From contig FMBT01000484.1 of the NCBI GenBank assembly GCA_900095095.1, positions 1 through 64,000 of the forward strand: DNA of 64,000 nucleotides, in the 5' to 3' direction. Below, in pieces: positions 1-64,000 of the stretch; the stretch's first letter is position 1; the number at the start of each line of letters is the position of its first letter. The stretch comes from Fragilariopsis cylindrus CCMP1102 (taxonomy: Eukaryota; Bacillariophyta; Bacillariophyceae; Bacillariales; Bacillariaceae). A model generated the notes under the pieces. It was not told the DNA's origin, did no database searches, and saw only the letters and a list, made by a program, of their open reading frames with translations. The position numbers were made by a program, and so were the translations under genes.

Positions 1-430
1 CATGTATGAGGTAGGCAGGCAGATAGGTAGGTAGGCTAGTTTGTGGCAGGAATACATACATACATACATTGTACCTCTGACTTCTTCTGTGGAAAATATC
101 TGTTACTGGTATGGTTGTTTCACAAAGTAAGTAAGTAAGTGTATAAGTGTGTAGTACACGAATTAAATTGTATCAGATCAGCCGTACATAAAGTAGATAG
201 ATAAATACGAATATCAAAATATCACTATTCAATTCAATTCATTTCATTCCTACAGTACGGTCGGTACTCAGGTATGTTTATTCTATTTGTCTGGTGTCGG
301 AAGGATGGACTACAGTATTTTCTATTTTTATACTTATTCATGTATACGTTTATGCTGGTATGTTATTTTATTTCATTTTATTTGTATGTTACTTGTATGT
401 TATTATGTTACTTGTATGTTATTCAATAAT
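1..430. other. intergenic, simple repeats
   Basis: No gene is visible. The stretch holds degenerate GGTA/GGCA repeats at the left edge, a CATA run near 55-70, a GTAA run near 127-140, and AT-rich DNA that is probably the 3' flank of the GrpE gene. Confidence 0.6.
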
Positions 431-1297
431 TTATTTTTTAATCACACCCACTTCCGCTGGACGTAATACACGTTTATTTAATGTATAACCTTTTTTCATC
501 ACAACACCAATTGTACCAGCTGATTTAGTTGGATCAATATATTCCATTAATGCTTGATGTTTATCTGGATTAAATTCGTCACCCGGTTGTTCACAATAGG
601 CTTCTACACCATTTGATTGTAATGCTTTTAATAAACCACTATTTGTTAATTGAATCCCTTCGACAAAACTTTTTAATGTATCATTATTTGTATCACTACT
701 AGTTTCAGTAGTAGTTTCAGGTGATGTAACACTTTCCAGTGCACGATCTAAATTATCCGCCACCTCTAACATAGATTTTGCAAAGGATTTTGTGGAAAAA
801 TCTTTGGCAGCTTTGACATCATTCCGGGCAATAGTCCGAATATTTTCTTGTTCCGCGAAACTTCTTAATAATTGATTTTTCAGATCGACTAACTCCATTT
901 TTAATTTTTGAACTTGTTCCTTGTTTTCATTGTTTTCATTATCTTCTGCAGTTGCAGTTTCTCCTTCTTCTGCAGTGGTAGTGGTATCATCTTCTTCATC
1001 AGCAACGGCATCATTATCTTCTTCACTAGTACCTTCGGTGGCGGTCGTCGTTTTTCCAGTTCCTGTTGTATCACTAAACCAACGACGACGACTATTATTA
1101 GTATTATTAGTGATATGTAATTGTGAGACGACGAATGACGTCGAAGTACTCGCCGGTCTAATAGCTGTGGTCGAATAAGTGGTGGTTGATTTTGTCGTTG
1201 GATTAGCATTTCCTCCAACGACTGCAGCGGCACGAATGAAAGCAGTCGCTTGACGACGAATGGAGAGCGTACTGGATTGAAAAATAGGACTAAGCAT
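431..1297 (-). CDS. mitochondrial GrpE nucleotide exchange factor
   Basis: A 288-residue, intronless gene. GrpE dimers release ADP from Hsp70 (DnaK type) and so drive its cycle of substrate binding and release; in mitochondria they also support protein import. Residues 1-30 (MLSPIFQSSTLSIRRQ...) are rich in S, R and A and lack acids, as in a mitochondrial presequence. Residues 50-125 are acidic and low-complexity. The long GrpE helix follows (about 125-185, 'ELVDLKNQLLRSFAEQENIRTIARNDV'-like pattern). The C-terminal beta domain ends with GYTLNKRVLRPAEVGV, a close match to the GrpE signature. The start is the first ATG and sits directly before the presequence. The gene diverges from the HGH1 gene across about 640 b. 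The family call is secure; the mitochondrial location is inferred, though the presequence shows no plastid A-F motif. Confidence 0.93.
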   Translation of the reverse strand: MLSPIFQSSTLSIRRQATAFIRAAAVVGGNANPTTKSTTTYSTTAIRPASTSTSFVVSQLHITNNTNNSRRRWFSDTTGTGKTTTATEGTSEEDNDAVADEEDDTTTTAEEGETATAEDNENNENKEQVQKLKMELVDLKNQLLRSFAEQENIRTIARNDVKAAKDFSTKSFAKSMLEVADNLDRALESVTSPETTTETSSDTNNDTLKSFVEGIQLTNSGLLKALQSNGVEAYCEQPGDEFNPDKHQALMEYIDPTKSAGTIGVVMKKGYTLNKRVLRPAEVGVIKK

Positions 1298-1940
1298 GAT
1301 GATTGAAGTTGCTAGACGAGGAATATAACGAAGGGTGTTTGTGGTTGAAGTGTCGTTGTTGTTGTCGTTATTGCTGTCGTCTTGGCTGGTTTGTTATATT
1401 GTTGCAGCTTGTTGTGTACAGTATTTTTGATAGGAATGAGAAAGATGTGATTAGAACTGCGTCATCAACCGAAACACCGACCGCAAATTCATATGACGTC
1501 TTGCATCGCATCGCTCGTCAGATGCATGCAACAATACTTACTAGTACTGTACGTCCATTCGCAACTTCAAAACTCGACTTCTTCGAATGCAGAAATAAGT
1601 CGAGTGAGTCGAGTCGTGAACACATCTTATTCCTGTCCTGTCCTGTCCTGTCCGTCTGTCTACCTCTCTCTCATCTTTGCTTTCCACCATTCGTTATCAC
1701 GATTTTTTTTTCGAAACAAAGTGTGTATGATGTGCCATTTGTTTCATACACTGTGTACCATCATCGCTCATCTAGTAGTACCATCTAGTCCTACCATCTA
1801 TCTATCTATCATCATATCATCATCATCATCTCCTACGATTTCTATTCTGACACTGCTAATGCTGTAACCAATCCAGTCCAATCCAATCCAATCCAACGGT
1901 GTCGGTCAAAAGATAATAGAAAAATTAAAAATCGAAAGTC
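1298..1940. other. divergent promoter region
   Basis: This stretch lies between the divergent GrpE and HGH1 genes and must hold both promoters. It contains a CCTGT run near 1635, ATC-type simple repeats near 1797-1835, and CCAAT-like repeats (CCAAT, CCAGT) near 1868-1897 just upstream of HGH1. Reading frames here have no coding character. Confidence 0.5.
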
Positions 1941-3754
1941 ATGACGACAAGTACAGCAAGTACTACAGCAATGGCGACAAGTACGACAACTTCCACATCT
2001 TCACTGTTGTCACCAGATATCTCCTCTGCATTAGATGAGTTAATGTTATTTTTAGAACCATCTAAAAATCGTCAAAATCGTTCCGATGTTAAATTTGAAG
2101 CTGTAAAAGCGGTATCCAAAGGTATGGCGGATCGGTAAGTTAGGTTAGACTATATTACATTATATTCTTTCTATATTATGTTCTTTTTAGTTTTGTATTT
2201 TGTCGTTGTCGTCTCTCTTCTACCTCCCCCCCCCTTCTACTAACCTAACCTAATCTAAAACAAATTCTACACTTACCTAATAGTACACAGGCATTAACAT
2301 TAATAGAAAAAGGATTTTTAAAACCTTTGTTACGAATAGCCAGTGGTTGTTCTGTGGCAATTGAATTAGCGAAAGAAGAAAGTAATTCAAGTAATAGTAG
2401 TAGTACCACAAATGTATTACTGGAAATAGCATCCTCGACATTAGCATTACAAACAATATTATATGCGACATCCAGTACCGAAGAAATTTCGAATTTATGT
2501 GTTGAAACTTTATTAGATTTAAAATCCATACCACGATTAGTCGAATTGATCTTAGATTTACCTTCCGACATCAACAAATTAAGTAAAAGTTCCAAAAAAA
2601 TTATTAATACTACATTCAGTATCTTAGCGAATTTAACTCGAACGGAACGTGGTTCGTTAGAATTAGTAGGTTCGACATTACCAGAAGAAGCGGTCTATAA
2701 TAAAAAAGAAAAAGTTATACGTCCAGAAGAGAAAGAAAAAGAAAAAGCAAAACAAAAATTAATGATGGAAAATAATGAAATGTATGAACATACCAGAATT
2801 AAACCATCCATGGAATTACTGTTGGATCGTTTTATGAAAAATAATCCCTATAATGCTGTAATAATGACTGATGACTCAAGTCCACCAATAATGGATTTAA
2901 CAGTATTAGAAATGAAAGAATGGGATTCGGTACTTTTTGAATCTGATCCCTATCAACATTTTGCATCATTATTAATGAACGCGACACAAGTGACAGGTGG
3001 ACGACAATTTATCACCAGAATACCTAAAGTAACAAACATTAATAATACTGGGAATAGTCAAGATGATACACAACCCAAATCGGTATTAGAACGTTTATTA
3101 CCAATCCTACGTGAAAGTACGAATAGTAACATCCGTTGTAATAGTAATACCTCGAATCCATTTCGTCGACGTGGTATTGCTGGGATGATACGTAATATTA
3201 CAGTCGATCAAAAAGAAAATGCATGGTGGTTATTAAATATTTGTCATGTCTTAACACCCTTATTATTACCATTAATGGGACCCGAATCTCTCGAATTAAA
3301 TGAAAAGGTAAATATGGATCCGGATTTATGGTTACAGGGACCGGATCAAATACGTGATTTGGATTCGATTACACGATTATATTGTGTCGAATCTATTCTT
3401 ACTCTTTTAGCGACTGGACGGAATTCCAGACAATTTATAACATCCAATCAAACCTATATTGTCTTAAAAAAATGTGATGCTATTGAAGATAATGAAGTAG
3501 TCTCTGATCGTATTGGAGAATGTATTACATTATTACGACGTGATCATGATATTAATATTCAAGAAGGTGGTACTAGTAGTACGAATGAGAATGATGCGGA
3601 TGAGAATAATACGAATGAGGATAGTACGAATGAGGACGACGATGATGAGGATGACATTGATATTATAGATACAATTGTGAAAGGACCAACATCCTCCACA
3701 CAAATTAAATTGAATATTAATTATGATGATGAAGATTTTGATCAAGTTGATTAG
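1941..3754 (+). CDS. HGH1: HGH1-family eEF2 chaperone (armadillo-like), 2 exons
   Basis: Proposed join 1941..2134, 2284..3754 gives 554 residues. HGH1 works with the TRiC chaperonin to fold elongation factor 2 in the cytosol. The donor is CG|GTAAGT and the acceptor AATAG|TACACAGG; this restores the frame as ...MADR-TQALTLIEKGFLKPLL. The alternative acceptor at 2290 would break the frame. The middle of the protein holds the first HGH1 domain (DPYQHFASLLMNATQ near 2945). The second holds RRRGIAGMIRNITVD (near 3165), then LLPLMGPESLELNEKV and a run ending GRNSRQFITSNQ...LKKCDAIEDNE, as in the C-terminal HGH1 domain. The last 60 residues are an acidic N/E/D-rich tail. The internal TTG at 2327 is not a start. 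Family call secure; exact splice sites are inferred. Confidence 0.9.
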
Positions 3755-5317
3755 ATATTAGATATTAATATATTTATCAATATTGTTATAAATATTAAAT
3801 ATAATATCAAATACAAATTCAATATAAATATAAATACGGTATAACCAGACATATAGTAAAAATAAAATTATACAGTTTCCTTATGCCGATACATACGTCA
3901 CCTTCTTGTTGTATAACTATAGCTGTTGATATTACTAACTTACTTTATTCGTTGTTAGTTGTTTTCATTCATCTTGGCTCGGCTAAGATTCGGTGGATTC
4001 GATTCGATCAAACGGTCTTATCTAATCCTTTGTTGTGGCGTGGGTCCCTGATAGCTCTTCAATTAATTTAGGCCTAATTGTTCCTTTGTACTTCTTTGCG
4101 CCGTACCGGTAGCTTGTTGCATTCAGCATAACACTCTAATAATATTAGTACATGTACAATCAAGCACGGAAATTCTTTTTTACGTCTGAAAATCAGAAAG
4201 AAAAAAATAGAAGAAAAAAATTCCGTCGTTCTTTTTGGTTTTCTATTTTTCTATTTTTAATCCAGAGGGGGTTAATTATTTTTGATATTAAATTGTTTTT
4301 ACTGTTTCTTTCTTTTTGTCTCATTTTTTGTGATAGAGCTCTAATACTTCAGTACGATAGTGCAATGTACCGTACGTCATTGTTACAGCACTGATAGTTG
4401 TATCCGCCTGTGTCTGGTGTCCCAGTACTGTACAGCACGACCTACAGTACGAAGTAAATTCCTTGACCGTGTTATTTTCTATTTCTATTGATTTAATTTA
4501 ATTTGGTGCGATTCATTCGATGATTGATTCGATGTGTGCTTCTTCGATTGATCAGTCGATCGGGCTTTTTTCTCACCTTGACGCGCGACTGACAACGGCG
4601 GGCGAGATGTCAATAGAAATATTTGTTCCAAAAAAGAAAGGAGTGATTTTGTGTGACAGTATGCATGCCAAGTTCGTGATTCGATTCTAGTACTGTACAT
4701 AAACCATATTGCAGCTTAGTAATAGATCGTCATGCAATTATTACAGGTATCCAATACCAGCTTGGAAGTAGAAAACGAATTAGAAAATACTCAAAACAAC
4801 TTTCATTTGGTGCGATTCGATGATTGATTCGATGCTTCTTCGATTGATCAATCGATCGTGCTTTTTTTTCCTCTGACGCAGATAACGGCGGTCAAGATGT
4901 TTGCATCTTCGCGAACACAATAGAAATGTTTGTTCCAAAAAAGAAAGCAGTGATTTTGTGTGACAGTATGCATGCCAAGTTCGTGATTCGATTCTAGTAC
5001 TGTACACAAACCATATTGCAGCTTAGTAATAGATCGCCATGCTATACAGGTATATCCAATACCAGCTTGGAAGTAGAAAACGAATCAGAAAATACTCAAA
5101 ACAACTTTCATGGAATACAGTAGAAGAGAATGGATATGAACATCCGTAATAACATCGATCTTCACAAAGGGAGCCGTCTATGTCAAGTACGATTGTAAAT
5201 GGAATTGAATACAGAATAGATTAATCTTCTCATAATGTAAAGATAAAGCGATATTAAAATAGCGTGAAACACGAAGTAAACAAAACAAACTTATCTTTAA
5301 AATAGAATACTATCACT
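3755..5317. other. intergenic with duplicated block
   Basis: AT-rich DNA follows HGH1. Apart from the tandem duplication at 4500-5113, listed separately, I see only short reading frames without coding character and several TACTGTAC words. The last 200 b precede the gene at 5318 and should hold its promoter. Confidence 0.5.
4500..5113. repeat. two-unit tandem duplication, about 305 b per unit
   Basis: Unit A (about 4500-4805) and unit B (about 4806-5113) share the same order of blocks: TTTGGTGCGATTC, a GATTGATTCGATG/CTTCTTCGATTGATCA stretch, TTTGTTCCAAAAAAGAAAG, GTGTGACAGTATGCATGCC, TTCGATTCTAGTACTGTACA, CATATTGCAGCTTAGTAATA and CCAGCTTGGAAGTAGAAAAC. Unit B differs by small indels near 4863-4920. 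The matching minus-strand frames in both units come from this duplication and are not genes. Confidence 0.85.
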
Positions 5318-6046
5318 ATGAAATTCTTTTGCTCTGGAAAATTGCCGGTGCTACTTCTTACAGTGGAAGTGTACCACGCAACAAGTACCAGCATTCGTAC
5401 TTCTTCTTTCATTGAGACTGCTGCTCGTAGCTATACGGGCGCTTCGTCGTCCCTACACTATCGATATACAGCAGTCAACGACAACAATGACATAGAACCT
5501 ACAATTCTTACGGATATGATGAGTGGAAGAGGTCGACGGCAAGAAGAAGAAGTGCTTGACAATAACGATATCATCGAAATCGTTACTTATTTTCATTTGT
5601 TGATAATGAATGAAATGAATGGTGATGACGTCGATGAGGAAACAACCAGTAGAAACTTGACTGTTCTTAATGGAGCATATGGTGGAATGGAAACTTCGAT
5701 GTACAAGGATTGTAATGATGATCCATTCACATCATACGAAACAGGATTTCGTTTCAATAAAGCAGCTGAAACAACCAGAATGTATGTGACTGAGCTTGAA
5801 GATAAATCGTTTCTAGAAACAATTAGGGAGGAAGAATTGATAAATTTATACTTTCTTTTAGAACAAGGACCAGTCAAAATTGAAGATATCACGTCTTCGT
5901 CATTGGAAAAATTTCTACAAAATCAAATATTGGAAGAGCAAATCATGACACTAGTAGAAAGACCACTGCTGGGTGTGATATCTATGGTGGTGATGAGATC
6001 CTTGACACACCCGCACAGGAAGATATGGGACCATTATACTGTATAG
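5318..6046 (+). CDS. hypothetical protein, possible signal peptide
   Basis: A 242-residue frame that I do not recognise. The N-terminus (MKFFCSGKLPVLLLTVEVYHA) has a short basic start and a hydrophobic run that could act as a signal peptide or anchor. An S/T-rich stretch follows, then an acidic body. The C-terminal half (about 150-230) reads like a folded helical domain: EEELINLYFLLEQGP, then SLEKFLQNQILEEQIMTLVE. Codon use is mixed and the sequence is not low-complexity, which argues for a real gene. Nothing shows a catalytic motif. It stands alone on this strand between two repeat-rich spacers. Confidence 0.55.
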   Translation: MKFFCSGKLPVLLLTVEVYHATSTSIRTSSFIETAARSYTGASSSLHYRYTAVNDNNDIEPTILTDMMSGRGRRQEEEVLDNNDIIEIVTYFHLLIMNEMNGDDVDEETTSRNLTVLNGAYGGMETSMYKDCNDDPFTSYETGFRFNKAAETTRMYVTELEDKSFLETIREEELINLYFLLEQGPVKIEDITSSSLEKFLQNQILEEQIMTLVERPLLGVISMVVMRSLTHPHRKIWDHYTV

Positions 6047-6750
6047 AACGTCCATGTTGTAATCTAAACGCAAGATAGATCTCCTCATATTCCTGGTACT
6101 GATCCAGTTTGGATGATTTAATTCCATTAATTAATTATCTAGCACTAGAACAGAAACGCATAACGTTAGTGTTTATATATAATAATAATAATATATTGTA
6201 TAATACAGATTTACTTTTCCACATTATACTGGATAAAATGAAAATGATACAGCCACAATAGATTGAAGTACAGTACTGCTACTATAATATAGGTTACTAT
6301 TTTTATAGAATCAGGTAAAATGCCGTACGTACTATATAATTTGAAGTTTGATCTTGATTTTGATTCACTCGAGAACTAATGATGCCGCCCACCACGTAGT
6401 ACGTAGAGTCGTACCATAAAAATCATCAATCATCACAAATGCATGACAATGCCGACGACACGTAAAATGCAAAAAGAGGAAGACAAGAAGAAATAATTGT
6501 GAAGCGAACACAAAGATCTTTTGCTTCTCAATCGTGGGTCGTGTTAAATAAGGAGGACGGGTAACGTTACTACTGTGTAAGTCAAAGTGCTTTATTCTTG
6601 AATGTACATTGGTTCTTGTGTTGTTTTTTCGCGCGGGTTTGATTTTTTTAAGTCACGAATGAATCAATAAAATATCAAATCATCCATCACATCAGCATAT
6701 ATATCGGTAGTTATCATCATCCATCACACATTTTCCTTCATCAACATAAA
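6047..6750. other. intergenic, one copy of a dispersed repeat
   Basis: No gene is seen. About 6352-6545 matches 9171-9350: both carry TTTTGATTCA.TCGAGAACTAAT, CAATCATCACA.ATGCAT, AGAAGAAATAATTGTGA and CTCAATCGTGGGTCGTGTT. Confidence 0.55.
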
Positions 6751-7595
6751 ATATAAAATATCTACTAGTATTAACGGACGGAATGAGACACAGAATGATT
6801 ATAATGTCTTCTTTGCGGACGGTTGTCATCGACAGCATGTTTCATTTCCAGATGCAGATTGCCAACAATGTTGACAACAACAGCAACAACAGCAACAACA
6901 CCAGCAACAAACACAAGAGGTCATCGTGTTTGTGCTGGCATGTTGCTGTATTTTTTTTAGCTTTGTTCTGATGTATTTAAATCAAAACCTGGAGAGGCAG
7001 CGCAGATCGGAGAATAGAAAGTATAAGCTAAAAGATTTCATAGTGGGGGTTGTTGTAGTAGTAATGATGATGATAATGATGATAATGATGATAATGATGA
7101 TAATGATGATAATGATGGTAATGATGGTAAGGGTGTTGATGATGATGATGTTGACAGTAGTAGTAGTGGTAAAGGTGGATATAGTTTTGTAGGTGCATTC
7201 ATTTGTATTTGCCGATCGACTTATCTGATATACTAATATTACCAGTACCAATACTAATAGTGATAATGATAACAACAATAAGGATGGTACTACTAACGTT
7301 AGTAGTGTTGGTGCTGCTGCTGCTGGTACTAGAGCAGAACCTTCTCCAACTTCTGTGGAAAAAGAAACGACGAAGAAGAAGCGGATATATCACAATGGTT
7401 TACAGTAGTATCAATGGTGGATGGATGGAAGTTACACGAATTTCTTCCATTAAAGCTAGGTGCAACGAGACATCTTGGTGTTGCCAACGACCAAATACAG
7501 TAACAAACAATATCGAACACGAGAACGAAAACGAACACGGACACGGACTAGACAATAATGCTATCATTAAAAACTTACTAAGTTTATTAGCATAG
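6750..7595 (+). pseudogene. frame-broken low-complexity gene, unknown product
   Basis: Protein-like text runs through this stretch but changes frame several times. Segments in order: FFADGCHRQHVSFPDADCQQ (near 6810-6870), a Q/N-rich run, DND/DDN repeats from (GATAAT)n at 7068-7115, GTTNVSSVGAAAAGTRAE and PSPTSVEKE (near 7285-7365), EEADISQWFTVVSMVDGW then LHEFLPLKLGATRHLGVAND (7375-7492), and NIEHENENEHGHGLD to the stop at 7595. The last two joins each behave as one base missing from a short A run (near 7365 and 7493). It may be a live gene with consensus errors or a decayed one. The WFTVVSMVDGWKLHEFLPLKLG part is the most conserved-looking; I do not recognise the family, and the true start is unclear. 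Confidence 0.4.
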
Positions 7596-7806
7596 CAGGG
7601 TGGGAGACTCGACTCGATCAGCTTTATATAGTTGATAGTCCCTATGCATTCTATAGTATACGTGTAATTGCACGAGATTTATGGGATGGACCTTAGTATC
7701 GAGGAATAATATTATTAATGAATATTTTTTCATTTAACCTTCCGCGCTGTGACGACAAGTAAGTCTCATGCTGTATGCATACGTACTGCATTCACCACGA
7801 CGTATA

Positions 7807-8625
7807 TCACATAGCCATCGACTGTTTGACAGCATTCAAGGATTTTTCTCCCCAATAATATACATACCAATTCTCGTAATTGTCCCTACAAATACGGGTA
7901 TTCGTCCGCTTTTCGACTCGACGGATATTGGCACCACGTCTACCAATAAATGAAGTTGGTCGGTTAACAATAAGACCGGTATTGGCAACCTTCATATCAC
8001 GAACAGACAACCAACGAAAGGTCTGGTTCTCGGCGGCCGCTTCTTGAAGAATGTTGATTCCTTTGAGTTGCCTTGAAGCTAAATGAAAAAGTTTGTCTAC
8101 ATCAGAAGATACCCATTCAATCATTGTCTCAGTGATTGGACGTGTCGCCCAAAATGCAGGGTTGATCTTATAGACTGATTTGTTCCGTACCGTGTTCGTG
8201 TCGATACTATTATAAGAAAGAACATAATTCAGATCCTTATTTTCATCGTCGCACGTGATTGTGTTATGGTAACAAATCGTATCATGAACATTCGTGAGTT
8301 TGATACCAAGGATATGATATAAAGCATCTGAATCTTTTTTACAGTCATGAATGATCTTTTTTACCTTCGTGCTTTCCAATAGATCCTTGAGAGATTTAAG
8401 AATTGTAGGGTCGCTGAGGTTGGGTTTCGCAGCAACATCGAGGAGGAAAACTTCCATCGACGAGAAACAAATAGATATGAGTTCAAGTGATCCGATCCTA
8501 CTAAGATTTACACCTTCGCAATCGAATGCAACATCACGACGTGTTGTTGATACAACTGCCTCTTCGGTTGCTGCAATAAAACGTCTTCCTGCGTCAGTGT
8601 CAGCATGTTTCACAAGATAAATCAT
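7807..8625 (-). CDS. RNase D-like 3'-5' exonuclease with C-terminal KH domain
   Basis: A 272-residue, single-exon gene. The DEDD-type 3'-5' exonuclease fold removes nucleotides from RNA 3' ends. Exo I is VAFDCEGVNL (D35, E37), Exo II is HDCKKDSDAL (D98), and Exo III is WVSSDVDKLF (D175), with Trp at 171 where DEDDy enzymes have Tyr. Residues 208-268 form a KH RNA-binding domain with the loop GRRG at 228-231 followed by ANIRRVEKRTNTRI. Plants have proteins of the same order (exonuclease then KH), so the architecture is not new. The KH part probably presents RNA to the active site. No targeting sequence is evident. The Trp substitution could lower or alter activity, but the three acidic motifs are kept. 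The opposite-strand frame at 8351-8620 is a shadow. Confidence 0.87.
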   Translation of the reverse strand: MIYLVKHADTDAGRRFIAATEEAVVSTTRRDVAFDCEGVNLSRIGSLELISICFSSMEVFLLDVAAKPNLSDPTILKSLKDLLESTKVKKIIHDCKKDSDALYHILGIKLTNVHDTICYHNTITCDDENKDLNYVLSYNSIDTNTVRNKSVYKINPAFWATRPITETMIEWVSSDVDKLFHLASRQLKGINILQEAAAENQTFRWLSVRDMKVANTGLIVNRPTSFIGRRGANIRRVEKRTNTRICRDNYENWYVYYWGEKSLNAVKQSMAM

Positions 8626-10117
8626 ACTACTATCACTATTACTGTACTGTTGATTGATGATATTGAATTTCGGAGATGAATAAAACGATGTATCTTACTG
8701 AATAGAATATAATGTCTCCCAACATTGCATTATGAGATACGATTCCGTAAAGACTTCAGTGCACAAGTATAGTGATAATATTGACGACGTCTCTAGCGCG
8801 TCTAGTCTAGACTAGCCTGATGTAAAATAAAAACATTTTGAATAAAAACAAGCATAGTAGATCGTGAATTTTCAGATTTTCTTCGCGTACAAACTCTGCG
8901 TTTTGATTGGACGAAAGAAAATTTTAAAATATCTATCAGTATTATCACATTCTACCGTACCTATTGCAATCAAAAGAAAAGTGTAAGCACAGCTTTGTGT
9001 ATGATAGTACTACTAGTACGGTATATTTATTTATGCATGCGCAATGATTTCAAAGAAACTACGTCCGTACTAGTACAGCAGTTATTTGTAGACTAAAAGA
9101 GGCATCGCTACAGTAAATCAATTGAAACCGAACTAGTGACGAAAAAAAGTCGAAGGAGCAGTAATTTTGATTTTGATTTTGATTCAGTCGAGAACTAATA
9201 ATACAGCCCACGTACGTACAGTACCATCAGCAATCATCAATCATCACATATGCATTGGCACATGTGCCTCCGACGAGACGCAAAACGCAAAAAGAAGAAA
9301 TAATTGTGAGCAAAAAAATACTTAGATTTTTTTTCTCAATCGTGGGTCGTGTTTAATACCTTTTTGAGTCGAGTCGAGCTAGTCAAAGTGACCGTAAACT
9401 GTAACAACAACAACAACAACAACAAGTGTGTTTTGATAAGAGTAGTACAGTAGAGTCGAGTCAGTCGAGTCGATTACTGTACATTACATTAAAATCAAAT
9501 CGAATGAATCGATCAGCCGAACAATACGAGAACTTAAAAAAGAAAGGAAACCTACCGGTACGTACGTCGTCTTTAAAAACAAAGTAGACGCGACGCACAG
9601 GTTCGTGTGTACCGTATATTTATTTATTCGTGCACGATGCATGCTCACCATGAACTAGTACTGGAAGGCATCGCTAAAATGAAGTATCGAACTAGTGAAC
9701 GAAAAGAAAAGGAAAGCGAATATTAATGAGATCATGGCGATAACCAATCGCTCTTAAAGGCATAAATAAAAATAATAAAAGTTTGACTGGATCGCGCATG
9801 ACACAATAGAAAATCTAAATCTCGTTGCAGCCTTCTTTTTCCTTCACAATATTAATTAATAATACAGTAACTTCGTCAATAGTAGTAGTGCATGCATGAA
9901 GTACGCCAAGGGACGATAGTACAATCAATTGTATAGTACAGTACTGTGCATTACATTAGAAAAAACATATCTTTCGCTCTTTCTGTTCTATCTATGAATG
10001 AGATCGATATAAGATACAGTAGTCACAATCACAATCGCATGGCAGCTGGTATCGAAATTATCACAATTATTTCAATTTCAATCTACGGTACTCGTAATAG
10101 TAAATAAAGTGACAACA
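8626..10117. other. intergenic with dispersed repeats
   Basis: No coding frame is convincing. The block 9171-9350 repeats 6352-6545. The stretch around 9000-9150 (ACTAGTAC, AGGCATCGCTA, GAACTAGTGA, GAAAA) recurs in diverged form at about 9600-9720. A (CAA)n run lies at 9401-9424. Several TACTGTAC words occur near 9470 and 9940. Confidence 0.5.
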
Positions 10118-10255
10118 ATGAGGAAAGGAGCAGCAGCAGCAGCAGCAGTAGCGACCGAAGAGTCGACGACGATGAAGATGAGGTTAGGGTTGGAACGAAA
10201 CAGCAACAGCAGCAACAACAATGATGTTATAAAGTCGCCACGACACCAAAAACGA

Positions 10256-10287
<32 letters not shown>

Positions 10288-13200
10288 ATCTATTATTCCA
10301 TTACTACGTCCAATATCAACTGCGAAATACGTAGTAGTAAAAGTAGAAGAAGAAACAGTTGTTAGTAGAGAACAACGACAACCATCATCCTCATCATCCT
10401 CCTCATCTGCTCGTGCTCGTGCTCGTACAGCACGTCAACAAACAAAGAAGACGATGGCGAAAAATCAAAACAAGAATGCAGGTGCAGATAATGGAGATGA
10501 AGATCATACGCGCAGTAGTAGTAAAGTTGTTAGTCATCCAAAGACAGTAAAAACTGTGAAAGCAAAAGCAAAAGCAGCAAAAATAAGACCACCAGCAAGA
10601 AGACCAAAATCACCAATCAAAGGTAGAAGAAAGAAATCAGATCCATTAGAATTAGAATTAACTCCTCCTCCCTACTTACAACAACAACATCAACAACAGC
10701 TACTACAACAACAGCAACAGCAATATAGTAGAAGAAAGAAATCTGATCCATTACCTTCTACACCTCCTACATACTCACAACGACAACAGAAAAGAGAAAG
10801 GTCATCACCTTTACGGCTGCGTACTTTCACACCGCAACAGCAACAGCAACAGCAAAGGCTACCACAACACCAGCAGCAACAAAACCATCATGGTAGTAGT
10901 AATACTAATACCAAAAGTACACGTTATATTTCATCTTCAAAGCAGCAGCAGCAGCAGCAGCGACAATCTTCAAGGAAACATTCTTTATTTTCACCATCCG
11001 AAATTGATGTTGCTATTGGTGTCAATAACTCAGATACAAAAAAAGGTAATAGAATTTCGAGAATGCTGAAGAAGAAAAGACAGCAGGCAAGAAGAGATGC
11101 ATCCTACAGTAGTAGTAATTCTGAATCATCGGACAACAATTCGGATTCCAATTCAGAAGATGATAGTGTTGATGACTCAGTGATGCTATATCAATCTCAT
11201 ACTGGATCATACTCTTTTGATGATACATACGATCCAAAATTCTTCTTTAGGGGAGAGGATACTATAGATGCTCATCGTTGCGAATCAATGTCAATGTCAT
11301 TTGATACCTATCAGGATACCTATCAGGATGTGTATGATGATGATGAGGATAGGTATACTAATACCGAGAATGATGATGGTGATGATAATGATGATTGTAG
11401 TAGAGATGATATTGAGAATGATGATGGTAGTAGAGATGATATTGAAACTTCAGGTGATGAATTTTCAATAGATGAGGATCATTCACAACGTAGTTTCGTT
11501 TATAAGACACTATTAGAATCATCTGACTATGAAACTGGCTGGTGTAGTGGTAGTCATAGGGATAGTGGTAGTGATATTTATAGTGATAGTGGTAGTGACA
11601 GTGATAGTGATAGTGGTAGTGATAGTGATAGTGATAGTGATAGTGATAGTGATAGTCTTAGTCATAGTGGTGCTGATAGTCATAGTGATAGTGATACATC
11701 ATCATCATCATTGTCTAGTCGATCAGCATTTCGAGAATCATTTCGACGTAAACGTGCAGCAATAAATTTTCTTCAACGTAAAAAGAGAAATAGAGAAAGA
11801 AAAGAAAAAAGAGATAGAGAAAGAAAAGAAGAAGAGGAAGAAATAAAAAAGAAACAACAAAAGCAGCAAAGAAAAAAGATAAAACAGAAAGAACACAAAC
11901 AGAACAAGGAACAACAACAACAAAGAAAGAAAAGTGCTGATGCTCAAGTATCATCATTATCATCAAAAGGTGTACCAAAAGTAATATTATCAATTGGTCG
12001 TCCATGTCCATTATCAGTATTACCATCACCACCAGGTACAACAGGTACAGACCTAGTAGTAGCAGGCCCAGTAGCAGTAGCAGACTGTGATGAAGTTGTT
12101 TTTATGTCTGATACTGAAATAGAATTAGTATCAGGAAATATTTCTCCTTCAGCTGCTGCTACTGCTACTGCTACTGCTACTGCTATTGCTGCTCAAAGTA
12201 CTACTACTCCAGTTCTAGATTCGAGTAATGCTGTTGTCGAGGATGGTAATCATGGTGTTGTTTCTGTTACTGCTCCTGCCAGTGCTACTGCTACCGCTAC
12301 TCCTGCAGCGGTATTAGTATTAACTAATGTTTGGGAAACTGTCGTGAAAGTTACATCCGAATCGATGCGTTCGTCACGATCAATATTCTTTTCAGAAGAT
12401 GGCAGAGATAATAATGCTATTGCTGCTAAGGCTGCTACTGCCCCAGTTGTTCCAACTCCAGTTCCAGTTCTAGATTTGAATGATGTTGTCGAGGACGAGG
12501 AGGAGGAGGAGGAAGGTAAACATGCTGTTGTTTTTACTACTCCTGCCACTGCTACTCCTGCGGCGGTATTAACTAATGTTTGGAATACTGCCGTGAAAGC
12601 TACATCCGAATCGATGCGTTCGTCACGATCGATATTCTTTCCAGATGACGGCAGAGATAAAAATGCTACTGCTGCTAAGGCTGCTACTGCCACTGCCGCT
12701 CGATGTACTACTACTATCCCAGTTGTTCCAACTCCAGTTCCAGATCTGAATGAAGTTGTCGAGGAGGAGGAGGAGGAGGAGGAGGAAGGTAATGATGCTG
12801 TTGTTTCTATTGCTCCTGCCACTGCTACTCCTGCGGCGGTATTAACTAATGTTTGGGATACTGCCGTGAAAATTACATCCGAATCGGTACGTTCGTCACG
12901 ATCAAAATTCAATGAGTGGAAATCTTTGTTTGATACAGGCTTCGAGGAAAAGAAACCGGTTGATGATACGCTTAATGAAGAATCGATATCCAACAAAGAA
13001 CGAGGAGAGGACAGAGAAACCGATTGTGGAACAATCTTCGGAACAGTATTGCATTCGATTAATCAATTTTCGTTGTCGGCAGAGAAGAGCTACAGTAATA
13101 ACAGCGATGACGTCGCAACACGAATAAAGGACGGTATAGAAATGGTATTTTCATCCACAAGAGATCCTACTCCACCGCCATTATCCCCTCTGTCACCACG

Positions 13201-13465
13201 ACATCGTGGAATAGAAATGGTATATAGGGAGTCCGAACGTGAGGAGGAGAAGGAGACGGAGGACGATGCTGTAGACGAAGTAAAATCACTGATATCTCAG
13301 GAGCAACCCGTTGTAAAAGAATCTATAGATACAACAGTATCATCTTCACAGCATTCACGAAGCTGGAGAGGAAGTAGAAAATTTCTCTGGAATTCAGTAA
13401 AGAAGTACAAGGACAAAAGGAATGAAAAGAAAAGTAGCAGCCACAGTCGTCATAACAGCAAATAA
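10118..13465 (+). CDS. large low-complexity protein with triplicated C-terminal repeat
   Basis: 1,115 residues from the ATG at 10118; a frame-compatible GTG lies 9 b upstream but is unlikely. I recognise no catalytic domain. In order: a basic, poly-Q and poly-S N-terminal third with two copies of RRKKSDPL; an acidic S/D/N middle with a run of about a dozen SDSD repeats (near 11560-11670); a highly charged coiled-coil-like RKKRNRERKEKRDRER/KQQRKK block (11770-11935); and about three repeats of 85-95 residues, each with AAVLTNVW, TSES.RSSRS and an E-rich run (12297-12905). The tail is basic (SRKFLWNSVKKYKDKRNEKK). The unbroken frame through so many repeats shows it is translated. A nuclear or cytoskeletal scaffold would fit the composition, but that is a guess. 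Minus-strand frames beneath it are shadows. Confidence 0.8.
12297..12906 (+). repeat. in-gene tandem repeats, about 250-290 b
   Basis: Three diverged copies begin at ACTCCTGC(A/G)GCGGTATT (near 12299, 12550 and 12829). All encode AAVLTNVW followed by TSES.RSSRS; the first two continue IFF.(E/D)DGRD, then a PVVPTPVP and poly-E section. The third copy diverges after RSSRS. The E run grows from copy to copy, which suggests expansion by slippage inside a repeat that spread by unequal exchange. Confidence 0.8.
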
Positions 13466-14795
13466 TTAGAAAGTGGCACGTGACGTTTTTAGATATAATA
13501 TGTGAAATATTATTATAAATGAATGTCTTTCATGTACTACACACATAATCTACTATAATTGTGTCTGTACTTCGTCTTATCTTAGAAGCTCTAGTATTTC
13601 ATCTGCAATTCCCTTTGCAATTTGATGTATTATATAGCTTTGCTATATGTGAAAAGCAAGTGATGTGGGTAGTCAGTCTAGTGGTTTATTCCATAGTACT
13701 GTAGGTCAAATATATATCATAGCCTGTTTTCTGTCTAATGTACCATATTATATGCTGCTTACCCTAAATAGTGACAACAGAGGAGCAAAGGCGCCACTTG
13801 GGGGATTTCATGAGAATGTGTAGTCAGCAATAGACTTAATAATTTGCATGTTGAGTAAGAGACGGTGGATGTGGTGCATGGCTTCAGGCAGGATGAACCT
13901 GTGTAAACTGTAAGCAAATTGCTACAATACATATCTGCTATGTGAATTAAATTTCTGCTGTGGGTGTGGCTCTATATATGTACAGAGGTGTAGCAAAGGC
14001 TACTTAGCTTAGCTTAGCTTTGATTTGTTGTTGTTGTAAGAATACCCCCCCCCCCCCCCTTGCATGATGAATCACAGATGATGATGATGATGATGATGTA
14101 TATTATGAATTTGTACTGCCGCTTGGTAAATCTCCTCTTCTGGTATTCCTGCCAATAGAACATTATTTTCAGACAACAACAGCAAATGCACTGTATTATT
14201 CCTCTCCTAGGGCGGCATGCTGGTTCTATTCCTGTTTAGTAAAGAGATTGTACCAACACTTTATAAAAACACTTTATAATTTGTTGTCACTCAAAAAGCA
14301 GGTGCATGGTAGTGTTGACTCATCATGCTTTACAAGGGTAAGGATGGATGGATGGATGGATGGATGGATGGATGAATGGATGGATGGATGAATGGATGGA
14401 TGTCTTTTGCTGCAGTCAGTAAAACATGAATGATAAGGCTGATAGAGTGTGCAATAATGTGATGGTATTATATTAATTTTAAAAATAAATGATAAACTAA
14501 GAGCATGAAATGTGTATGTGCAATGAATGCATGCAGTGTAGATGACCTGCTCTTAGATCACTTATTCTACTATAGAAGATTTAGAGAAGCTCTATATTTT
14601 TAAATGTAGTGGGATAAGTATCAGCTTTGTACCATGTTGACTGAGGTAAGTTAGTGGATATTGCCAAAATAAATAATGTAATCTGAAAATTCAGAAAAAT
14701 ATCATCTCATCATCGGAATGTTCTCGATTTAATATTTTTAAATAAGTAAAAATCGATTAAATGAACAGAAGTGAAACATTAATTCACATCTCGGT
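13466..14795. other. intergenic, simple repeats
   Basis: Contains an approximately 14-base C run near 14045, a (GAT)n run near 14078, and an imperfect (GGAT)n array at about 14343-14401. No protein-like text is visible. The right end flanks the tRNA gene. Confidence 0.5.
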
Positions 14796-14867
14796 TCTCT
14801 TATAGTGAAGTGGTTATCACTCTTGACTTTGAATCAAGCATCCGGCGTTCGAATCGCCGTAAGAGAA
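14796..14867 (+). tRNA. tRNA-Gln (anticodon TTG)
   Basis: 72 bases fold as a full cloverleaf. The acceptor is TCTCTTA/TAAGAGA with discriminator A; the D arm is GTG..CAC with a GTGGTTA loop; the anticodon stem is CTTGA/TCAAG with loop CTTTGAA (anticodon TTG, reads CAA); the T arm is CGGCG-TTCGAAT-CGCCG. The D loop and anticodon loop match eukaryotic tRNA-Gln. There is no intron, and no CCA is encoded. A T4 tract begins at 14871 and is a typical RNA polymerase III stop. The first pair is U1-A72 instead of the usual G1-C72. Confidence 0.92.
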
Positions 14868-16187
14868 TCCTTTTGTCAATTTTTGTCTTCTTTTTTATTT
14901 TAATTTTTTTTGCGCGAAACAGCGTACGTCGTACAGTAGCCACAATTCACAAAATTACCCTAACAAGCAATAGCAAAACGAAAGAAGAAGATGAAACGGA
15001 TTCAGAGTAGACAACAATGTCAATACAGTATGTGAAACGACGACGAGGAGTAGTAATGTGTGGAATTAATCGTTCAAAAGAAGATAAGTTTTGGTACAAT
15101 TCGTAGCAGTAGTAAAGATAATAATAATACTAAAATTATGTAAAGAAAAAAACAAAATCAATAATTAATAATGATAATCTCGACGATGATCATCATCCTC
15201 ATCATCATCAACATCGACGATCCGACGATTGGTATACAAAACCTAAGAGGACTTGGACGAAATTGGAGTTATTGCATGACTCACTCAAAATTCAAGTCGA
15301 ATCACATCGAATCGAATCGAATCACATCGATTAGGTTTGATATGATCATCTAGTATAATAGCTGGATCGTATGCATAGATAGGTCTTACGAAGAATCGGA
15401 ATCGAATCGGAATGATTATCGTAGACTGATAACAATACATACAAAATAACCTGCATGCCACGTACGCCATATTTGCCTATTAGCGTCTATATAAATTCAT
15501 AATCTGCAGCAATAAGACATATGTTGAGTATAGATTGATTCGATTCGCGTAATACAAAGTTTTCTTTTATTCAAAAATTATACACCCGTAAATGCTAGAA
15601 TTTCTTTCATTGTTATTGGTATAAAGTACAGTACGGCCTGTACTGTACTGTATAAGTGATCCATTGATTATACCCTGTGGAATATACGGTAGGCGTTTAC
15701 TAAAATATTATAGCAATCCAATTTCAATTTCAATTTCTACCACCACCACCACCACCATCAACAGAAATATCTCTTATTATTGGACGTGCGTTGTGAATTT
15801 TGATACAATCATTGAAGGAATGAATGAATCAATCGGAATTGAATTTTTATTTACAACTAACATAATTGTATGTAGATATCATCATCGTCATCATCATCAT
15901 CGTTGTCATCTTGTACACTAGCGTAATGATTGATGATCGTTGTCGCTGTCGCTATCGCTATCGCTGCTACTGCCACTATCGTTCATTTTATTTTTCCGCT
16001 ACTTACTACTGTAACCTTTTCCTCCGGCTTTTGTCTGCTCATACCGGTTTGTCACAGTCACGTTGTGATGTTGTATTGTGGTATCTTTCATAAGATGTAT
16101 GTTGTCGTCACAGTCTTCGATTCAAGCAAGGTACAGTACTGTACGCATCAAGAAGTATGTATACTCTAAATTCTGGAAAAGGAGAGA
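14868..16187. other. intergenic between two Pol III genes
   Basis: AT-rich DNA with ATCGAATC-type repeats near 15297-15335, an AATTTC run near 15720-15735, (CAC)n near 15741-15755, and TACAGTAC clusters at 15628-15650 and 16132-16142. No gene is supported. Confidence 0.45.
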
Positions 16188-16302
16188 GAACGACCATACC
16201 AACATGACAGCACCGCTTCCCGTCTGCTCAGCGAAGTTAAGCATGTTCGGGCCTGGTTAGTACTACGGTGGGGGACCACGTTGGAATCCCAGGTGTTGTT
16301 TT
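16188..16302 (+). rRNA. 5S ribosomal RNA
   Basis: About 115 bases with clear 5S features. The 5' helix strand is AACGAC, pairing with GTTGTT at the 3' end. Inside are CACCGCTTCCCGTCTGCTCAG, AGTTAAGC, and the internal promoter (A-box to C-box region) GTTAGTACTACGGTGGG with GGACCACGTTGGAATCCC. A T5 tract at 16305 would end Pol III transcription. It is a single copy here, not linked to a large rRNA repeat. End points are good to a few bases. Confidence 0.9.
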
Positions 16303-16800
16303 CTTTTTGTCTTTATTTTTTAACTTTATTTTTGATTTTATTTTATTTTTGCTTGTCTAATACCTACCTACAACTAAACTAAACTCTCTTCTGAATGGCT
16401 TGGTTCCTCTCATCTTACCAGGAGCTCACTGTTCTCCCACTTCTTTATTGTTTATCTCATTCCTTCCTTCCATTCCATTCCTTCCATCCTTCTGTTCCTC
16501 TCCAAATTATTATTTCTCTGATTGATAATGCTCCGAGTGGAAATGAATAGAGAAAAAATAAATCCACAAAACACGCACACACATCATGTAGGGATCTAAT
16601 CTCTCTCTCACTCTTGTTCCAATAACAGCAAAAGCAACAACCACAAGTAAATCACCTTTCCAACTGTTGCACTTTTTTTCAGATAGATGAATCAATAGTT
16701 TTGAGGATCTTGCTATTCCTTCTATGCCCCCCTAAACGTAGCCCAATATTGTTGGTACCTACCTGCTGCCTCATGTCATGCAGTAATTAAGAAGTGCATA
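16303..16800. other. intergenic, no gene seen
   Basis: T-rich DNA follows the 5S gene, then a CTTCC/CATTC-rich stretch near 16460-16500. Nothing coding. Confidence 0.45.
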
Positions 16801-17751
16801 CTCAAGATGTTGCTGTTGTTGTTGTTGTTGTTTCATATTGTTTGGTTAACAACAGGAATAGACAGTAATAATATATCCATGTGTATCAGGTATTGGGTCA
16901 GTGAAATACACACCAGTATTACAACCTTTGCTTGCAACATTTTACAAGAAGGTATACAATAGTTTCTAATAAAGTATCAGTTGGACATTGTTGGTGTTGT
17001 TATTTCATATAATATGCATCAGGAGTGGAGGAACCAGTGATGATGATATACCAATATTATTGTACCACCTTTATTACAGTGCATAACGTGGAGGTGTAGA
17101 GGAAGTACACAACAAAAGATCTAACACACCAGTACTTAGTTGATGTTTTAAACTGTTTATTTAGTAACAGGAATGGATAGAAACCATTGTGCTCCAACGG
17201 ATGAATTCATCAGTGATATTATACCACCAGTGTCATTGTACTAACCACCTTTATATGGCATGCAGGAATATACAGGGATTTTGTAACAAAAAAATTGCAC
17301 GCAGTAGCAGTTCTTTTGCCGTTGTTTTGGTTAGATGTTTTGGTTGACAGGGAATAGATGGAACAAATATGTGCCAGGAGTGGACATGTGCCATGAATGG
17401 ATGTACCAGTATATCATTACAGTAACAGCTTGCAAGAAGCAGAAAGCCAATTCTCCCACACATCAGCAGTTGTTGTTGTTGTTGTTGTTGTCATTTCATA
17501 CTCTTTGACTTACAGGAAGGAACAGAATCTGCATGTGCATGCACCAAGAGTTGATCCACCAGTGATACAATATATATATATATATGCCATCACCAATATT
17601 GTCGCCATTTACCTAAGTGTAATATCTACCTGTAGGAGTTTACAAGATGATGTACACAACAAATTCTCACATATCAGCAGCAGCAGCAGCAGTAGCAGTA
17701 GCAGTTGTTGCTTTTGCTTCATACTGTTTGGTTGACAAGAATAGGAACATC
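16800..17751. repeat. degenerate satellite, roughly 180-220 b period
   Basis: Four to five diverged units share an order of words: a (TTG)n or (CAG)n run, TTTCATA.T.TTTGGTT, AACAGGAATAGA or ACAGGAAGGAACAG, ATG/CATGTGC, CACCAGT.ATA, ACCACCTTTAT or CATTTACCTAAG, and TACACAACA. Units start near 16810, 16990, 17145, 17320 and 17465. The array directly abuts the 1.45-kb dispersed repeat at 17752. It is non-coding. Confidence 0.65.
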
Positions 17752-19205
17752 ATGGGTTAGTTTATTTTATGAGTATTTGTGTGGATGTTCCTGTCAAAAT
17801 TGGTGTGGGATCATTTTCCAACCAACAGTGACTATTTTAACTACAGTCCTTGATTGGAATTTTTTGTAATGAGTAATTTTGGAAAACAGAGGAAAACTGC
17901 AATAACATCCAGAAAAATGGTGGGTTGGGGATGGTGATGCTTCCCATTCACAAGTAATATGTATTTGCCGTAGAGAGGACAGTGCATTAATTCTGTGTAC
18001 TAATTTACCTGGTGGTATGTTTAAATAATGAAATGTATTTACTTTGGACCATACTATTTTTGATCAGATATGAATACAAAATATCTCAAATAAAAGGGTT
18101 GCACAGGACAACACCAGATGGGTTGGTGTGCACTAGCATCCACATAGAGGACTAGAACATTGTGTTTGCCTTCTACAACTTTTTTTGTTTTTGTGGTTGT
18201 GGAATGAAATTCATTTTGCTTTTGTGGAAGGCACAAAAACAAACAGACATGATTTTTGATCAAAATGAACAACAAAATATCTCATTTGAAAGGGTTGCAG
18301 AGGACAACACCAGATGGGTTGGGTGCACTAGCATCCACACAGAGTATTAGAACATTGTGTTTGCCTCCTACAACTTTTCTGTTCCTGTGGTTGCGGAATG
18401 AAATTCATTTTGCTGGTGTGGAAGGCACAAAAACAACAACATGATTTTTGATCAGAAATGAATACAAAATATCTTATTTGAAAGGGTTACAGAGGGCAAC
18501 ACCAGATGGGCCGGCCGCACTAGCATCCATATAGAGTACTAGAACATTGTGTTTGTCTTCTACAACTTTTCTGTTCCTGTGGTTGAGGAATGATATTCAT
18601 TTTGCTGTTGTGGAAGGTGCACACACACAACAAATGAACAACAGAATATCTCATTTGACAGGGTTGCAGAGGACAACACCAAATGAGCTGGGTGCACTAG
18701 CATCCATCATACTCATACCTACAAGGTCCTCATAATGCTGAGGTTTCTATGGAGGTTATGAAGGTATAGGGTTGCATTAACCACAAAATGGGCCATTTAG
18801 GCCCAAAAACAGGGTTTTCCACTTTTATGTGCACCTAAGCTGGATCATCAACACAAAGCACCAAGAGTAAGCCCCCTTTAGTATATATGGTGCACTCCAT
18901 CCATATATTGGGATGATTTACCTTTATGAGTGTACTGTATGTCCACAAAACACTGCAATGGGCCATTTTTTGGGGTTATTTGATGTGTGCAATGTGTGTG
19001 CCTACATTATGAGATACCAGTAGGCTTACAAGAATAAGGAATATATCAGTTCTCCATCCAATAGGTCAATTGTAAACTTCAAAGTTTAATTTTCTAAAAA
19101 AATGACCTTTAGGTGTATATACTTGATGCTAAAGTTATTATTATATGCTACACTAACAAATAATAGTAAAATTTGGGCATTATTTAGTTGTTATATTAAT
19201 GACTA
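17752..19205 (+). repeat. 1.45-kb dispersed repeat, left copy
   Basis: This stretch matches 50735-52386 in reverse orientation over its whole length. It starts with GGGTTAGTTTATTTTATGAG, holds a conserved 300-b flank, four internal tandem units of about 180-190 b (each with GGACAACACCA.ATG, GCACTAGCATCCA, GAACATTGTGTTTG and GAAATTCATTTTGC, at about 18060-18700), then a unique segment (ATGGGCCATTTAGGCCC near 18787, CAATTGTAAA near 19070) and ends near ATAATAGTAAAATTTGGGCA. No open frame longer than about 70 codons exists and no transposase is seen, so the element class is unknown; a non-autonomous element or a spreading satellite unit are both possible. Confidence 0.8.
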
Positions 19206-19299
19206 GTTCCACGCGGAGATTTATTCAATGAACTTGAAAAAGATCCCCTTGCAAAGAATGATGTCTGTTTGAGGGGTATAACGCACCAAAGTGGTACTA

Positions 19300-19546
19300 C
19301 AGTATGCGCTCGATAAGAAATACACTCCCAATTTACCGACTTGGTGTGTTTCTTATAGAGAGTGTGTTTCTTATGATTTCACATACGGCCAGGGTTTGGG
19401 TGAATTCCAATGAGTTTTATTGCTAGTCATTGAGTCAGTCACTACACGGGACCCACTACAGGTTGAATCACGTGTAAAACCGATCTGGTGTATTTCTTAT
19501 AGAGCGTGTATTTCTTAAATGTGTATTTCTTATCGAGCGCATACTG
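19300..19546. mobile_element. MITE of Tc1/mariner type
   Basis: A 247-b non-coding element bounded by TA on both sides (19298-19299 and 19547-19548). Its inverted ends begin CAGTATGCGCTCGATAAGAA and end in the reverse complement; the match continues through AATACAC. A second, inner pair of GTGT(A/G)TTTCTTATAGAG words follows on each arm. TA target duplication plus CAGT termini are the marks of the Tc1/mariner/pogo superfamily. It has no transposase and must have been moved in trans. It sits about 95 b beyond the end of the 1.45-kb repeat. A diverged half copy lies at about 50590-50735. Confidence 0.8.
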
Positions 19547-20040
19547 TAGTGATCGCTATTTTTATTCTTAAATAATTTTTATTATTCGGGGGATATCCTG
19601 TTCGATATTTATTTTAAACAACACATCTCGATCACCATGATCCCTTTTTAATTTCTTTTTGGTCGATGAACTAGCTGGTCGCGTGTGTTCTGCGTCAATG
19701 ACTCATCTACTTTTACTTATTAATTTAATATTCTGACGATGACATCATTCGCTTATTTATTTGCAGAAAGAAATTCTCATCATCCACGACATAATAATAG
19801 TCGTGTATTATTGATATCGCGTCATCCCTCGCTCGTGTGGTGTTCTCATTTCGCCTGTGCTTCGCTTTTTTTCGATCATTGTTATCTGTTGAATCATCCA
19901 TTCAGCGTCGTCAACGCACAAAACCATCTGCAATCTTCGCGTTCGCCTTTCTTTTTCTCTTCGATTTACAGTATGTTGCTGATTAAGCAACAGAACGAAC
20001 GAATGAATGGATCAGAAACATCATAACAGCAAACTATTTC

Positions 20041-20235
20041 GTCATCAAATATTTTACCGTTACATTGATACGATGTGTCATGTTGTACAGTGATAAACGA
20101 GATCGATGACAAAACAATTCGTTTCTCTCACAACTTCAACAATTTGATCTTTACAAACACAAATACAAAAACAAAACTACAAACAAAACACACACAAACA
20201 GTTTAAACAACATAACACAACAAAAACATTACAAA
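20041..20235. promoter_or_regulatory. A/C-rich leader of the small gene at 20236
   Basis: From about 20150 the sequence becomes a run of ACAAACAAA and CACAAACA with almost no G and no ATG. Such A/C-rich leaders are typical 5' untranslated regions, and it ends two bases before an AAATG start. The assignment is inferred from composition. Confidence 0.4.
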
Positions 20236-20540
20236 ATGCCAACCATGCCAACCATCCAACGTATTAATACTACCTACGCTAAGGATAATAATAATCCTGT
20301 ACAAATGAATGTGAATAAGATCTTCTATATCGTTCACTCAATAAGACACACTCATCGTCTGATGATGACGACACAAACAGCGCTCCAAAAAAGATTTCGG
20401 CAATTGCATTGAAAAGACGTAATTCTGCGGAACTGGAACGTAAGATGCGGGAAAGGACTGCACATATTGGAAAGAAATCAAGTTATGCACATCAAACTCT
20501 AGCGCCAACCCAAGGACAAAAAGGATGGTCATTATTTTAA
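20236..20540 (+). CDS. small basic protein, about 81-101 residues, model uncertain
   Basis: The ATG at 20236 follows an A/C-rich leader. It reads MPTMPTIQRINTTYAKDNNN..., while the rest of the protein lies in the next frame: LLYRSLNKTHSSSDDDDTNS, APKKISAIALKRRNSAELER, KMRERTAHIGKK and finally GQKGWSLF before TAA at 20538. Two models join them. One is a 59-b intron 20261-20319 (GTATTA...AATAAG), giving 81 residues. The other is one base missing from the A run near 20317, giving 101 residues; given the same fault elsewhere in the window, I slightly favour this. The product is basic with a Ser/Asp patch (casein kinase 2-like sites). I do not recognise the family, but the conserved-looking C-terminus makes a real gene likely. 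Confidence 0.5.
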
Positions 20541-21098
20541 TTTCTTAACAACGTAAATTAAATTATATGACATACAGTAGACGAAAGAACGACGACACAC
20601 TCTACTGCATCTCTTTGTATGTTAGCATGAGTAATAATAATAAAAAACGAAGACTATACCTATGATAAAAAGAAAATGAAAAGCAAACGTACGTTACAGG
20701 AATAACTCCAAACGTAAATTACCATGATAATACAGAAGATCCCTACTATGCACTCCTCTTCACACCAGAATTTTAGATAATTTATATAATAACATTGCAT
20801 ATTTTATTGAAACCAACTACAGTATATTATCTACGTCAATCTATATTGTAGCTTAGCTGAATTTTCCGTACCATACCATTATCATGACCACATACGTTAA
20901 CTCTGTATTATTTTTGTGGCGACGTCTCTTTCGTTTTGCAAGGACAATTCGACGTACGAAGAATGAGAGAAAAGTTGAAGGAACGTGACTAAACACATTT
21001 GAAAAAAGAGTGACTTGCCTGTAGTAAGTGCAGAAAAAATGTACTTTACCGCGCCATCAAACCGGTACAGTACTGTACTGGTTTCCTTCTTTCTTAAC
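20541..21098. other. intergenic, no gene seen
   Basis: AT-rich flank of the small gene. The minus-strand frame 20897-21220 runs across the 5S fragment and is not credible as a gene. Confidence 0.45.
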
Positions 21099-21156
21099 GT
21101 TAGTACTACGGTGAAGGACCACGTTGACGTTGGAATCAATCCTGTGGGGTGTTGTT
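21099..21156 (+). pseudogene. 3' fragment of 5S rRNA
   Basis: GTTAGTACTACGGTGAAGGA with CCACGTTG, TTGGAATC and GGTGTTGTT repeats the 3' half of the 5S gene at 16188. It has small insertions (GACG after CACGTTG), lacks the 5' half, and is followed by T tracts as in the parent. It starts at the internal promoter region and cannot encode a full 5S RNA. Confidence 0.8.
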
Positions 21157-21407
21157 CTTTTCTTTTATCTTTTTTTTGTTTTGTCTGTATCTTTAAAACA
21201 ACGAGTCTCCCTATTCGCACAGACAGACATAGTCTAATGTTAGTAGTCTACAATTCCATCCTTTTTCAATTATTTTTATAGCATATTAGCCAGTAGACTA
21301 TTCTATATAGATATAATATTATACCCTACTTTTTACTAAATATTTTATATGTACATTAGTCTAGTACACTTTTTTTTCGGTTTGTTTTTTGTCTTCGTAG
21401 CTTGTTT
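21157..21407. other. intergenic flank
   Basis: T-rich DNA downstream of the 5S fragment and of the convergent gene at 21408. Nothing coding. Confidence 0.4.
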
Positions 21408-22028
21408 TCAAAACAATAAGGTTGATTCTGTGCAATCACTATTTATACTCATGTCATCATCATCATCATCATCATCATCGTCGTCGTCGTCATAACCAAC
21501 GCCATCGTTATCAACTTCACCTTCTTCTTCCTGTTGCTGTTGATGTTCCTGTAGCAATAATATCTTTTGTTGTTGTTGTCTTGGTAGTAGTAATTCTTTT
21601 TCTTCTGCTGCTATCTGTTGTTGTTGTTGTTCTCCCTCTTCTTCTTTGTGCTGCTGCTGTTGATCATCATGCTGCTTCCCTCGTTTCATTACTTTGTCCA
21701 TCATAACCACATCAACAAAGTCATAATGCTGCTGATGCTTTTGTTTACTGCTGTTATTAGTATTATAATTAATTGCAGCAACCACTTTGGATGTTGCTAT
21801 CAATTCATTATTATTGAGTAATAATGCACCTGCTTGTCTCAACGAGAACTCTAGTTTGGAATTTCGTTCTTCTAATAACGTATTACGTTCATGCAATATC
21901 TTAACAGCATGATCATATTCTTGCATCTTCTTCCATAATACAGAATTCAATTTAACAGATTCGCCGAAGGACAATACATTTAACTGTTTCTGTAATAGCA
22001 TTGAATTTTTTTGATAATGATCCGCCAT
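21408..22028 (-). CDS. coiled-coil, Q/D-rich hypothetical protein
   Basis: 206 residues in one exon; the family is unknown. Residues 1-90 look folded and helical: MADHYQKNSMLLQKQLNVLS, then VLWKKMQEYDHAVKILHERN and TLLEERNSKLEFSLRQAGALL, with leucine spacing typical of a coiled coil. Residues 105-185 are Q/E-rich and low-complexity, then comes a run of 13 Asp, and the protein ends MSINSDCTESTLLF. No membrane segment or signal peptide is seen. The opposite frames are shadows of CAG and GAT repeats. A scaffold or adaptor role would fit but is not shown. Confidence 0.65.
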   Translation of the reverse strand: MADHYQKNSMLLQKQLNVLSFGESVKLNSVLWKKMQEYDHAVKILHERNTLLEERNSKLEFSLRQAGALLLNNNELIATSKVVAAINYNTNNSSKQKHQQHYDFVDVVMMDKVMKRGKQHDDQQQQHKEEEGEQQQQQIAAEEKELLLPRQQQQKILLLQEHQQQQEEEGEVDNDGVGYDDDDDDDDDDDDDMSINSDCTESTLLF

Positions 22029-24571
22029 GATTACAATTCTGTGTATAGTTAGTGCACGGAAAAACCAAACAAAACAAAATCGAATGGAGGAAGGAAGATG
22101 TGTAAGAGAAAGAAGCGAATGAATCGAAATTCAGGTATAGCAAGCTTTAAGCTTTGAAGTTGTTGACGAACACACACGAATAACTACTGAGTCAATGAAC
22201 GAATCAATCAATCAGTCCTTTCTAGCATCTACTATTGTAAGAAGAAACACGAGAGTATTCGCTCCTTTTCGTCTTGGGAGAAAAAAACAAACCATGCCAT
22301 GCCATGCCAAGAAAAAGCCACTGTCAGATCGTGCAGAGGACAAGGGGAGTGTTCAACCCCCAAATCTGCAGTAGTACAAACGAGGAAGTAACGTCTGATA
22401 GTCTCCACGTCGGTCGGTCACAAAATTGAACAGGACAGCTAGCGAAGGACACGAGCATACAAGCTAACATTACAGCTGTTAGAGGAAGACAAAGACAAGG
22501 CTGAAACGATACTGTAGGAGAATGCAAGACGAACAATCAAAGAATGCTTGTGCATGCACCGTACAGTAATCGGTAGCTTTCACATTACATTAAGATACTC
22601 AGCAACAACTACAGTACTGTAAATTCATTACTGTGCGGTCGTTCTTACCTACCTATTTTTGATACGATTGATACTGCAAACTCAATTATTTAATTATGTT
22701 GTTGTTATTGTGTTGATATAATGATGCATAATGAGTAACGATATATTGACCTCTATTATTATTACATCTCATGTGCTGTACATCGTTCAAGAATAGAGGA
22801 TCTCTCTCTCTCTCTATCTCTCTCTCTCTCAACGGGAAAACAGAAAGAAACTGTATTCTTTGTTGCTTCTTCCTACCTTCTTTCCCTTCGACAAACTTGA
22901 AACTCGTCACAAGTATGCCAGTTACTGTACAATGGGTCTTCTTTTGTACTTGGGATTCGCTCGCCTTCTACGGTAATATCGTGTGAAAGTAATAAAGAAG
23001 AACACTTTCACAGATTGTCGTTGTGTGTGATTCATTTTGTGATTTAATCATCGGAGATTGAGGAACAAGAAGAGAACAAAGAAGAGCATGTTCTGCGCGA
23101 ATACTTGAAGTACAGTATTAGCGTAGCAAATATTTTTTTGATTCGAATTTTGTGCGTATAAAATTGCTTGATTATCAATTATAGAAACCGCTCTCTTTTT
23201 CTTCAATATTTATTCACTACTTATAATACCGTATTCTTCTTATTAATGAGCGACGATTCTTACCATCCAATGAACGTGAACGTTAGTAACGTTACTGTAA
23301 TGTATTGAACTGATGTTAATATAAAATGTTGAAGAAACAGTGCCTATTTTTAAATTATTATGGTGCCTAAAATCACTTATAGCAAGATAGTACAGTACTG
23401 TGTTTTGGTGGTATCTGGGTTGACGTATCGAGCAATTTTCGTCGTTTCTATACAGAACACTTGTTCTACGACCAAAATCCTCCCCAATTTACAGTAATTC
23501 AAAAAAGAAAGTAAATAATAAATCGTCGTACAAATTTACTAAAATTTACGTCACACATTTTTCCTTCTATTTGATAGGATTGGAATCAATCGGGAATCGA
23601 ATGAATCAAATCAATCGAATCCAATCGTAATCGAATGAATGAAATCGAATGAATGACAAATATATCGACGGAATCAATCAGCATCGCTCGCAGCCAAAGA
23701 ACATCACGTACTTCTTTTGTTTCACGCGATAGAAAAGAAGCACTGAGAACTTCAGTGTCGAACGCTTCTTCACAAACTAAATAATATTATGTACATTGTA
23801 CAATGTACTAGAAGTTGTAGACTACAGTATTTCGAAAAATGAGGATTCCTTAATTGTGGATAGTTCCTCCTCATACGGTATGTCACCTGCCTTTTTGATT
23901 AATGGATCGACATCACCCGGTTCGATTATAGGAGCACTTTTCTACATCTTGCAGTTAAAGCTTGCTTTATAGCTCCTCGCAATACAGTACAGCACGAGGA
24001 AGAACAAAGACGTAGTGTACAATGCGGCGGTTTATTTCAGTCCGTTTTACGTACGAAAAAACTAGAACAATGAAAAGAAAATTTATAGAGCATCGATCGG
24101 CTGATTTATAGAAATATAATTTTAGTTATGATGCAAGTTTTAATCCTCTTTTTCTCTTTCTTGTGTCTATCTGCCTGTATGTATATATAAGTGTTATGTC
24201 GTTTTTAAAGCTCGTTTTTTTTGGTTTTCTAAAGGTGCAACTGGTATTAGTCTTTGATGGATTGATCGAACAATATACCCAACCTTAATTTTGCATCTTT
24301 GATAACGTAAAGAAAAGTAGGATGTCAATAAACTATTCCTTTCGATACCTTCAAAACTTTTTTTTAGATTGAAATGAAATGGATTTGAAGTTGGAGAAAA
24401 ATATTAATGGTATTATAGTATTATTGTTGTTACTCTGTACAGTACGTTACGTTACTTAAAAAAGTTGTTTTTTTTCTTCTTATTTCATGCCCTTTTGCTT
24501 GCCTTCTTATACAATTCATCTGTCTGTACTGTACGTTTTTGCAACTAAACTTAACTTAACTTAACATGATG
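22029..24571. other. 2.5-kb intergenic region, no gene seen
   Basis: Holds a (CT)n run near 22800-22830, ATCGAATGAATC-type repeats near 23590-23655, several TACAGTACTGTA words (22610, 23390, 24436) and poly-T tracts. Short frames lack coding character. A TTCGATTA...GGAGCA stretch near 23918 is weakly tRNA-like but fails to fold. Confidence 0.5.
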
Positions 24572-26116
24572 TCAATGTATTATAAATGCTAATATCAATT
24601 TCATTTCTTTTTCAAGTACCTGCAGTAAGGTTACATTATCATTGCTATCATTGCTATCATTGCTATCCTTATCATCATTACTATAACTCGACGACGATAC
24701 AATTGGTGATGATAATAACTTTTCTGTGTCTAGAGGAATTAATTTATTTGCTAATTGAGATACTTTAGAACAATATATAGGTCTTGGTGGTTTTGATAAT
24801 AATCCTGTAAAAATATCATCACTACCACTACCACCCCCAAAATAATTTTCGACAGCTTCCACATATTCTGGATACTTTAACCATTCTAATACAATAATTA
24901 AATCATATTGTAATAATAACTTCTTTGATTCTTCTGATAATATCTGTCGATATTTTGTTAATTTTTGTTGTATTTGTGTTTGTGTTTGTGTTTGGTGTTT
25001 TTGTTTTTGATTTTTTTGGCGTTGTTGTTGTTTCTTTTGTTGTTTCTTTTGTAGTAGTGATGAAGGATGATCAGTATCAGTATCAGTAGTAGGATAATAC
25101 ATACCTGTGACCCATCGGGAATAACAATTGGTAGAGCATCGCCACAGTTTCCTGTTTTTGTTTTTTGATTTTTTGTGGAAAGATGGAAATTGTTCTAATC
25201 CAAATTCTTCCAATGACATATCTTGATTTTCTAAAGTTGGGATGAAGTATTCCCTCTTACTAGCAGCAGCATTGCTAGAGTTAGTGTTGTTAGTGTTGTT
25301 AGTGTTGTTGTTGTTGCTTTCATTTTTATTCGTATTCGTATTCGTATTCGTATTCGTATTCGTATTTGTATTCATTTTTAATAATTTATTGTCACAATTC
25401 CATCTTTGATCGTATCTATAATTTGATACAATTCTTGATATTGGTTCACGTAAATTTGTAACATATAATGTTCGACCAGATGTATCCCTTGATAATGTTT
25501 TTTTATTCCGCGAGGTGTTTGTCTCCATATTATATCGATGATACCCATCATTATTCTCATTATTAGGAAATTCTAAACATTTTTTATGACCTTCACAATG
25601 TACAAATTCTTGGAAGGATGTGTTATTGGATTTCACAACATTTTTTAAAAAGTGGCGTATAGAAGTACCACCAGCTTTTCTCATATGAAGAAATACTAAT
25701 CGAGTATAATTCTGATCTTGAATCGATAACGGTAATGGCAATGGTAATGGCAATGATGATGACGATGATGATGATGATTTACCATTATTATTGTTTTTGT
25801 TTTCATTATCATTGCCTCTGTAGTTAATAGTATTATTATGATTATGATTATGATTGTTACTATTGTAGCGACCTGCTATGACTGATGGGAACAATTTACA
25901 AGCCGGAGACGGGATGATTGATGTTGTTGATGTAGATCGTCTAGTAGTATAACTACTAGATTTTATTACTGACACATCTTCGTCCACAAATGATAGTGGC
26001 GTAGTGTATTCATTATAATTCGGAATTATAGTGAGAGCACAAAATAACAGGGTAATAAGACACTTCAATTTCAATGCCGTTTGATTATTGATACTGTGAT
26101 TATACTGTGCCTCCAT
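24572..26116 (-). CDS. Golgi-type sulfotransferase, type II membrane protein
   Basis: 514 residues. Sulfotransferases move sulfate from PAPS to sugars or proteins; this type acts in the Golgi lumen. Residues 18-34 (KCLITLLFCALTIIPN) form a signal anchor. The 5'-phosphosulfate loop is FLHMRKAGGTSIRHFL (141-156), and the 3'-phosphate motif is VTNLREPISRIVSNY (219-233), in the correct order and spacing. The stem (50-135) and two internal insertions (an NT-repeat run near 25330 and a Q/K-rich run near 24960-25070) are low-complexity. A catalytic base cannot be named with confidence. The substrate is unknown; sulfated surface polysaccharides are common in diatoms, so that is a reasonable inference. 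Confidence 0.85.
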   Translation of the reverse strand: MEAQYNHSINNQTALKLKCLITLLFCALTIIPNYNEYTTPLSFVDEDVSVIKSSSYTTRRSTSTTSIIPSPACKLFPSVIAGRYNSNNHNHNHNNTINYRGNDNENKNNNNGKSSSSSSSSLPLPLPLPLSIQDQNYTRLVFLHMRKAGGTSIRHFLKNVVKSNNTSFQEFVHCEGHKKCLEFPNNENNDGYHRYNMETNTSRNKKTLSRDTSGRTLYVTNLREPISRIVSNYRYDQRWNCDNKLLKMNTNTNTNTNTNTNTNKNESNNNNTNNTNNTNSSNAAASKREYFIPTLENQDMSLEEFGLEQFPSFHKKSKNKNRKLWRCSTNCYSRWVTGMYYPTTDTDTDHPSSLLQKKQQKKQQQRQKNQKQKHQTQTQTQIQQKLTKYRQILSEESKKLLLQYDLIIVLEWLKYPEYVEAVENYFGGGSGSDDIFTGLLSKPPRPIYCSKVSQLANKLIPLDTEKLLSSPIVSSSSYSNDDKDSNDSNDSNDNVTLLQVLEKEMKLILAFIIH

Positions 26117-27303
26117 TTTTTTAGTTTTAGTTTTAGATGTTGTTGTTGTTGTTGTTGTTGTTTTGTTATGATTCTTCTTCCTCTCACTCCTGTGTTGAAA
26201 TGGCTAATTCAAAACTACAGTGCTAGATATCTCCCAGTCAAATCTCCAGGCGATTCGATTCCTTTGGGTCTGTTATTAAGTTGGTGTGTGTGACAAAAGG
26301 TACTGTAGTAGGAAACGTCAAAGATTAAAGATGATTGCTTCAGAAATCAAATTCACAACTTGGATTTTTCGTCTGGAGAGTAATTAAAAGTAACACGAAG
26401 TATTTGGCCACGATTGTTATTAAGAAGTGTCTCATTATTCTTGTAAAGTTCCAGGAATAGTTGAAGGGCATATCAGTAAGATTTAGGTTTTTGTCCGCTA
26501 GCATTGAATCTTCGTGCGTTGTTTTAATAATTATGACTTGAGATGATATTCTAGTCAAAATGCTCACCAAATCTGTGTTTGATCATGGCCTAAAACGGGA
26601 TACATTTGACTTAACTTAATCACGTGACGGACTGTCGGCGATTGATATTAATCGAATGAATCGAATCGAAATAAATCGTGATTGAATTGAGTGATTTTAG
26701 TCGCAATACAAGAAGAGTTATTTCTTGTGAAAAAAATTCGAATCAATCGAATCAATCGAATCAATCGTACTATTGTTGCTGTGCCTGCTCAGCCACCCGG
26801 AAGAATTCTTGAATTGCGTGCAATATTGAGAACTCGTTTTTTTTCACACGTACTAGTCTGTTCTTTTACGGTGAAATCAATATTCACTTCACGATTACAC
26901 TTGACTTACTTAAGAATTTATAGTATTATTACCTAAATAAATAATTTACTTAAGTCATGTATTCATCCGTATAATAGCGATAGCAAAATAACACTAAATA
27001 AAATACTAAATCTTTATCCTAATTAAATAATTTAGTATGGTTCTTTTTTAATAAAAAAAGAACCCTGTACTTCAGAAGTAGTCGTGGAAATTTTTGCCAA
27101 GACAAGACGATCATAGTATCATAATATCCATTACTTGTTGTATCGTCAAACAAATTTGAACCCACGACGGCCAAAAGATCGTCCAAAACCTCTTAATGTA
27201 TACTCTCACAAAAATAGAACATAAACTACAAGCTATATAAGATATAAAATCCATACGTTCGTTGCAATTAATATATACAGTACAGTAATAAGAAATAAGC
27301 ATT
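26117..27303. other. intergenic, no gene seen
   Basis: Contains a (TTG)n run near 26143-26162, AATCGAATC repeats near 26655 and 26740-26765, and AT-rich DNA. The minus-strand frame 27111-27473 overlaps the next gene and has no support. Confidence 0.45.
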
Positions 27304-28431
27304 ATGATGGTGACCTCAATGACTAATACATATACTACTGCTGCTTCAAACTTGATAGCTACTTCTTGCGAATCGAAGAATCCATTACTATTACTACATG
27401 GCAATGATGTTGATGTTGATGTTGATGCTGCTGTTGTGAATAAAGTGACGACGAACAAATTATTCTTCAACAATTCATCTTCTTTTTCTTATGCTTTCCC
27501 TATCAGTACTGTCACTAATACTGTCACTCAAGTTGATGATGTTGTTGCTGATACTAATAATGTTTCGGATGATGACGATAATGACTACGTATTAGAGGAT
27601 GATGCTGATGCCGAAGATGAAGATTGTTCTATTCTTTTATCAATGCCAATGGACGTCGGCGTCGACGTCGACGATGACGACTATGACTATGATTATGTCG
27701 ACATTGAATTATACGGTAATAGGAGTCATGATCATTCGCTTCCACTATTATCATCATCAATATCATCATCATCATCGTCATCATTGCCATTCTCAATAAC
27801 AAAGTCCGTTACTACCACTCGACCCGCCTCCATCATCAAAAAGAAGAAGAACAACAACAACAGTAACAATAAGAGTAGAGTCATCAGTGTTCGATTTGAT
27901 ACAAAATGGATTAATTTGTCTCATGATAAAAGTAATATTACAAAAAGAAGAAGGAAGATAAAGAAAAGCAATAGAAGTAGGGAACAATCTGCTGCTGTAG
28001 ATTCAAAATTATGGTATACAAGAAAAGAAATTAAAGAGAATCATAAATCAATTATTAAGGCGGCAAAATGTAATGAAAAAAGAAAAGCAGATCTGATGCC
28101 TTTGCCTTCCTCGTTTTCATCTGCATCATCTTCCTATTCATGTTCATTGCCAAGAGATGATGAAACACAACAACAAGAAGAAAAAGATAATATTGAAGTA
28201 GAAGTAGAAGATATACATATCTTAAATTGGTTTTCATCGAAACAACGTCAACAACGATCCACTATCAGAACACAAATGAATGAGATAGTAAAGGCAGTAC
28301 AAGAATTTGAACATTCCACACAAACACATGTTCCTAATTTATTATCCGAATTACTTCAAAGAAAATCAAATCCATCACAGATCAAAATAAGAAGTCAAAA
28401 TAGTAAGTCAAAACTGATGATATTAGGATAG
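27304..28431 (+). CDS. acidic hypothetical protein with WYT-KE motif
   Basis: 375 residues, intronless. The N-terminal half is D/V/S-rich (DVDVDVD; DDDDYDYDY). The centre holds VISVRFDTKWINLSHD, then a basic RRRKIKKSNRSREQ stretch and SKLWYTRKEIKENHKSIIKA. The pairing of a 'V.F' strand with 'LWY...E...' a few dozen residues later recurs in many unnamed diatom proteins, so I place it in that loose group. No enzyme motif is present. The C-terminus (NWFSSKQRQQRSTIR, AVQEFEHSTQTHVPNLLSEL) looks helical. The stop lies inside a tandem duplication, see 28355. Function unknown. Confidence 0.65.
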   Translation: MMVTSMTNTYTTAASNLIATSCESKNPLLLLHGNDVDVDVDAAVVNKVTTNKLFFNNSSSFSYAFPISTVTNTVTQVDDVVADTNNVSDDDDNDYVLEDDADAEDEDCSILLSMPMDVGVDVDDDDYDYDYVDIELYGNRSHDHSLPLLSSSISSSSSSSLPFSITKSVTTTRPASIIKKKKNNNNSNNKSRVISVRFDTKWINLSHDKSNITKRRRKIKKSNRSREQSAAVDSKLWYTRKEIKENHKSIIKAAKCNEKRKADLMPLPSSFSSASSSYSCSLPRDDETQQQEEKDNIEVEVEDIHILNWFSSKQRQQRSTIRTQMNEIVKAVQEFEHSTQTHVPNLLSELLQRKSNPSQIKIRSQNSKSKLMILG

Positions 28432-28541
28432 AAAAGAGTTCAGCAAAGTAGTTCAAAGAAAATCAAATCCAAAACAAGTCAAAATAAGTCAAGATAAGTC
28501 AAAACTGATGATATTAGGATAGAAAAGAGTTCAGCAAAGTA
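28355..28541. repeat. tandem duplication across a stop codon
   Basis: Two units of about 97 and 90 b (28355-28451 and 28452-28541) share TTCAAAGAAAATCAAATCC, AACTGATGATATTAGG and ATAGAAAAGAGTTCAGCAAA. The first unit encodes the last 26 residues and stop of the gene at 27304; the second lies in its 3' flank. Confidence 0.85.
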
Positions 28542-29173
28542 AAAGCAACACACGACATATCACGCTAGCTGTTGGTGCTACGGGTGGGTGTAGTATAGGA
28601 TAGTATAGCATAAAGTACTACATATAGCATAGCATAGCATAACATGACATAACTTAACATAACTTAACTTAACTTAACATAGAGCACCGTTATTATTACT
28701 ATACTATAATTGACTCTAAATTTTTTTAAGTACTACTTCGTATACTGTAGGCAGACATATTACAGTACTGTATTTTACTGTATGGCCTATAGTTACAGTA
28801 GGATTGCGGATTTGAATGAATGATTCGTTATGGGGGCGGGGCGGGTGCTTAAAAATAATATTCTCCCCCCCCGCCTCTTCCCCTGAATGAATGAAATCAA
28901 ATCGAATGAATGAATGAATGATGAACTGAAGCGAAGGAAGGAAGGAAGATCAATCAATCTTTCTCGCGTCTTTTACTGTGTGTACAATTAATTATTAATT
29001 ATTGTACGGGACATCGTCAGACGAGATTTTGTTTTTAATGGCTCATATATAGCTAAGTTACGGTGAACAAATCTTTTTCGACACCAGCAAGCCAACAATA
29101 AAACTAGTAGTTTCAATTGCATATACTACAGTAGTACGACGATACAAGTACAGTAGCAGAGATTCTAGCAGTT
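28542..29173. other. intergenic, simple repeats
   Basis: Degenerate ATAGC/ATAAC/TTAAC repeats (28590-28680), a TACAGTACTGTA palindrome at 28761, a C-rich tract near 28864, and AATGAATG/GGAAGGAA runs. The promoter of the gene at 29174 lies at the right end. Confidence 0.5.
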
Positions 29174-30205
29174 ATGATGACGACGATGATGATGATAATG
29201 ATGAAAAGTAATAATAAGGCGCTTACTATTAATAGTATTGCCGTTTATCTACTCATCGTCGTTGCTGCTACTACTACTATTAGTAGCGGACTGCTACTGA
29301 CAAATAATTATAATGGTGTTGAGGCCTTTTCTTCGTCATCCTCTATTATCAGCCGCACTATTACTTCTAGTAGTAGTAGTAGTCATCATTATCATCGAGT
29401 AGTAGTAGACAAGAATGAAAAGAGGAGCATAGTTTTATTTTCGTTGTCATCATCGACGACTAATACTGACGATAATGATGACAACAATAACAATAACAAT
29501 AACAAGAAAAATACTAATTTGGAAACACGAAGAGAAACATTTCAACGAATTGTATCAGAAGGTACGACTGCTGCTGTATTTGTAGCTGCAGCTACCACTA
29601 CCACAGCAGCAGCAATCACGACTGCTTCACCATCACCAGCTAATGCTGCTACTACTACCGACGACGTGGCGTCGGCTGAAAATAAGAAACAATATAATTT
29701 ATCCAATGAAGATATCATGAAAATTATTTCGTCGGATATGATCGACAATCAATTTTTAGTGACTGGGAATTTAACTAGAAGTATTTATTCGGAAGAATGT
29801 ACATTTCAAGATGAAATTGATACCTATACCATGAATAAATGGATCTCCGGAACTTCTAAATTATTTGATCCCTCACGATCAAAAGTACTATTGGTAGATA
29901 ATTCCATCAAACCAATGGTTGCAAATGATGATGGTATCGAATTACGATTTGTCGAATATTTATGTTTTAATATACCCTTTGTCAAACCAATTGTGTATTT
30001 AAGTGGTACACTGGAATTAAAAAGAGGATCATCAACAACAACATCAAAAGGTAATGGATTAATTACCTCGTATCAAGAAAAATGGGATCAAAATATCTAT
30101 GAAGTATTAAGTAAAAAATCTAAATTATTTTCATCCAGTATTACAAATCAGGAATTAGAGAATGAATTACAATTATTTTATAATGACAATGCAAACTTGA
30201 AATAA
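29174..30205 (+). CDS. thylakoid-lumen NTF2-like protein
   Basis: 343 residues. The N-terminus has a signal peptide (h-region about 21-42) ending VEA|FSS (A51-F52), the A-F site of diatom plastid import. A Ser-rich transit segment follows, then a second signal: twin Arg at 119-120 (TRRETFQRIV), an Ala-rich run, and ANA|A near 158, as in twin-arginine thylakoid transfer. The mature part resembles the NTF2-like (DUF2358-type) family: SIYSEECTFQDEIDTYTMNK, WISGTSKLF, LRFVEYLCFNIPF, PIVYLSGTLEL and LITSYQEKWDQ. Related proteins are common in plastid genomes' host nuclei but have no agreed role. Several nearby Met codons could start it; the first is assumed. Confidence 0.78.
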   Translation: MMTTMMMIMMKSNNKALTINSIAVYLLIVVAATTTISSGLLLTNNYNGVEAFSSSSSIISRTITSSSSSSHHYHRVVVDKNEKRSIVLFSLSSSTTNTDDNDDNNNNNNNKKNTNLETRRETFQRIVSEGTTAAVFVAAATTTTAAAITTASPSPANAATTTDDVASAENKKQYNLSNEDIMKIISSDMIDNQFLVTGNLTRSIYSEECTFQDEIDTYTMNKWISGTSKLFDPSRSKVLLVDNSIKPMVANDDGIELRFVEYLCFNIPFVKPIVYLSGTLELKRGSSTTTSKGNGLITSYQEKWDQNIYEVLSKKSKLFSSSITNQELENELQLFYNDNANLK

Positions 30206-31543
30206 ATAACATAAAAAGATAAAAACTGAACTCAAAATGAAATGATATTGAAATGAAATATATGATAAAAACGTAAACTACTACTGCTATCAGTACTACG
30301 ACTGGTCGCTAACCTAACCTAACCTAACCTAACCTAACCTAACTTAAACTCTTAACTTGACTAAACTTAACATGACTTGACTTGACTTAACTTTTAACTA
30401 TAGTAACTAGATACAGTAACTAGATACAGTAAACTGAACGTAGTGTCTCTCCTACACACTTACTTCCCCGTTTTTTGTAGGTGATTGATCCCTACCTTAC
30501 TTACAGGTACTGTATCTCATGTAGATAGAAATTGAATTGAATTAAATTGAGTTGAGTTGAGTTGGGTTGAGTTGAGTTGGGTTGAGTAAAACATCCAACC
30601 AAACATCAAGACTACACTAAACCGTCACGGCAGTCTCACAAAAAATCCAACTTATTATATACCCCCCCCCCCCTTCCCCTCCGGAGGTAATAATGTTTGG
30701 AGGTATCAGTAGAACGAAGAAGATCTCACATTAGATATGCATGGTGAAAAACATACAGTAGATCAACAGTAGTGGATATTACTTCACTTCGCTTCACTTC
30801 GATTTTTTTTTTATCTTTCTGATAGATCAGCAGCTATATAGAAGGATTCACTGCAGCTAGAAGGATGTTATCAGACGATCTTATATTATATCAGATGGTA
30901 AATAGAAGAAGATTAGAGCTGCGCTATGCCATATTAGGTGGAGGTATATATACTGGGATGTGGTACTGTAGGCCGCCGAAGTACTAGAAACAAAGTACTG
31001 TAGGGTTCTTTACAACCGGTTCTTAAAATTCAATCTCAATCTCACCACCAAACCAAACCAAAATGGCAACATCGTGACATACAATAATAGTAGTAGAATA
31101 TCGGAACAATCGTCTCCATAGCTAACACTAACTCAGTTGGAACGGTTGAAAAAGTAATAGTTTGATGTTCCACCTGACAAAAGTCATATCGATGGAGGTA
31201 CTGTAAATCCAGTATGAAGGGTTTGCGAATAGAAGGAGCATTATCGAAGTTAATACACAACTGGGTGAACAGATTTCCCCCGCCTATTTAACGATACGCA
31301 AAATGGATCGTAACAGTAGCTATATATTTTCTATGCATTTTTTTGTGACACAAACCCGCGACGAATGAATAGAGGGAAAAAATAAATGCACTTTACACGA
31401 GAATAACGCCTAGGATGCGGGACTCGTACATAAATAAAAAAATGCAAACGACGAAGAGAAAAAACAAATAATGATGAATAATGCGCACGCGTCACTTTAG
31501 AACTAAAAGTATGGAAGGAAAGCGACGAATGATGAATAATGTA
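30206..31543. other. intergenic, simple repeats
   Basis: Holds CTAAC-type pentamers at 30308-30345, TTGAGTTGGG-type repeats near 30545-30590, and a 12-base C run at 30662. No coding text is visible. Confidence 0.5.
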
Positions 31544-31858
31544 CGACGTAGGAGCACGACCACACCACGCGTTACTTAACGGAAGGATAAAAAAAGAGCG
31601 GCGCTAATAATGCATAGGAAAACCGAATGCAGAATCGTGCAATAAAATAGTAACTTCAAGGAAGGATGAATAATGTACTTCAAGGAAGGATGAATAATGT
31701 ATGAGCACGAACACACCACGTTTCACTTAACGGAAGGATAAAAAAAAGAGCGGCGCTAATATTGTATAAGAAAACCGAATGCAGAATCGTGCAATAAGAT
31801 AGTAACTTCAAGGAAGGATCGAAAAAAGAACGGCACTAATAATGCGTAAGAAAACCGT
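31544..31858. repeat. tandem repeat, about 145 b, 2.3 units
   Basis: Units (about 31544-31695, 31696-31830 and a partial to 31858) carry GAGCACGA.CACACCACG, ACTTAACGGAAGGATAAAAA, AGAGCGGCGCTAATA, AGAAAACCGAATGCAGAATC and GTGCAATAA.ATAGTAACTT. The last partial unit runs into the upstream reading frame of the cupin gene, which helps show that the real start is the later ATG. Confidence 0.8.
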
Positions 31859-32002
31859 ATGATGAATCGTACATTAAAAGAGTTTGCTCATCGTCATCTA
31901 TCTTCTCCTTTTTACAACATTCTCACAAAATTAAAAAGAACAATTATAAAATCAACTCAATCAACAACAACAACTACAACAACAACAAATCGAAAATCGA
32001 AA

Positions 32003-33301
32003 ATGAAAATCATCAATATCAACTTCACATTCATCACTATTGCTGCAGCTTCATTACTGTCAGAAGCTTCTTCCGCAAATATTGATTACAATGACAAACT
32101 GTGCTGGTCTGGTAACGAAGATCCTGCTACCAATCCTGATATACCATTCTTCAATTCAAATCTTTCTGTAGACTGTAAGGGACTTAATGACCATTCCGGT
32201 CTTCAGTGTGGAAGAGACTATTACGGGAAAGATGGCAACTCATTTTTGAATTGGGTATACGGCACAAAGCATCCAGGATTTCCCAATTGGATTGCAATGG
32301 ATAAGGTAGGAAAATCACAGTATGCACCTGATGGACTTATGTTTGCAACCTTTAAGCTTGGTATGTCTGGATCTCTCCGGGATCCTCATTGGCATCCAAA
32401 CAGCTCCGAAATATTGTTTGTCACTGGGGGCAAAGCAAAAGTAACTGTAACTGGATTTCCTAAAACAGATGTAGCAGGAAATCTCAGAGGAGCAACATCA
32501 ACTGTAATGGGAAAAGAAAGATTCTCTGAGACTTTCCTTGTCAGTCCAGGTGATGCTGTAATCTTCCTCGTAGGTTATCATCACTACTTTGAAGGAATCC
32601 ACGCAGAAGATCCACTTACGGGTATTGCAATCTTTGATACACCTGACCTGAAATCATTTGATACTCCTCAAGTGATGAAAAATATCCCAAATAGTATCTT
32701 GAACCGAGTGTTATCCTTAAAGGAAGGAGTTGCTGATGGGTTCTACGCAGGATCTAGACGTGTGATCACTGATCCCAATCCAACGTGGTCTCCTCCTGAC
32801 AGTCTCAGTAATGATCTCGCCGATAATTCATCATTTAAGGTATCAGGTATCTACAATGATCTTGTACCAGCCCTTCACCAGGATATTAATGGTAACTCAG
32901 CCACAAAAGTTGTCAATGCTCATACAAATACGGTTCTTGACAAAGCTGGTTATAGTATTGCCTACACTGAGGTCCAACCAGGTGCCTCAATTGAACCATA
33001 CTGGATGGATGATGCCGATGAGGTCATATTTGTCATTGAAGGTGACAGCATTGATGTAATTCGTAGTGGTAATGGCGGAAAGTCCTGTCTGGATTCATTC
33101 GAAATTGAACAGGGATTCTTTGCTTTGAATGAGATTGGTAGCACCTGGACTTTAACAAATAATGGTGATGAAACAGCAAAGGTGCTCCGTATATTCAACT
33201 CGAACCATCCATCTATGACTACACTGTTTGATGGATATGAATCTCTCCCAGAAGACGTCATCAAAACTATGAATTATTTAGAAAGTAATACGGGTTCTTA
33301 A
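32003..33301 (+). CDS. secreted bicupin (germin / oxalate decarboxylase-like)
   Basis: 432 residues from the ATG at 32003. That start puts a signal peptide (MKIININFTFITIAAASLLS, cut near SSA|N) first; the frame is open 48 codons further up but there it overlaps a tandem repeat and a T run. Bicupins bind a metal and include oxalate decarboxylases and germin-like proteins. Cupin 1 has H129-W-H131 and E136 (DPHWHPNSSE) and a His in GYHHYFEG (about 193), the full Mn/Fe ligand set. Cupin 2 (PYWMDDADEVIFVIEGDS, then FALNEIGSTWTLTNNGDE) has lost the His pair, so only one site should bind metal. Its reaction is not determined by the sequence. It is probably extracellular. Confidence 0.85.
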   Translation: MKIININFTFITIAAASLLSEASSANIDYNDKLCWSGNEDPATNPDIPFFNSNLSVDCKGLNDHSGLQCGRDYYGKDGNSFLNWVYGTKHPGFPNWIAMDKVGKSQYAPDGLMFATFKLGMSGSLRDPHWHPNSSEILFVTGGKAKVTVTGFPKTDVAGNLRGATSTVMGKERFSETFLVSPGDAVIFLVGYHHYFEGIHAEDPLTGIAIFDTPDLKSFDTPQVMKNIPNSILNRVLSLKEGVADGFYAGSRRVITDPNPTWSPPDSLSNDLADNSSFKVSGIYNDLVPALHQDINGNSATKVVNAHTNTVLDKAGYSIAYTEVQPGASIEPYWMDDADEVIFVIEGDSIDVIRSGNGGKSCLDSFEIEQGFFALNEIGSTWTLTNNGDETAKVLRIFNSNHPSMTTLFDGYESLPEDVIKTMNYLESNTGS

Positions 33302-33941
33302 ATCAATACTATTATTACAACTTCAGATATAATGAAACAAGAAAGATAGATTGTAACGCAAAATAGATAAAATAGATTTATATAAATAAACCAATCATTA
33401 CTATTTTGCATTGAATTCTTTTTTCAGCTTCTAATTTCTATAGTATGACTTTTGTATTTTTGACCAGATTGTAAAATGATCACGAGACCCATACATTGTA
33501 GTATTTATGAGGACGGACGTGTACTGTAGTTGAAATGACTGCTTGAGTGCACTACTACGGTAAACGAGATGCAATAATACTTAAAGGACCTTATTACCGT
33601 TCATTCGTCATCAGCTCTATCTGTAAAAGTGCTGGCGAAAACTGATGGAGGATTTTTTTCTTGGATTTAGATTCGAATGAATCGAGATTCGATTCGATTC
33701 TCTTCATCGTCATAGGCCTGCTCCATACAGTACGTGGCAATTCTAGCTAGAATGTTAGTAGTAGTAGTAGTAATAATAGTAGTAGATTTTTTTCTAGATG
33801 TTGTGTGATTGAAAAGGTAGACCAAAGCATTCATCCGAATGGCTACCACCATCATTATTAGTAATATGATTCCTAATAAAGTCAAATGATGTCATACGTT
33901 TTTTACCATGCGGTGATTTGTTGAAAATTGAAGTAGAACTT
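33302..33941. other. intergenic, no gene seen
   Basis: AT-rich 3' flanks of two convergent genes (cupin and Sec14-like/DUF6824). A GATTCGAATGAATCGAGATT repeat-like patch lies near 33670 and a (TAG)n patch near 33755. Nothing coding. Confidence 0.45.
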
Positions 33942-36320
33942 TCAATAACTTGTTGTTGCCCGTATTCGTTTTTGATTACTTCCTGCTGCTGCTACTGATG
34001 GTGGTGTTATTGCTAGTTCTACTGCTGCTGCTGCTGATGTTGGCAGTACTGTTGCTTGTGCTAATGCTGTTGCTTTTACTCTTGATTTTGATCTTGCCTT
34101 TGATCTTGCTTTTGCTTTTGCTTTTGGTGTTGTCAATGACGATGACGATGACGATGCTATTACATAATTCTTTAGGAAAAAATGTGTACTGGCATAAACA
34201 TGTTTCTTATAATCCAGAGGATCCGATAAAATATTCCACCAATGCTGGTTATTATCCCAAACCAATACACGAAAACGTTTGTCTTGTTTTATTTTTTGAA
34301 TAATATCAGGAACTAATACCTTAATAGAAACCGATACTACTGCTGATGCTGATGCTGATGCTGATGGGGGTGATGGTGATGATCCGACGAGTAGTAGTTG
34401 TTCCTGTTCCTGTTGTTGACGCTGTTGTTGCTGTAAATAATGCTGTGTATATACTGAATTGATAATACTACGAAATTGCATATTTCCAGGTTGATGTTCC
34501 GCAGTATGACCCTTCTTGAATAATATATCATTCAAGTACGGACAATCAGTAATAGTGTTTTTAGTAACGATTGATGATGCGTTCTTTTCTTCAATATAGG
34601 TTTGAAAATTAATGAATCGTTTGACATTCACTGTTTTAATGGCACCGGACCACGTTACTGGTACACTATCGACAGGTATACCATACCCTTGTAATAAGTA
34701 TCGTACCTCCACACATTCACCCAAATTACAGATCAATCGTCGTCGATAATCAGAATTTAATCTAGCAATAACCACCGCTTTGATTATATTCGTAAAGATT
34801 GTATTCTTCGCACATAAATGAATGGAGACGAACCGTATTGGTGCAAATAATAATGCGATATTTTTTTGACCATTTCGTGGTTTAATACGATGCTGATTCG
34901 TTAGATGTTCCGCCCAACACAATAAAACAATTCCTTTTCTTTGATCTTCTACATCAGAGGATGCACATACAAAAGTTAAATAGATAAAAATCTTTTGCTA
35001 TACGGTAGAAAAGGGATTATATAATATGAGAACGGAAAGAAGCATAGCATAGCATAGCATAGCATGCATACGTTGATGGTGATGCATGCACATAGTAGAA
35101 CAGAGATCGAAGCATGACCGGAGGCAAGAAGAATAACACAGGGACAGAATTCATTCGGAAGGAGCAATGAGAGGCAGAGAGAGAGAGAGAGAGAGACGTT
35201 AAGAGAAGAAAAGGTCAGAGACGAGATAGACAGAAATAAAGTTCGAAAATCTTTGTTTGAGAGATAGAGAGATAGTATAGAGAGATACAGCATTCGCATA
35301 AACTCAAATCAAATTCAAACTCAAATTCAAACTCAAATTCAAACTCAAATTCAAACTCAAACTCAAATTCAAACTCAAACTCAAATCAAACTCAAATTCA
35401 AATTCGAACTCAAACTCAACTACAATTCAAATAACAAATAACACACTTACTAATACAGGTATTGGTACATTATCAAAATCATTTAATAGGAATTGTACCA
35501 TAATTCGACGTCCACCTCGATCACGAGAGGGTAATAATTGACAATACCCTTTGTTTTTAAGGATCGTTAATTCATATTCTGTGAAATCAGTTAATTGTAT
35601 CTTACGATATAAGGCATATTTGCCATAATATTCTAATAAAAAATCTAAGACTTGTACAATCCGTAATGCTGTCTTTCTAATATCAAAAAATTCACAACGT
35701 AAATACATGAAACGAAATTCATTCGTATTGACATACATTAATGATGAAAAAATGTCTTCTTCTTCTTTGATTTGTAATTCTTGACTTAATAGATAGGCAT
35801 ATTTTTTCGATCGTGGTATATGTTCATCATTATTCAATTCATTTGTTAATAGTTGTAAACTACGTTCTCCTTCAAATAATTCTGGTGGTATTGTTATTGT
35901 TTCATTTTGGTTTTCATTTGTTTCACTTCCAATATTAATAGTAGTAGTACTAGTAGGTGATAATAATAATGATGATGAAACAGATGAACTACAACAATTC
36001 ACACCATGAATTTCTTCTTGTATATTATTACGATCGGTCATCGAACAATTATTTAATTCATTTGTTAATATTTGTTCAATTTGTACGACATCAATACTAT
36101 TCGGATCAATGATCTTATTATTCTTTTGATTATTCGGATGATGATTATTCGGATTCTTATTTCCATTATTCCGAATAGTATTATTTCTCATTGCCTCTTC
36201 AGTATGCTCTGTTTTTAGGTTGATAGTATTGTTGCTGCTATTGCTATTGCTATTGCTGCTGTTGCTATTATTGCTGATATTGCTGGTGCGACGATGCACA
36301 TCTTGAAAATGTTGATTCAT
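33942..36320 (-). CDS. Sec14-like / DUF6824 two-domain protein, 2 exons
   Basis: Proposed join of 36320..35451 and 34997..33942, 641 residues. The join is PIPVL|QKIFIYLTFV with donor GTAAGT and acceptor CCGTATAG. Residues 1-150 are N/S-rich. The middle (about 190-405) resembles the CRAL-TRIO/Sec14 lipid-binding region of diatom proteins: MYLRCEFFDIRKTALRIVQV, LLPSRDRGGRRIMVQF, KGIVLLCWAEH, and GYGIPVDSVPVTWSG. Residues 446-462 (NDILFKKG...HQPGN) begin the DUF6824-type domain, which continues to RFRVLVWDNNQHWWNILSDP; that domain is suspected to bind DNA, without proof. A basic K/R/A tail could be a nuclear signal. A paralogue lies at 58620-61338. The 453-b intron is filled with CAAACTCAAATT repeats. 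The family is clear to me; the role is unknown. Confidence 0.8.
35293..35425. repeat. AACTCAAATTC minisatellite inside intron
   Basis: About 130 b of CAAACTCAAATT-type units lie within the intron of the Sec14-like/DUF6824 gene, next to the donor. The related intron of the paralogue (59447-59995) also carries long CTCAA runs. Confidence 0.8.
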
Positions 36321-38740
36321 TTTTTTATTCTTATTCTTACTTTGTTTTTTATATTGAAAAAGAAACGGAATTTATTTTATGATGACTGAACTTCGAGGAG
36401 CGAAAAAACGAACGAACGATCGATCTTTGATGTACCGGTACGAAGTATTGTAGAGGTAAAGCTAGCTAACAAAAGGCTCAAAGGCAGGACTTTTCTTACT
36501 CACTCGTATCAACGAAAATACAGTTGATATTTTTACATAAAAGCAATCTCGGCATGACATTTTTGTAGAAGCATAATAACTTTGATTATTCCATAGGTAT
36601 GTTCAAAAAGAGAACAAAAGGGCATAATGTTTAATTTGAAGAGCGACATCTCATGACGTTGCAATCCCAAATTCTCTGAAAAATTGACGAACGCAATAAA
36701 AAATGCAATTCTTCTTCAAGTCCCAAAAAGCTTAAGTATCCCCCCATTTCTCCGCGAACCACTTGATTCTAACATCATGAACTAGATTCTAACACAATTA
36801 ATTAATTAATCTACGACTAAACAATTAAACATCAGGGAGAATATCTAAAAAACGACGCAACTTTTTTTTTGTTTCTCCCACATGTTTACCACTCACTTAC
36901 ATTAAGTAAATTCAGATGACAGATAGTTCAATGTATACAGGAGCATATGTGAAAAAAAAATACGATTACGATTTGATTCGTTCGCCTCGCTTTTGTTAGT
37001 GTGTGGCACACTCTGTGCGAAACAATAAATCTCAATAAATAAATATTATTCCCGCTTACAGTATTTTCTTTAAAGTATCTAGCTTGTTGTTGTTGTTGTT
37101 GTTGTTCTTCTTCTTCTTCGAATAAATCAAAAGAAAAAATGCATTGAACTCCTTAATTAATTTTATTCTTCTGTATGACACCTACTCGACGACCAGGCAG
37201 CGTCACTCGACGACAATCAGCGATGCGTTTTACAGTATGCAGTTTCGAATTCGAATCGAATCGAATGTTGTTTATTGCTTTCGTTCCAATTATTGTTCAG
37301 TAAGTTAGTGGTACGATAGAAATTAAATAACAATAAAATAGTATTATTATTCAAATAATTATTCAATTTTCCTTCATATGATCTAGGACCTTCTAGGAAT
37401 ACATAAAAATGCGAATCGAATGTTTATTGCTCTCCGTTCTAATTATTCAAACCCTTCTGCACAGTAGTACTAGTAGCGTACGACAGAAATTAAATAACAA
37501 TATAATATTGTTATTATTCAAATAAACTATTCATCTTCCTTTCCAGGACCTTCTAGGAATATAAACTGTGCACGATGATTATAGTTCGCATATTTATTAG
37601 AGAACAAGACCTTTTTTTTTGCGATACTGTACAATAATTTATTTTTACAACGAAACTTCTTGTTCTATTAAAAAAATGCTTCTACGGAATGAAAGAATGA
37701 ATCAATATAATCGAGTGAATTCATCAATCGAATGGGTGACAACGCGCCGTACAGTAGTAACCAAAAGAAATAATCGACTACAGTAGAATGACGACGACAC
37801 GACGGAAGCAATACAATAATACCTAGCTTAGCTCAAATGGATTGATCGGCTGCATGCTCGTTGATAGAGAGATAGTAATGTATTGACAATATAGAATAAA
37901 AAAGATTATTCATTATAATATACCGATTATATTAATTAGTACGTCTTATTATTTTCAGCCTGAGAATCCTTTTGCTACACTGCGGAGTACTGTAGGGAAT
38001 ATATCTGATGGATGCCATGCAAGTCGAGCTGGACAAAAACGGAAATAATTACAGAACAATGATACTATAGAGCAAACTATCCTATAAGTCATATTGCATA
38101 ATACATATTATAGATACATTCTTACGCATACCTGCAAATATACAATACTGTACATACAAGTTAAAAGTAAAACCAAAGATGATATATTACAGTATTATAT
38201 TTTTTTCTATATTCTACATTACTTCGTTCAATAGTGTATGGCTTCTATTTTTGCAGGACTTGCAGTGCCTTTCTTTTGGTTGTTCTTTGTAGGCCATATA
38301 AAGACGTATAGTCGATATTATGCTGCTGCTGCTGCTGCTGCTCCTGCGTGCTTATTCTTGCTTAAATTCAAGACGGTAGGTATCATTATGCAGGTCGTTG
38401 TGAAAACTTCCCCCCGTTCGAAATTTTAGCTCCGTCGTCCGGGTCTATCTTGGAGTGGAAGCTCTATCTCGACGATTATGAAAGGAAAGATCGATTTGAT
38501 TCTCGTCTACTTTTTGGTTTTTTTTCTACTCTTTTTCTTCTTTCAATCCGACTAACTACGTGCGTGCTTATTGTCATTTTCTCGTTTTGCCTTTCGGTCA
38601 AATTTTGTCATACTGTATCCATTGTGCGAATTTTCGCTGCCATCTATCTTCCTTCAGCATTTCTTCTTCCTCTACAATAATAAGAGACATACTGTCATCT
38701 GGTAAGGATGCGACATATTATATCTGGATGTACATATAAT
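36321..38740. other. 2.4-kb intergenic region, no gene seen
   Basis: Promoter region of the Sec14-like/DUF6824 gene, then AT-rich DNA. It holds a (TTG)n run at 37086-37107, a local duplication at about 37250-37562, and a (GCT)n run near 38323-38342. Plus-strand frames at 38238 and 38450 are hydrophobic T-rich translations without support. Confidence 0.5.
37250..37562. repeat. two-unit tandem duplication, about 155 b
   Basis: Both units share CGAATCGAATGTT, TTATTGCT, GTTC.AATTATT, GA.AGAAATTAAATAACAATA, ATTATTATTCAAATAA and AGGACCTTCTAGGAATA. The second unit differs by small insertions. Confidence 0.75.
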
Positions 38741-39348
38741 TCAAGAAAGAACCATTGTTAGAATTCCACTCATTGTTAATGCTGGAAAGAATGAATATAA
38801 TAAGCCCGAAGAAGAAGAAACAATTGTAGGACTCAATGCATATGTAGGTGCGGAAGTGGGTTCGATAGTTGCTGATGGGCTTGGTGTAGTATACCCCCAA
38901 ACACAACTATCATCATCTATTTTAAGCAAAGCTGTAATAGAAAATGTGTCATCACCACCATTATTATCACCACGACACACTCCATCGTCATCACAGAATT
39001 CTACCTTGTACCCGGCGTTGTATACTCCAGGGGTGTTGTATATATTTGTACTGTTGACAGTTGTTTCAACACCATAAGGAATTTCTGTGAATGTTTGATA
39101 AGATGTAGGACCCAATCGAATGTATAGCTTACAGTATAGGTACCGCCTGCCGATTCGTCGTCGTCACCTCGTTGAATCTGCAGGAACGCTGTATTTATAT
39201 CTCCTACTTTTCCACATTGGAGACCACTTCCTACGGTGGTAGTCCTATTATCTTGTTGTCCATTCACTGAACTAGTATTGGCAATAAGCAGTGCAGCTGC
39301 AACTAGTAATAAATTCATAAGAATCATGTTTGATTTGTTGTAAGTCAT
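38741..39348 (-). CDS. PKD-like surface protein, frame-broken copy
   Basis: This is the inverted copy of the gene at 39974. The first part reads MTYNKSNMILMNLLLVAAAL (signal peptide) to VSYTFDW; the rest, GPTSYQTFTEIPYGVETTVN to the C-terminus SGILTMVLS, continues in the next frame. The break falls in a G run near 39110, where the sister gene has one more base. All other features are kept: the PKD-like strand pattern, PSPSATIEPTSAP linker, and hydrophobic tail. It carries an acidic insertion (DDDGVCRGDNNGGDD). Since there is no other lesion, it could be intact in the organism. Confidence 0.65.
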
Positions 39349-39385
39349 CGTTGATCTTCTTTCTTAACTATATTGAATATTGTAC

Positions 39386-39944
39386 TGTGCTGTTGTTGCT
39401 ATTAGATTTTCTTTCATGAGAAACAAAGCGCGATGCCATTGGAGGTTACAATTATTGTACTGTACTGTAATGCAAGCGATAGTAGACAGAACGATTGAGT
39501 CGAAAAGTCGATTGCATAAGCGCACAACACTTCCACTATTATTAAAACGACTTCACCGTGTATCATGCATACTAATACTAAGTTAGTCAATGAGTTAAAT
39601 GTTGAATTAAGAACATGAATCAATCATTGTGTATTTACTTAACTATCACGACTTAAAAATTGAACACTGAGCGGGTTTCACGCGCGACGAACATTTTTTA
39701 GTCTATAGTTATCATGCAATCGTGCAAAAACGAGAGAGATACTGCATGGGCTATGTTACAAAAAGCCACGACTCTATTACTTTTAAGTTTTTTTAATCGT
39801 TAGTACGAGTAGTCCCCATACATGTCCATGTGCACTGTAGTCGTAGTCCACATAAGTCAACTCGTGCACAAAAAAATTAAATAAATGTCCTCATCGAAGT
39901 TCATCGTCTTCTTACAAACAACAAACTACAAAAATCGTACAATA
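39386..39944. promoter_or_regulatory. shared divergent promoter of the PKD-like pair
   Basis: 560 b separate the two leaders. The outer edges are inverted copies; the centre is unique, with a TACTGTACTGTA word at 39456 and a CACGCGCGACG patch near 39680. It must serve both genes. Confidence 0.45.
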
Positions 39945-39973
39945 TTCAATATAGTTAAGAAAGAAGATCGACG

Positions 39974-40555
39974 ATGACTTACAACAGATCAAACATGATT
40001 CTTATGAATTTATTATTACTAGTTGCAGCTGTACTGCTTATTGCCAATACTGGTTCAGTGAATGGACAGCAAAATAATGCTAACTTTTCTACTGAATTTA
40101 CTTTTGGTGGCGGTGGTGGTCAAGGAGGAGGTGGTATGCAATGCACAAAAGTAGGCGATACTAATACAGCGTTCCTTCGGATAACAGGCGGTAATGTAAG
40201 CTATACATTCGATTGGGGCCCTACATCTTATACCACATTAACAGAACTTCCTTCTGGTGTTAGAACAACTGTCAACAGTACACATGTATACAAAACCACT
40301 GGAGAATACAACATGAGTTTTTCGGTAGAATTCTATGATGAAGATGGAAAGTTTGGTGGCGGATATGGTACCACAACTTTGCTTAAAATAGATGATGATA
40401 GTTGTGTTGTGTTTGGCCAAGTTTTTACGCCAAGTCCATCAGCAACTCTCGAACCCACTTCCGCACCTATATATGTTTCTTCTTCTTCGGGCTTATTATA
40501 TTCATTCTTTCCAGCATTAACAATGAGTGGAATTCTAACGATGGTTCTTTCTTGA
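39974..40555 (+). CDS. PKD-like, probably GPI-anchored surface protein
   Basis: 193 residues, intact. Residues 1-31 are a signal peptide (NMILMNLLLLVAAVLLIANT, cut near VNG|QQ). A Gly-rich spacer follows. Residues 65-125 show the PKD pattern: VSYTFDWGPTSY, then THVYKTTGEYNMSFSVEFYD (compare 'W.FGDG...HTY...G.Y.V...V.D' in PKD domains). Then comes a Ser/Pro linker PSPSATLEPTSAP, a style common in diatom wall and surface proteins. The C-terminal 20 residues (YSFFPALTMSGILTMVLS) are hydrophobic with no basic stop after them, which suits a GPI-anchor signal. Role unknown; adhesion or matrix binding is a guess from the fold. It forms a head-to-head pair with 38741-39348. Confidence 0.75.
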   Translation: MTYNRSNMILMNLLLLVAAVLLIANTGSVNGQQNNANFSTEFTFGGGGGQGGGGMQCTKVGDTNTAFLRITGGNVSYTFDWGPTSYTTLTELPSGVRTTVNSTHVYKTTGEYNMSFSVEFYDEDGKFGGGYGTTTLLKIDDDSCVVFGQVFTPSPSATLEPTSAPIYVSSSSGLLYSFFPALTMSGILTMVLS

Positions 40556-40600
40556 ATTATATGTACATCAAGATATAATGTCGCGCATCCTTACCAGACG

Positions 40601-41800
40601 AACTATATTGTTATCACAAAACCACAGTAGGTGGTCCCCATCATATTCTTGCTATGTTTAGGATAGGATCTTTAATTTGTTATAAAACAATTATGTTATA
40701 AATACAATTTACTCTCTCACGCTAAAAACTATAGTTGGATCAACGAAAGTTTTATGAATTGTTATACCAGCAATAACACTTTTACATGCCGATTGATGTT
40801 GTTTACTATTACAGGTGATAGCTTCGCTAAAAGCTAGCGAATCGATAGGAAGTACACTGTAGTAGGTTACAGTAGTGAGCTGGGTGAAGGAATGTTTAGA
40901 TCGAAAGAAATACCAATAAAATATTTGACCTTAATTTACAAAAACTCTGATAGTATAGTATACTGCGTTTGTATATGATATGTTAAGCCTCCTCCACTTT
41001 ATTCCTACCAGATGCACCGTTGTAACGATTTCTTCCACGTCGTTTAGAATTTACCTAATCGTTTCTGTTGTAGCGAGACTCCTGCTGATCGTATTGGTTG
41101 TTGCCGTAGTTGTATACTTTGCAGGAACCGCGCATTTCTTTGCTGTTGTTTATGATGTATGTAGCTGTCGTAAATTTCGCGAGCAACCGCTATCGATTGG
41201 AATATCAGATTTATTATGACTAGTAAATAAAACTATAGGATAGAATCTGCCACTGTTAACCTGATGTGTTCCACAAACAACGGGTAAAATAGATGCTATT
41301 AATCTTCTTATTAATATGGTAAGGGTTGCTTCTCACTTTCCTAGATAGACTGCTAGGATTGTTCTACCAGGCTACTCACCCTTCTTGAATACGGACCTCT
41401 ATTGATAAAGAGATGGTTATTCTTTCTGTGGATATATCTATTGATATCACTATTGCAATACCTCAAATCAGCTCAAACGAAAAGGGTTGTTATTAACACA
41501 CTTGTTTATTTAGTCTATGGTTATTGCACAATTTGTCAACAATAAAAGATAAAGGTAGAGCCTTTCTCGTAATCTTGGTCGTTTGGTGTCTTTTGGTACT
41601 GCGGTAACTTCATATTCAACTGTATTCATAACATCACTTCGTCTAATACAGTGTTTGTATTAGCGGTTTTTGGTCCACACTTCTTTTCTTTGTGCTTTGA
41701 CTTCAACTAACTGGTCACAACTGTTCAACATTTACTTTACGGACATAATTCCTTATGTATATTTAACACTTTCCAAATGGAAGCAATAAATTAACTGAAC
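40601..41800. other. intergenic, no gene firmly supported
   Basis: A 79-codon plus-strand frame (40980-41219) has a hydrophobic centre (LIVSVVARLLLIVLVVAVVV) but no start context, homology or leader that I can recognise, so I leave it uncalled. The rest is AT-rich. Confidence 0.45.
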
Positions 41801-44094
41801 TTAAGGAATTGCTCCATTAGGGATCATTACTCCATCGACAACGTGGGCAACTCCATTGCCTATAAAGGAGAGAGAATAGAAGGAGGATGGAAGTAAAAGT
41901 TGGAAATAGAGAGAGAGAGAGAGAGAGAGAGAAAGAAATGAGTGGTCAACCGATAATGAAACGACAAAGGTAGAAGGCAGGTATATAAGAAACGTACAAA
42001 ATTTGATATCAGTTTGAATGATTTGAGCAGAGTTATCAAGTTGGTCATTCCCGGCACCATTCTGATACATTGCATCGTTGTTACATTTGGTGCGACTTGA
42101 ATCACCATTGAACATTTGAACTTTTTCTGTACATTTGAGGTCATCGCTGCTGAGAACTTTACCAGCAACGGCGTGAAACATAAGCTAGATAGAAAGGTAT
42201 GTGGTAGAAAACAAAAGAATTACATAATTAGGAAGGCAAGGTTTCTTAAAGGAGTTGATTGTGATATACCAAATAAAAGAACGCAACAACGTACAATATT
42301 GGTGATAGCGTCATTGGACAATGATCCAAGTAACTCTCCAGAACTCTCAATAGCCTCATCGTTTGGAATGAAAACCGTCCATGTTTCTTTGTCAAAGGAG
42401 GAATCTAGATTAGCAGCCTTCAATGCATCACAGAAAAGACCAAAATCCTTGCTGTTGCAAACAATGTTTTCTGTTATATTTATAAAATTTAAGTAGAGAA
42501 CAAGAAGTGTGTTAGTAGAAGCATCAACTGTGTTTGACAATAAAATAGATTCAAATGAGCATCGGATTATGAATAAGACCCACATAAACTTACCGAGTGT
42601 TTCACACTTATCATCGTCATTGTCATTGCCGCCACTATCACTATCTCCTAGCATGTTCTCTGGATCAACAATAGTGACAATGGCGCATTGAGTCCAAACC
42701 TGTGCTGTTTGTTCGCAATCCCATCTCCAGCTAACAACATAATCACCACTTAGACCTTCAGGGACCTTCAATTCGTCAACAACTTTCCAACTATGAACAG
42801 CTGCCAAATCAGGACCATTCCACAATGGGTCGGAGTTGGAGCTGCCGTAGCCGTAATATCCCGGAGGGGCGTGATCCGTGAACTGTGGTCCACGTGTACA
42901 GGTCCCTTGTAGACCGCCGCTCAAGCCGGCACATGCAGGAATACCAATTTTCCTCCATGTGCTACCCTTCGGCATGACACCGTCCGTATTACCGTCATCG
43001 ATATCTATTGCGTCAAAGGTAATATTTACGGAAACGGTGCCTTCATCAGACATTGCAATAAATGCAGATTTATCATTGGCAAATTCCATCACGGTTGATT
43101 GGAAGCAGCTTTCGTCGAGTGTGTTGTTATCCAAATTCTCGACAGGACAGAGACGATATTGATGCCCTCCACCGTGATTGGCTGCAACATTATACGCCCC
43201 TTCAACAATTTCCCCAGCAGTCCAAATGATTGGATATGCGGCAGCCGATTTACCCTGTGCATCTTGCATCCGAGTATTTACTGTCCAGGATAGGACAGTA
43301 GATCCTAGAGTTCCAGCGGGAGGGTCCATATACCTAGGCGGCATATGAAAATTGATACCAAGACCTGTATTGTCTTCCCAATCGTAGAAATCACTGCCGG
43401 GTCCAGCAATGTAATCTCTTGCATTTTTATATTTCCACCCACCAAGAACACCGCAAGAATCAACGACGGGTGCAGTTCCAGGAAGGAACCACGGATTGCC
43501 TGAGTAAACTGATGCCGAAATATTGCCTTTGTCTACCTCGGCCTGTCTATATTCCATATCCTTTACACACTCTTTGGTATCATTTTTATAATGCACGACT
43601 GCGGGTTCGTTGTAACGGGCAGGGTAATCACCCTCGCAGTCGCCATCAAAGTAGAACTTTGGGAACGAAATCTGGTCGATACTTTTCAAAGTTGGTTCCA
43701 TCAATTCTTCGCAAAACGCCCACTTTCCCTTTGGATTTTCACCCTACAAAGGGAGAAAGGGAAAATCAAAATAGAAAGTAGAACAAGTCCAGGTGATGAG
43801 TTTGCAATGGTGGAAAAGTTCATGCTGCATATCCGCAAGGATTATTGTTCTATTAACATAGTCATAACATAAAGCCGTACTTACTGTTGCGTTGCATCCT
43901 GGCGCTGTTCCGGTTGTAAACCAATGAGCATTGTACCCATCGAATGCTGCAGTCACAGTTTCAGCACATTCACCACGGCAAGGGGTTGCTATCAGCTCCA
44001 GACTCGCTGGATAAATTAATGAACCGTGTCCTAAAACGGATAGAACCGCAGAAGAGGTGATGGCGATTCGGAGGCATGCACTACTAAGCTTCAT
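41801..44094 (-). CDS. secreted LPMO-like protein fused to a FAS1 domain, 5 exons
   Basis: Proposed exons 44094..43885, 43743..42594, 42470..42295, 42193..41998, 41859..41801 give 596 residues; every junction is GT-AG and keeps frame. Lytic polysaccharide monooxygenases use copper to cut crystalline polysaccharides such as chitin. A signal peptide ends at G22, leaving His23 (HGSLIYP) as the mature N-terminus, the first half of the copper 'histidine brace'. The second His lies in NHGGGHQYRLCP (260 or 264). The fold's last strands read GDYVVSWRWDCEQTAQVW then TQCAIVTI (404-428). After an acidic linker, residues 454-596 form a fasciclin domain: SKDFGLFCDALKAANL, TVFIPNDEAI, LMFHAVAGKVLSSDDL and NGVAHVVDGVMIP. 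FAS1 domains serve adhesion, so the fusion may hold the enzyme in the matrix. The substrate is unproven; chitin is plausible. Confidence 0.85.
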
Positions 44095-44289
44095 TTTGTC
44101 TTCTTCTTCTTTTTGTGGTACTGTATTGAAATTATGTGCTTTACATGTATGTCGCTGTCTTGTTTTTTTCTTTCTGAATTAAAAAAAGGAAGAATGATCA
44201 CGAAAATGTCATGCATTACGTTTGCTAGCCAGTAATACTAGCCGGTAAAGTCGTGCATGTTATGAATAAAGGCATAAGAAGTTCGGACA

Positions 44290-45080
44290 AAATTCATTTT
44301 TTCGCTTCTTCTCTTTCAAATCTTCTCATTCCTATTTCGCGGAGTTTTTGTTTGATGCTTGACCGAAGATTGCATCGATTTCGCGCTACCGGAAGTACAA
44401 TTTACTTAAAGCACACAATATACCAACCAATGGTACTATGTAGATTTTTCTCTGGGCACGCACCGCTAGAATGAAGGAATGAATCATTTTTCACTTCTTC
44501 TCTTTCAAATCTTCCCATTCCTATTTCGCTCTGTCAGTTTAGCGCTACCATTTTCGCGCTACCGCAAGTAAGATTGGGTCGTCGACCAATGGGAATGGAA
44601 GTTTGCTTGTTTCGCATCTTTTCTGTTATTTTGACTCGTGCTCTTTGAGTACAATGCAGTGCGCCTGTACTTAGCGGTATTCATTCTTTAAGTAGATGGG
44701 CGTGTGAGGGATAAGTAACAAGGGGCGGACGTATCAAAATAATGATACCGGAGATGCGTCCACTTCACATCTGCACATTTTGACTGCGTGCGAAGAAGGT
44801 TCTTCAAAGTTCAAAGTTAATTATGATGCGCGAGGTGACATCTGTTAAGTAAGGCTGGTGCCAAGACTAGATAATAATATTATGGTCGAATCAAGAATTT
44901 TCCCACGTAACAGAGAGCGCATTACTGTACGTTTGCAATCTTCGGTCAAGCTCAGGCAAGATCATTTTTCGCTTCTTCTCTTTCAAATCTTCTCATTCTT
45001 ATTTCGCTCTACTGTACCAGTTTAGCAGTACCATTTTCGCACTACTGCAAGTAAAATTTACTTAAAGCACACAAGTTCAT
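44290..45080 (+). repeat. three interspersed copies of a 110-b repeat
   Basis: Copies at about 44293-44430, 44483-44578 and 44958-45075 share TTCGCTTCTTCTCTTTCAAA, TCTTC.CATTC.TATTTCGC, GCGCTACC.(G/C)AAGTA and ATTTACTTAAAGCACACAA. The word CTTGACCGAAGATTGCA (44360) also occurs inverted at 44937, so the block has been rearranged. Confidence 0.75.
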
Positions 45081-45391
45081 CGGACACACACATTCCCAAA
45101 AAGACTACAGTACTTAGTGTTTGATGTCTCTCCATGACCGGTGATGGGACTAGAAATTTAAAAAGTGTTATCTACTTGAAAAGTGGTACAGCTACAGTAA
45201 TAAGTATCAACAAAGAGTACTAATTCTCCTTGCATGGGTGCTTTAGTTGTTAGCGTTTCATATTCATTCAACTGCTATGTGCAGCAGTAAAGTCCTACTA
45301 CCTAAAGGCAAATAATATGCTCCTCCGGGATCGAGAATTTCATAGAAAGTAAGTCGGTCAGTAGGATAGGAACGCACAGCACAGCCAACAA

Positions 45392-45392
<1 letters not shown>

Positions 45393-45422
<30 letters not shown>
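45393..45422. repeat. (TA)n microsatellite
   Basis: About 30 b of uninterrupted TA dinucleotides. Confidence 0.9.
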
Positions 45423-45426
<4 letters not shown>

Positions 45427-46223
45427 AATAGAAGACACTTGTCGAAAGAAACCTCCACCGCAATAATACGACTGCTGAAAAAAAACTTGACAGCCAGCAT
45501 TAAAAAAGTTTTGTGTTGCATACATATTACCGTATAGACGCACGATTTAATAAATAATTCGAAGACACACACGCCTTATTATACCGTCAAAGGAAGAATT
45601 AAATTAGATCAAAACCTCCTCTCTGACAGCTGAAAAAAAAGGATGACCATTATTCCTGGCTAACAAACGATACAGTAAGCAAACCAAACGCAACTACTCC
45701 AACAAATCGAAATTTAAGACGAAGATTAATGGAACGCACCAGTCCAAAACACAACCCTTGTCTACTGTCGTTACGCCACACCTCTCACACACACTGTAAA
45801 CACACATACACAAGAAATAGCGCATCGAACGAAACGGAAGGCAAGAGCTGGCAATGATGATATATTCATCACATCTCATGCAGCATGTTGACTTCATCGT
45901 CACATCATAGACTACATATGCGATACTACGGTCTTTATATCACGTACAGTATCGCTTGCTTAGAACGAGAGGGAGTGAGCGATGAGTTAGGGTGTTTCAA
46001 TAGGGGGGGGGGGGGTCATTTGACGTGTGAAGTTGTAGTTTTGGTTCTCAATAAATTTTATTTCGTAGTTGTTGTGTTATATAATTGTAGAATATTATCT
46101 TATGATATGCTTTATTTTTGTTATATGCTTTTCTTCTGTGCCTTTCGCTTTTTCTTTCTTCTTCTGTTTTCTTTCTTCCATTTACTGTACTTCTTGAAAA
46201 AAAGAGTTTTCTCTTTTTATTAA

Positions 46224-49200
46224 TTAATTTAATCCTTTGGATACAATTTCAAATAAATCATCACTAATTGGTGTTAATTTAGATAATTCTTTTAATTCAT
46301 TTTTCATTAATGTACCTCTCGATTCAAAATTGTATTTTTTCCATGTAATTAAAGAAGAGGATAATCGTGATGATACTGATGCATTAATTGGATCTAATTC
46401 TTCTAATACGGAACGTACAAATTTATATCCATCACCATTCGCTGCATGGAATCCACCAGGATTAGCAGTAAAACCACTGTATTTGTGTTTGTATTTGTGT
46501 TTGCATTTGTGTGTGTGTGATTTATTTAGAGTAGATTATAGAAAGATTTAAGAGAGAGGGAGATCGTGTGAGAGGTTTTGTACTTAAAGGGAAGGGGGCA
46601 TTTGATAACACGAATTTCTCGTAAAATAACAACACAAAAAGTCATGCTGTAGTCAATAAACGCCAACAATAACGCCATCATATCAATCAACACCAACGCC
46701 AACAACAACAATTGCTATTCACTATTCAATACGTACCCAATTAATGACCGACAACGATTTGGATTTTTTAATGTAAAATCAGGATGTTCTTTCAGTGCTT
46801 TAACACGATCCAAAATATCAGGTAAATCTGCCATAGCTTGTATCGCAAACCATTTATCTAATACTAATGCATCACCATTTGCTTCATCATAAAATCGTTG
46901 TATAATTTCATCACGATCATTTACAACTGAGGTAGCAGCACTACCATCCATAGATGCTAAACAATTTAATGCTGATACTTTATCAGTCATGCATGTTGCT
47001 GTTTCATAATGATTCTTTGCTAATGCTGCTGCAGTTGTTTGTTCTTCTTCTGTTGTACTAATACTACATAAGTATTGTAAACACACGTTCCGTAATAGAC
47101 GTCGACCAATTGATGTCGAATCGACTTTAAATTCAACATCACCATCATCAGTCAAACTATCATACCGTTTCTTCAATTGGATTTGGAATTTTCTTGCTAA
47201 TGATTTCTTCACATTACCACGGGCAGTATGAATAGCAATTGGATCAACATCGTCACCAGTATCAATCAATTCTGTTAGTGAACCTTGTGATGGTAATGTT
47301 AACGCATATGCAAGAATTGAATAATCATTTGATTCATAATTCTCAAGTGTACGTTCAAATGCTTCTTGTACATACGTCCATGTCTTACTACTAAAAAAGC
47401 ATCGTCTCCTAATAATTCAACACTATCATCACTATCATTCATAACTTGAAAAATTAAACTTGTTGATAATGCCTGTGTTGATTCCCATTTGTTGAAACCA
47501 TCAGTATCACGTGCCGCCAAGTAGGCCAATGCTTCTTCATCCACAGATGCACCATCCGCAGGAATTAATTTAATTGGTGCCGAAAATCCACGTAACAGTG
47601 ATGGAATAACATCCCCTTCAATATCATCAAATTCAAATACTTGTGTTTCTTCCTTGAGATTTAATACTGTTGTGGACAGTACTTCTTCACCGGATGTTTT
47701 ATCTAATAAACCAATTGATATTGGTATATGTAATGGACCAAGTGTTGATTCAGACGATTGTGTCAATGTCAGTGTCCATTTTTTAGTATCACTACTATAG
47801 GAATGTTCATAGGTAACAATTGGTGTTCCGGGTGTGGAATACCAATTTGAAAATTGACTCAAATCAATATTATTTGCATCTGACATTGCTGATAAGAATT
47901 CATCACATGTCACAGCTGATCCATCATGTCTTTCAAAATATAAATCCATACCTTTACGAAATCCATCGACACCAACTAATGTTTGATACATACGAATAAT
48001 TTCAGCACCCTTATTGTAGACAGTGGCTGTATAAAAATTATCCATACTAATATAGGAATTTGGACGTATAGGATGACTCATGGGGCCTGCATCTTGTGCA
48101 AATTGACTGGCACGTAACATTTGTACACCTTCAATACGTTTGACTGCTGCGGAATTCATATCACCTGAAAATTCTTGATCACGAAATACTGTTAATCCTT
48201 CTTTTAATGTTAATTGAAACCAATCACGACATGTAACACGATTACCACTAATATAATATAATAGCATAAATAAATAATACCGGTGTGCATGCATATGCAT
48301 GCGTCCGTGCGTTAGACGATCGACAGAGAGAGAGGGTATCAGGATGGATGGCGATGGCGGTGTGATCAATAAACAAGAAAAATGTAAACGCGTCGTGTAA
48401 TGAGAGATAAGGTAGGTAGGTAGGAAGGAAGGAAGGAAGGAGTAAGTCAGTCAGTCAGTCAGTCAGTCGATAAGAAATACTAGTAACAACAAGCAAACAA
48501 ACAAAATGCATTCATTTCATTTCAGACAAGATATATATATATATACGATACGTACGTCCAATTATGAAAATATTCATGTCCAATAACAGCTTCCACTCTT
48601 TCATAATCCGAATCGGTTGCAGTTTCTGGATCCGCTAAAACATAGGCTGTATTAAAGACATTTAAACCTTTATTTTCCATGGCACCCATATTAAAAGAAT
48701 CGACAGCGACAATATTATATAAATCTAAATCATATTCTAATCCATATCTGGATTGATCCCAATCCATACTATTTTTAAGGGACGTCATGGCATATTGTAA
48801 TTTATGTGCATCTTTAGGATCACTATATATATTTAAATCCACTTTTCGTCCCGATGGATGTGTTGTATAAGAATCGGATATTTTACCTAATTTACCTGCT
48901 ACAATAGCAAATAAATAAGATGGTTTTGGATATGGATCACTCCATACAGCATAATGACGACCATCTTCAGTATCGACTTCACCTTCTTCTAAAAGATTTC
49001 CGTTGGATAATAATATGGGATAGTTTTCTTTATCGGCCTCTAAACGAATACGTTCAAAAACAGCCATCTATTGTTCGGGAGGAAAGGTAAGGAAATACGA
49101 GATGGTGGTAACGTCGTCATAGAGTAGTCAGTGCAGTACAGTACAGCGTTTTGTTTATGTGTTTGTGTGTTGTGTGTCATCGTAGGTAGGTAGGTAGGCA

Positions 49201-50128
49201 AGCAGGTACGGTAGGTAGGTAGACAAGGAGGTAGAAACAAAAAGCAAAAAATAAAGTGCGTCGAGTCGAGGCGAGATATTAAAAAACGTGAGTGAGAGAG
49301 AGAAAAAGAGTGGAGTAACATTAGCAGAGATCAGAACCATCATCGTAATGAATGAAAAAAAGAAAAAGAAAAAAACATAACAGCAGAAAGCGAGTGGCAA
49401 TGGCAAGGCAAGGCCAAGTAGGTAGTTGTCGTAGATGAACTTAATATAACACTTACATTATCTGGACGATCGGGATAATAGGTAATTCTACGAAATCCCA
49501 TTGCTTCACATTGTGTACAATACATTGGACCACTACTTTGATACAATCCACTTAATTGTGTATTATCCTCAGGTATAATAGAAACTCGTGTTTTCAATAA
49601 TGATCCGGATGGTGGATTTTTAATAATTAATTTGGTTGAATCTAAAGTGTAATCATCACCTTCTTTTAATACTTTGCCATCTAATGTTACTTCTAACAAT
49701 GTTATAGATGTTTCATCACCATCTAATACCAGGTCGTGTTGTGCTTTTGGATCCCAATCATTTTCTAATTTTGGATTTTTTTCAATAAACATTTCGGACT
49801 CGACGATAGTTTTTCCATCACGGATATTAAAATCCATATTGATTTTGGAGACAATTAAATCTAATGGTTTATAATCAAGTCTGAAGATTTCAGTAGGCTT
49901 TTTCGTATCCACGTCATCATCGGTAGTAGTTGTACTCATACTTAAACTTGAAGCACCTCCACGAGAAGATAAAGCGGCGGATGCACAGCTTTTTCCGTCC
50001 TTAGCAGACGAACAAGTATTGTTTGAGATTGAGGTAGAGGTTGCCGATAGGACTGTCCGTGGTGCGAAGGCTGTTGTTGATGCAGCAGCGGCAAGAATAA
50101 TCCAAGAAGAAAAATTAGATACTTTCAT
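46224..50128 (-). CDS. aminopeptidase N, bacterial PepN type (M1), plastid-targeted, 4 exons
   Basis: Exons 50128..49457, 49067..48556, 48247..46737 and 46476..46224, about 982 residues. M1 aminopeptidases remove N-terminal residues from peptides with one zinc. The exopeptidase motif GAMENKG and the zinc motif HEYFHNWT...[13 protein letters not shown] (HExxH-18-E) are complete; the second intron cuts between HNWT and GNR. The whole length follows Escherichia coli PepN ([33 protein letters not shown]). The ATG at 50128 gives a signal peptide ending ASTTA|FAP, the diatom plastid motif; the frame is open to an earlier ATG at 50314. There is one frame break in exon 3 at the A run 47393-47398 (T run on the coding strand): one more base restores [19 protein letters not shown], so I treat the gene as functional. 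It should finish the breakdown of peptides in the plastid. Confidence 0.88.
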
Positions 50129-50585
50129 TTTGTTTGTAGTAATAGTTTTCGTTGTAATAGTAGTAGGATGGAGTGGTTGAGAGGCGGCACGAAAGAGTGG
50201 ACGTCTTTCTGATGATAATGATCGGCTACTGTTCAACTGATTGTATTGATGAAGACAAGAAAGAGATCTCGGCGTTTTTGTGGATGACGATAGGAAGATT
50301 CTTATTCCAAGCATATCATATAAAGTAAGTGATCGAGTAGATACTGTAGATAGATGTCACTTACAGGATGTGGCTGTTGCCGTCGTTTAAAGTAGCGAGT
50401 GTTCTTGAGTGGGTGGGGTGAGTGAGTCAAGATCTGTGAATGATGGCTGATGGCTGATGAGCGATCACGTACGTGATCTGTTAAAAATTTAAATTTATGT
50501 GTTCGTTGTTTGCGATCTTTTTGTAATTTTTTGACCAATCAAATAAGGCCATTTTGAAAGATTACTTCTTTTAAACCTCGGTATT
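50129..50585. promoter_or_regulatory. PepN leader and promoter region
   Basis: The frame of PepN stays open to an ATG at 50314, adding 62 residues rich in S and R with few acids (MLGIRIFLSSSTKTPRS...), which look like a mitochondrial presequence. Upstream of that, 50330-50560, nothing coding is seen. Confidence 0.45.
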
Positions 50586-50589
50586 GGTC

Positions 50590-50735
50590 TACAGTCTACT
50601 CGCGATAACAAATACACATTTTACAAATACACTCGCTATCAAAATTAATAAGTACACCAGATCTCCGAACACCTGATTCGGGACTGAATAGCCTAGTGGG
50701 TCCCGTGTGGTGACTCTTTGCTATAAACACTAACT
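50590..50735. mobile_element. half copy of the mariner-type MITE
   Basis: The sequence TACAGTCTACTCGCGATAAC, followed by ACAAATACACTCGCTATC, ACACCAGATC and GTGGGTCCCGTGT, matches one arm of the MITE at 19300-19546 with many substitutions. The other arm is missing; the homology ends where the 1.45-kb repeat begins. Confidence 0.6.
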
Positions 50736-52386
50736 CATGCCCAAATATGCAAATATAGAAACTAGATCATTCCCAAATTTTAGTAGTATTTGTTAGTCTA
50801 GTATATAATAATAACTTTAGCATCAAGTATATACACCTAAAAAGGCTTTTTTTTGAAAAATTAACGTATAAAATTTACAATTGACCTATTGGATGGAGAA
50901 CTGTTACATTCCTTAGTGTCATAAGCCTACTGGTATCTCACAATATAGGCTCACACATGGCACACATCAAATAACCCCCAAAAATGGCCCAATTACAGTG
51001 TTTTGTGGACATACAGTACACTCAAAAAGGTGAATCATCCCATAATATATGGATGGGGTGCACCATATATACCAAATGGAACTTAATCTTGGTGCTTTGT
51101 GTTGATGGTCCAGCTTAGGTGCGCACAATAGTGGAAAACCCTGTTTTGGGGGCCTAAATGGCCCATTTTGTGGTTAATGCAACCCTATACCTTCATAACC
51201 TCCATGGAAACCTAAGCATTATGAGGACCTTGTAGGTATGGGTATGATGGATACTAGTCCACCAGACCCATCTTGTGTTGTCCTCTGTAACCAATTCATT
51301 CTGATCAAAAATCATGAATGTTGTTGTTTTTGTGCCTTCCACACCAGCAAAATGAATTTCATTCTGCAACCACATAGAACAGAAAAGTTGTAGGAGGCAA
51401 ACATAATGTTGTAGTACTCTATGTGGATGTTAGTGCACCCAAACCATCACGTGTTGTCCTCTGCAACCCTTTCAAATGAGACATTTTATTGTTCATTCTG
51501 ATCAAAAATCATGAATGTTGTTGTTTTTGTGCCTTCCACACCAGCAAAATGAATTTCATTCTGCAACCACATAGAACAGAAAAGTTGTAGGAGGTAACCA
51601 CAATGTTTTAGTACTCTATGTGGATGTTAGTGCACCCAAACCATCACGTGTTGTCCTCTGCAACCCTTTCAGATGAGATATTTTATTGTTCATTCTGATC
51701 AAAAATCATGAATGTTGTTGTTTTTGTGCCTTCCACACCAGCAAAATGAATATCATTCCCCAACCACAGGATCAGAAATGTTGTAGGAGGTAACCACAAT
51801 GTTCTAGTACTCTATGTAGATGCTATTGTACTCAACCCATCTAGTGTTGTCCTGTGGAACCCTTTTAAATGAGATATTTTGTATTCATTTCTGATCAAAA
51901 ATCATGTTGTTGTTTTTGTGCCTTCCAAAACAGCAAAATGAATATCATTCCCCAACCACAGGAACAGAAAAGTTGCAGGAGGCAAACACAATGTTCTAGT
52001 ACTCTTTGTGGATGCTAGTGCACCTGACCTATCTAGTGTTGTCCTGTGGAACCCTTTTAAATGAGATATTTTGTATTCATTTCTGATCAAAAATGGTATA
52101 GTTCAAAATAAATACATTTCACTATTTAAACATACCACCAGGTAAATTAGTACACATAATTGATGCACTGTCCTCACTAGGACATATTACTTGTGAATGG
52201 GAAGCATCATCATTCCAACCCACCATTATTTTGGATGTAATTGCAGTTTACCTCTGCTTTCCAAAATTACTCATTACAAAAAACCAATCAAGGACTGTAC
52301 TTAAAATAGTCACTGTTGGTTGGAAAATGATTTCACACCAATTTTGACAGGAGCATCCACACAAATACTCATAAAATAAACTAACC
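50735..52386 (-). repeat. 1.45-kb dispersed repeat, right copy (inverted)
   Basis: Reverse-orientation copy of 17752-19205. It keeps the same order: unique end (CAATTGACC near 50878), the GGGCCTAAATGGCCCATTTT block (51149), internal tandem units of about 190 b (five occurrences of GTTGTCCTGTGG/CTCTG words, 51270-52090), the conserved 300-b flank, and the end ATAAAATAAACTAACCCA. It holds about one tandem unit more than the left copy. No coding frame is present. Confidence 0.8.
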
Positions 52387-52879
52387 CACCTAAAGCCTCC
52401 GTTAGTAGGGCCTCTAGTTCACATTCTATCAGATCTCTATACAAACTTGATGCACAGAAAACATTCCTACCTAGTAGTGAAGTTGTGATCAATAATTATT
52501 CTGTACACTACTTTACTTTCTTTTGGGCAGTATTTTATGACTGGTCTTACTATTTGACAAAAGCTCACATAAATAATTGTGTTTCCTACCTATTTTTGTG
52601 ACAGACAAAACAAACACAACCAACTGTGGTAGAACAACATATATCATACAGCACCTATCTTAGGTCTTCTTCTTTCAAATATACATCGTCTGGGATAGAT
52701 CTAAAGTTCTAATAGTTCGCTAGCCAGTAACAGTAAAGACAAATAATTAGGATCATTGAGCCACGATGAGCAGGAAGCATGTTAGTGTATGACTTGTTTC
52801 TGTGTTGGATCTTTAAAATATCTTATAGTTTTTACGTAATTAAGCTGCAATGATTGCATGCATTCTCCCCCTATCTACA
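52387..52879. other. intergenic, no gene seen
   Basis: Lies between the right copy of the dispersed repeat and the 3' end of the convergent low-complexity gene. Nothing coding. Confidence 0.45.
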
Positions 52880-54680
52880 CTAGCTGCCGTCTCGTATCAG
52901 ATTCACGATGATGCTGCTGTTGCTGCTGTTGCTGACGTGCTGATGCTGTACTCGATGTTGTGCTTGATGCTGTACTCGATGCTGTAATTGATGCTGTACT
53001 CGAAGCTGTGCCCGATGCTGTACTCGATGTTGTAATTGATTCTGCTGATGATAATTGTTTCCTCTACTCATAGATTTCCAATATGGAGCATTACCCCCAC
53101 CACCACCACTGCTGGAAGTAGGAGGGCGACGACGACTATCACTGCTACCGCGATAATAGTTATCTTCATCATCTTCGTCATTTTATCATAAAATCCTTCA
53201 TCAGAAGCATCGTGTTCATCAAATTCAACTGCTGCCATTGATGATGATACAGAAATTTCATCTATCTCTTCCTCCGTAAGATTGCCTTCCTCCTGCTGTT
53301 TCCCAAATCGGCCGGAATGTAAAGCAATTGCACTATTATCCGTACCTGCTGCCTCATCATCATCGCTGAGAGACAATTTGGCTGAAGCAACTGCAGAAGC
53401 AACGACACTGACACCATTATCGTCATTATTATACGATTGATACGATCTGTCGGATTGACCAAGAACAACAAAATCACTTTCACTTAAACGTTGATGTTGA
53501 TGATCATCAGGATTTACACCAATTGGTTGTATAAATGATGGAGGCGAATCTTTTGTTTTTGTGGTGGAAGCATTAGTCATAGTAGGTGCAGGAGGTAATA
53601 TTCGTTCATGTCGACTTGAATATGGTGAATCAGCAATTGAATAAAATCCGCTGTCTATATCACCACCACCTCCTCCTCCTCCTTTTCGTTGTCCTTGTTT
53701 CATTACACCACCAGAAGATGGATGTTTACAACCAACAATTGATAATACCTTAACATCTTCATTACCATAAAAGTCTGTTCCATCATCATCATTATCATCT
53801 TGTGCAACCACACCTCGATTACGATTACGATTACGATGATTGCTACTCGATCGACGAACAGCAAGTGCAGCTGTATCAAATGGTATAGTTAGTGTACCTC
53901 TACCAACGCCACTACTATTCGCAATATTTGAAGATAGTAATTGTTTAGAACTTTCAACTCCAACAGAAAATTTACAACTGCCTCCACCATCGTTATCCCT
54001 CTTGTTCGTCTTCCTACAGGATGCTATTGTTGCCAATTTTTGTCTTCTCATTGCAACAACATCCTTCACAGTAGTTGAAATTGGAGTTGGAGCTGAAGTT
54101 GGAATTGGAGCTGAATTTGGAATTGGAATTGGAGATGATGATACGGTATTAGGTTTAGCAGTTACTTCCTTGTTATCCTTGTTCTTGTTCTTTTTGTTGT
54201 TCATCTTATCCTTGATATCCTTGTTCTTTTTGTTGTTATTCCTCAATGATCGAACACGACTGATTGTTGCTCCACCACAATGTCGATATGATTCAGCCTG
54301 AACGAGAGCACTATCTTCACTATCCGATTGATCCATGGGGTCTGATGATGCATGTTCTTGTTGTGTTGTTGTTGGTACTGCTAGGGTGGTGGTGGTACGG
54401 TAGTAGGTTGTGCTTGTTGAGTTGTTATGACTTCCTCTTTTATGGCTTTAGATTTACTACCAACAGCAGTAGTAATAGAAGAAATTCTTGTAGTCTGTTG
54501 TTGTGATTGACGTTGTGACGTTGATCTACCTCTCCCTAACAACTTTTTAAAACCTTTTGTAAGTCTTTTTGATGAGTGTTGTTGTTGCTGATCCTGTTGC
54601 AGCTGCTTTTGCTTTTGCTCTTGAGATTGCTGCTTCATTAATCGCTGCTGCTGCTGCTGCAGCTTTATGCCAGTATCACT

Positions 54681-54712
<32 letters not shown>

Positions 54713-56445
54713 GACTGTTGTTCTTGTTCTTTTTTGGTGATGGTGATGGTGTTGGTGCTGACACACCTTTTAGTGATAGACTTTCTCTGAATGAACGCGG
54801 TCTCTTCCATACAACTTCAACATTAACGTTACTATTTTCATCATCTTCATCATCATCATCATCCTTGCTGTTTTCGTCTTGATGATGACGACTTTCTTCT
54901 TCGCTGTTGCTGTTGTCGTCCACGGTATGATGATCACTACCATTGGTCGTCAAAGGATCGTCAACCATAATTCTCGTATTTTTACGACGTTTATTGGTAT
55001 CATGTTTTGATTTAAACCATGCTGGTGTAAATCTTTTATGTTGTGGTGGTTGTTCCTCTATAGGACCAACAACAAGTTGATTATAACGATCAGAACTACT
55101 TTGAATGATGAAGTATTTGTGCTTGTTGTTCTAGTAAATTGAGATTCACTGTATAAAGATTGATTTGATTTGATTTTGACCTATGATGACTACCAAATTG
55201 ACTATATGATCCAAATGAGAACGAGAATAACTTTCGTCACCATCTGTACCGTCATCATCTTCATAGTAATGAGTATCACCACTATAATTGGAATACGAAT
55301 TACTTGCATTACTAGTAGTACTACATTTTGTTGTCTCGGAAACAACTGTCGCAGTTTTTGTACCCCATCCACTTCTTGCGCTTGCACTTGTTGTTGTGGA
55401 AGGTAAACATTTCGTAACCTGCATCAATATCGATTGGAATGTGTCATTTTCTACTACCTCATCATCTGCAGTACCTCCTCCACAACAACCACCACCACCA
55501 CTACCAGTATTAGTATGGATTGTACCTTCACGTATCACACTACGATCAGTCCCAGTAGTCCCCATCGCCGGTTCCGCTGCCGCTCTAGCTCCAGCTCCAG
55601 TTGGTGTGATTTCACTAATGTTTCCACTACTATTATTATCCCCACCATCCTTTCTTCAATGGAAGAACCACCACTAATACTACCTGTATCATCAGTTGTA
55701 GCGGAAGAAGCACACGATCCGAATCTTGTTCGATTTTGACGAATCTTTTTTTTAACATCACTAAAATCAATTATATCCACATCCATACCTTCAATACGAC
55801 TACTACTACAAGGAGTTTCCCACCGATATTATCAATGTAAATTTTGTAGACGACAGATGTCGTTTGCTAATGCACCCGTCATTGAAATCAAACTCATATT
55901 ATCATTATCATCATCATTGCCATTACCGGTCACCATCAAATCAACACTACTACTACTGTTACTATCAATCCAGTACTCGTTCCGTCTGTAGAATCACTAT
56001 TCTGACTTTTGCCTGTATCAGCGTTCGTTCTGTTCTATTACTATTACTTTTTTTTCAACAGCGTGGACGTGGATGGCTCTCGTATGTTTCTGTTGGTGTT
56101 GTGTTATTCCTTTACTACTACGATTCGGGACGAGGTAGAGGAGGTGCCTCACGACGAGGAGGACGACGTTTACTGTTTCTTGTCCCGTGCAGTAGCAAGC
56201 TGATATTTAATTGGTGGGGATGGTGGTCTCATGATGCTACTCCTGTTGCTATTGACTTTGTTGCTATTGCCTTTATCTTCTGGGTTGTTTTTCGTTGTTG
56301 TCTAGTGAAGATGATAATGATGATACTATTATCGTCTTTGTTTTTGTTTTGTTGTTCTTACTACTACTTCTTATTTTAATACTCTAGGCATACTATCATG
56401 AGCTGAAGGAGCGATACGGCATGAGGTTACTGCTGGTCCAGCCAT
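52880..56445 (-). CDS. long S/Q/D-rich protein gene with many frame breaks
   Basis: Protein-like text runs from about 56445 (MAGPAVTSCRIAPSAHDSM) to a stop at 52880, but in about a dozen segments in different frames. In order: KNNKTKTKT, MRPPSPPIKYQLATARDKK, KRRPPRREAPPLPRP, DLMVTGNGNDDDND, RIEGMDVDIIDFSDVKKKIR, SVIREGTIHTNTGSGGGGCC, YSQFGSHHRSKSNQ, QPPQHKRFTPAWFKSKHDTN, VVWKRPRSFRESLSLKGVS, poly-A/poly-Q, SKRLTKGFKKLLGRGRS, MDQSDSEDSALVQAESYRHC, then NAPYWKSMSRGNNYHQQ and an H/Q repeat tail. Most joins equal one base missing from a homopolymer (54384, 55213, 55640, 53181). The longest intact frame (53068-54336) ends in a spurious hydrophobic tail caused by the last break. It is a disordered, signalling-type protein of unknown family, and probably not a true pseudogene. 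Confidence 0.55.
52925..53040 (-). repeat. H/Q-coding minisatellite
   Basis: Units of about 15-18 b of the form GATGCTGTACTCGATG(C/T)TGT repeat seven or eight times and, on the minus strand, encode alternating QHRVQHQ units in the tail of the low-complexity gene. Confidence 0.8.
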
Positions 56446-58619
56446 TATTGCTGGCTGTCTGACTTTCCTGTGTATTTTACCGTTATTTGCTGACGTTAAG
56501 TTACTTGAACTTTCGAACTTTGTACTTGTTTTGTTCTGATGATGATGACGAATGATAGTGCTAACGTAATAATGGCGAGTCGATCGAGTCGAGTCGGTCG
56601 AATGGTATATTGTCGTTGTAGTTATTATCGGCGATGGGTGGAATTTTCTGTACATAGAAGTATTCAAGTTCCGTTCGCTGTTTCGTTTTTGTCTTTTTAA
56701 ATTGCTTGTGGATATTCTAGTATGCTTCTACTGTACTAATCAATTTTTCAACACACGCCTACGGCGTAAAAACACATCGACGAAAATTCTTCTATAAAAA
56801 AGCAAAATTTCGACGAAAACTCTTCTCATAACGAGGTATGCATGCTCAAAAGATGTGAGGCTGAGTGGTGTGAACGGAATATTGTTCAAAATCTAATGCA
56901 TATAAATTTTTATATTATGGTATTTTAGAAGATTCTTTGGCTTATTTCGACAAATTTGGTTTGGTATGCCCTGTGTGTCTATTTAGCAACGGATTGGATT
57001 TTTTTGAAGTCATTCTATTTTTACATACTGTAAGTCTTTCGGCGCGCCTTGAAGAAACATAGTAAAAAATCATCTTTCGGCGCGTCTTGAAGAAAACATA
57101 GTGAAAAATCATTATTTAATAAATTGATTAGCACCGCAGTACAATAATTAATCGTACTGTATGGCTGACGCCTAATTTTCAAGAAGAACAAGTTCGAGTA
57201 GTCGAGTGAGTCGAGTCGAGACTAGTCTTAAATGGGTTTGAGTCTCTGATGTTTTCAAACGTGGATAATTAGTCGAACGAGTCGAGGATATAAAAGGAGT
57301 GACTGACTTACTCTCGTGACTCGACTCTATATTTAAAAGTGTTTTGAAAAAAAAAAATCACGCTTCCCATTCTTACCTAGAATGTCAAAATGCAGTCACG
57401 CAATCGATCGAGTCAGTCGAGTGAGTCTATTCTAAAAAAGATACTTTTCCTCGCGCTAAATAAACTAATATTTTTTAATTTAATTTCTTAAGATGTACTA
57501 ATGCGCCGTTACGGTAACGGCGCATGATGCGCGTTTATTTTCCGAACACAGTTGCTCGCCGCCATGATTCGCGGGTTTCAATTGATTCTGATGAGGAATA
57601 CGCTTCTTTCTCCTGATGTTTAATTAAAGTTTATTACTGTATCTCTCGAAATCATAATATATTATATTATTATAATAGCTGAGAAATTGTAGCTGGTTAA
57701 TTAAATGGATGAAATTAAGATTTGTCTTATATCTTAATTTTAGTATTCTGTAATAGGCGAGAAATTGTAGCTTGTTAAATAAATAGCTAAGAAATAAACT
57801 AATAATTGTTAATTGTTTTATTCCTTCAACATGTTTCACGGCGGATGAGACGGGTTTAGTTTCCGAACACAGCGAAAGTACGGTAAGCCCATTATTTAAG
57901 ATTGACTGAAGCTTAAAAAGCAAACTTCTTTCTCCTTCGCATCTAACTTACTGTATGAAGTAAAGTGTGTAATGTTAGTTTGATATACTGTAGTAGTAAT
58001 TCATGAAAACAGTATTTTTAAGATAAAAAATGTTAATCAATAACGACGCGATGCTTGTTGAGGATTCAAGAAGAATGAGAAGATCGAAAATCAAAAAGTA
58101 TTTTTTATGTAATTTCACCAGCTTAACTTATGTATGTGTCAATGATACATAGGAAATATTTATTTTGTTCAACCATATTCCCAGGCGTAATCTTAGTTAC
58201 AGTAGTTTACGTGTACTTAGGACAATCAACATAAATAAATATCGATAGAGCATTTTGATACTATTTTGGTGGTGTACTAGTACAGTGTATTAAATATAAT
58301 TTATTGCGACGTAAGATCAAAAACGAGCGAAGAAAGGCCTATTTAGTCTAGTTTATTACTATTTTCAATTCACGGGCAAAGTGTATTTTTTTTTATGAGC
58401 GCTTTATAAGTTAACGTGCGTTATTCGGACAAAGGGGAAAAAAAAGCAGATGCGGATGCGGATCCATTACAGGATTGCATGCTTGCTTTCATGTTTGTTG
58501 TTCAAAATAAAAATATTACAGAATATACTCACCGCATGAGCAGCCAGTAACTACGCTTCCGGTTATTGTTATCTCAAGGTCATACATACTCATCAACATA
58601 CAGTACGACGAATGGTATG
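56446..58619. other. 2.2-kb intergenic region, no gene seen
   Basis: Contains AGTCGAGT runs (56580, 57195, 57400), a two-unit repeat of TTTCGGCGCG.CTTGAAGAAA (57039 and 57077), a GTTACGGTAAC palindrome near 57510, and two diverged copies of a GAGAAATTGTAGCT(T/G)GTTAA patch (57681 and 57760). No coding text. Confidence 0.5.
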
Positions 58620-60572
58620 ATGGACGTCGACTACGATGAAAATGATGATTCGATGTCGATGGATACTGATGATACTGTAACAATGCTATTAAGAAATAAT
58701 CCACAGGAAGTGGATGAATTATTATCCAAGAATTATTAGAATTGAATGTTCAGATAGGAATGATATACAGGAAGAAATTCATGGTGTCAAATGTTTAGGT
58801 GTGGAGGAAACACCACAAATGATTGCCACTGCATTACGCTTATTAATGATTGAATTGGATCATAATTGTCTGATGCGAATAATGTGAACAACAGCAGTAA
58901 TAATGATACTAATAATATAAAATTTGCTACTATTTAGCAGATATAAATATTATAATATCTCCTATATAATACATGCAATTTCGTGTAAAATTTTTACGAT
59001 GCGAATTATTTGATATAAAAAAACAGCAACTCGTATCATAAAGTACCTGAATATAATGTTAGAATTGTTTGGTATAATTGCATTACAACGACCAGTCACA
59101 TTAGATGATTTTACAAAAGATGAAATACGATTATTTAAAAAAGGACGGTACGTATAGTTAAACGTTGTAGGTCCTAGGACCTATGATAACATACCACTCT
59201 ACAGTATATAAGCAACGCCTAGCTGCTAGTCGGCCTGTCTCTTTATTTGCTTTTTGTCTGAATTTCCCTGTCATAATTCTCATTCTTTCCCCTACTATCG
59301 TCTTACTCACTGCCATACCACTACTTAATGCATGCCACACCGTCAATCGTTAGGTATCAATTTTTACCATTCCGGACCGTAGCGGAAGACGGATTTTAAC
59401 AGTTTTTCCAGATGAAGAATTAGAACAAATGGAACCATCCGTTAGGGTAAGTTTAAGTCATCTTTTATTACCTTCTATTTCCCTGATGGATGATCCCAGA
59501 ACTGCTGTAGCGCATATGCATTGACAACCCAGTGGCTTGAACTTGACTTGACTTAACTTGACTCAACTTGACCGACTCAATTCGCATCTTATCTTTCGTT
59601 ACTCTCTCTCCTCCTCTTATCTCATCTCATCTTCACATCCGCTCCCCTATCCTACCCTCACCTCTACTCGACTCCGACTCGACTTAACTCAACTCGATTC
59701 GGTTCAATTCGACTCGGCTTAACTTGACTCAACTTGACTCAACTCAACTCAACTCAACTCAACTCAACTCAACTCGACTCAACTCAACTCAACACAACAT
59801 TTTCTGCCACAAAATACAAACGCAACGATAAAACTTTCTGTTTCTGTGTGCTTTCTCGGTTCATTCGTTTCTATTTTGATCCGACTCAATAATTGAACAT
59901 ACTGATTCGATTCGATTTGATTCGATTCGATTCGCAACCTTTACTTACTCACGCCGCATCCTCCTCTTATCCATGGCTATCGCCATCTTCCACAGTATAA
60001 GATTATTGCTTATCTATGTATAGTTGCTGGGGAGGATATTGAAACACAAAAACAAGGTATCGTATTATTGGTTTGGTTTTCATCATCATTTAAAGTTTCG
60101 TATGAAAAAGGACCAATTGGTATGACATCATCAAGAAGTGGAACAAGAATAAGTAGATATCTACATAATCAATTAGCATGTATACGAGCAAGTGCAATAC
60201 ATATATGTACACCAGATACACCACTATATAGATTTCGTCGTTCATTATTAACAATGAGAGTTGGTATGAATCATCGGTTGAATCGATCAAGGATACGATA
60301 CCATATCGGCGAGGTTGTTGAATTGTGTTACAAACTCATGGGGTATGGTATTGCAGTAGATACTTACCTATAACATGGACAGGAACAATTAAATTGTCAT
60401 ACTTCAAGCAATGGTTGAGGATACGTAAATTAATTGAAGCAGTACAAGAACAAGCATCACAAGCCATGAGTTACAATTGCGTCAAGCACAACAAGTACAA
60501 CAGTACACACTCATTACATCAACAACAAACATCCCAGCGTCAGCACAAGTATATGCGTTACTGCAACAACAC

Positions 60573-60604
<32 letters not shown>

Positions 60605-61338
60605 CACAAACACCAGCAAGCGTCATTAGAAGCATCAACATCAAAACCTTTAGTAGGTGGTGCAGCTCCGCATTTTTCGTCTGCATCGCCAATAAGTGCT
60701 AGTACTAGTTTGTCCAAGGTTATTGTGGAATGTCCAAAGTTGATGATATATTATTTAGACAAGGTACAGCATTAGTGAATCATCCAGGAAATGTACGATT
60801 CCGTTCCTTAATTGAAAAGAAATTATGTCTGAATCCCACGATGTCCATTACATACTTAATAAACGAAATTATTGATGAAATTATAATAAAACGATGTGGA
60901 CGTGTTTTGTTATGGACTGTTCAAACAGTAGTTCATAGTAGTCAAAGTAGTAATACTGTTGACGATACAGTAGTAGATGCAGCAGCAGCAGCAGCATCAG
61001 TATCGTTATCATTATCTGCATCCACCACAAAAATAGAATGTTGGTGCTTATTAACAGATCCCATACAAATCAATTGTAAAATTGGATATGTAGTGAGTGA
61101 TTTTATACGTAGTAGTATACCCACAACGACTAAAAAGCATAAACAACAAAAGGTAAAAAGTCAAACAACTATATTTCAACAACAAACACAACAAGAGGAA
61201 AGTCTTCAACTATGTCAATCATCCTCCCAACATAACAAGAATATTCATCATCATCATCAGCATCATCCTTTTCAGCATCATCAACAACATCGTCAAGTTC
61301 AATATTTTATCATTATTGCTGGTAGCATGACCATGTAG
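58620..61338 (+). pseudogene. frame-broken paralogue of the Sec14-like / DUF6824 gene
   Basis: The same domain order as 33942-36320 can be read: IECSDRNDIQEEIHGV (58740), VKFLRCELFDIKK (58985), NIMLELFGIIALQRPVTLDD, DRSGRRILTVFPDEELEQ (59380), GIVLLVWFSSSFK (60060), CYKLMGYGIAVDT, LPITWTGTIK (60365), and VDDILFRQG...NHPGNVRFRSLIE (60733). Likely introns are 59148-59353 and 59447-59995; the second matches the paralogue's intron position, the first is unique. About ten frame changes interrupt it, and those I could test all behave as one missing base (A run 59017-59023, near 58866, 59371, 60364 and 60738). The end of the DUF6824 domain is diverged. It may be decayed, or live but badly read. Confidence 0.6.
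59540..59800. repeat. (CTCAA)n / (CTTGA)n repeats inside intron
   Basis: Degenerate ACTTGACTCA units near 59545-59580 and a nearly pure (CTCAA)n run at 59725-59795. They lie in the intron that corresponds to the repeat-filled intron of the paralogue. Confidence 0.8.
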
Positions 61339-61528
61339 ACACAACAATTAGAACTCAGGGGAGATGTCTCATAAATAGATAATCATAATGATAGTAGCTA
61401 AATAACTGTTGCAGGGAGATTTGATGTTTACATTTATATAGATTTAATAAGGGAAATATGTATTGAGGTTATTACTTTCTGTGATAGAAACTGTATATAT
61501 TCATGTTGTTTTGTTAATAGCGGTGTAA

Positions 61529-61768
61529 TCATACTTTTGCACCAAATAATACATTATGATGGGGACGATAAAAAAATGAATAGAATGATTGGAATTGATA
61601 ACTAGTTTGGTTGTTGTAATCGTTATTGATCATGTTGCTGCTTGCTCTGCTTGTTTGATGTTCCTGTTCGTGTTGTTGCTGTTTTTTTTTTGAATATTGT
61701 GAGAACAACGAGAAAATTCGAGTTCCTGGTCCAGTAATAATGCGAGGGCAGTGTTGTGGTTGAGCCAT
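61529..61768 (-). CDS. small hypothetical protein, weak call
   Basis: 79 residues: MAQPQHCPRIITGPGTRIFS, LFSQYSKKK, a Q/E/H-rich middle and YSFFYRPHHNVLFGAKV. The two ends look conserved and not random, and the ATG follows a CTTCCAG that could be a splice acceptor at 61790, so an upstream non-coding exon or a longer N-terminus is possible. I do not recognise the family. Confidence 0.3.
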   Translation of the reverse strand: MAQPQHCPRIITGPGTRIFSLFSQYSKKKQQQHEQEHQTSRASSNMINNDYNNQTSYQFQSFYSFFYRPHHNVLFGAKV

Positions 61769-63158
61769 CGTACATGCAGTAAGTCTGGAAGAGAAAGAAC
61801 TGTGATCATCGCGCCAAAAGAATAATCTAACAATCATGCGCGCACCATAAATCCGAAGTCGGCACAGCGAAAAGTAGAATACTAGTATGGAAAAAAAGGG
61901 GTGTCCTATCATACATACTAGTATTATGTATAATTTAGGGAAAATATCAATTACTGTATCCCCTCTGTCTTTGCTCCACGATAAAATTCCGTGCGATTTC
62001 AACTTGAGAGCTTTTCCTTCACGTCTCAAATAGCGCAGCGAGACCTAAGCTTCTAAGAAGGGAACATTTCGGAAAGAAAATAAAACTTGGTGTGCTTGGC
62101 CGCGCGTTCAAATAATAAAAGATATTAGAACCTTTTTAGCTAGCTTGTAATCAAATAACACAAACCTACAAAAAGCAAACACATTATAACTCGAATAATA
62201 CATTCATAACAATAACATTCGAATACGATGGATCAAGACAACGATTTCTAACGCGAACCCTACAGCGAAAGCAACTCCGACTGGATTGTTGGATCTAGAA
62301 AATGCGCAATGCGGTCGAGGGAAAAACCATCTAGTAGAGAAAAAAGCGACCGCCACAGTACTTCGGATCTTTTTTTATTATTGCACTCGTATACTCTATA
62401 ATCACTGTCGCAGAAGTTTTTACTATTGTAATTCCCACCTCTAATTCTTACATTATGTCCTTTAGAGGAAGCAGTACACTTGCTGGATTGCTGGTTGGAA
62501 TCACACGCCAACATATTTATAGTGCTTTTGCCCAACCATTTATTAGTTTTTTCTTCAAACGATAGTGTGTAATATTGTATACTCTTGGTTCGACCACCAA
62601 TTGGATTGGAACAGTTTTGATTGGACGAATGATTATATTGGAATTGTGGGAGGATCCTCCTTTATTCCGCTACATATATGTTTCACGTACAATCGATCAT
62701 CACAAGACGAGATCATCATATATAAAATATATTGGAGTATCTACTAGTATTATTGGATTGGGTATTTGGGCCACTACTAGGATCTGCTGTTACAGAAATT
62801 TGTAATAGAGTCAGATTTAAGCAATGAACGAGAGCAACACCGCATCGTGATGGCATGGAATTCAGAGTTAATGAACGAGAACACCGCACTGGGATGGTCA
62901 CCGAAATGGCTATATTATTTCGTGATCGCAATGAAGCTATCTTAGTACTTTCTTTCTTCATGGTTTTACCACCAAGTCATATTTTCACCGTTTTTGCGGT
63001 TGGCGTGTAGACGGGTCATTTTTACTATTGCCTACCAGTAAATCAAGATATGCGCTAATAATAAAGAAAAAAAAATGCAGTTACGATTGACATTGAAATT
63101 TATTGACAAAGACATTGACATTTATACAAAGACATAATAAATTAAAAAACGGTACCGT
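61769..63158. other. intergenic, with a possible membrane-protein remnant
   Basis: Between 62575 and 63010 plus-strand frames contain SSYIKYIGVSTSIIGLGI, then GPLLGSAVTEICNRVRFK and, in another frame, VTEMAILFRDRNEAILVLSF to a stop at 63010. This could be a broken small membrane-protein gene, but no family can be named. The rest shows nothing coding. Confidence 0.3.
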
Positions 63159-63342
63159 AATACATAAGTTAAAAAACGGCACTGAATCAATCTAAAACAT
63201 TGCTCAAGCATTTTAAATCGGAAAACAAATTTCTCTCACAAAATTTTGCGATGCTTAATTGATTTTGTGAGTTGTTTTTTCCGATTTAAAAATGCTTGAG
63301 CAATGTGCGTTATTTCAGTGCCGTTTTTTATTTATGTATTAT
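63159..63342. repeat. fold-back element with 80-b inverted arms
   Basis: Left arm 63159-63245 and right arm 63257-63342 are inverted copies: AATACATAA.T.AAAAAACGG, CACTGAA, ACATTGCTCAAGCATTTT and AAATCGGAAAA. A short non-homologous centre (GCGATGCTTAATTG) separates them. RNA or single-stranded DNA would form a long hairpin. It resembles a fold-back MITE; target duplication is unclear. Confidence 0.8.
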
Positions 63343-64000
63343 TCATCTCAGATACCGTAAATAATAGAGGTCGTCGCAAAAGCTATAATATTATATTCCA
63401 ATATGTAATATATAATGCGAAGTATTCTTCACACTTAGTAAAGTAGAAAGCTACTGTACTAAGTTAACAAAAGCTATAATTCACACATGATAATAATAAT
63501 TATCAGTATTATATTATCATTTTTTAAGATATGTATTCTTTTATAAAACGGTAAAATGGGAATGAGATATTGATACAAAACTCTCGCAAAAGGCAGTGTG
63601 TCATGTCAGAGTGTTTCGACCAATGCATATATAAACCACCGTTATTCGCTTACTCACACAAAAAGACTTCTTCTACAAAATAAGCAGAATATATATATAA
63701 CATCACTATAAGTTACTCTATAATACTTCGTGAAGTAAATGAATCGAACGAATAATCGAATAATAATAAAAACGAATAATCGAAAAATGAGCACTACTGC
63801 CAACAAAGTCTAATCTTCGTGCTTACAATTTTAAGTACTATAATTGGTATCTGTCTATCTACTGTAGCTAACTAACTAACTTACTAACTAACTAAGCACT
63901 TATATTATTGCAACGAACGAATACACTACCTATTACAGTATAATGCAACGACAAAGAAGAAGAGTCAGTGCGCCATCGAAAAGTATTTGTAGTACCATCA
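63343..64000. other. intergenic, no gene seen
   Basis: AT-rich DNA with AATCGAATAATCG repeats near 63735-63785 and CTAACTAA repeats near 63868-63893. Nothing coding to the window edge. Confidence 0.5.

Follow-up and report, generated by a model that had tools for sequence, protein, structure and literature searches.

A divergent LPMO-like domain joined to a fasciclin domain in the diatom Fragilariopsis cylindrus, with tryptophan predicted at the axial copper position

The locus and its gene model

The stretch of DNA analyzed here, referred to as the window, comprises 64,000 nucleotides of contig C501 from Fragilariopsis cylindrus, and the genome in which searches were performed amounts to 67.9 Mb in 818 contigs. 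The gene under study runs on the minus strand from 44094 to 41801, and its spliced model consists of five exons encoding 593 residues (Table 1), separated by GT-AG introns of 141, 123, 110 and 138 nt; protein-to-genome alignment of the encoded protein reproduces identical exons. A preliminary description of this DNA had placed one spliced protein of 596 residues at positions 41801-44094, coordinates which are exact to the base, and while the single spliced protein is borne out by the model, its length is three residues shorter than had been supposed.

Table 1. Coordinates of the fused gene and of its predicted functional positions within the window.
Feature	Position	Strand	Basis
Exon 1: initiation codon, residues 1-22 (signal-like) and first residues of the mature protein (HGSLIYP...)	43885..44094	-	Spliced model
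Exon 2: LPMO-like domain body and acidic linker	42594..43743	-	Spliced model; profile match to AoAA13
Exon 3: initial portion of FAS1 (TWTVFIPND)	42295..42470	-	Spliced model, Pfam
Exon 4: middle of FAS1 (LMFHAVAGK)	41998..42184	-	Spliced model, Pfam
Exon 5: terminal portion of FAS1 (CNGVAHVVDGVMIP) with the stop codon	41801..41859	-	Spliced model, Pfam
FAS1 domain, residues 462-588, exons 3-5, span including introns	41819..42447	-	PF02469
His23 codon: expected first residue of the mature protein, amine and side chain predicted to bind copper	44026..44028	-	12/12 loci
His260 codon in ANHGGG: predicted second copper ligand	43174..43176	-	Alignment with AoAA13 His91; 12/12 loci
Trp420 codon in QVWTQC: predicted axial copper position	42694..42696	-	Alignment with AoAA13 Tyr224; 12/12 loci

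Other features were observed in the vicinity of this gene. Just upstream of it, at 44294-45010, a 50-nt repeat is present in three copies, the 28-nt core of which was counted 33 times genome-wide with three mismatches or fewer (none in the backward control) and is also found near the paralogue C659. At 38695-40601, two genes that are related to each other and whose products look secreted point in opposite directions (ORF 38741-39348 on the minus strand, ORF 39974-40555 on the plus strand), associated with inverted-repeat arms of up to 136 nt at 93%; for the plus-strand copy, Pfam returned nothing at E up to 0.01. An apparent M1 aminopeptidase at 49340-50314, whose M1_N match is below the cut-off (20.9 of 25.8 bits), carries near its start an AFAP motif, a diatom plastid signal. 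This motif, the introns in the genes of the contig and the abundance of FAS1 in the genome all agree with a diatom origin.

Domain architecture of the encoded protein

Residues 1-22 form a signal-like segment ending in VLG and followed by His23, from which cleavage at G22|H23 is inferred; the mature start LG|HGSLIYP, as well as NHGGGHQYRLCP and WRWDCEQTAQVWTQC, which had been named earlier for a second His and for the closing strands, are all present in the spliced model. The LPMO-like domain extends from residue 23 to about residue 430, a boundary that is set there because an unfused relative of the same genome, C317 (a single exon of 416 residues), stops two residues past the same TIVTI strand. 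The LPMO-like domain is connected by a linker of some 20 residues, enriched in Asp, Gly, Ser and Asn, to one complete FAS1 domain, whose match to PF02469 (E 6.2e-21; 75.3 bits against a curated cut-off of 22) covers positions 2-123 of the 123 of the profile and establishes membership of that family, in agreement with the full C-terminal FAS1 domain proposed at the outset. A further Pfam assignment, ABC_membrane_2 at E 0.25, is taken as chance, and a starch-binding module is absent according to the same search. A GPI anchor was considered and rejected, as the C-terminal 20 residues still belong to the FAS1 domain, which ends the protein with a mean hydropathy of 0.9 and no hydrophobic tail.

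A family of fused and unfused genes

The LPMO-like domain is encoded at twelve genomic loci, a count which leaves out partial matches at C439, C213, C93 and C628 and which may correspond to eleven genes, given that C317 and C341, with the same match scores, are probably two haplotypes. Seven of these loci carry FAS1 (C501, C464, C659, C47a, C47b, C81 and C645), and FAS1 motifs are absent from the stretches of 8.5 to 9 kb inspected at the five unfused loci. A His following the signal-like segment, ANHGGG, [DN]SCG[VI]LGGW and QVW are each found at all twelve. Outside this genome, pattern searches returned 26 stretches in viral_contigs and 47 in genome_contigs, none of which was confirmed as a relative, while the NHGGG DNA pattern gave no viral stretch and two bacterial ones with translations that look unrelated by eye.

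In the models of the fused copies, only C501 and C464 possess an unbroken reading frame, and because apparent frame breaks affect the other five, part of the family is either decaying or misassembled. In exon 1 of both C659 and C47a a single base is missing at a stretch of C, the frame of C81 shifts at a stretch of G, and false introns are required to model C47b and C645; homopolymer assembly error is a possible source of some of these breaks. The unfused C72 contains two stops.

Joining of the two domains, intron loss and selection

The fusion of the LPMO-like and FAS1 domains is real and repeated. The signal-like start and both domains had been assigned to one protein on the basis of the window, and this assignment is supported by the spliced model and by an intronless fused copy, C47a, in which all four introns are missing and most of the LPMO part is continuous with FAS1 in a single open frame of 551 residues; this copy speaks, indirectly, against two separate transcripts. 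Intron 2, which separates the domains, lies at the same position in the models of five of the seven fused copies and is gone in C47a. In C81, a near relative of the latter, introns 2 to 4 sit at their usual places and the donor of intron 1 is present, and in C47b introns 3 and 4 are gone but the first two remain. The alignment breaks sit at the intron borders, within the few-base overlaps of the aligned pieces, with one exception: the comparison of C47a with C81 shows, in addition, a stretch that does not align just past intron 1, a border that is clean when C47a is compared with C47b. Since the introns were lost at their borders, C47a is best explained by a reverse-transcribed mRNA, and the intron losses at C47 (all four in one copy, the last two in the other) were apparently mRNA-mediated. 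The absence of introns at the junctions of C47a argues that a spliced mRNA once spanned both domains, and the fusion is thus best explained as being, or having been, on one message. The two fused copies at C47 (L046, L047) are about 5 kb apart and in opposite orientation.

Judged by dN/dS, which was calculated for eight pairs drawn from five of the seven fused copies (C47b and C645 being left out, and the breaks of some copies being bridged by the aligner), both domains appear to be under purifying selection. Values for FAS1 range from 0.24 to 0.37 in all eight pairs, and those for the LPMO part, counted from EPTLKS onward, from 0.27 to 0.41 in seven; the eighth, C47a/C81, reaches 0.50, where the count began at residue 1, EPTLKS being missing in C47a, and took in a frame-broken stretch. 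The value of 0.41, obtained for C501/C464, does not amount to strong constraint. Among C501, C464 and C659 (L043, L044 and L045), dS is 0.08-0.12 for FAS1 versus 0.33-0.50 for the LPMO part, indicating that the FAS1 end was homogenized more recently, perhaps by gene conversion.

Relationship of the N-terminal domain to LPMOs

The N-terminal domain had been called LPMO-like, and a search against LPMO_10 (PF03067) had been proposed as a means of checking this; the name is upheld by profile comparison, whereas the curated cut-off of PF03067 is not reached. On the whole C501 protein that family matches residues 394-424 only, at 17.1 bits under a cut-off of 23, and it scores 18.6 bits for the domain alone and 19.5 bits for C317. 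Each of the six family members aligned as A1 reaches PF03067 with an E of 1 or less, the best being 0.0008, and NCBIfam assigned no family.

When the six-member A1 profile was compared with PDB sequences, the sole match at E up to 10 was AoAA13, a starch LPMO of family AA13 (E 8.2e-6), in two weak collinear blocks of 10.0 and 18.5 bits which include the second His and the axial strand, and the profile of the reversed sequences had no match at E up to 10. The single C501 sequence also retrieved AoAA13 only, besides FAS1 proteins, at E 0.0069 (0.0019 for the domain alone), and C317 alone retrieved nothing among PDB sequences at E up to 10, a result which speaks against easy assignment. Profile comparison of A1 with the LPMO of C604, an LPMO_10-GH18 chitinase of the same genome, gave a probability of 26% (E 0.0007) for a 59-column region surrounding the second His, which agrees with an LPMO relation without being decisive. 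Because the landmarks are kept at all twelve loci, A1 hits one LPMO and the reversed profile is empty, the match is not regarded as chance, and at the profile level these comparisons identify the N-terminal domain as a divergent relative of LPMOs.

The predicted copper site

Counted along the printed alignment, His260 corresponds to AoAA13 His91 and Trp420 to AoAA13 Tyr224, the two residues that complete the copper site of that enzyme (PMC4338556). By alignment a predicted second copper His is present at every locus of the family in the form of His260. The earlier suggestion had been either His260 or His264, and of these the former is the better candidate: His264 is kept in six of the seven fused loci (C47b breaks frame at that spot), and it was rejected as a ligand as Ile, Phe or Tyr occupies its position in the five unfused loci, which makes His260 the likely second histidine of the brace. 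It lies 237 positions past His23, compared with an equivalent spacing of 90 in AoAA13, and the conserved NPW..PG.APV..SCG.LGGW falls in this long intervening segment and may shape the substrate face.

The axial position is the point at which the predicted site departs from known enzymes. Tyr224 is described as invariant in AA13 (PMC4338556), and a 2024 paper states that the axial residue is Tyr or Phe in all LPMOs (PMC11137697); at the twelve loci studied here, the aligned residue is Trp. Trp420 and Phe238 of the C604 LPMO share column 177 of Pfam LPMO_10, provided that both ends align gap-free. No report of an LPMO with axial Trp was found in the literature searched, which covered few subscription papers. 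Gln418-x-Trp420 retains the spacing between Gln and the aromatic residue, and since this equals that of Gln219-x-Tyr221 in MaAA10B (PMC11137697), a working second sphere can be argued, just as altered reactivity can be argued from the Trp itself. Given this departure from the Tyr/Phe rule, the predicted site may not cut sugars. It is this single odd residue, within a divergent LPMO-like domain, that would appear to be the most interesting point of the locus.

Possible substrates

Similar algal proteins carry the name chitin-binding type-4, and chitin fibrils had been put forward, beside the cell's own matrix, as a target of the present protein. Chitin is not supported as a target and is not favored: chitin work seems to be assigned elsewhere, because the genome has the LPMO_10-GH18 protein C604 among its three GH18 loci, and FAS1 points to no substrate. 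Although these GH18 loci exist, a six-frame search of the assembly gave no candidates for the chitin synthase family PF03142 (its control being detected in four of 14 genomes), an absence that is weak, as a synthase gene interrupted by introns or by a gap in the assembly could have been missed; the PF01644 search was uninformative, its control having been detected nowhere. Fasciclins, on the other hand, have been found in diatom adhesion trails according to studies cited in PMC10939406, which mentions rafting as a hypothesis, and because of this tie to adhesion trails the wall or the mucilage would be a better guess than chitin.

Proposed function and alternative explanations

The explanation favored here, and considered fairly probable from what the sequences show, is that the protein is secreted and works at the algal surface as an LPMO-type copper enzyme, acting on the alga's own wall or mucilage and tethered there by its FAS1 domain. 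Signal cleavage would expose His23, whose side chain and N-terminal amine would bind copper together with His260; the predicted copper site, with Trp420 beneath it in place of Tyr or Phe, would activate O2 or H2O2, and would oxidize a polysaccharide belonging to this wall or mucilage, while FAS1 would hold the enzyme in the matrix by binding glycans or proteins. Points that speak against this explanation are the score below the LPMO_10 cut-off, the failure of C317 alone to retrieve a PDB sequence, the axial Trp, the wide spacing of the two histidines, the frame breaks in five fused copies and the modest constraint on the LPMO part of C501/C464. A more ambitious version of this explanation, which we offer tentatively and with more doubt than conviction, is that of a new LPMO-type class of algal surface enzymes in which the copper site is built around Trp and a large insertion separates the two brace histidines; the FAS1-joined branch would be a matrix-anchored oxidative enzyme of wall remodeling, present in seven copies in one diatom.

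The axial Trp would also suit a surface copper protein that does not cut, anchored by FAS1 and serving copper uptake, storage or H2O2 chemistry in the manner proposed for the X325/Bim1-type LPMO look-alikes; histidine-brace proteins with altered copper surroundings have been linked to copper transport (PMC10952591). This role is unlikely, if still to be reckoned with: Gln418, in the catalytic second sphere, is retained together with both histidines, and X325 is reported in the same source to have Asp at the fourth copper site, a change unlike the one seen here. The same substitution, together with the apparent frame breaks in five of the seven fused copies and the homogenization of FAS1, could alternatively be read as a loss of enzyme function after which the domain would serve, next to FAS1, only for adhesion or binding, but the set of brace motifs kept at all twelve loci would be needless for a pure binding module, and such a loss seems highly improbable.

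Just as improbable is an AA13-type enzyme that acts on exuded or bacterial alpha-glucan, including starch. AA13 did provide the only LPMO matched in the PDB, yet it did so in weak blocks, with Trp in place of its invariant Tyr, a much longer segment between the two histidines and, according to Pfam, no accompanying starch-binding module; diatoms, moreover, store beta-1,3-glucan and not starch. That two adjacent genes have been wrongly joined, as the separate exons of the two domains in the window might suggest, can practically be dismissed, given the intronless frame of C47a, which holds both domains, and the recurrence of the linker and of the intron positions in other copies.

If the surface-bound, LPMO-type enzyme favored here were active and its axial Trp real, it would break a rule stated for all LPMOs and offer a natural test of the effect of this residue on copper chemistry. 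If FAS1 indeed tethers it, an oxidative enzyme would be bound to the surface of an alga and directed at its own wall or mucilage, in a group of organisms whose PF03067 sequences are otherwise grouped with the enzymes of chitin: 1,232 such diatom sequences have been listed in chitin-related families and called chitinase sequences (PMC10134812).

Comparison with known systems

By sequence, the nearest known system is the starch LPMO AoAA13 (PDB 4opb), the only structure retrieved by the A1 profile, with which the protein shares the alignment of His260 with His91 and of QTAQVWTQC with QTGQIYLSC. It differs from AoAA13 in the axial residue and in the spacing of the two histidines, as well as in its FAS1 partner and its diatom host.

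With regard to the pairing of domains, AA15 is the system that most needs to be considered. The combination of an LPMO-like domain with FAS1 had been called unusual; it is certainly present here, but its rarity is tempered by a 2019 profile study, which notes in one sentence, naming no sequences, that a fasciclin domain occurs in some AA15 members (PMC6950343); in PMC8371367, LPMO and fasciclin are listed under different proteins. In addition to this pairing, a string of the form H-x-G-...-R-L-C-...-CF resembles that of the Thermobia AA15; the AA15 structure 5msz, however, was not matched by the A1 profile at E up to 10. As for the other half of the protein, secreted diatom fasciclins provide the parallel, FAS1 being a big family in this genome with at least 150 matches, and the nearest FAS1 outside the fused genes belongs to C500 (47% identity), which, unlike the fused genes, is not among the matches of the LPMO-like domain.

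Within the same genome, the 798-residue chitinase C604 resembles the present protein in its His1, in a second His within AHH and in an axial-type aromatic residue three positions ahead of a Cys. This gene (L061:2777-5173) combines in one open frame an AA15-like LPMO_10 domain, a chitin-binding-like stretch (below the Pfam cut-off, at 21.9 of 27.8 bits) and GH18. Unlike the domain of C501, its LPMO_10 match is over the cut-off (58.3 bits), its AA15-like relationship is found at E 2.4e-4 and its axial-type residue is Phe; it has no FAS1 by Pfam, and its GH18 partner ties it to chitin. LPMO_10 has been described as an auxiliary domain of chitinases in T. pseudonana (PMC7874618).
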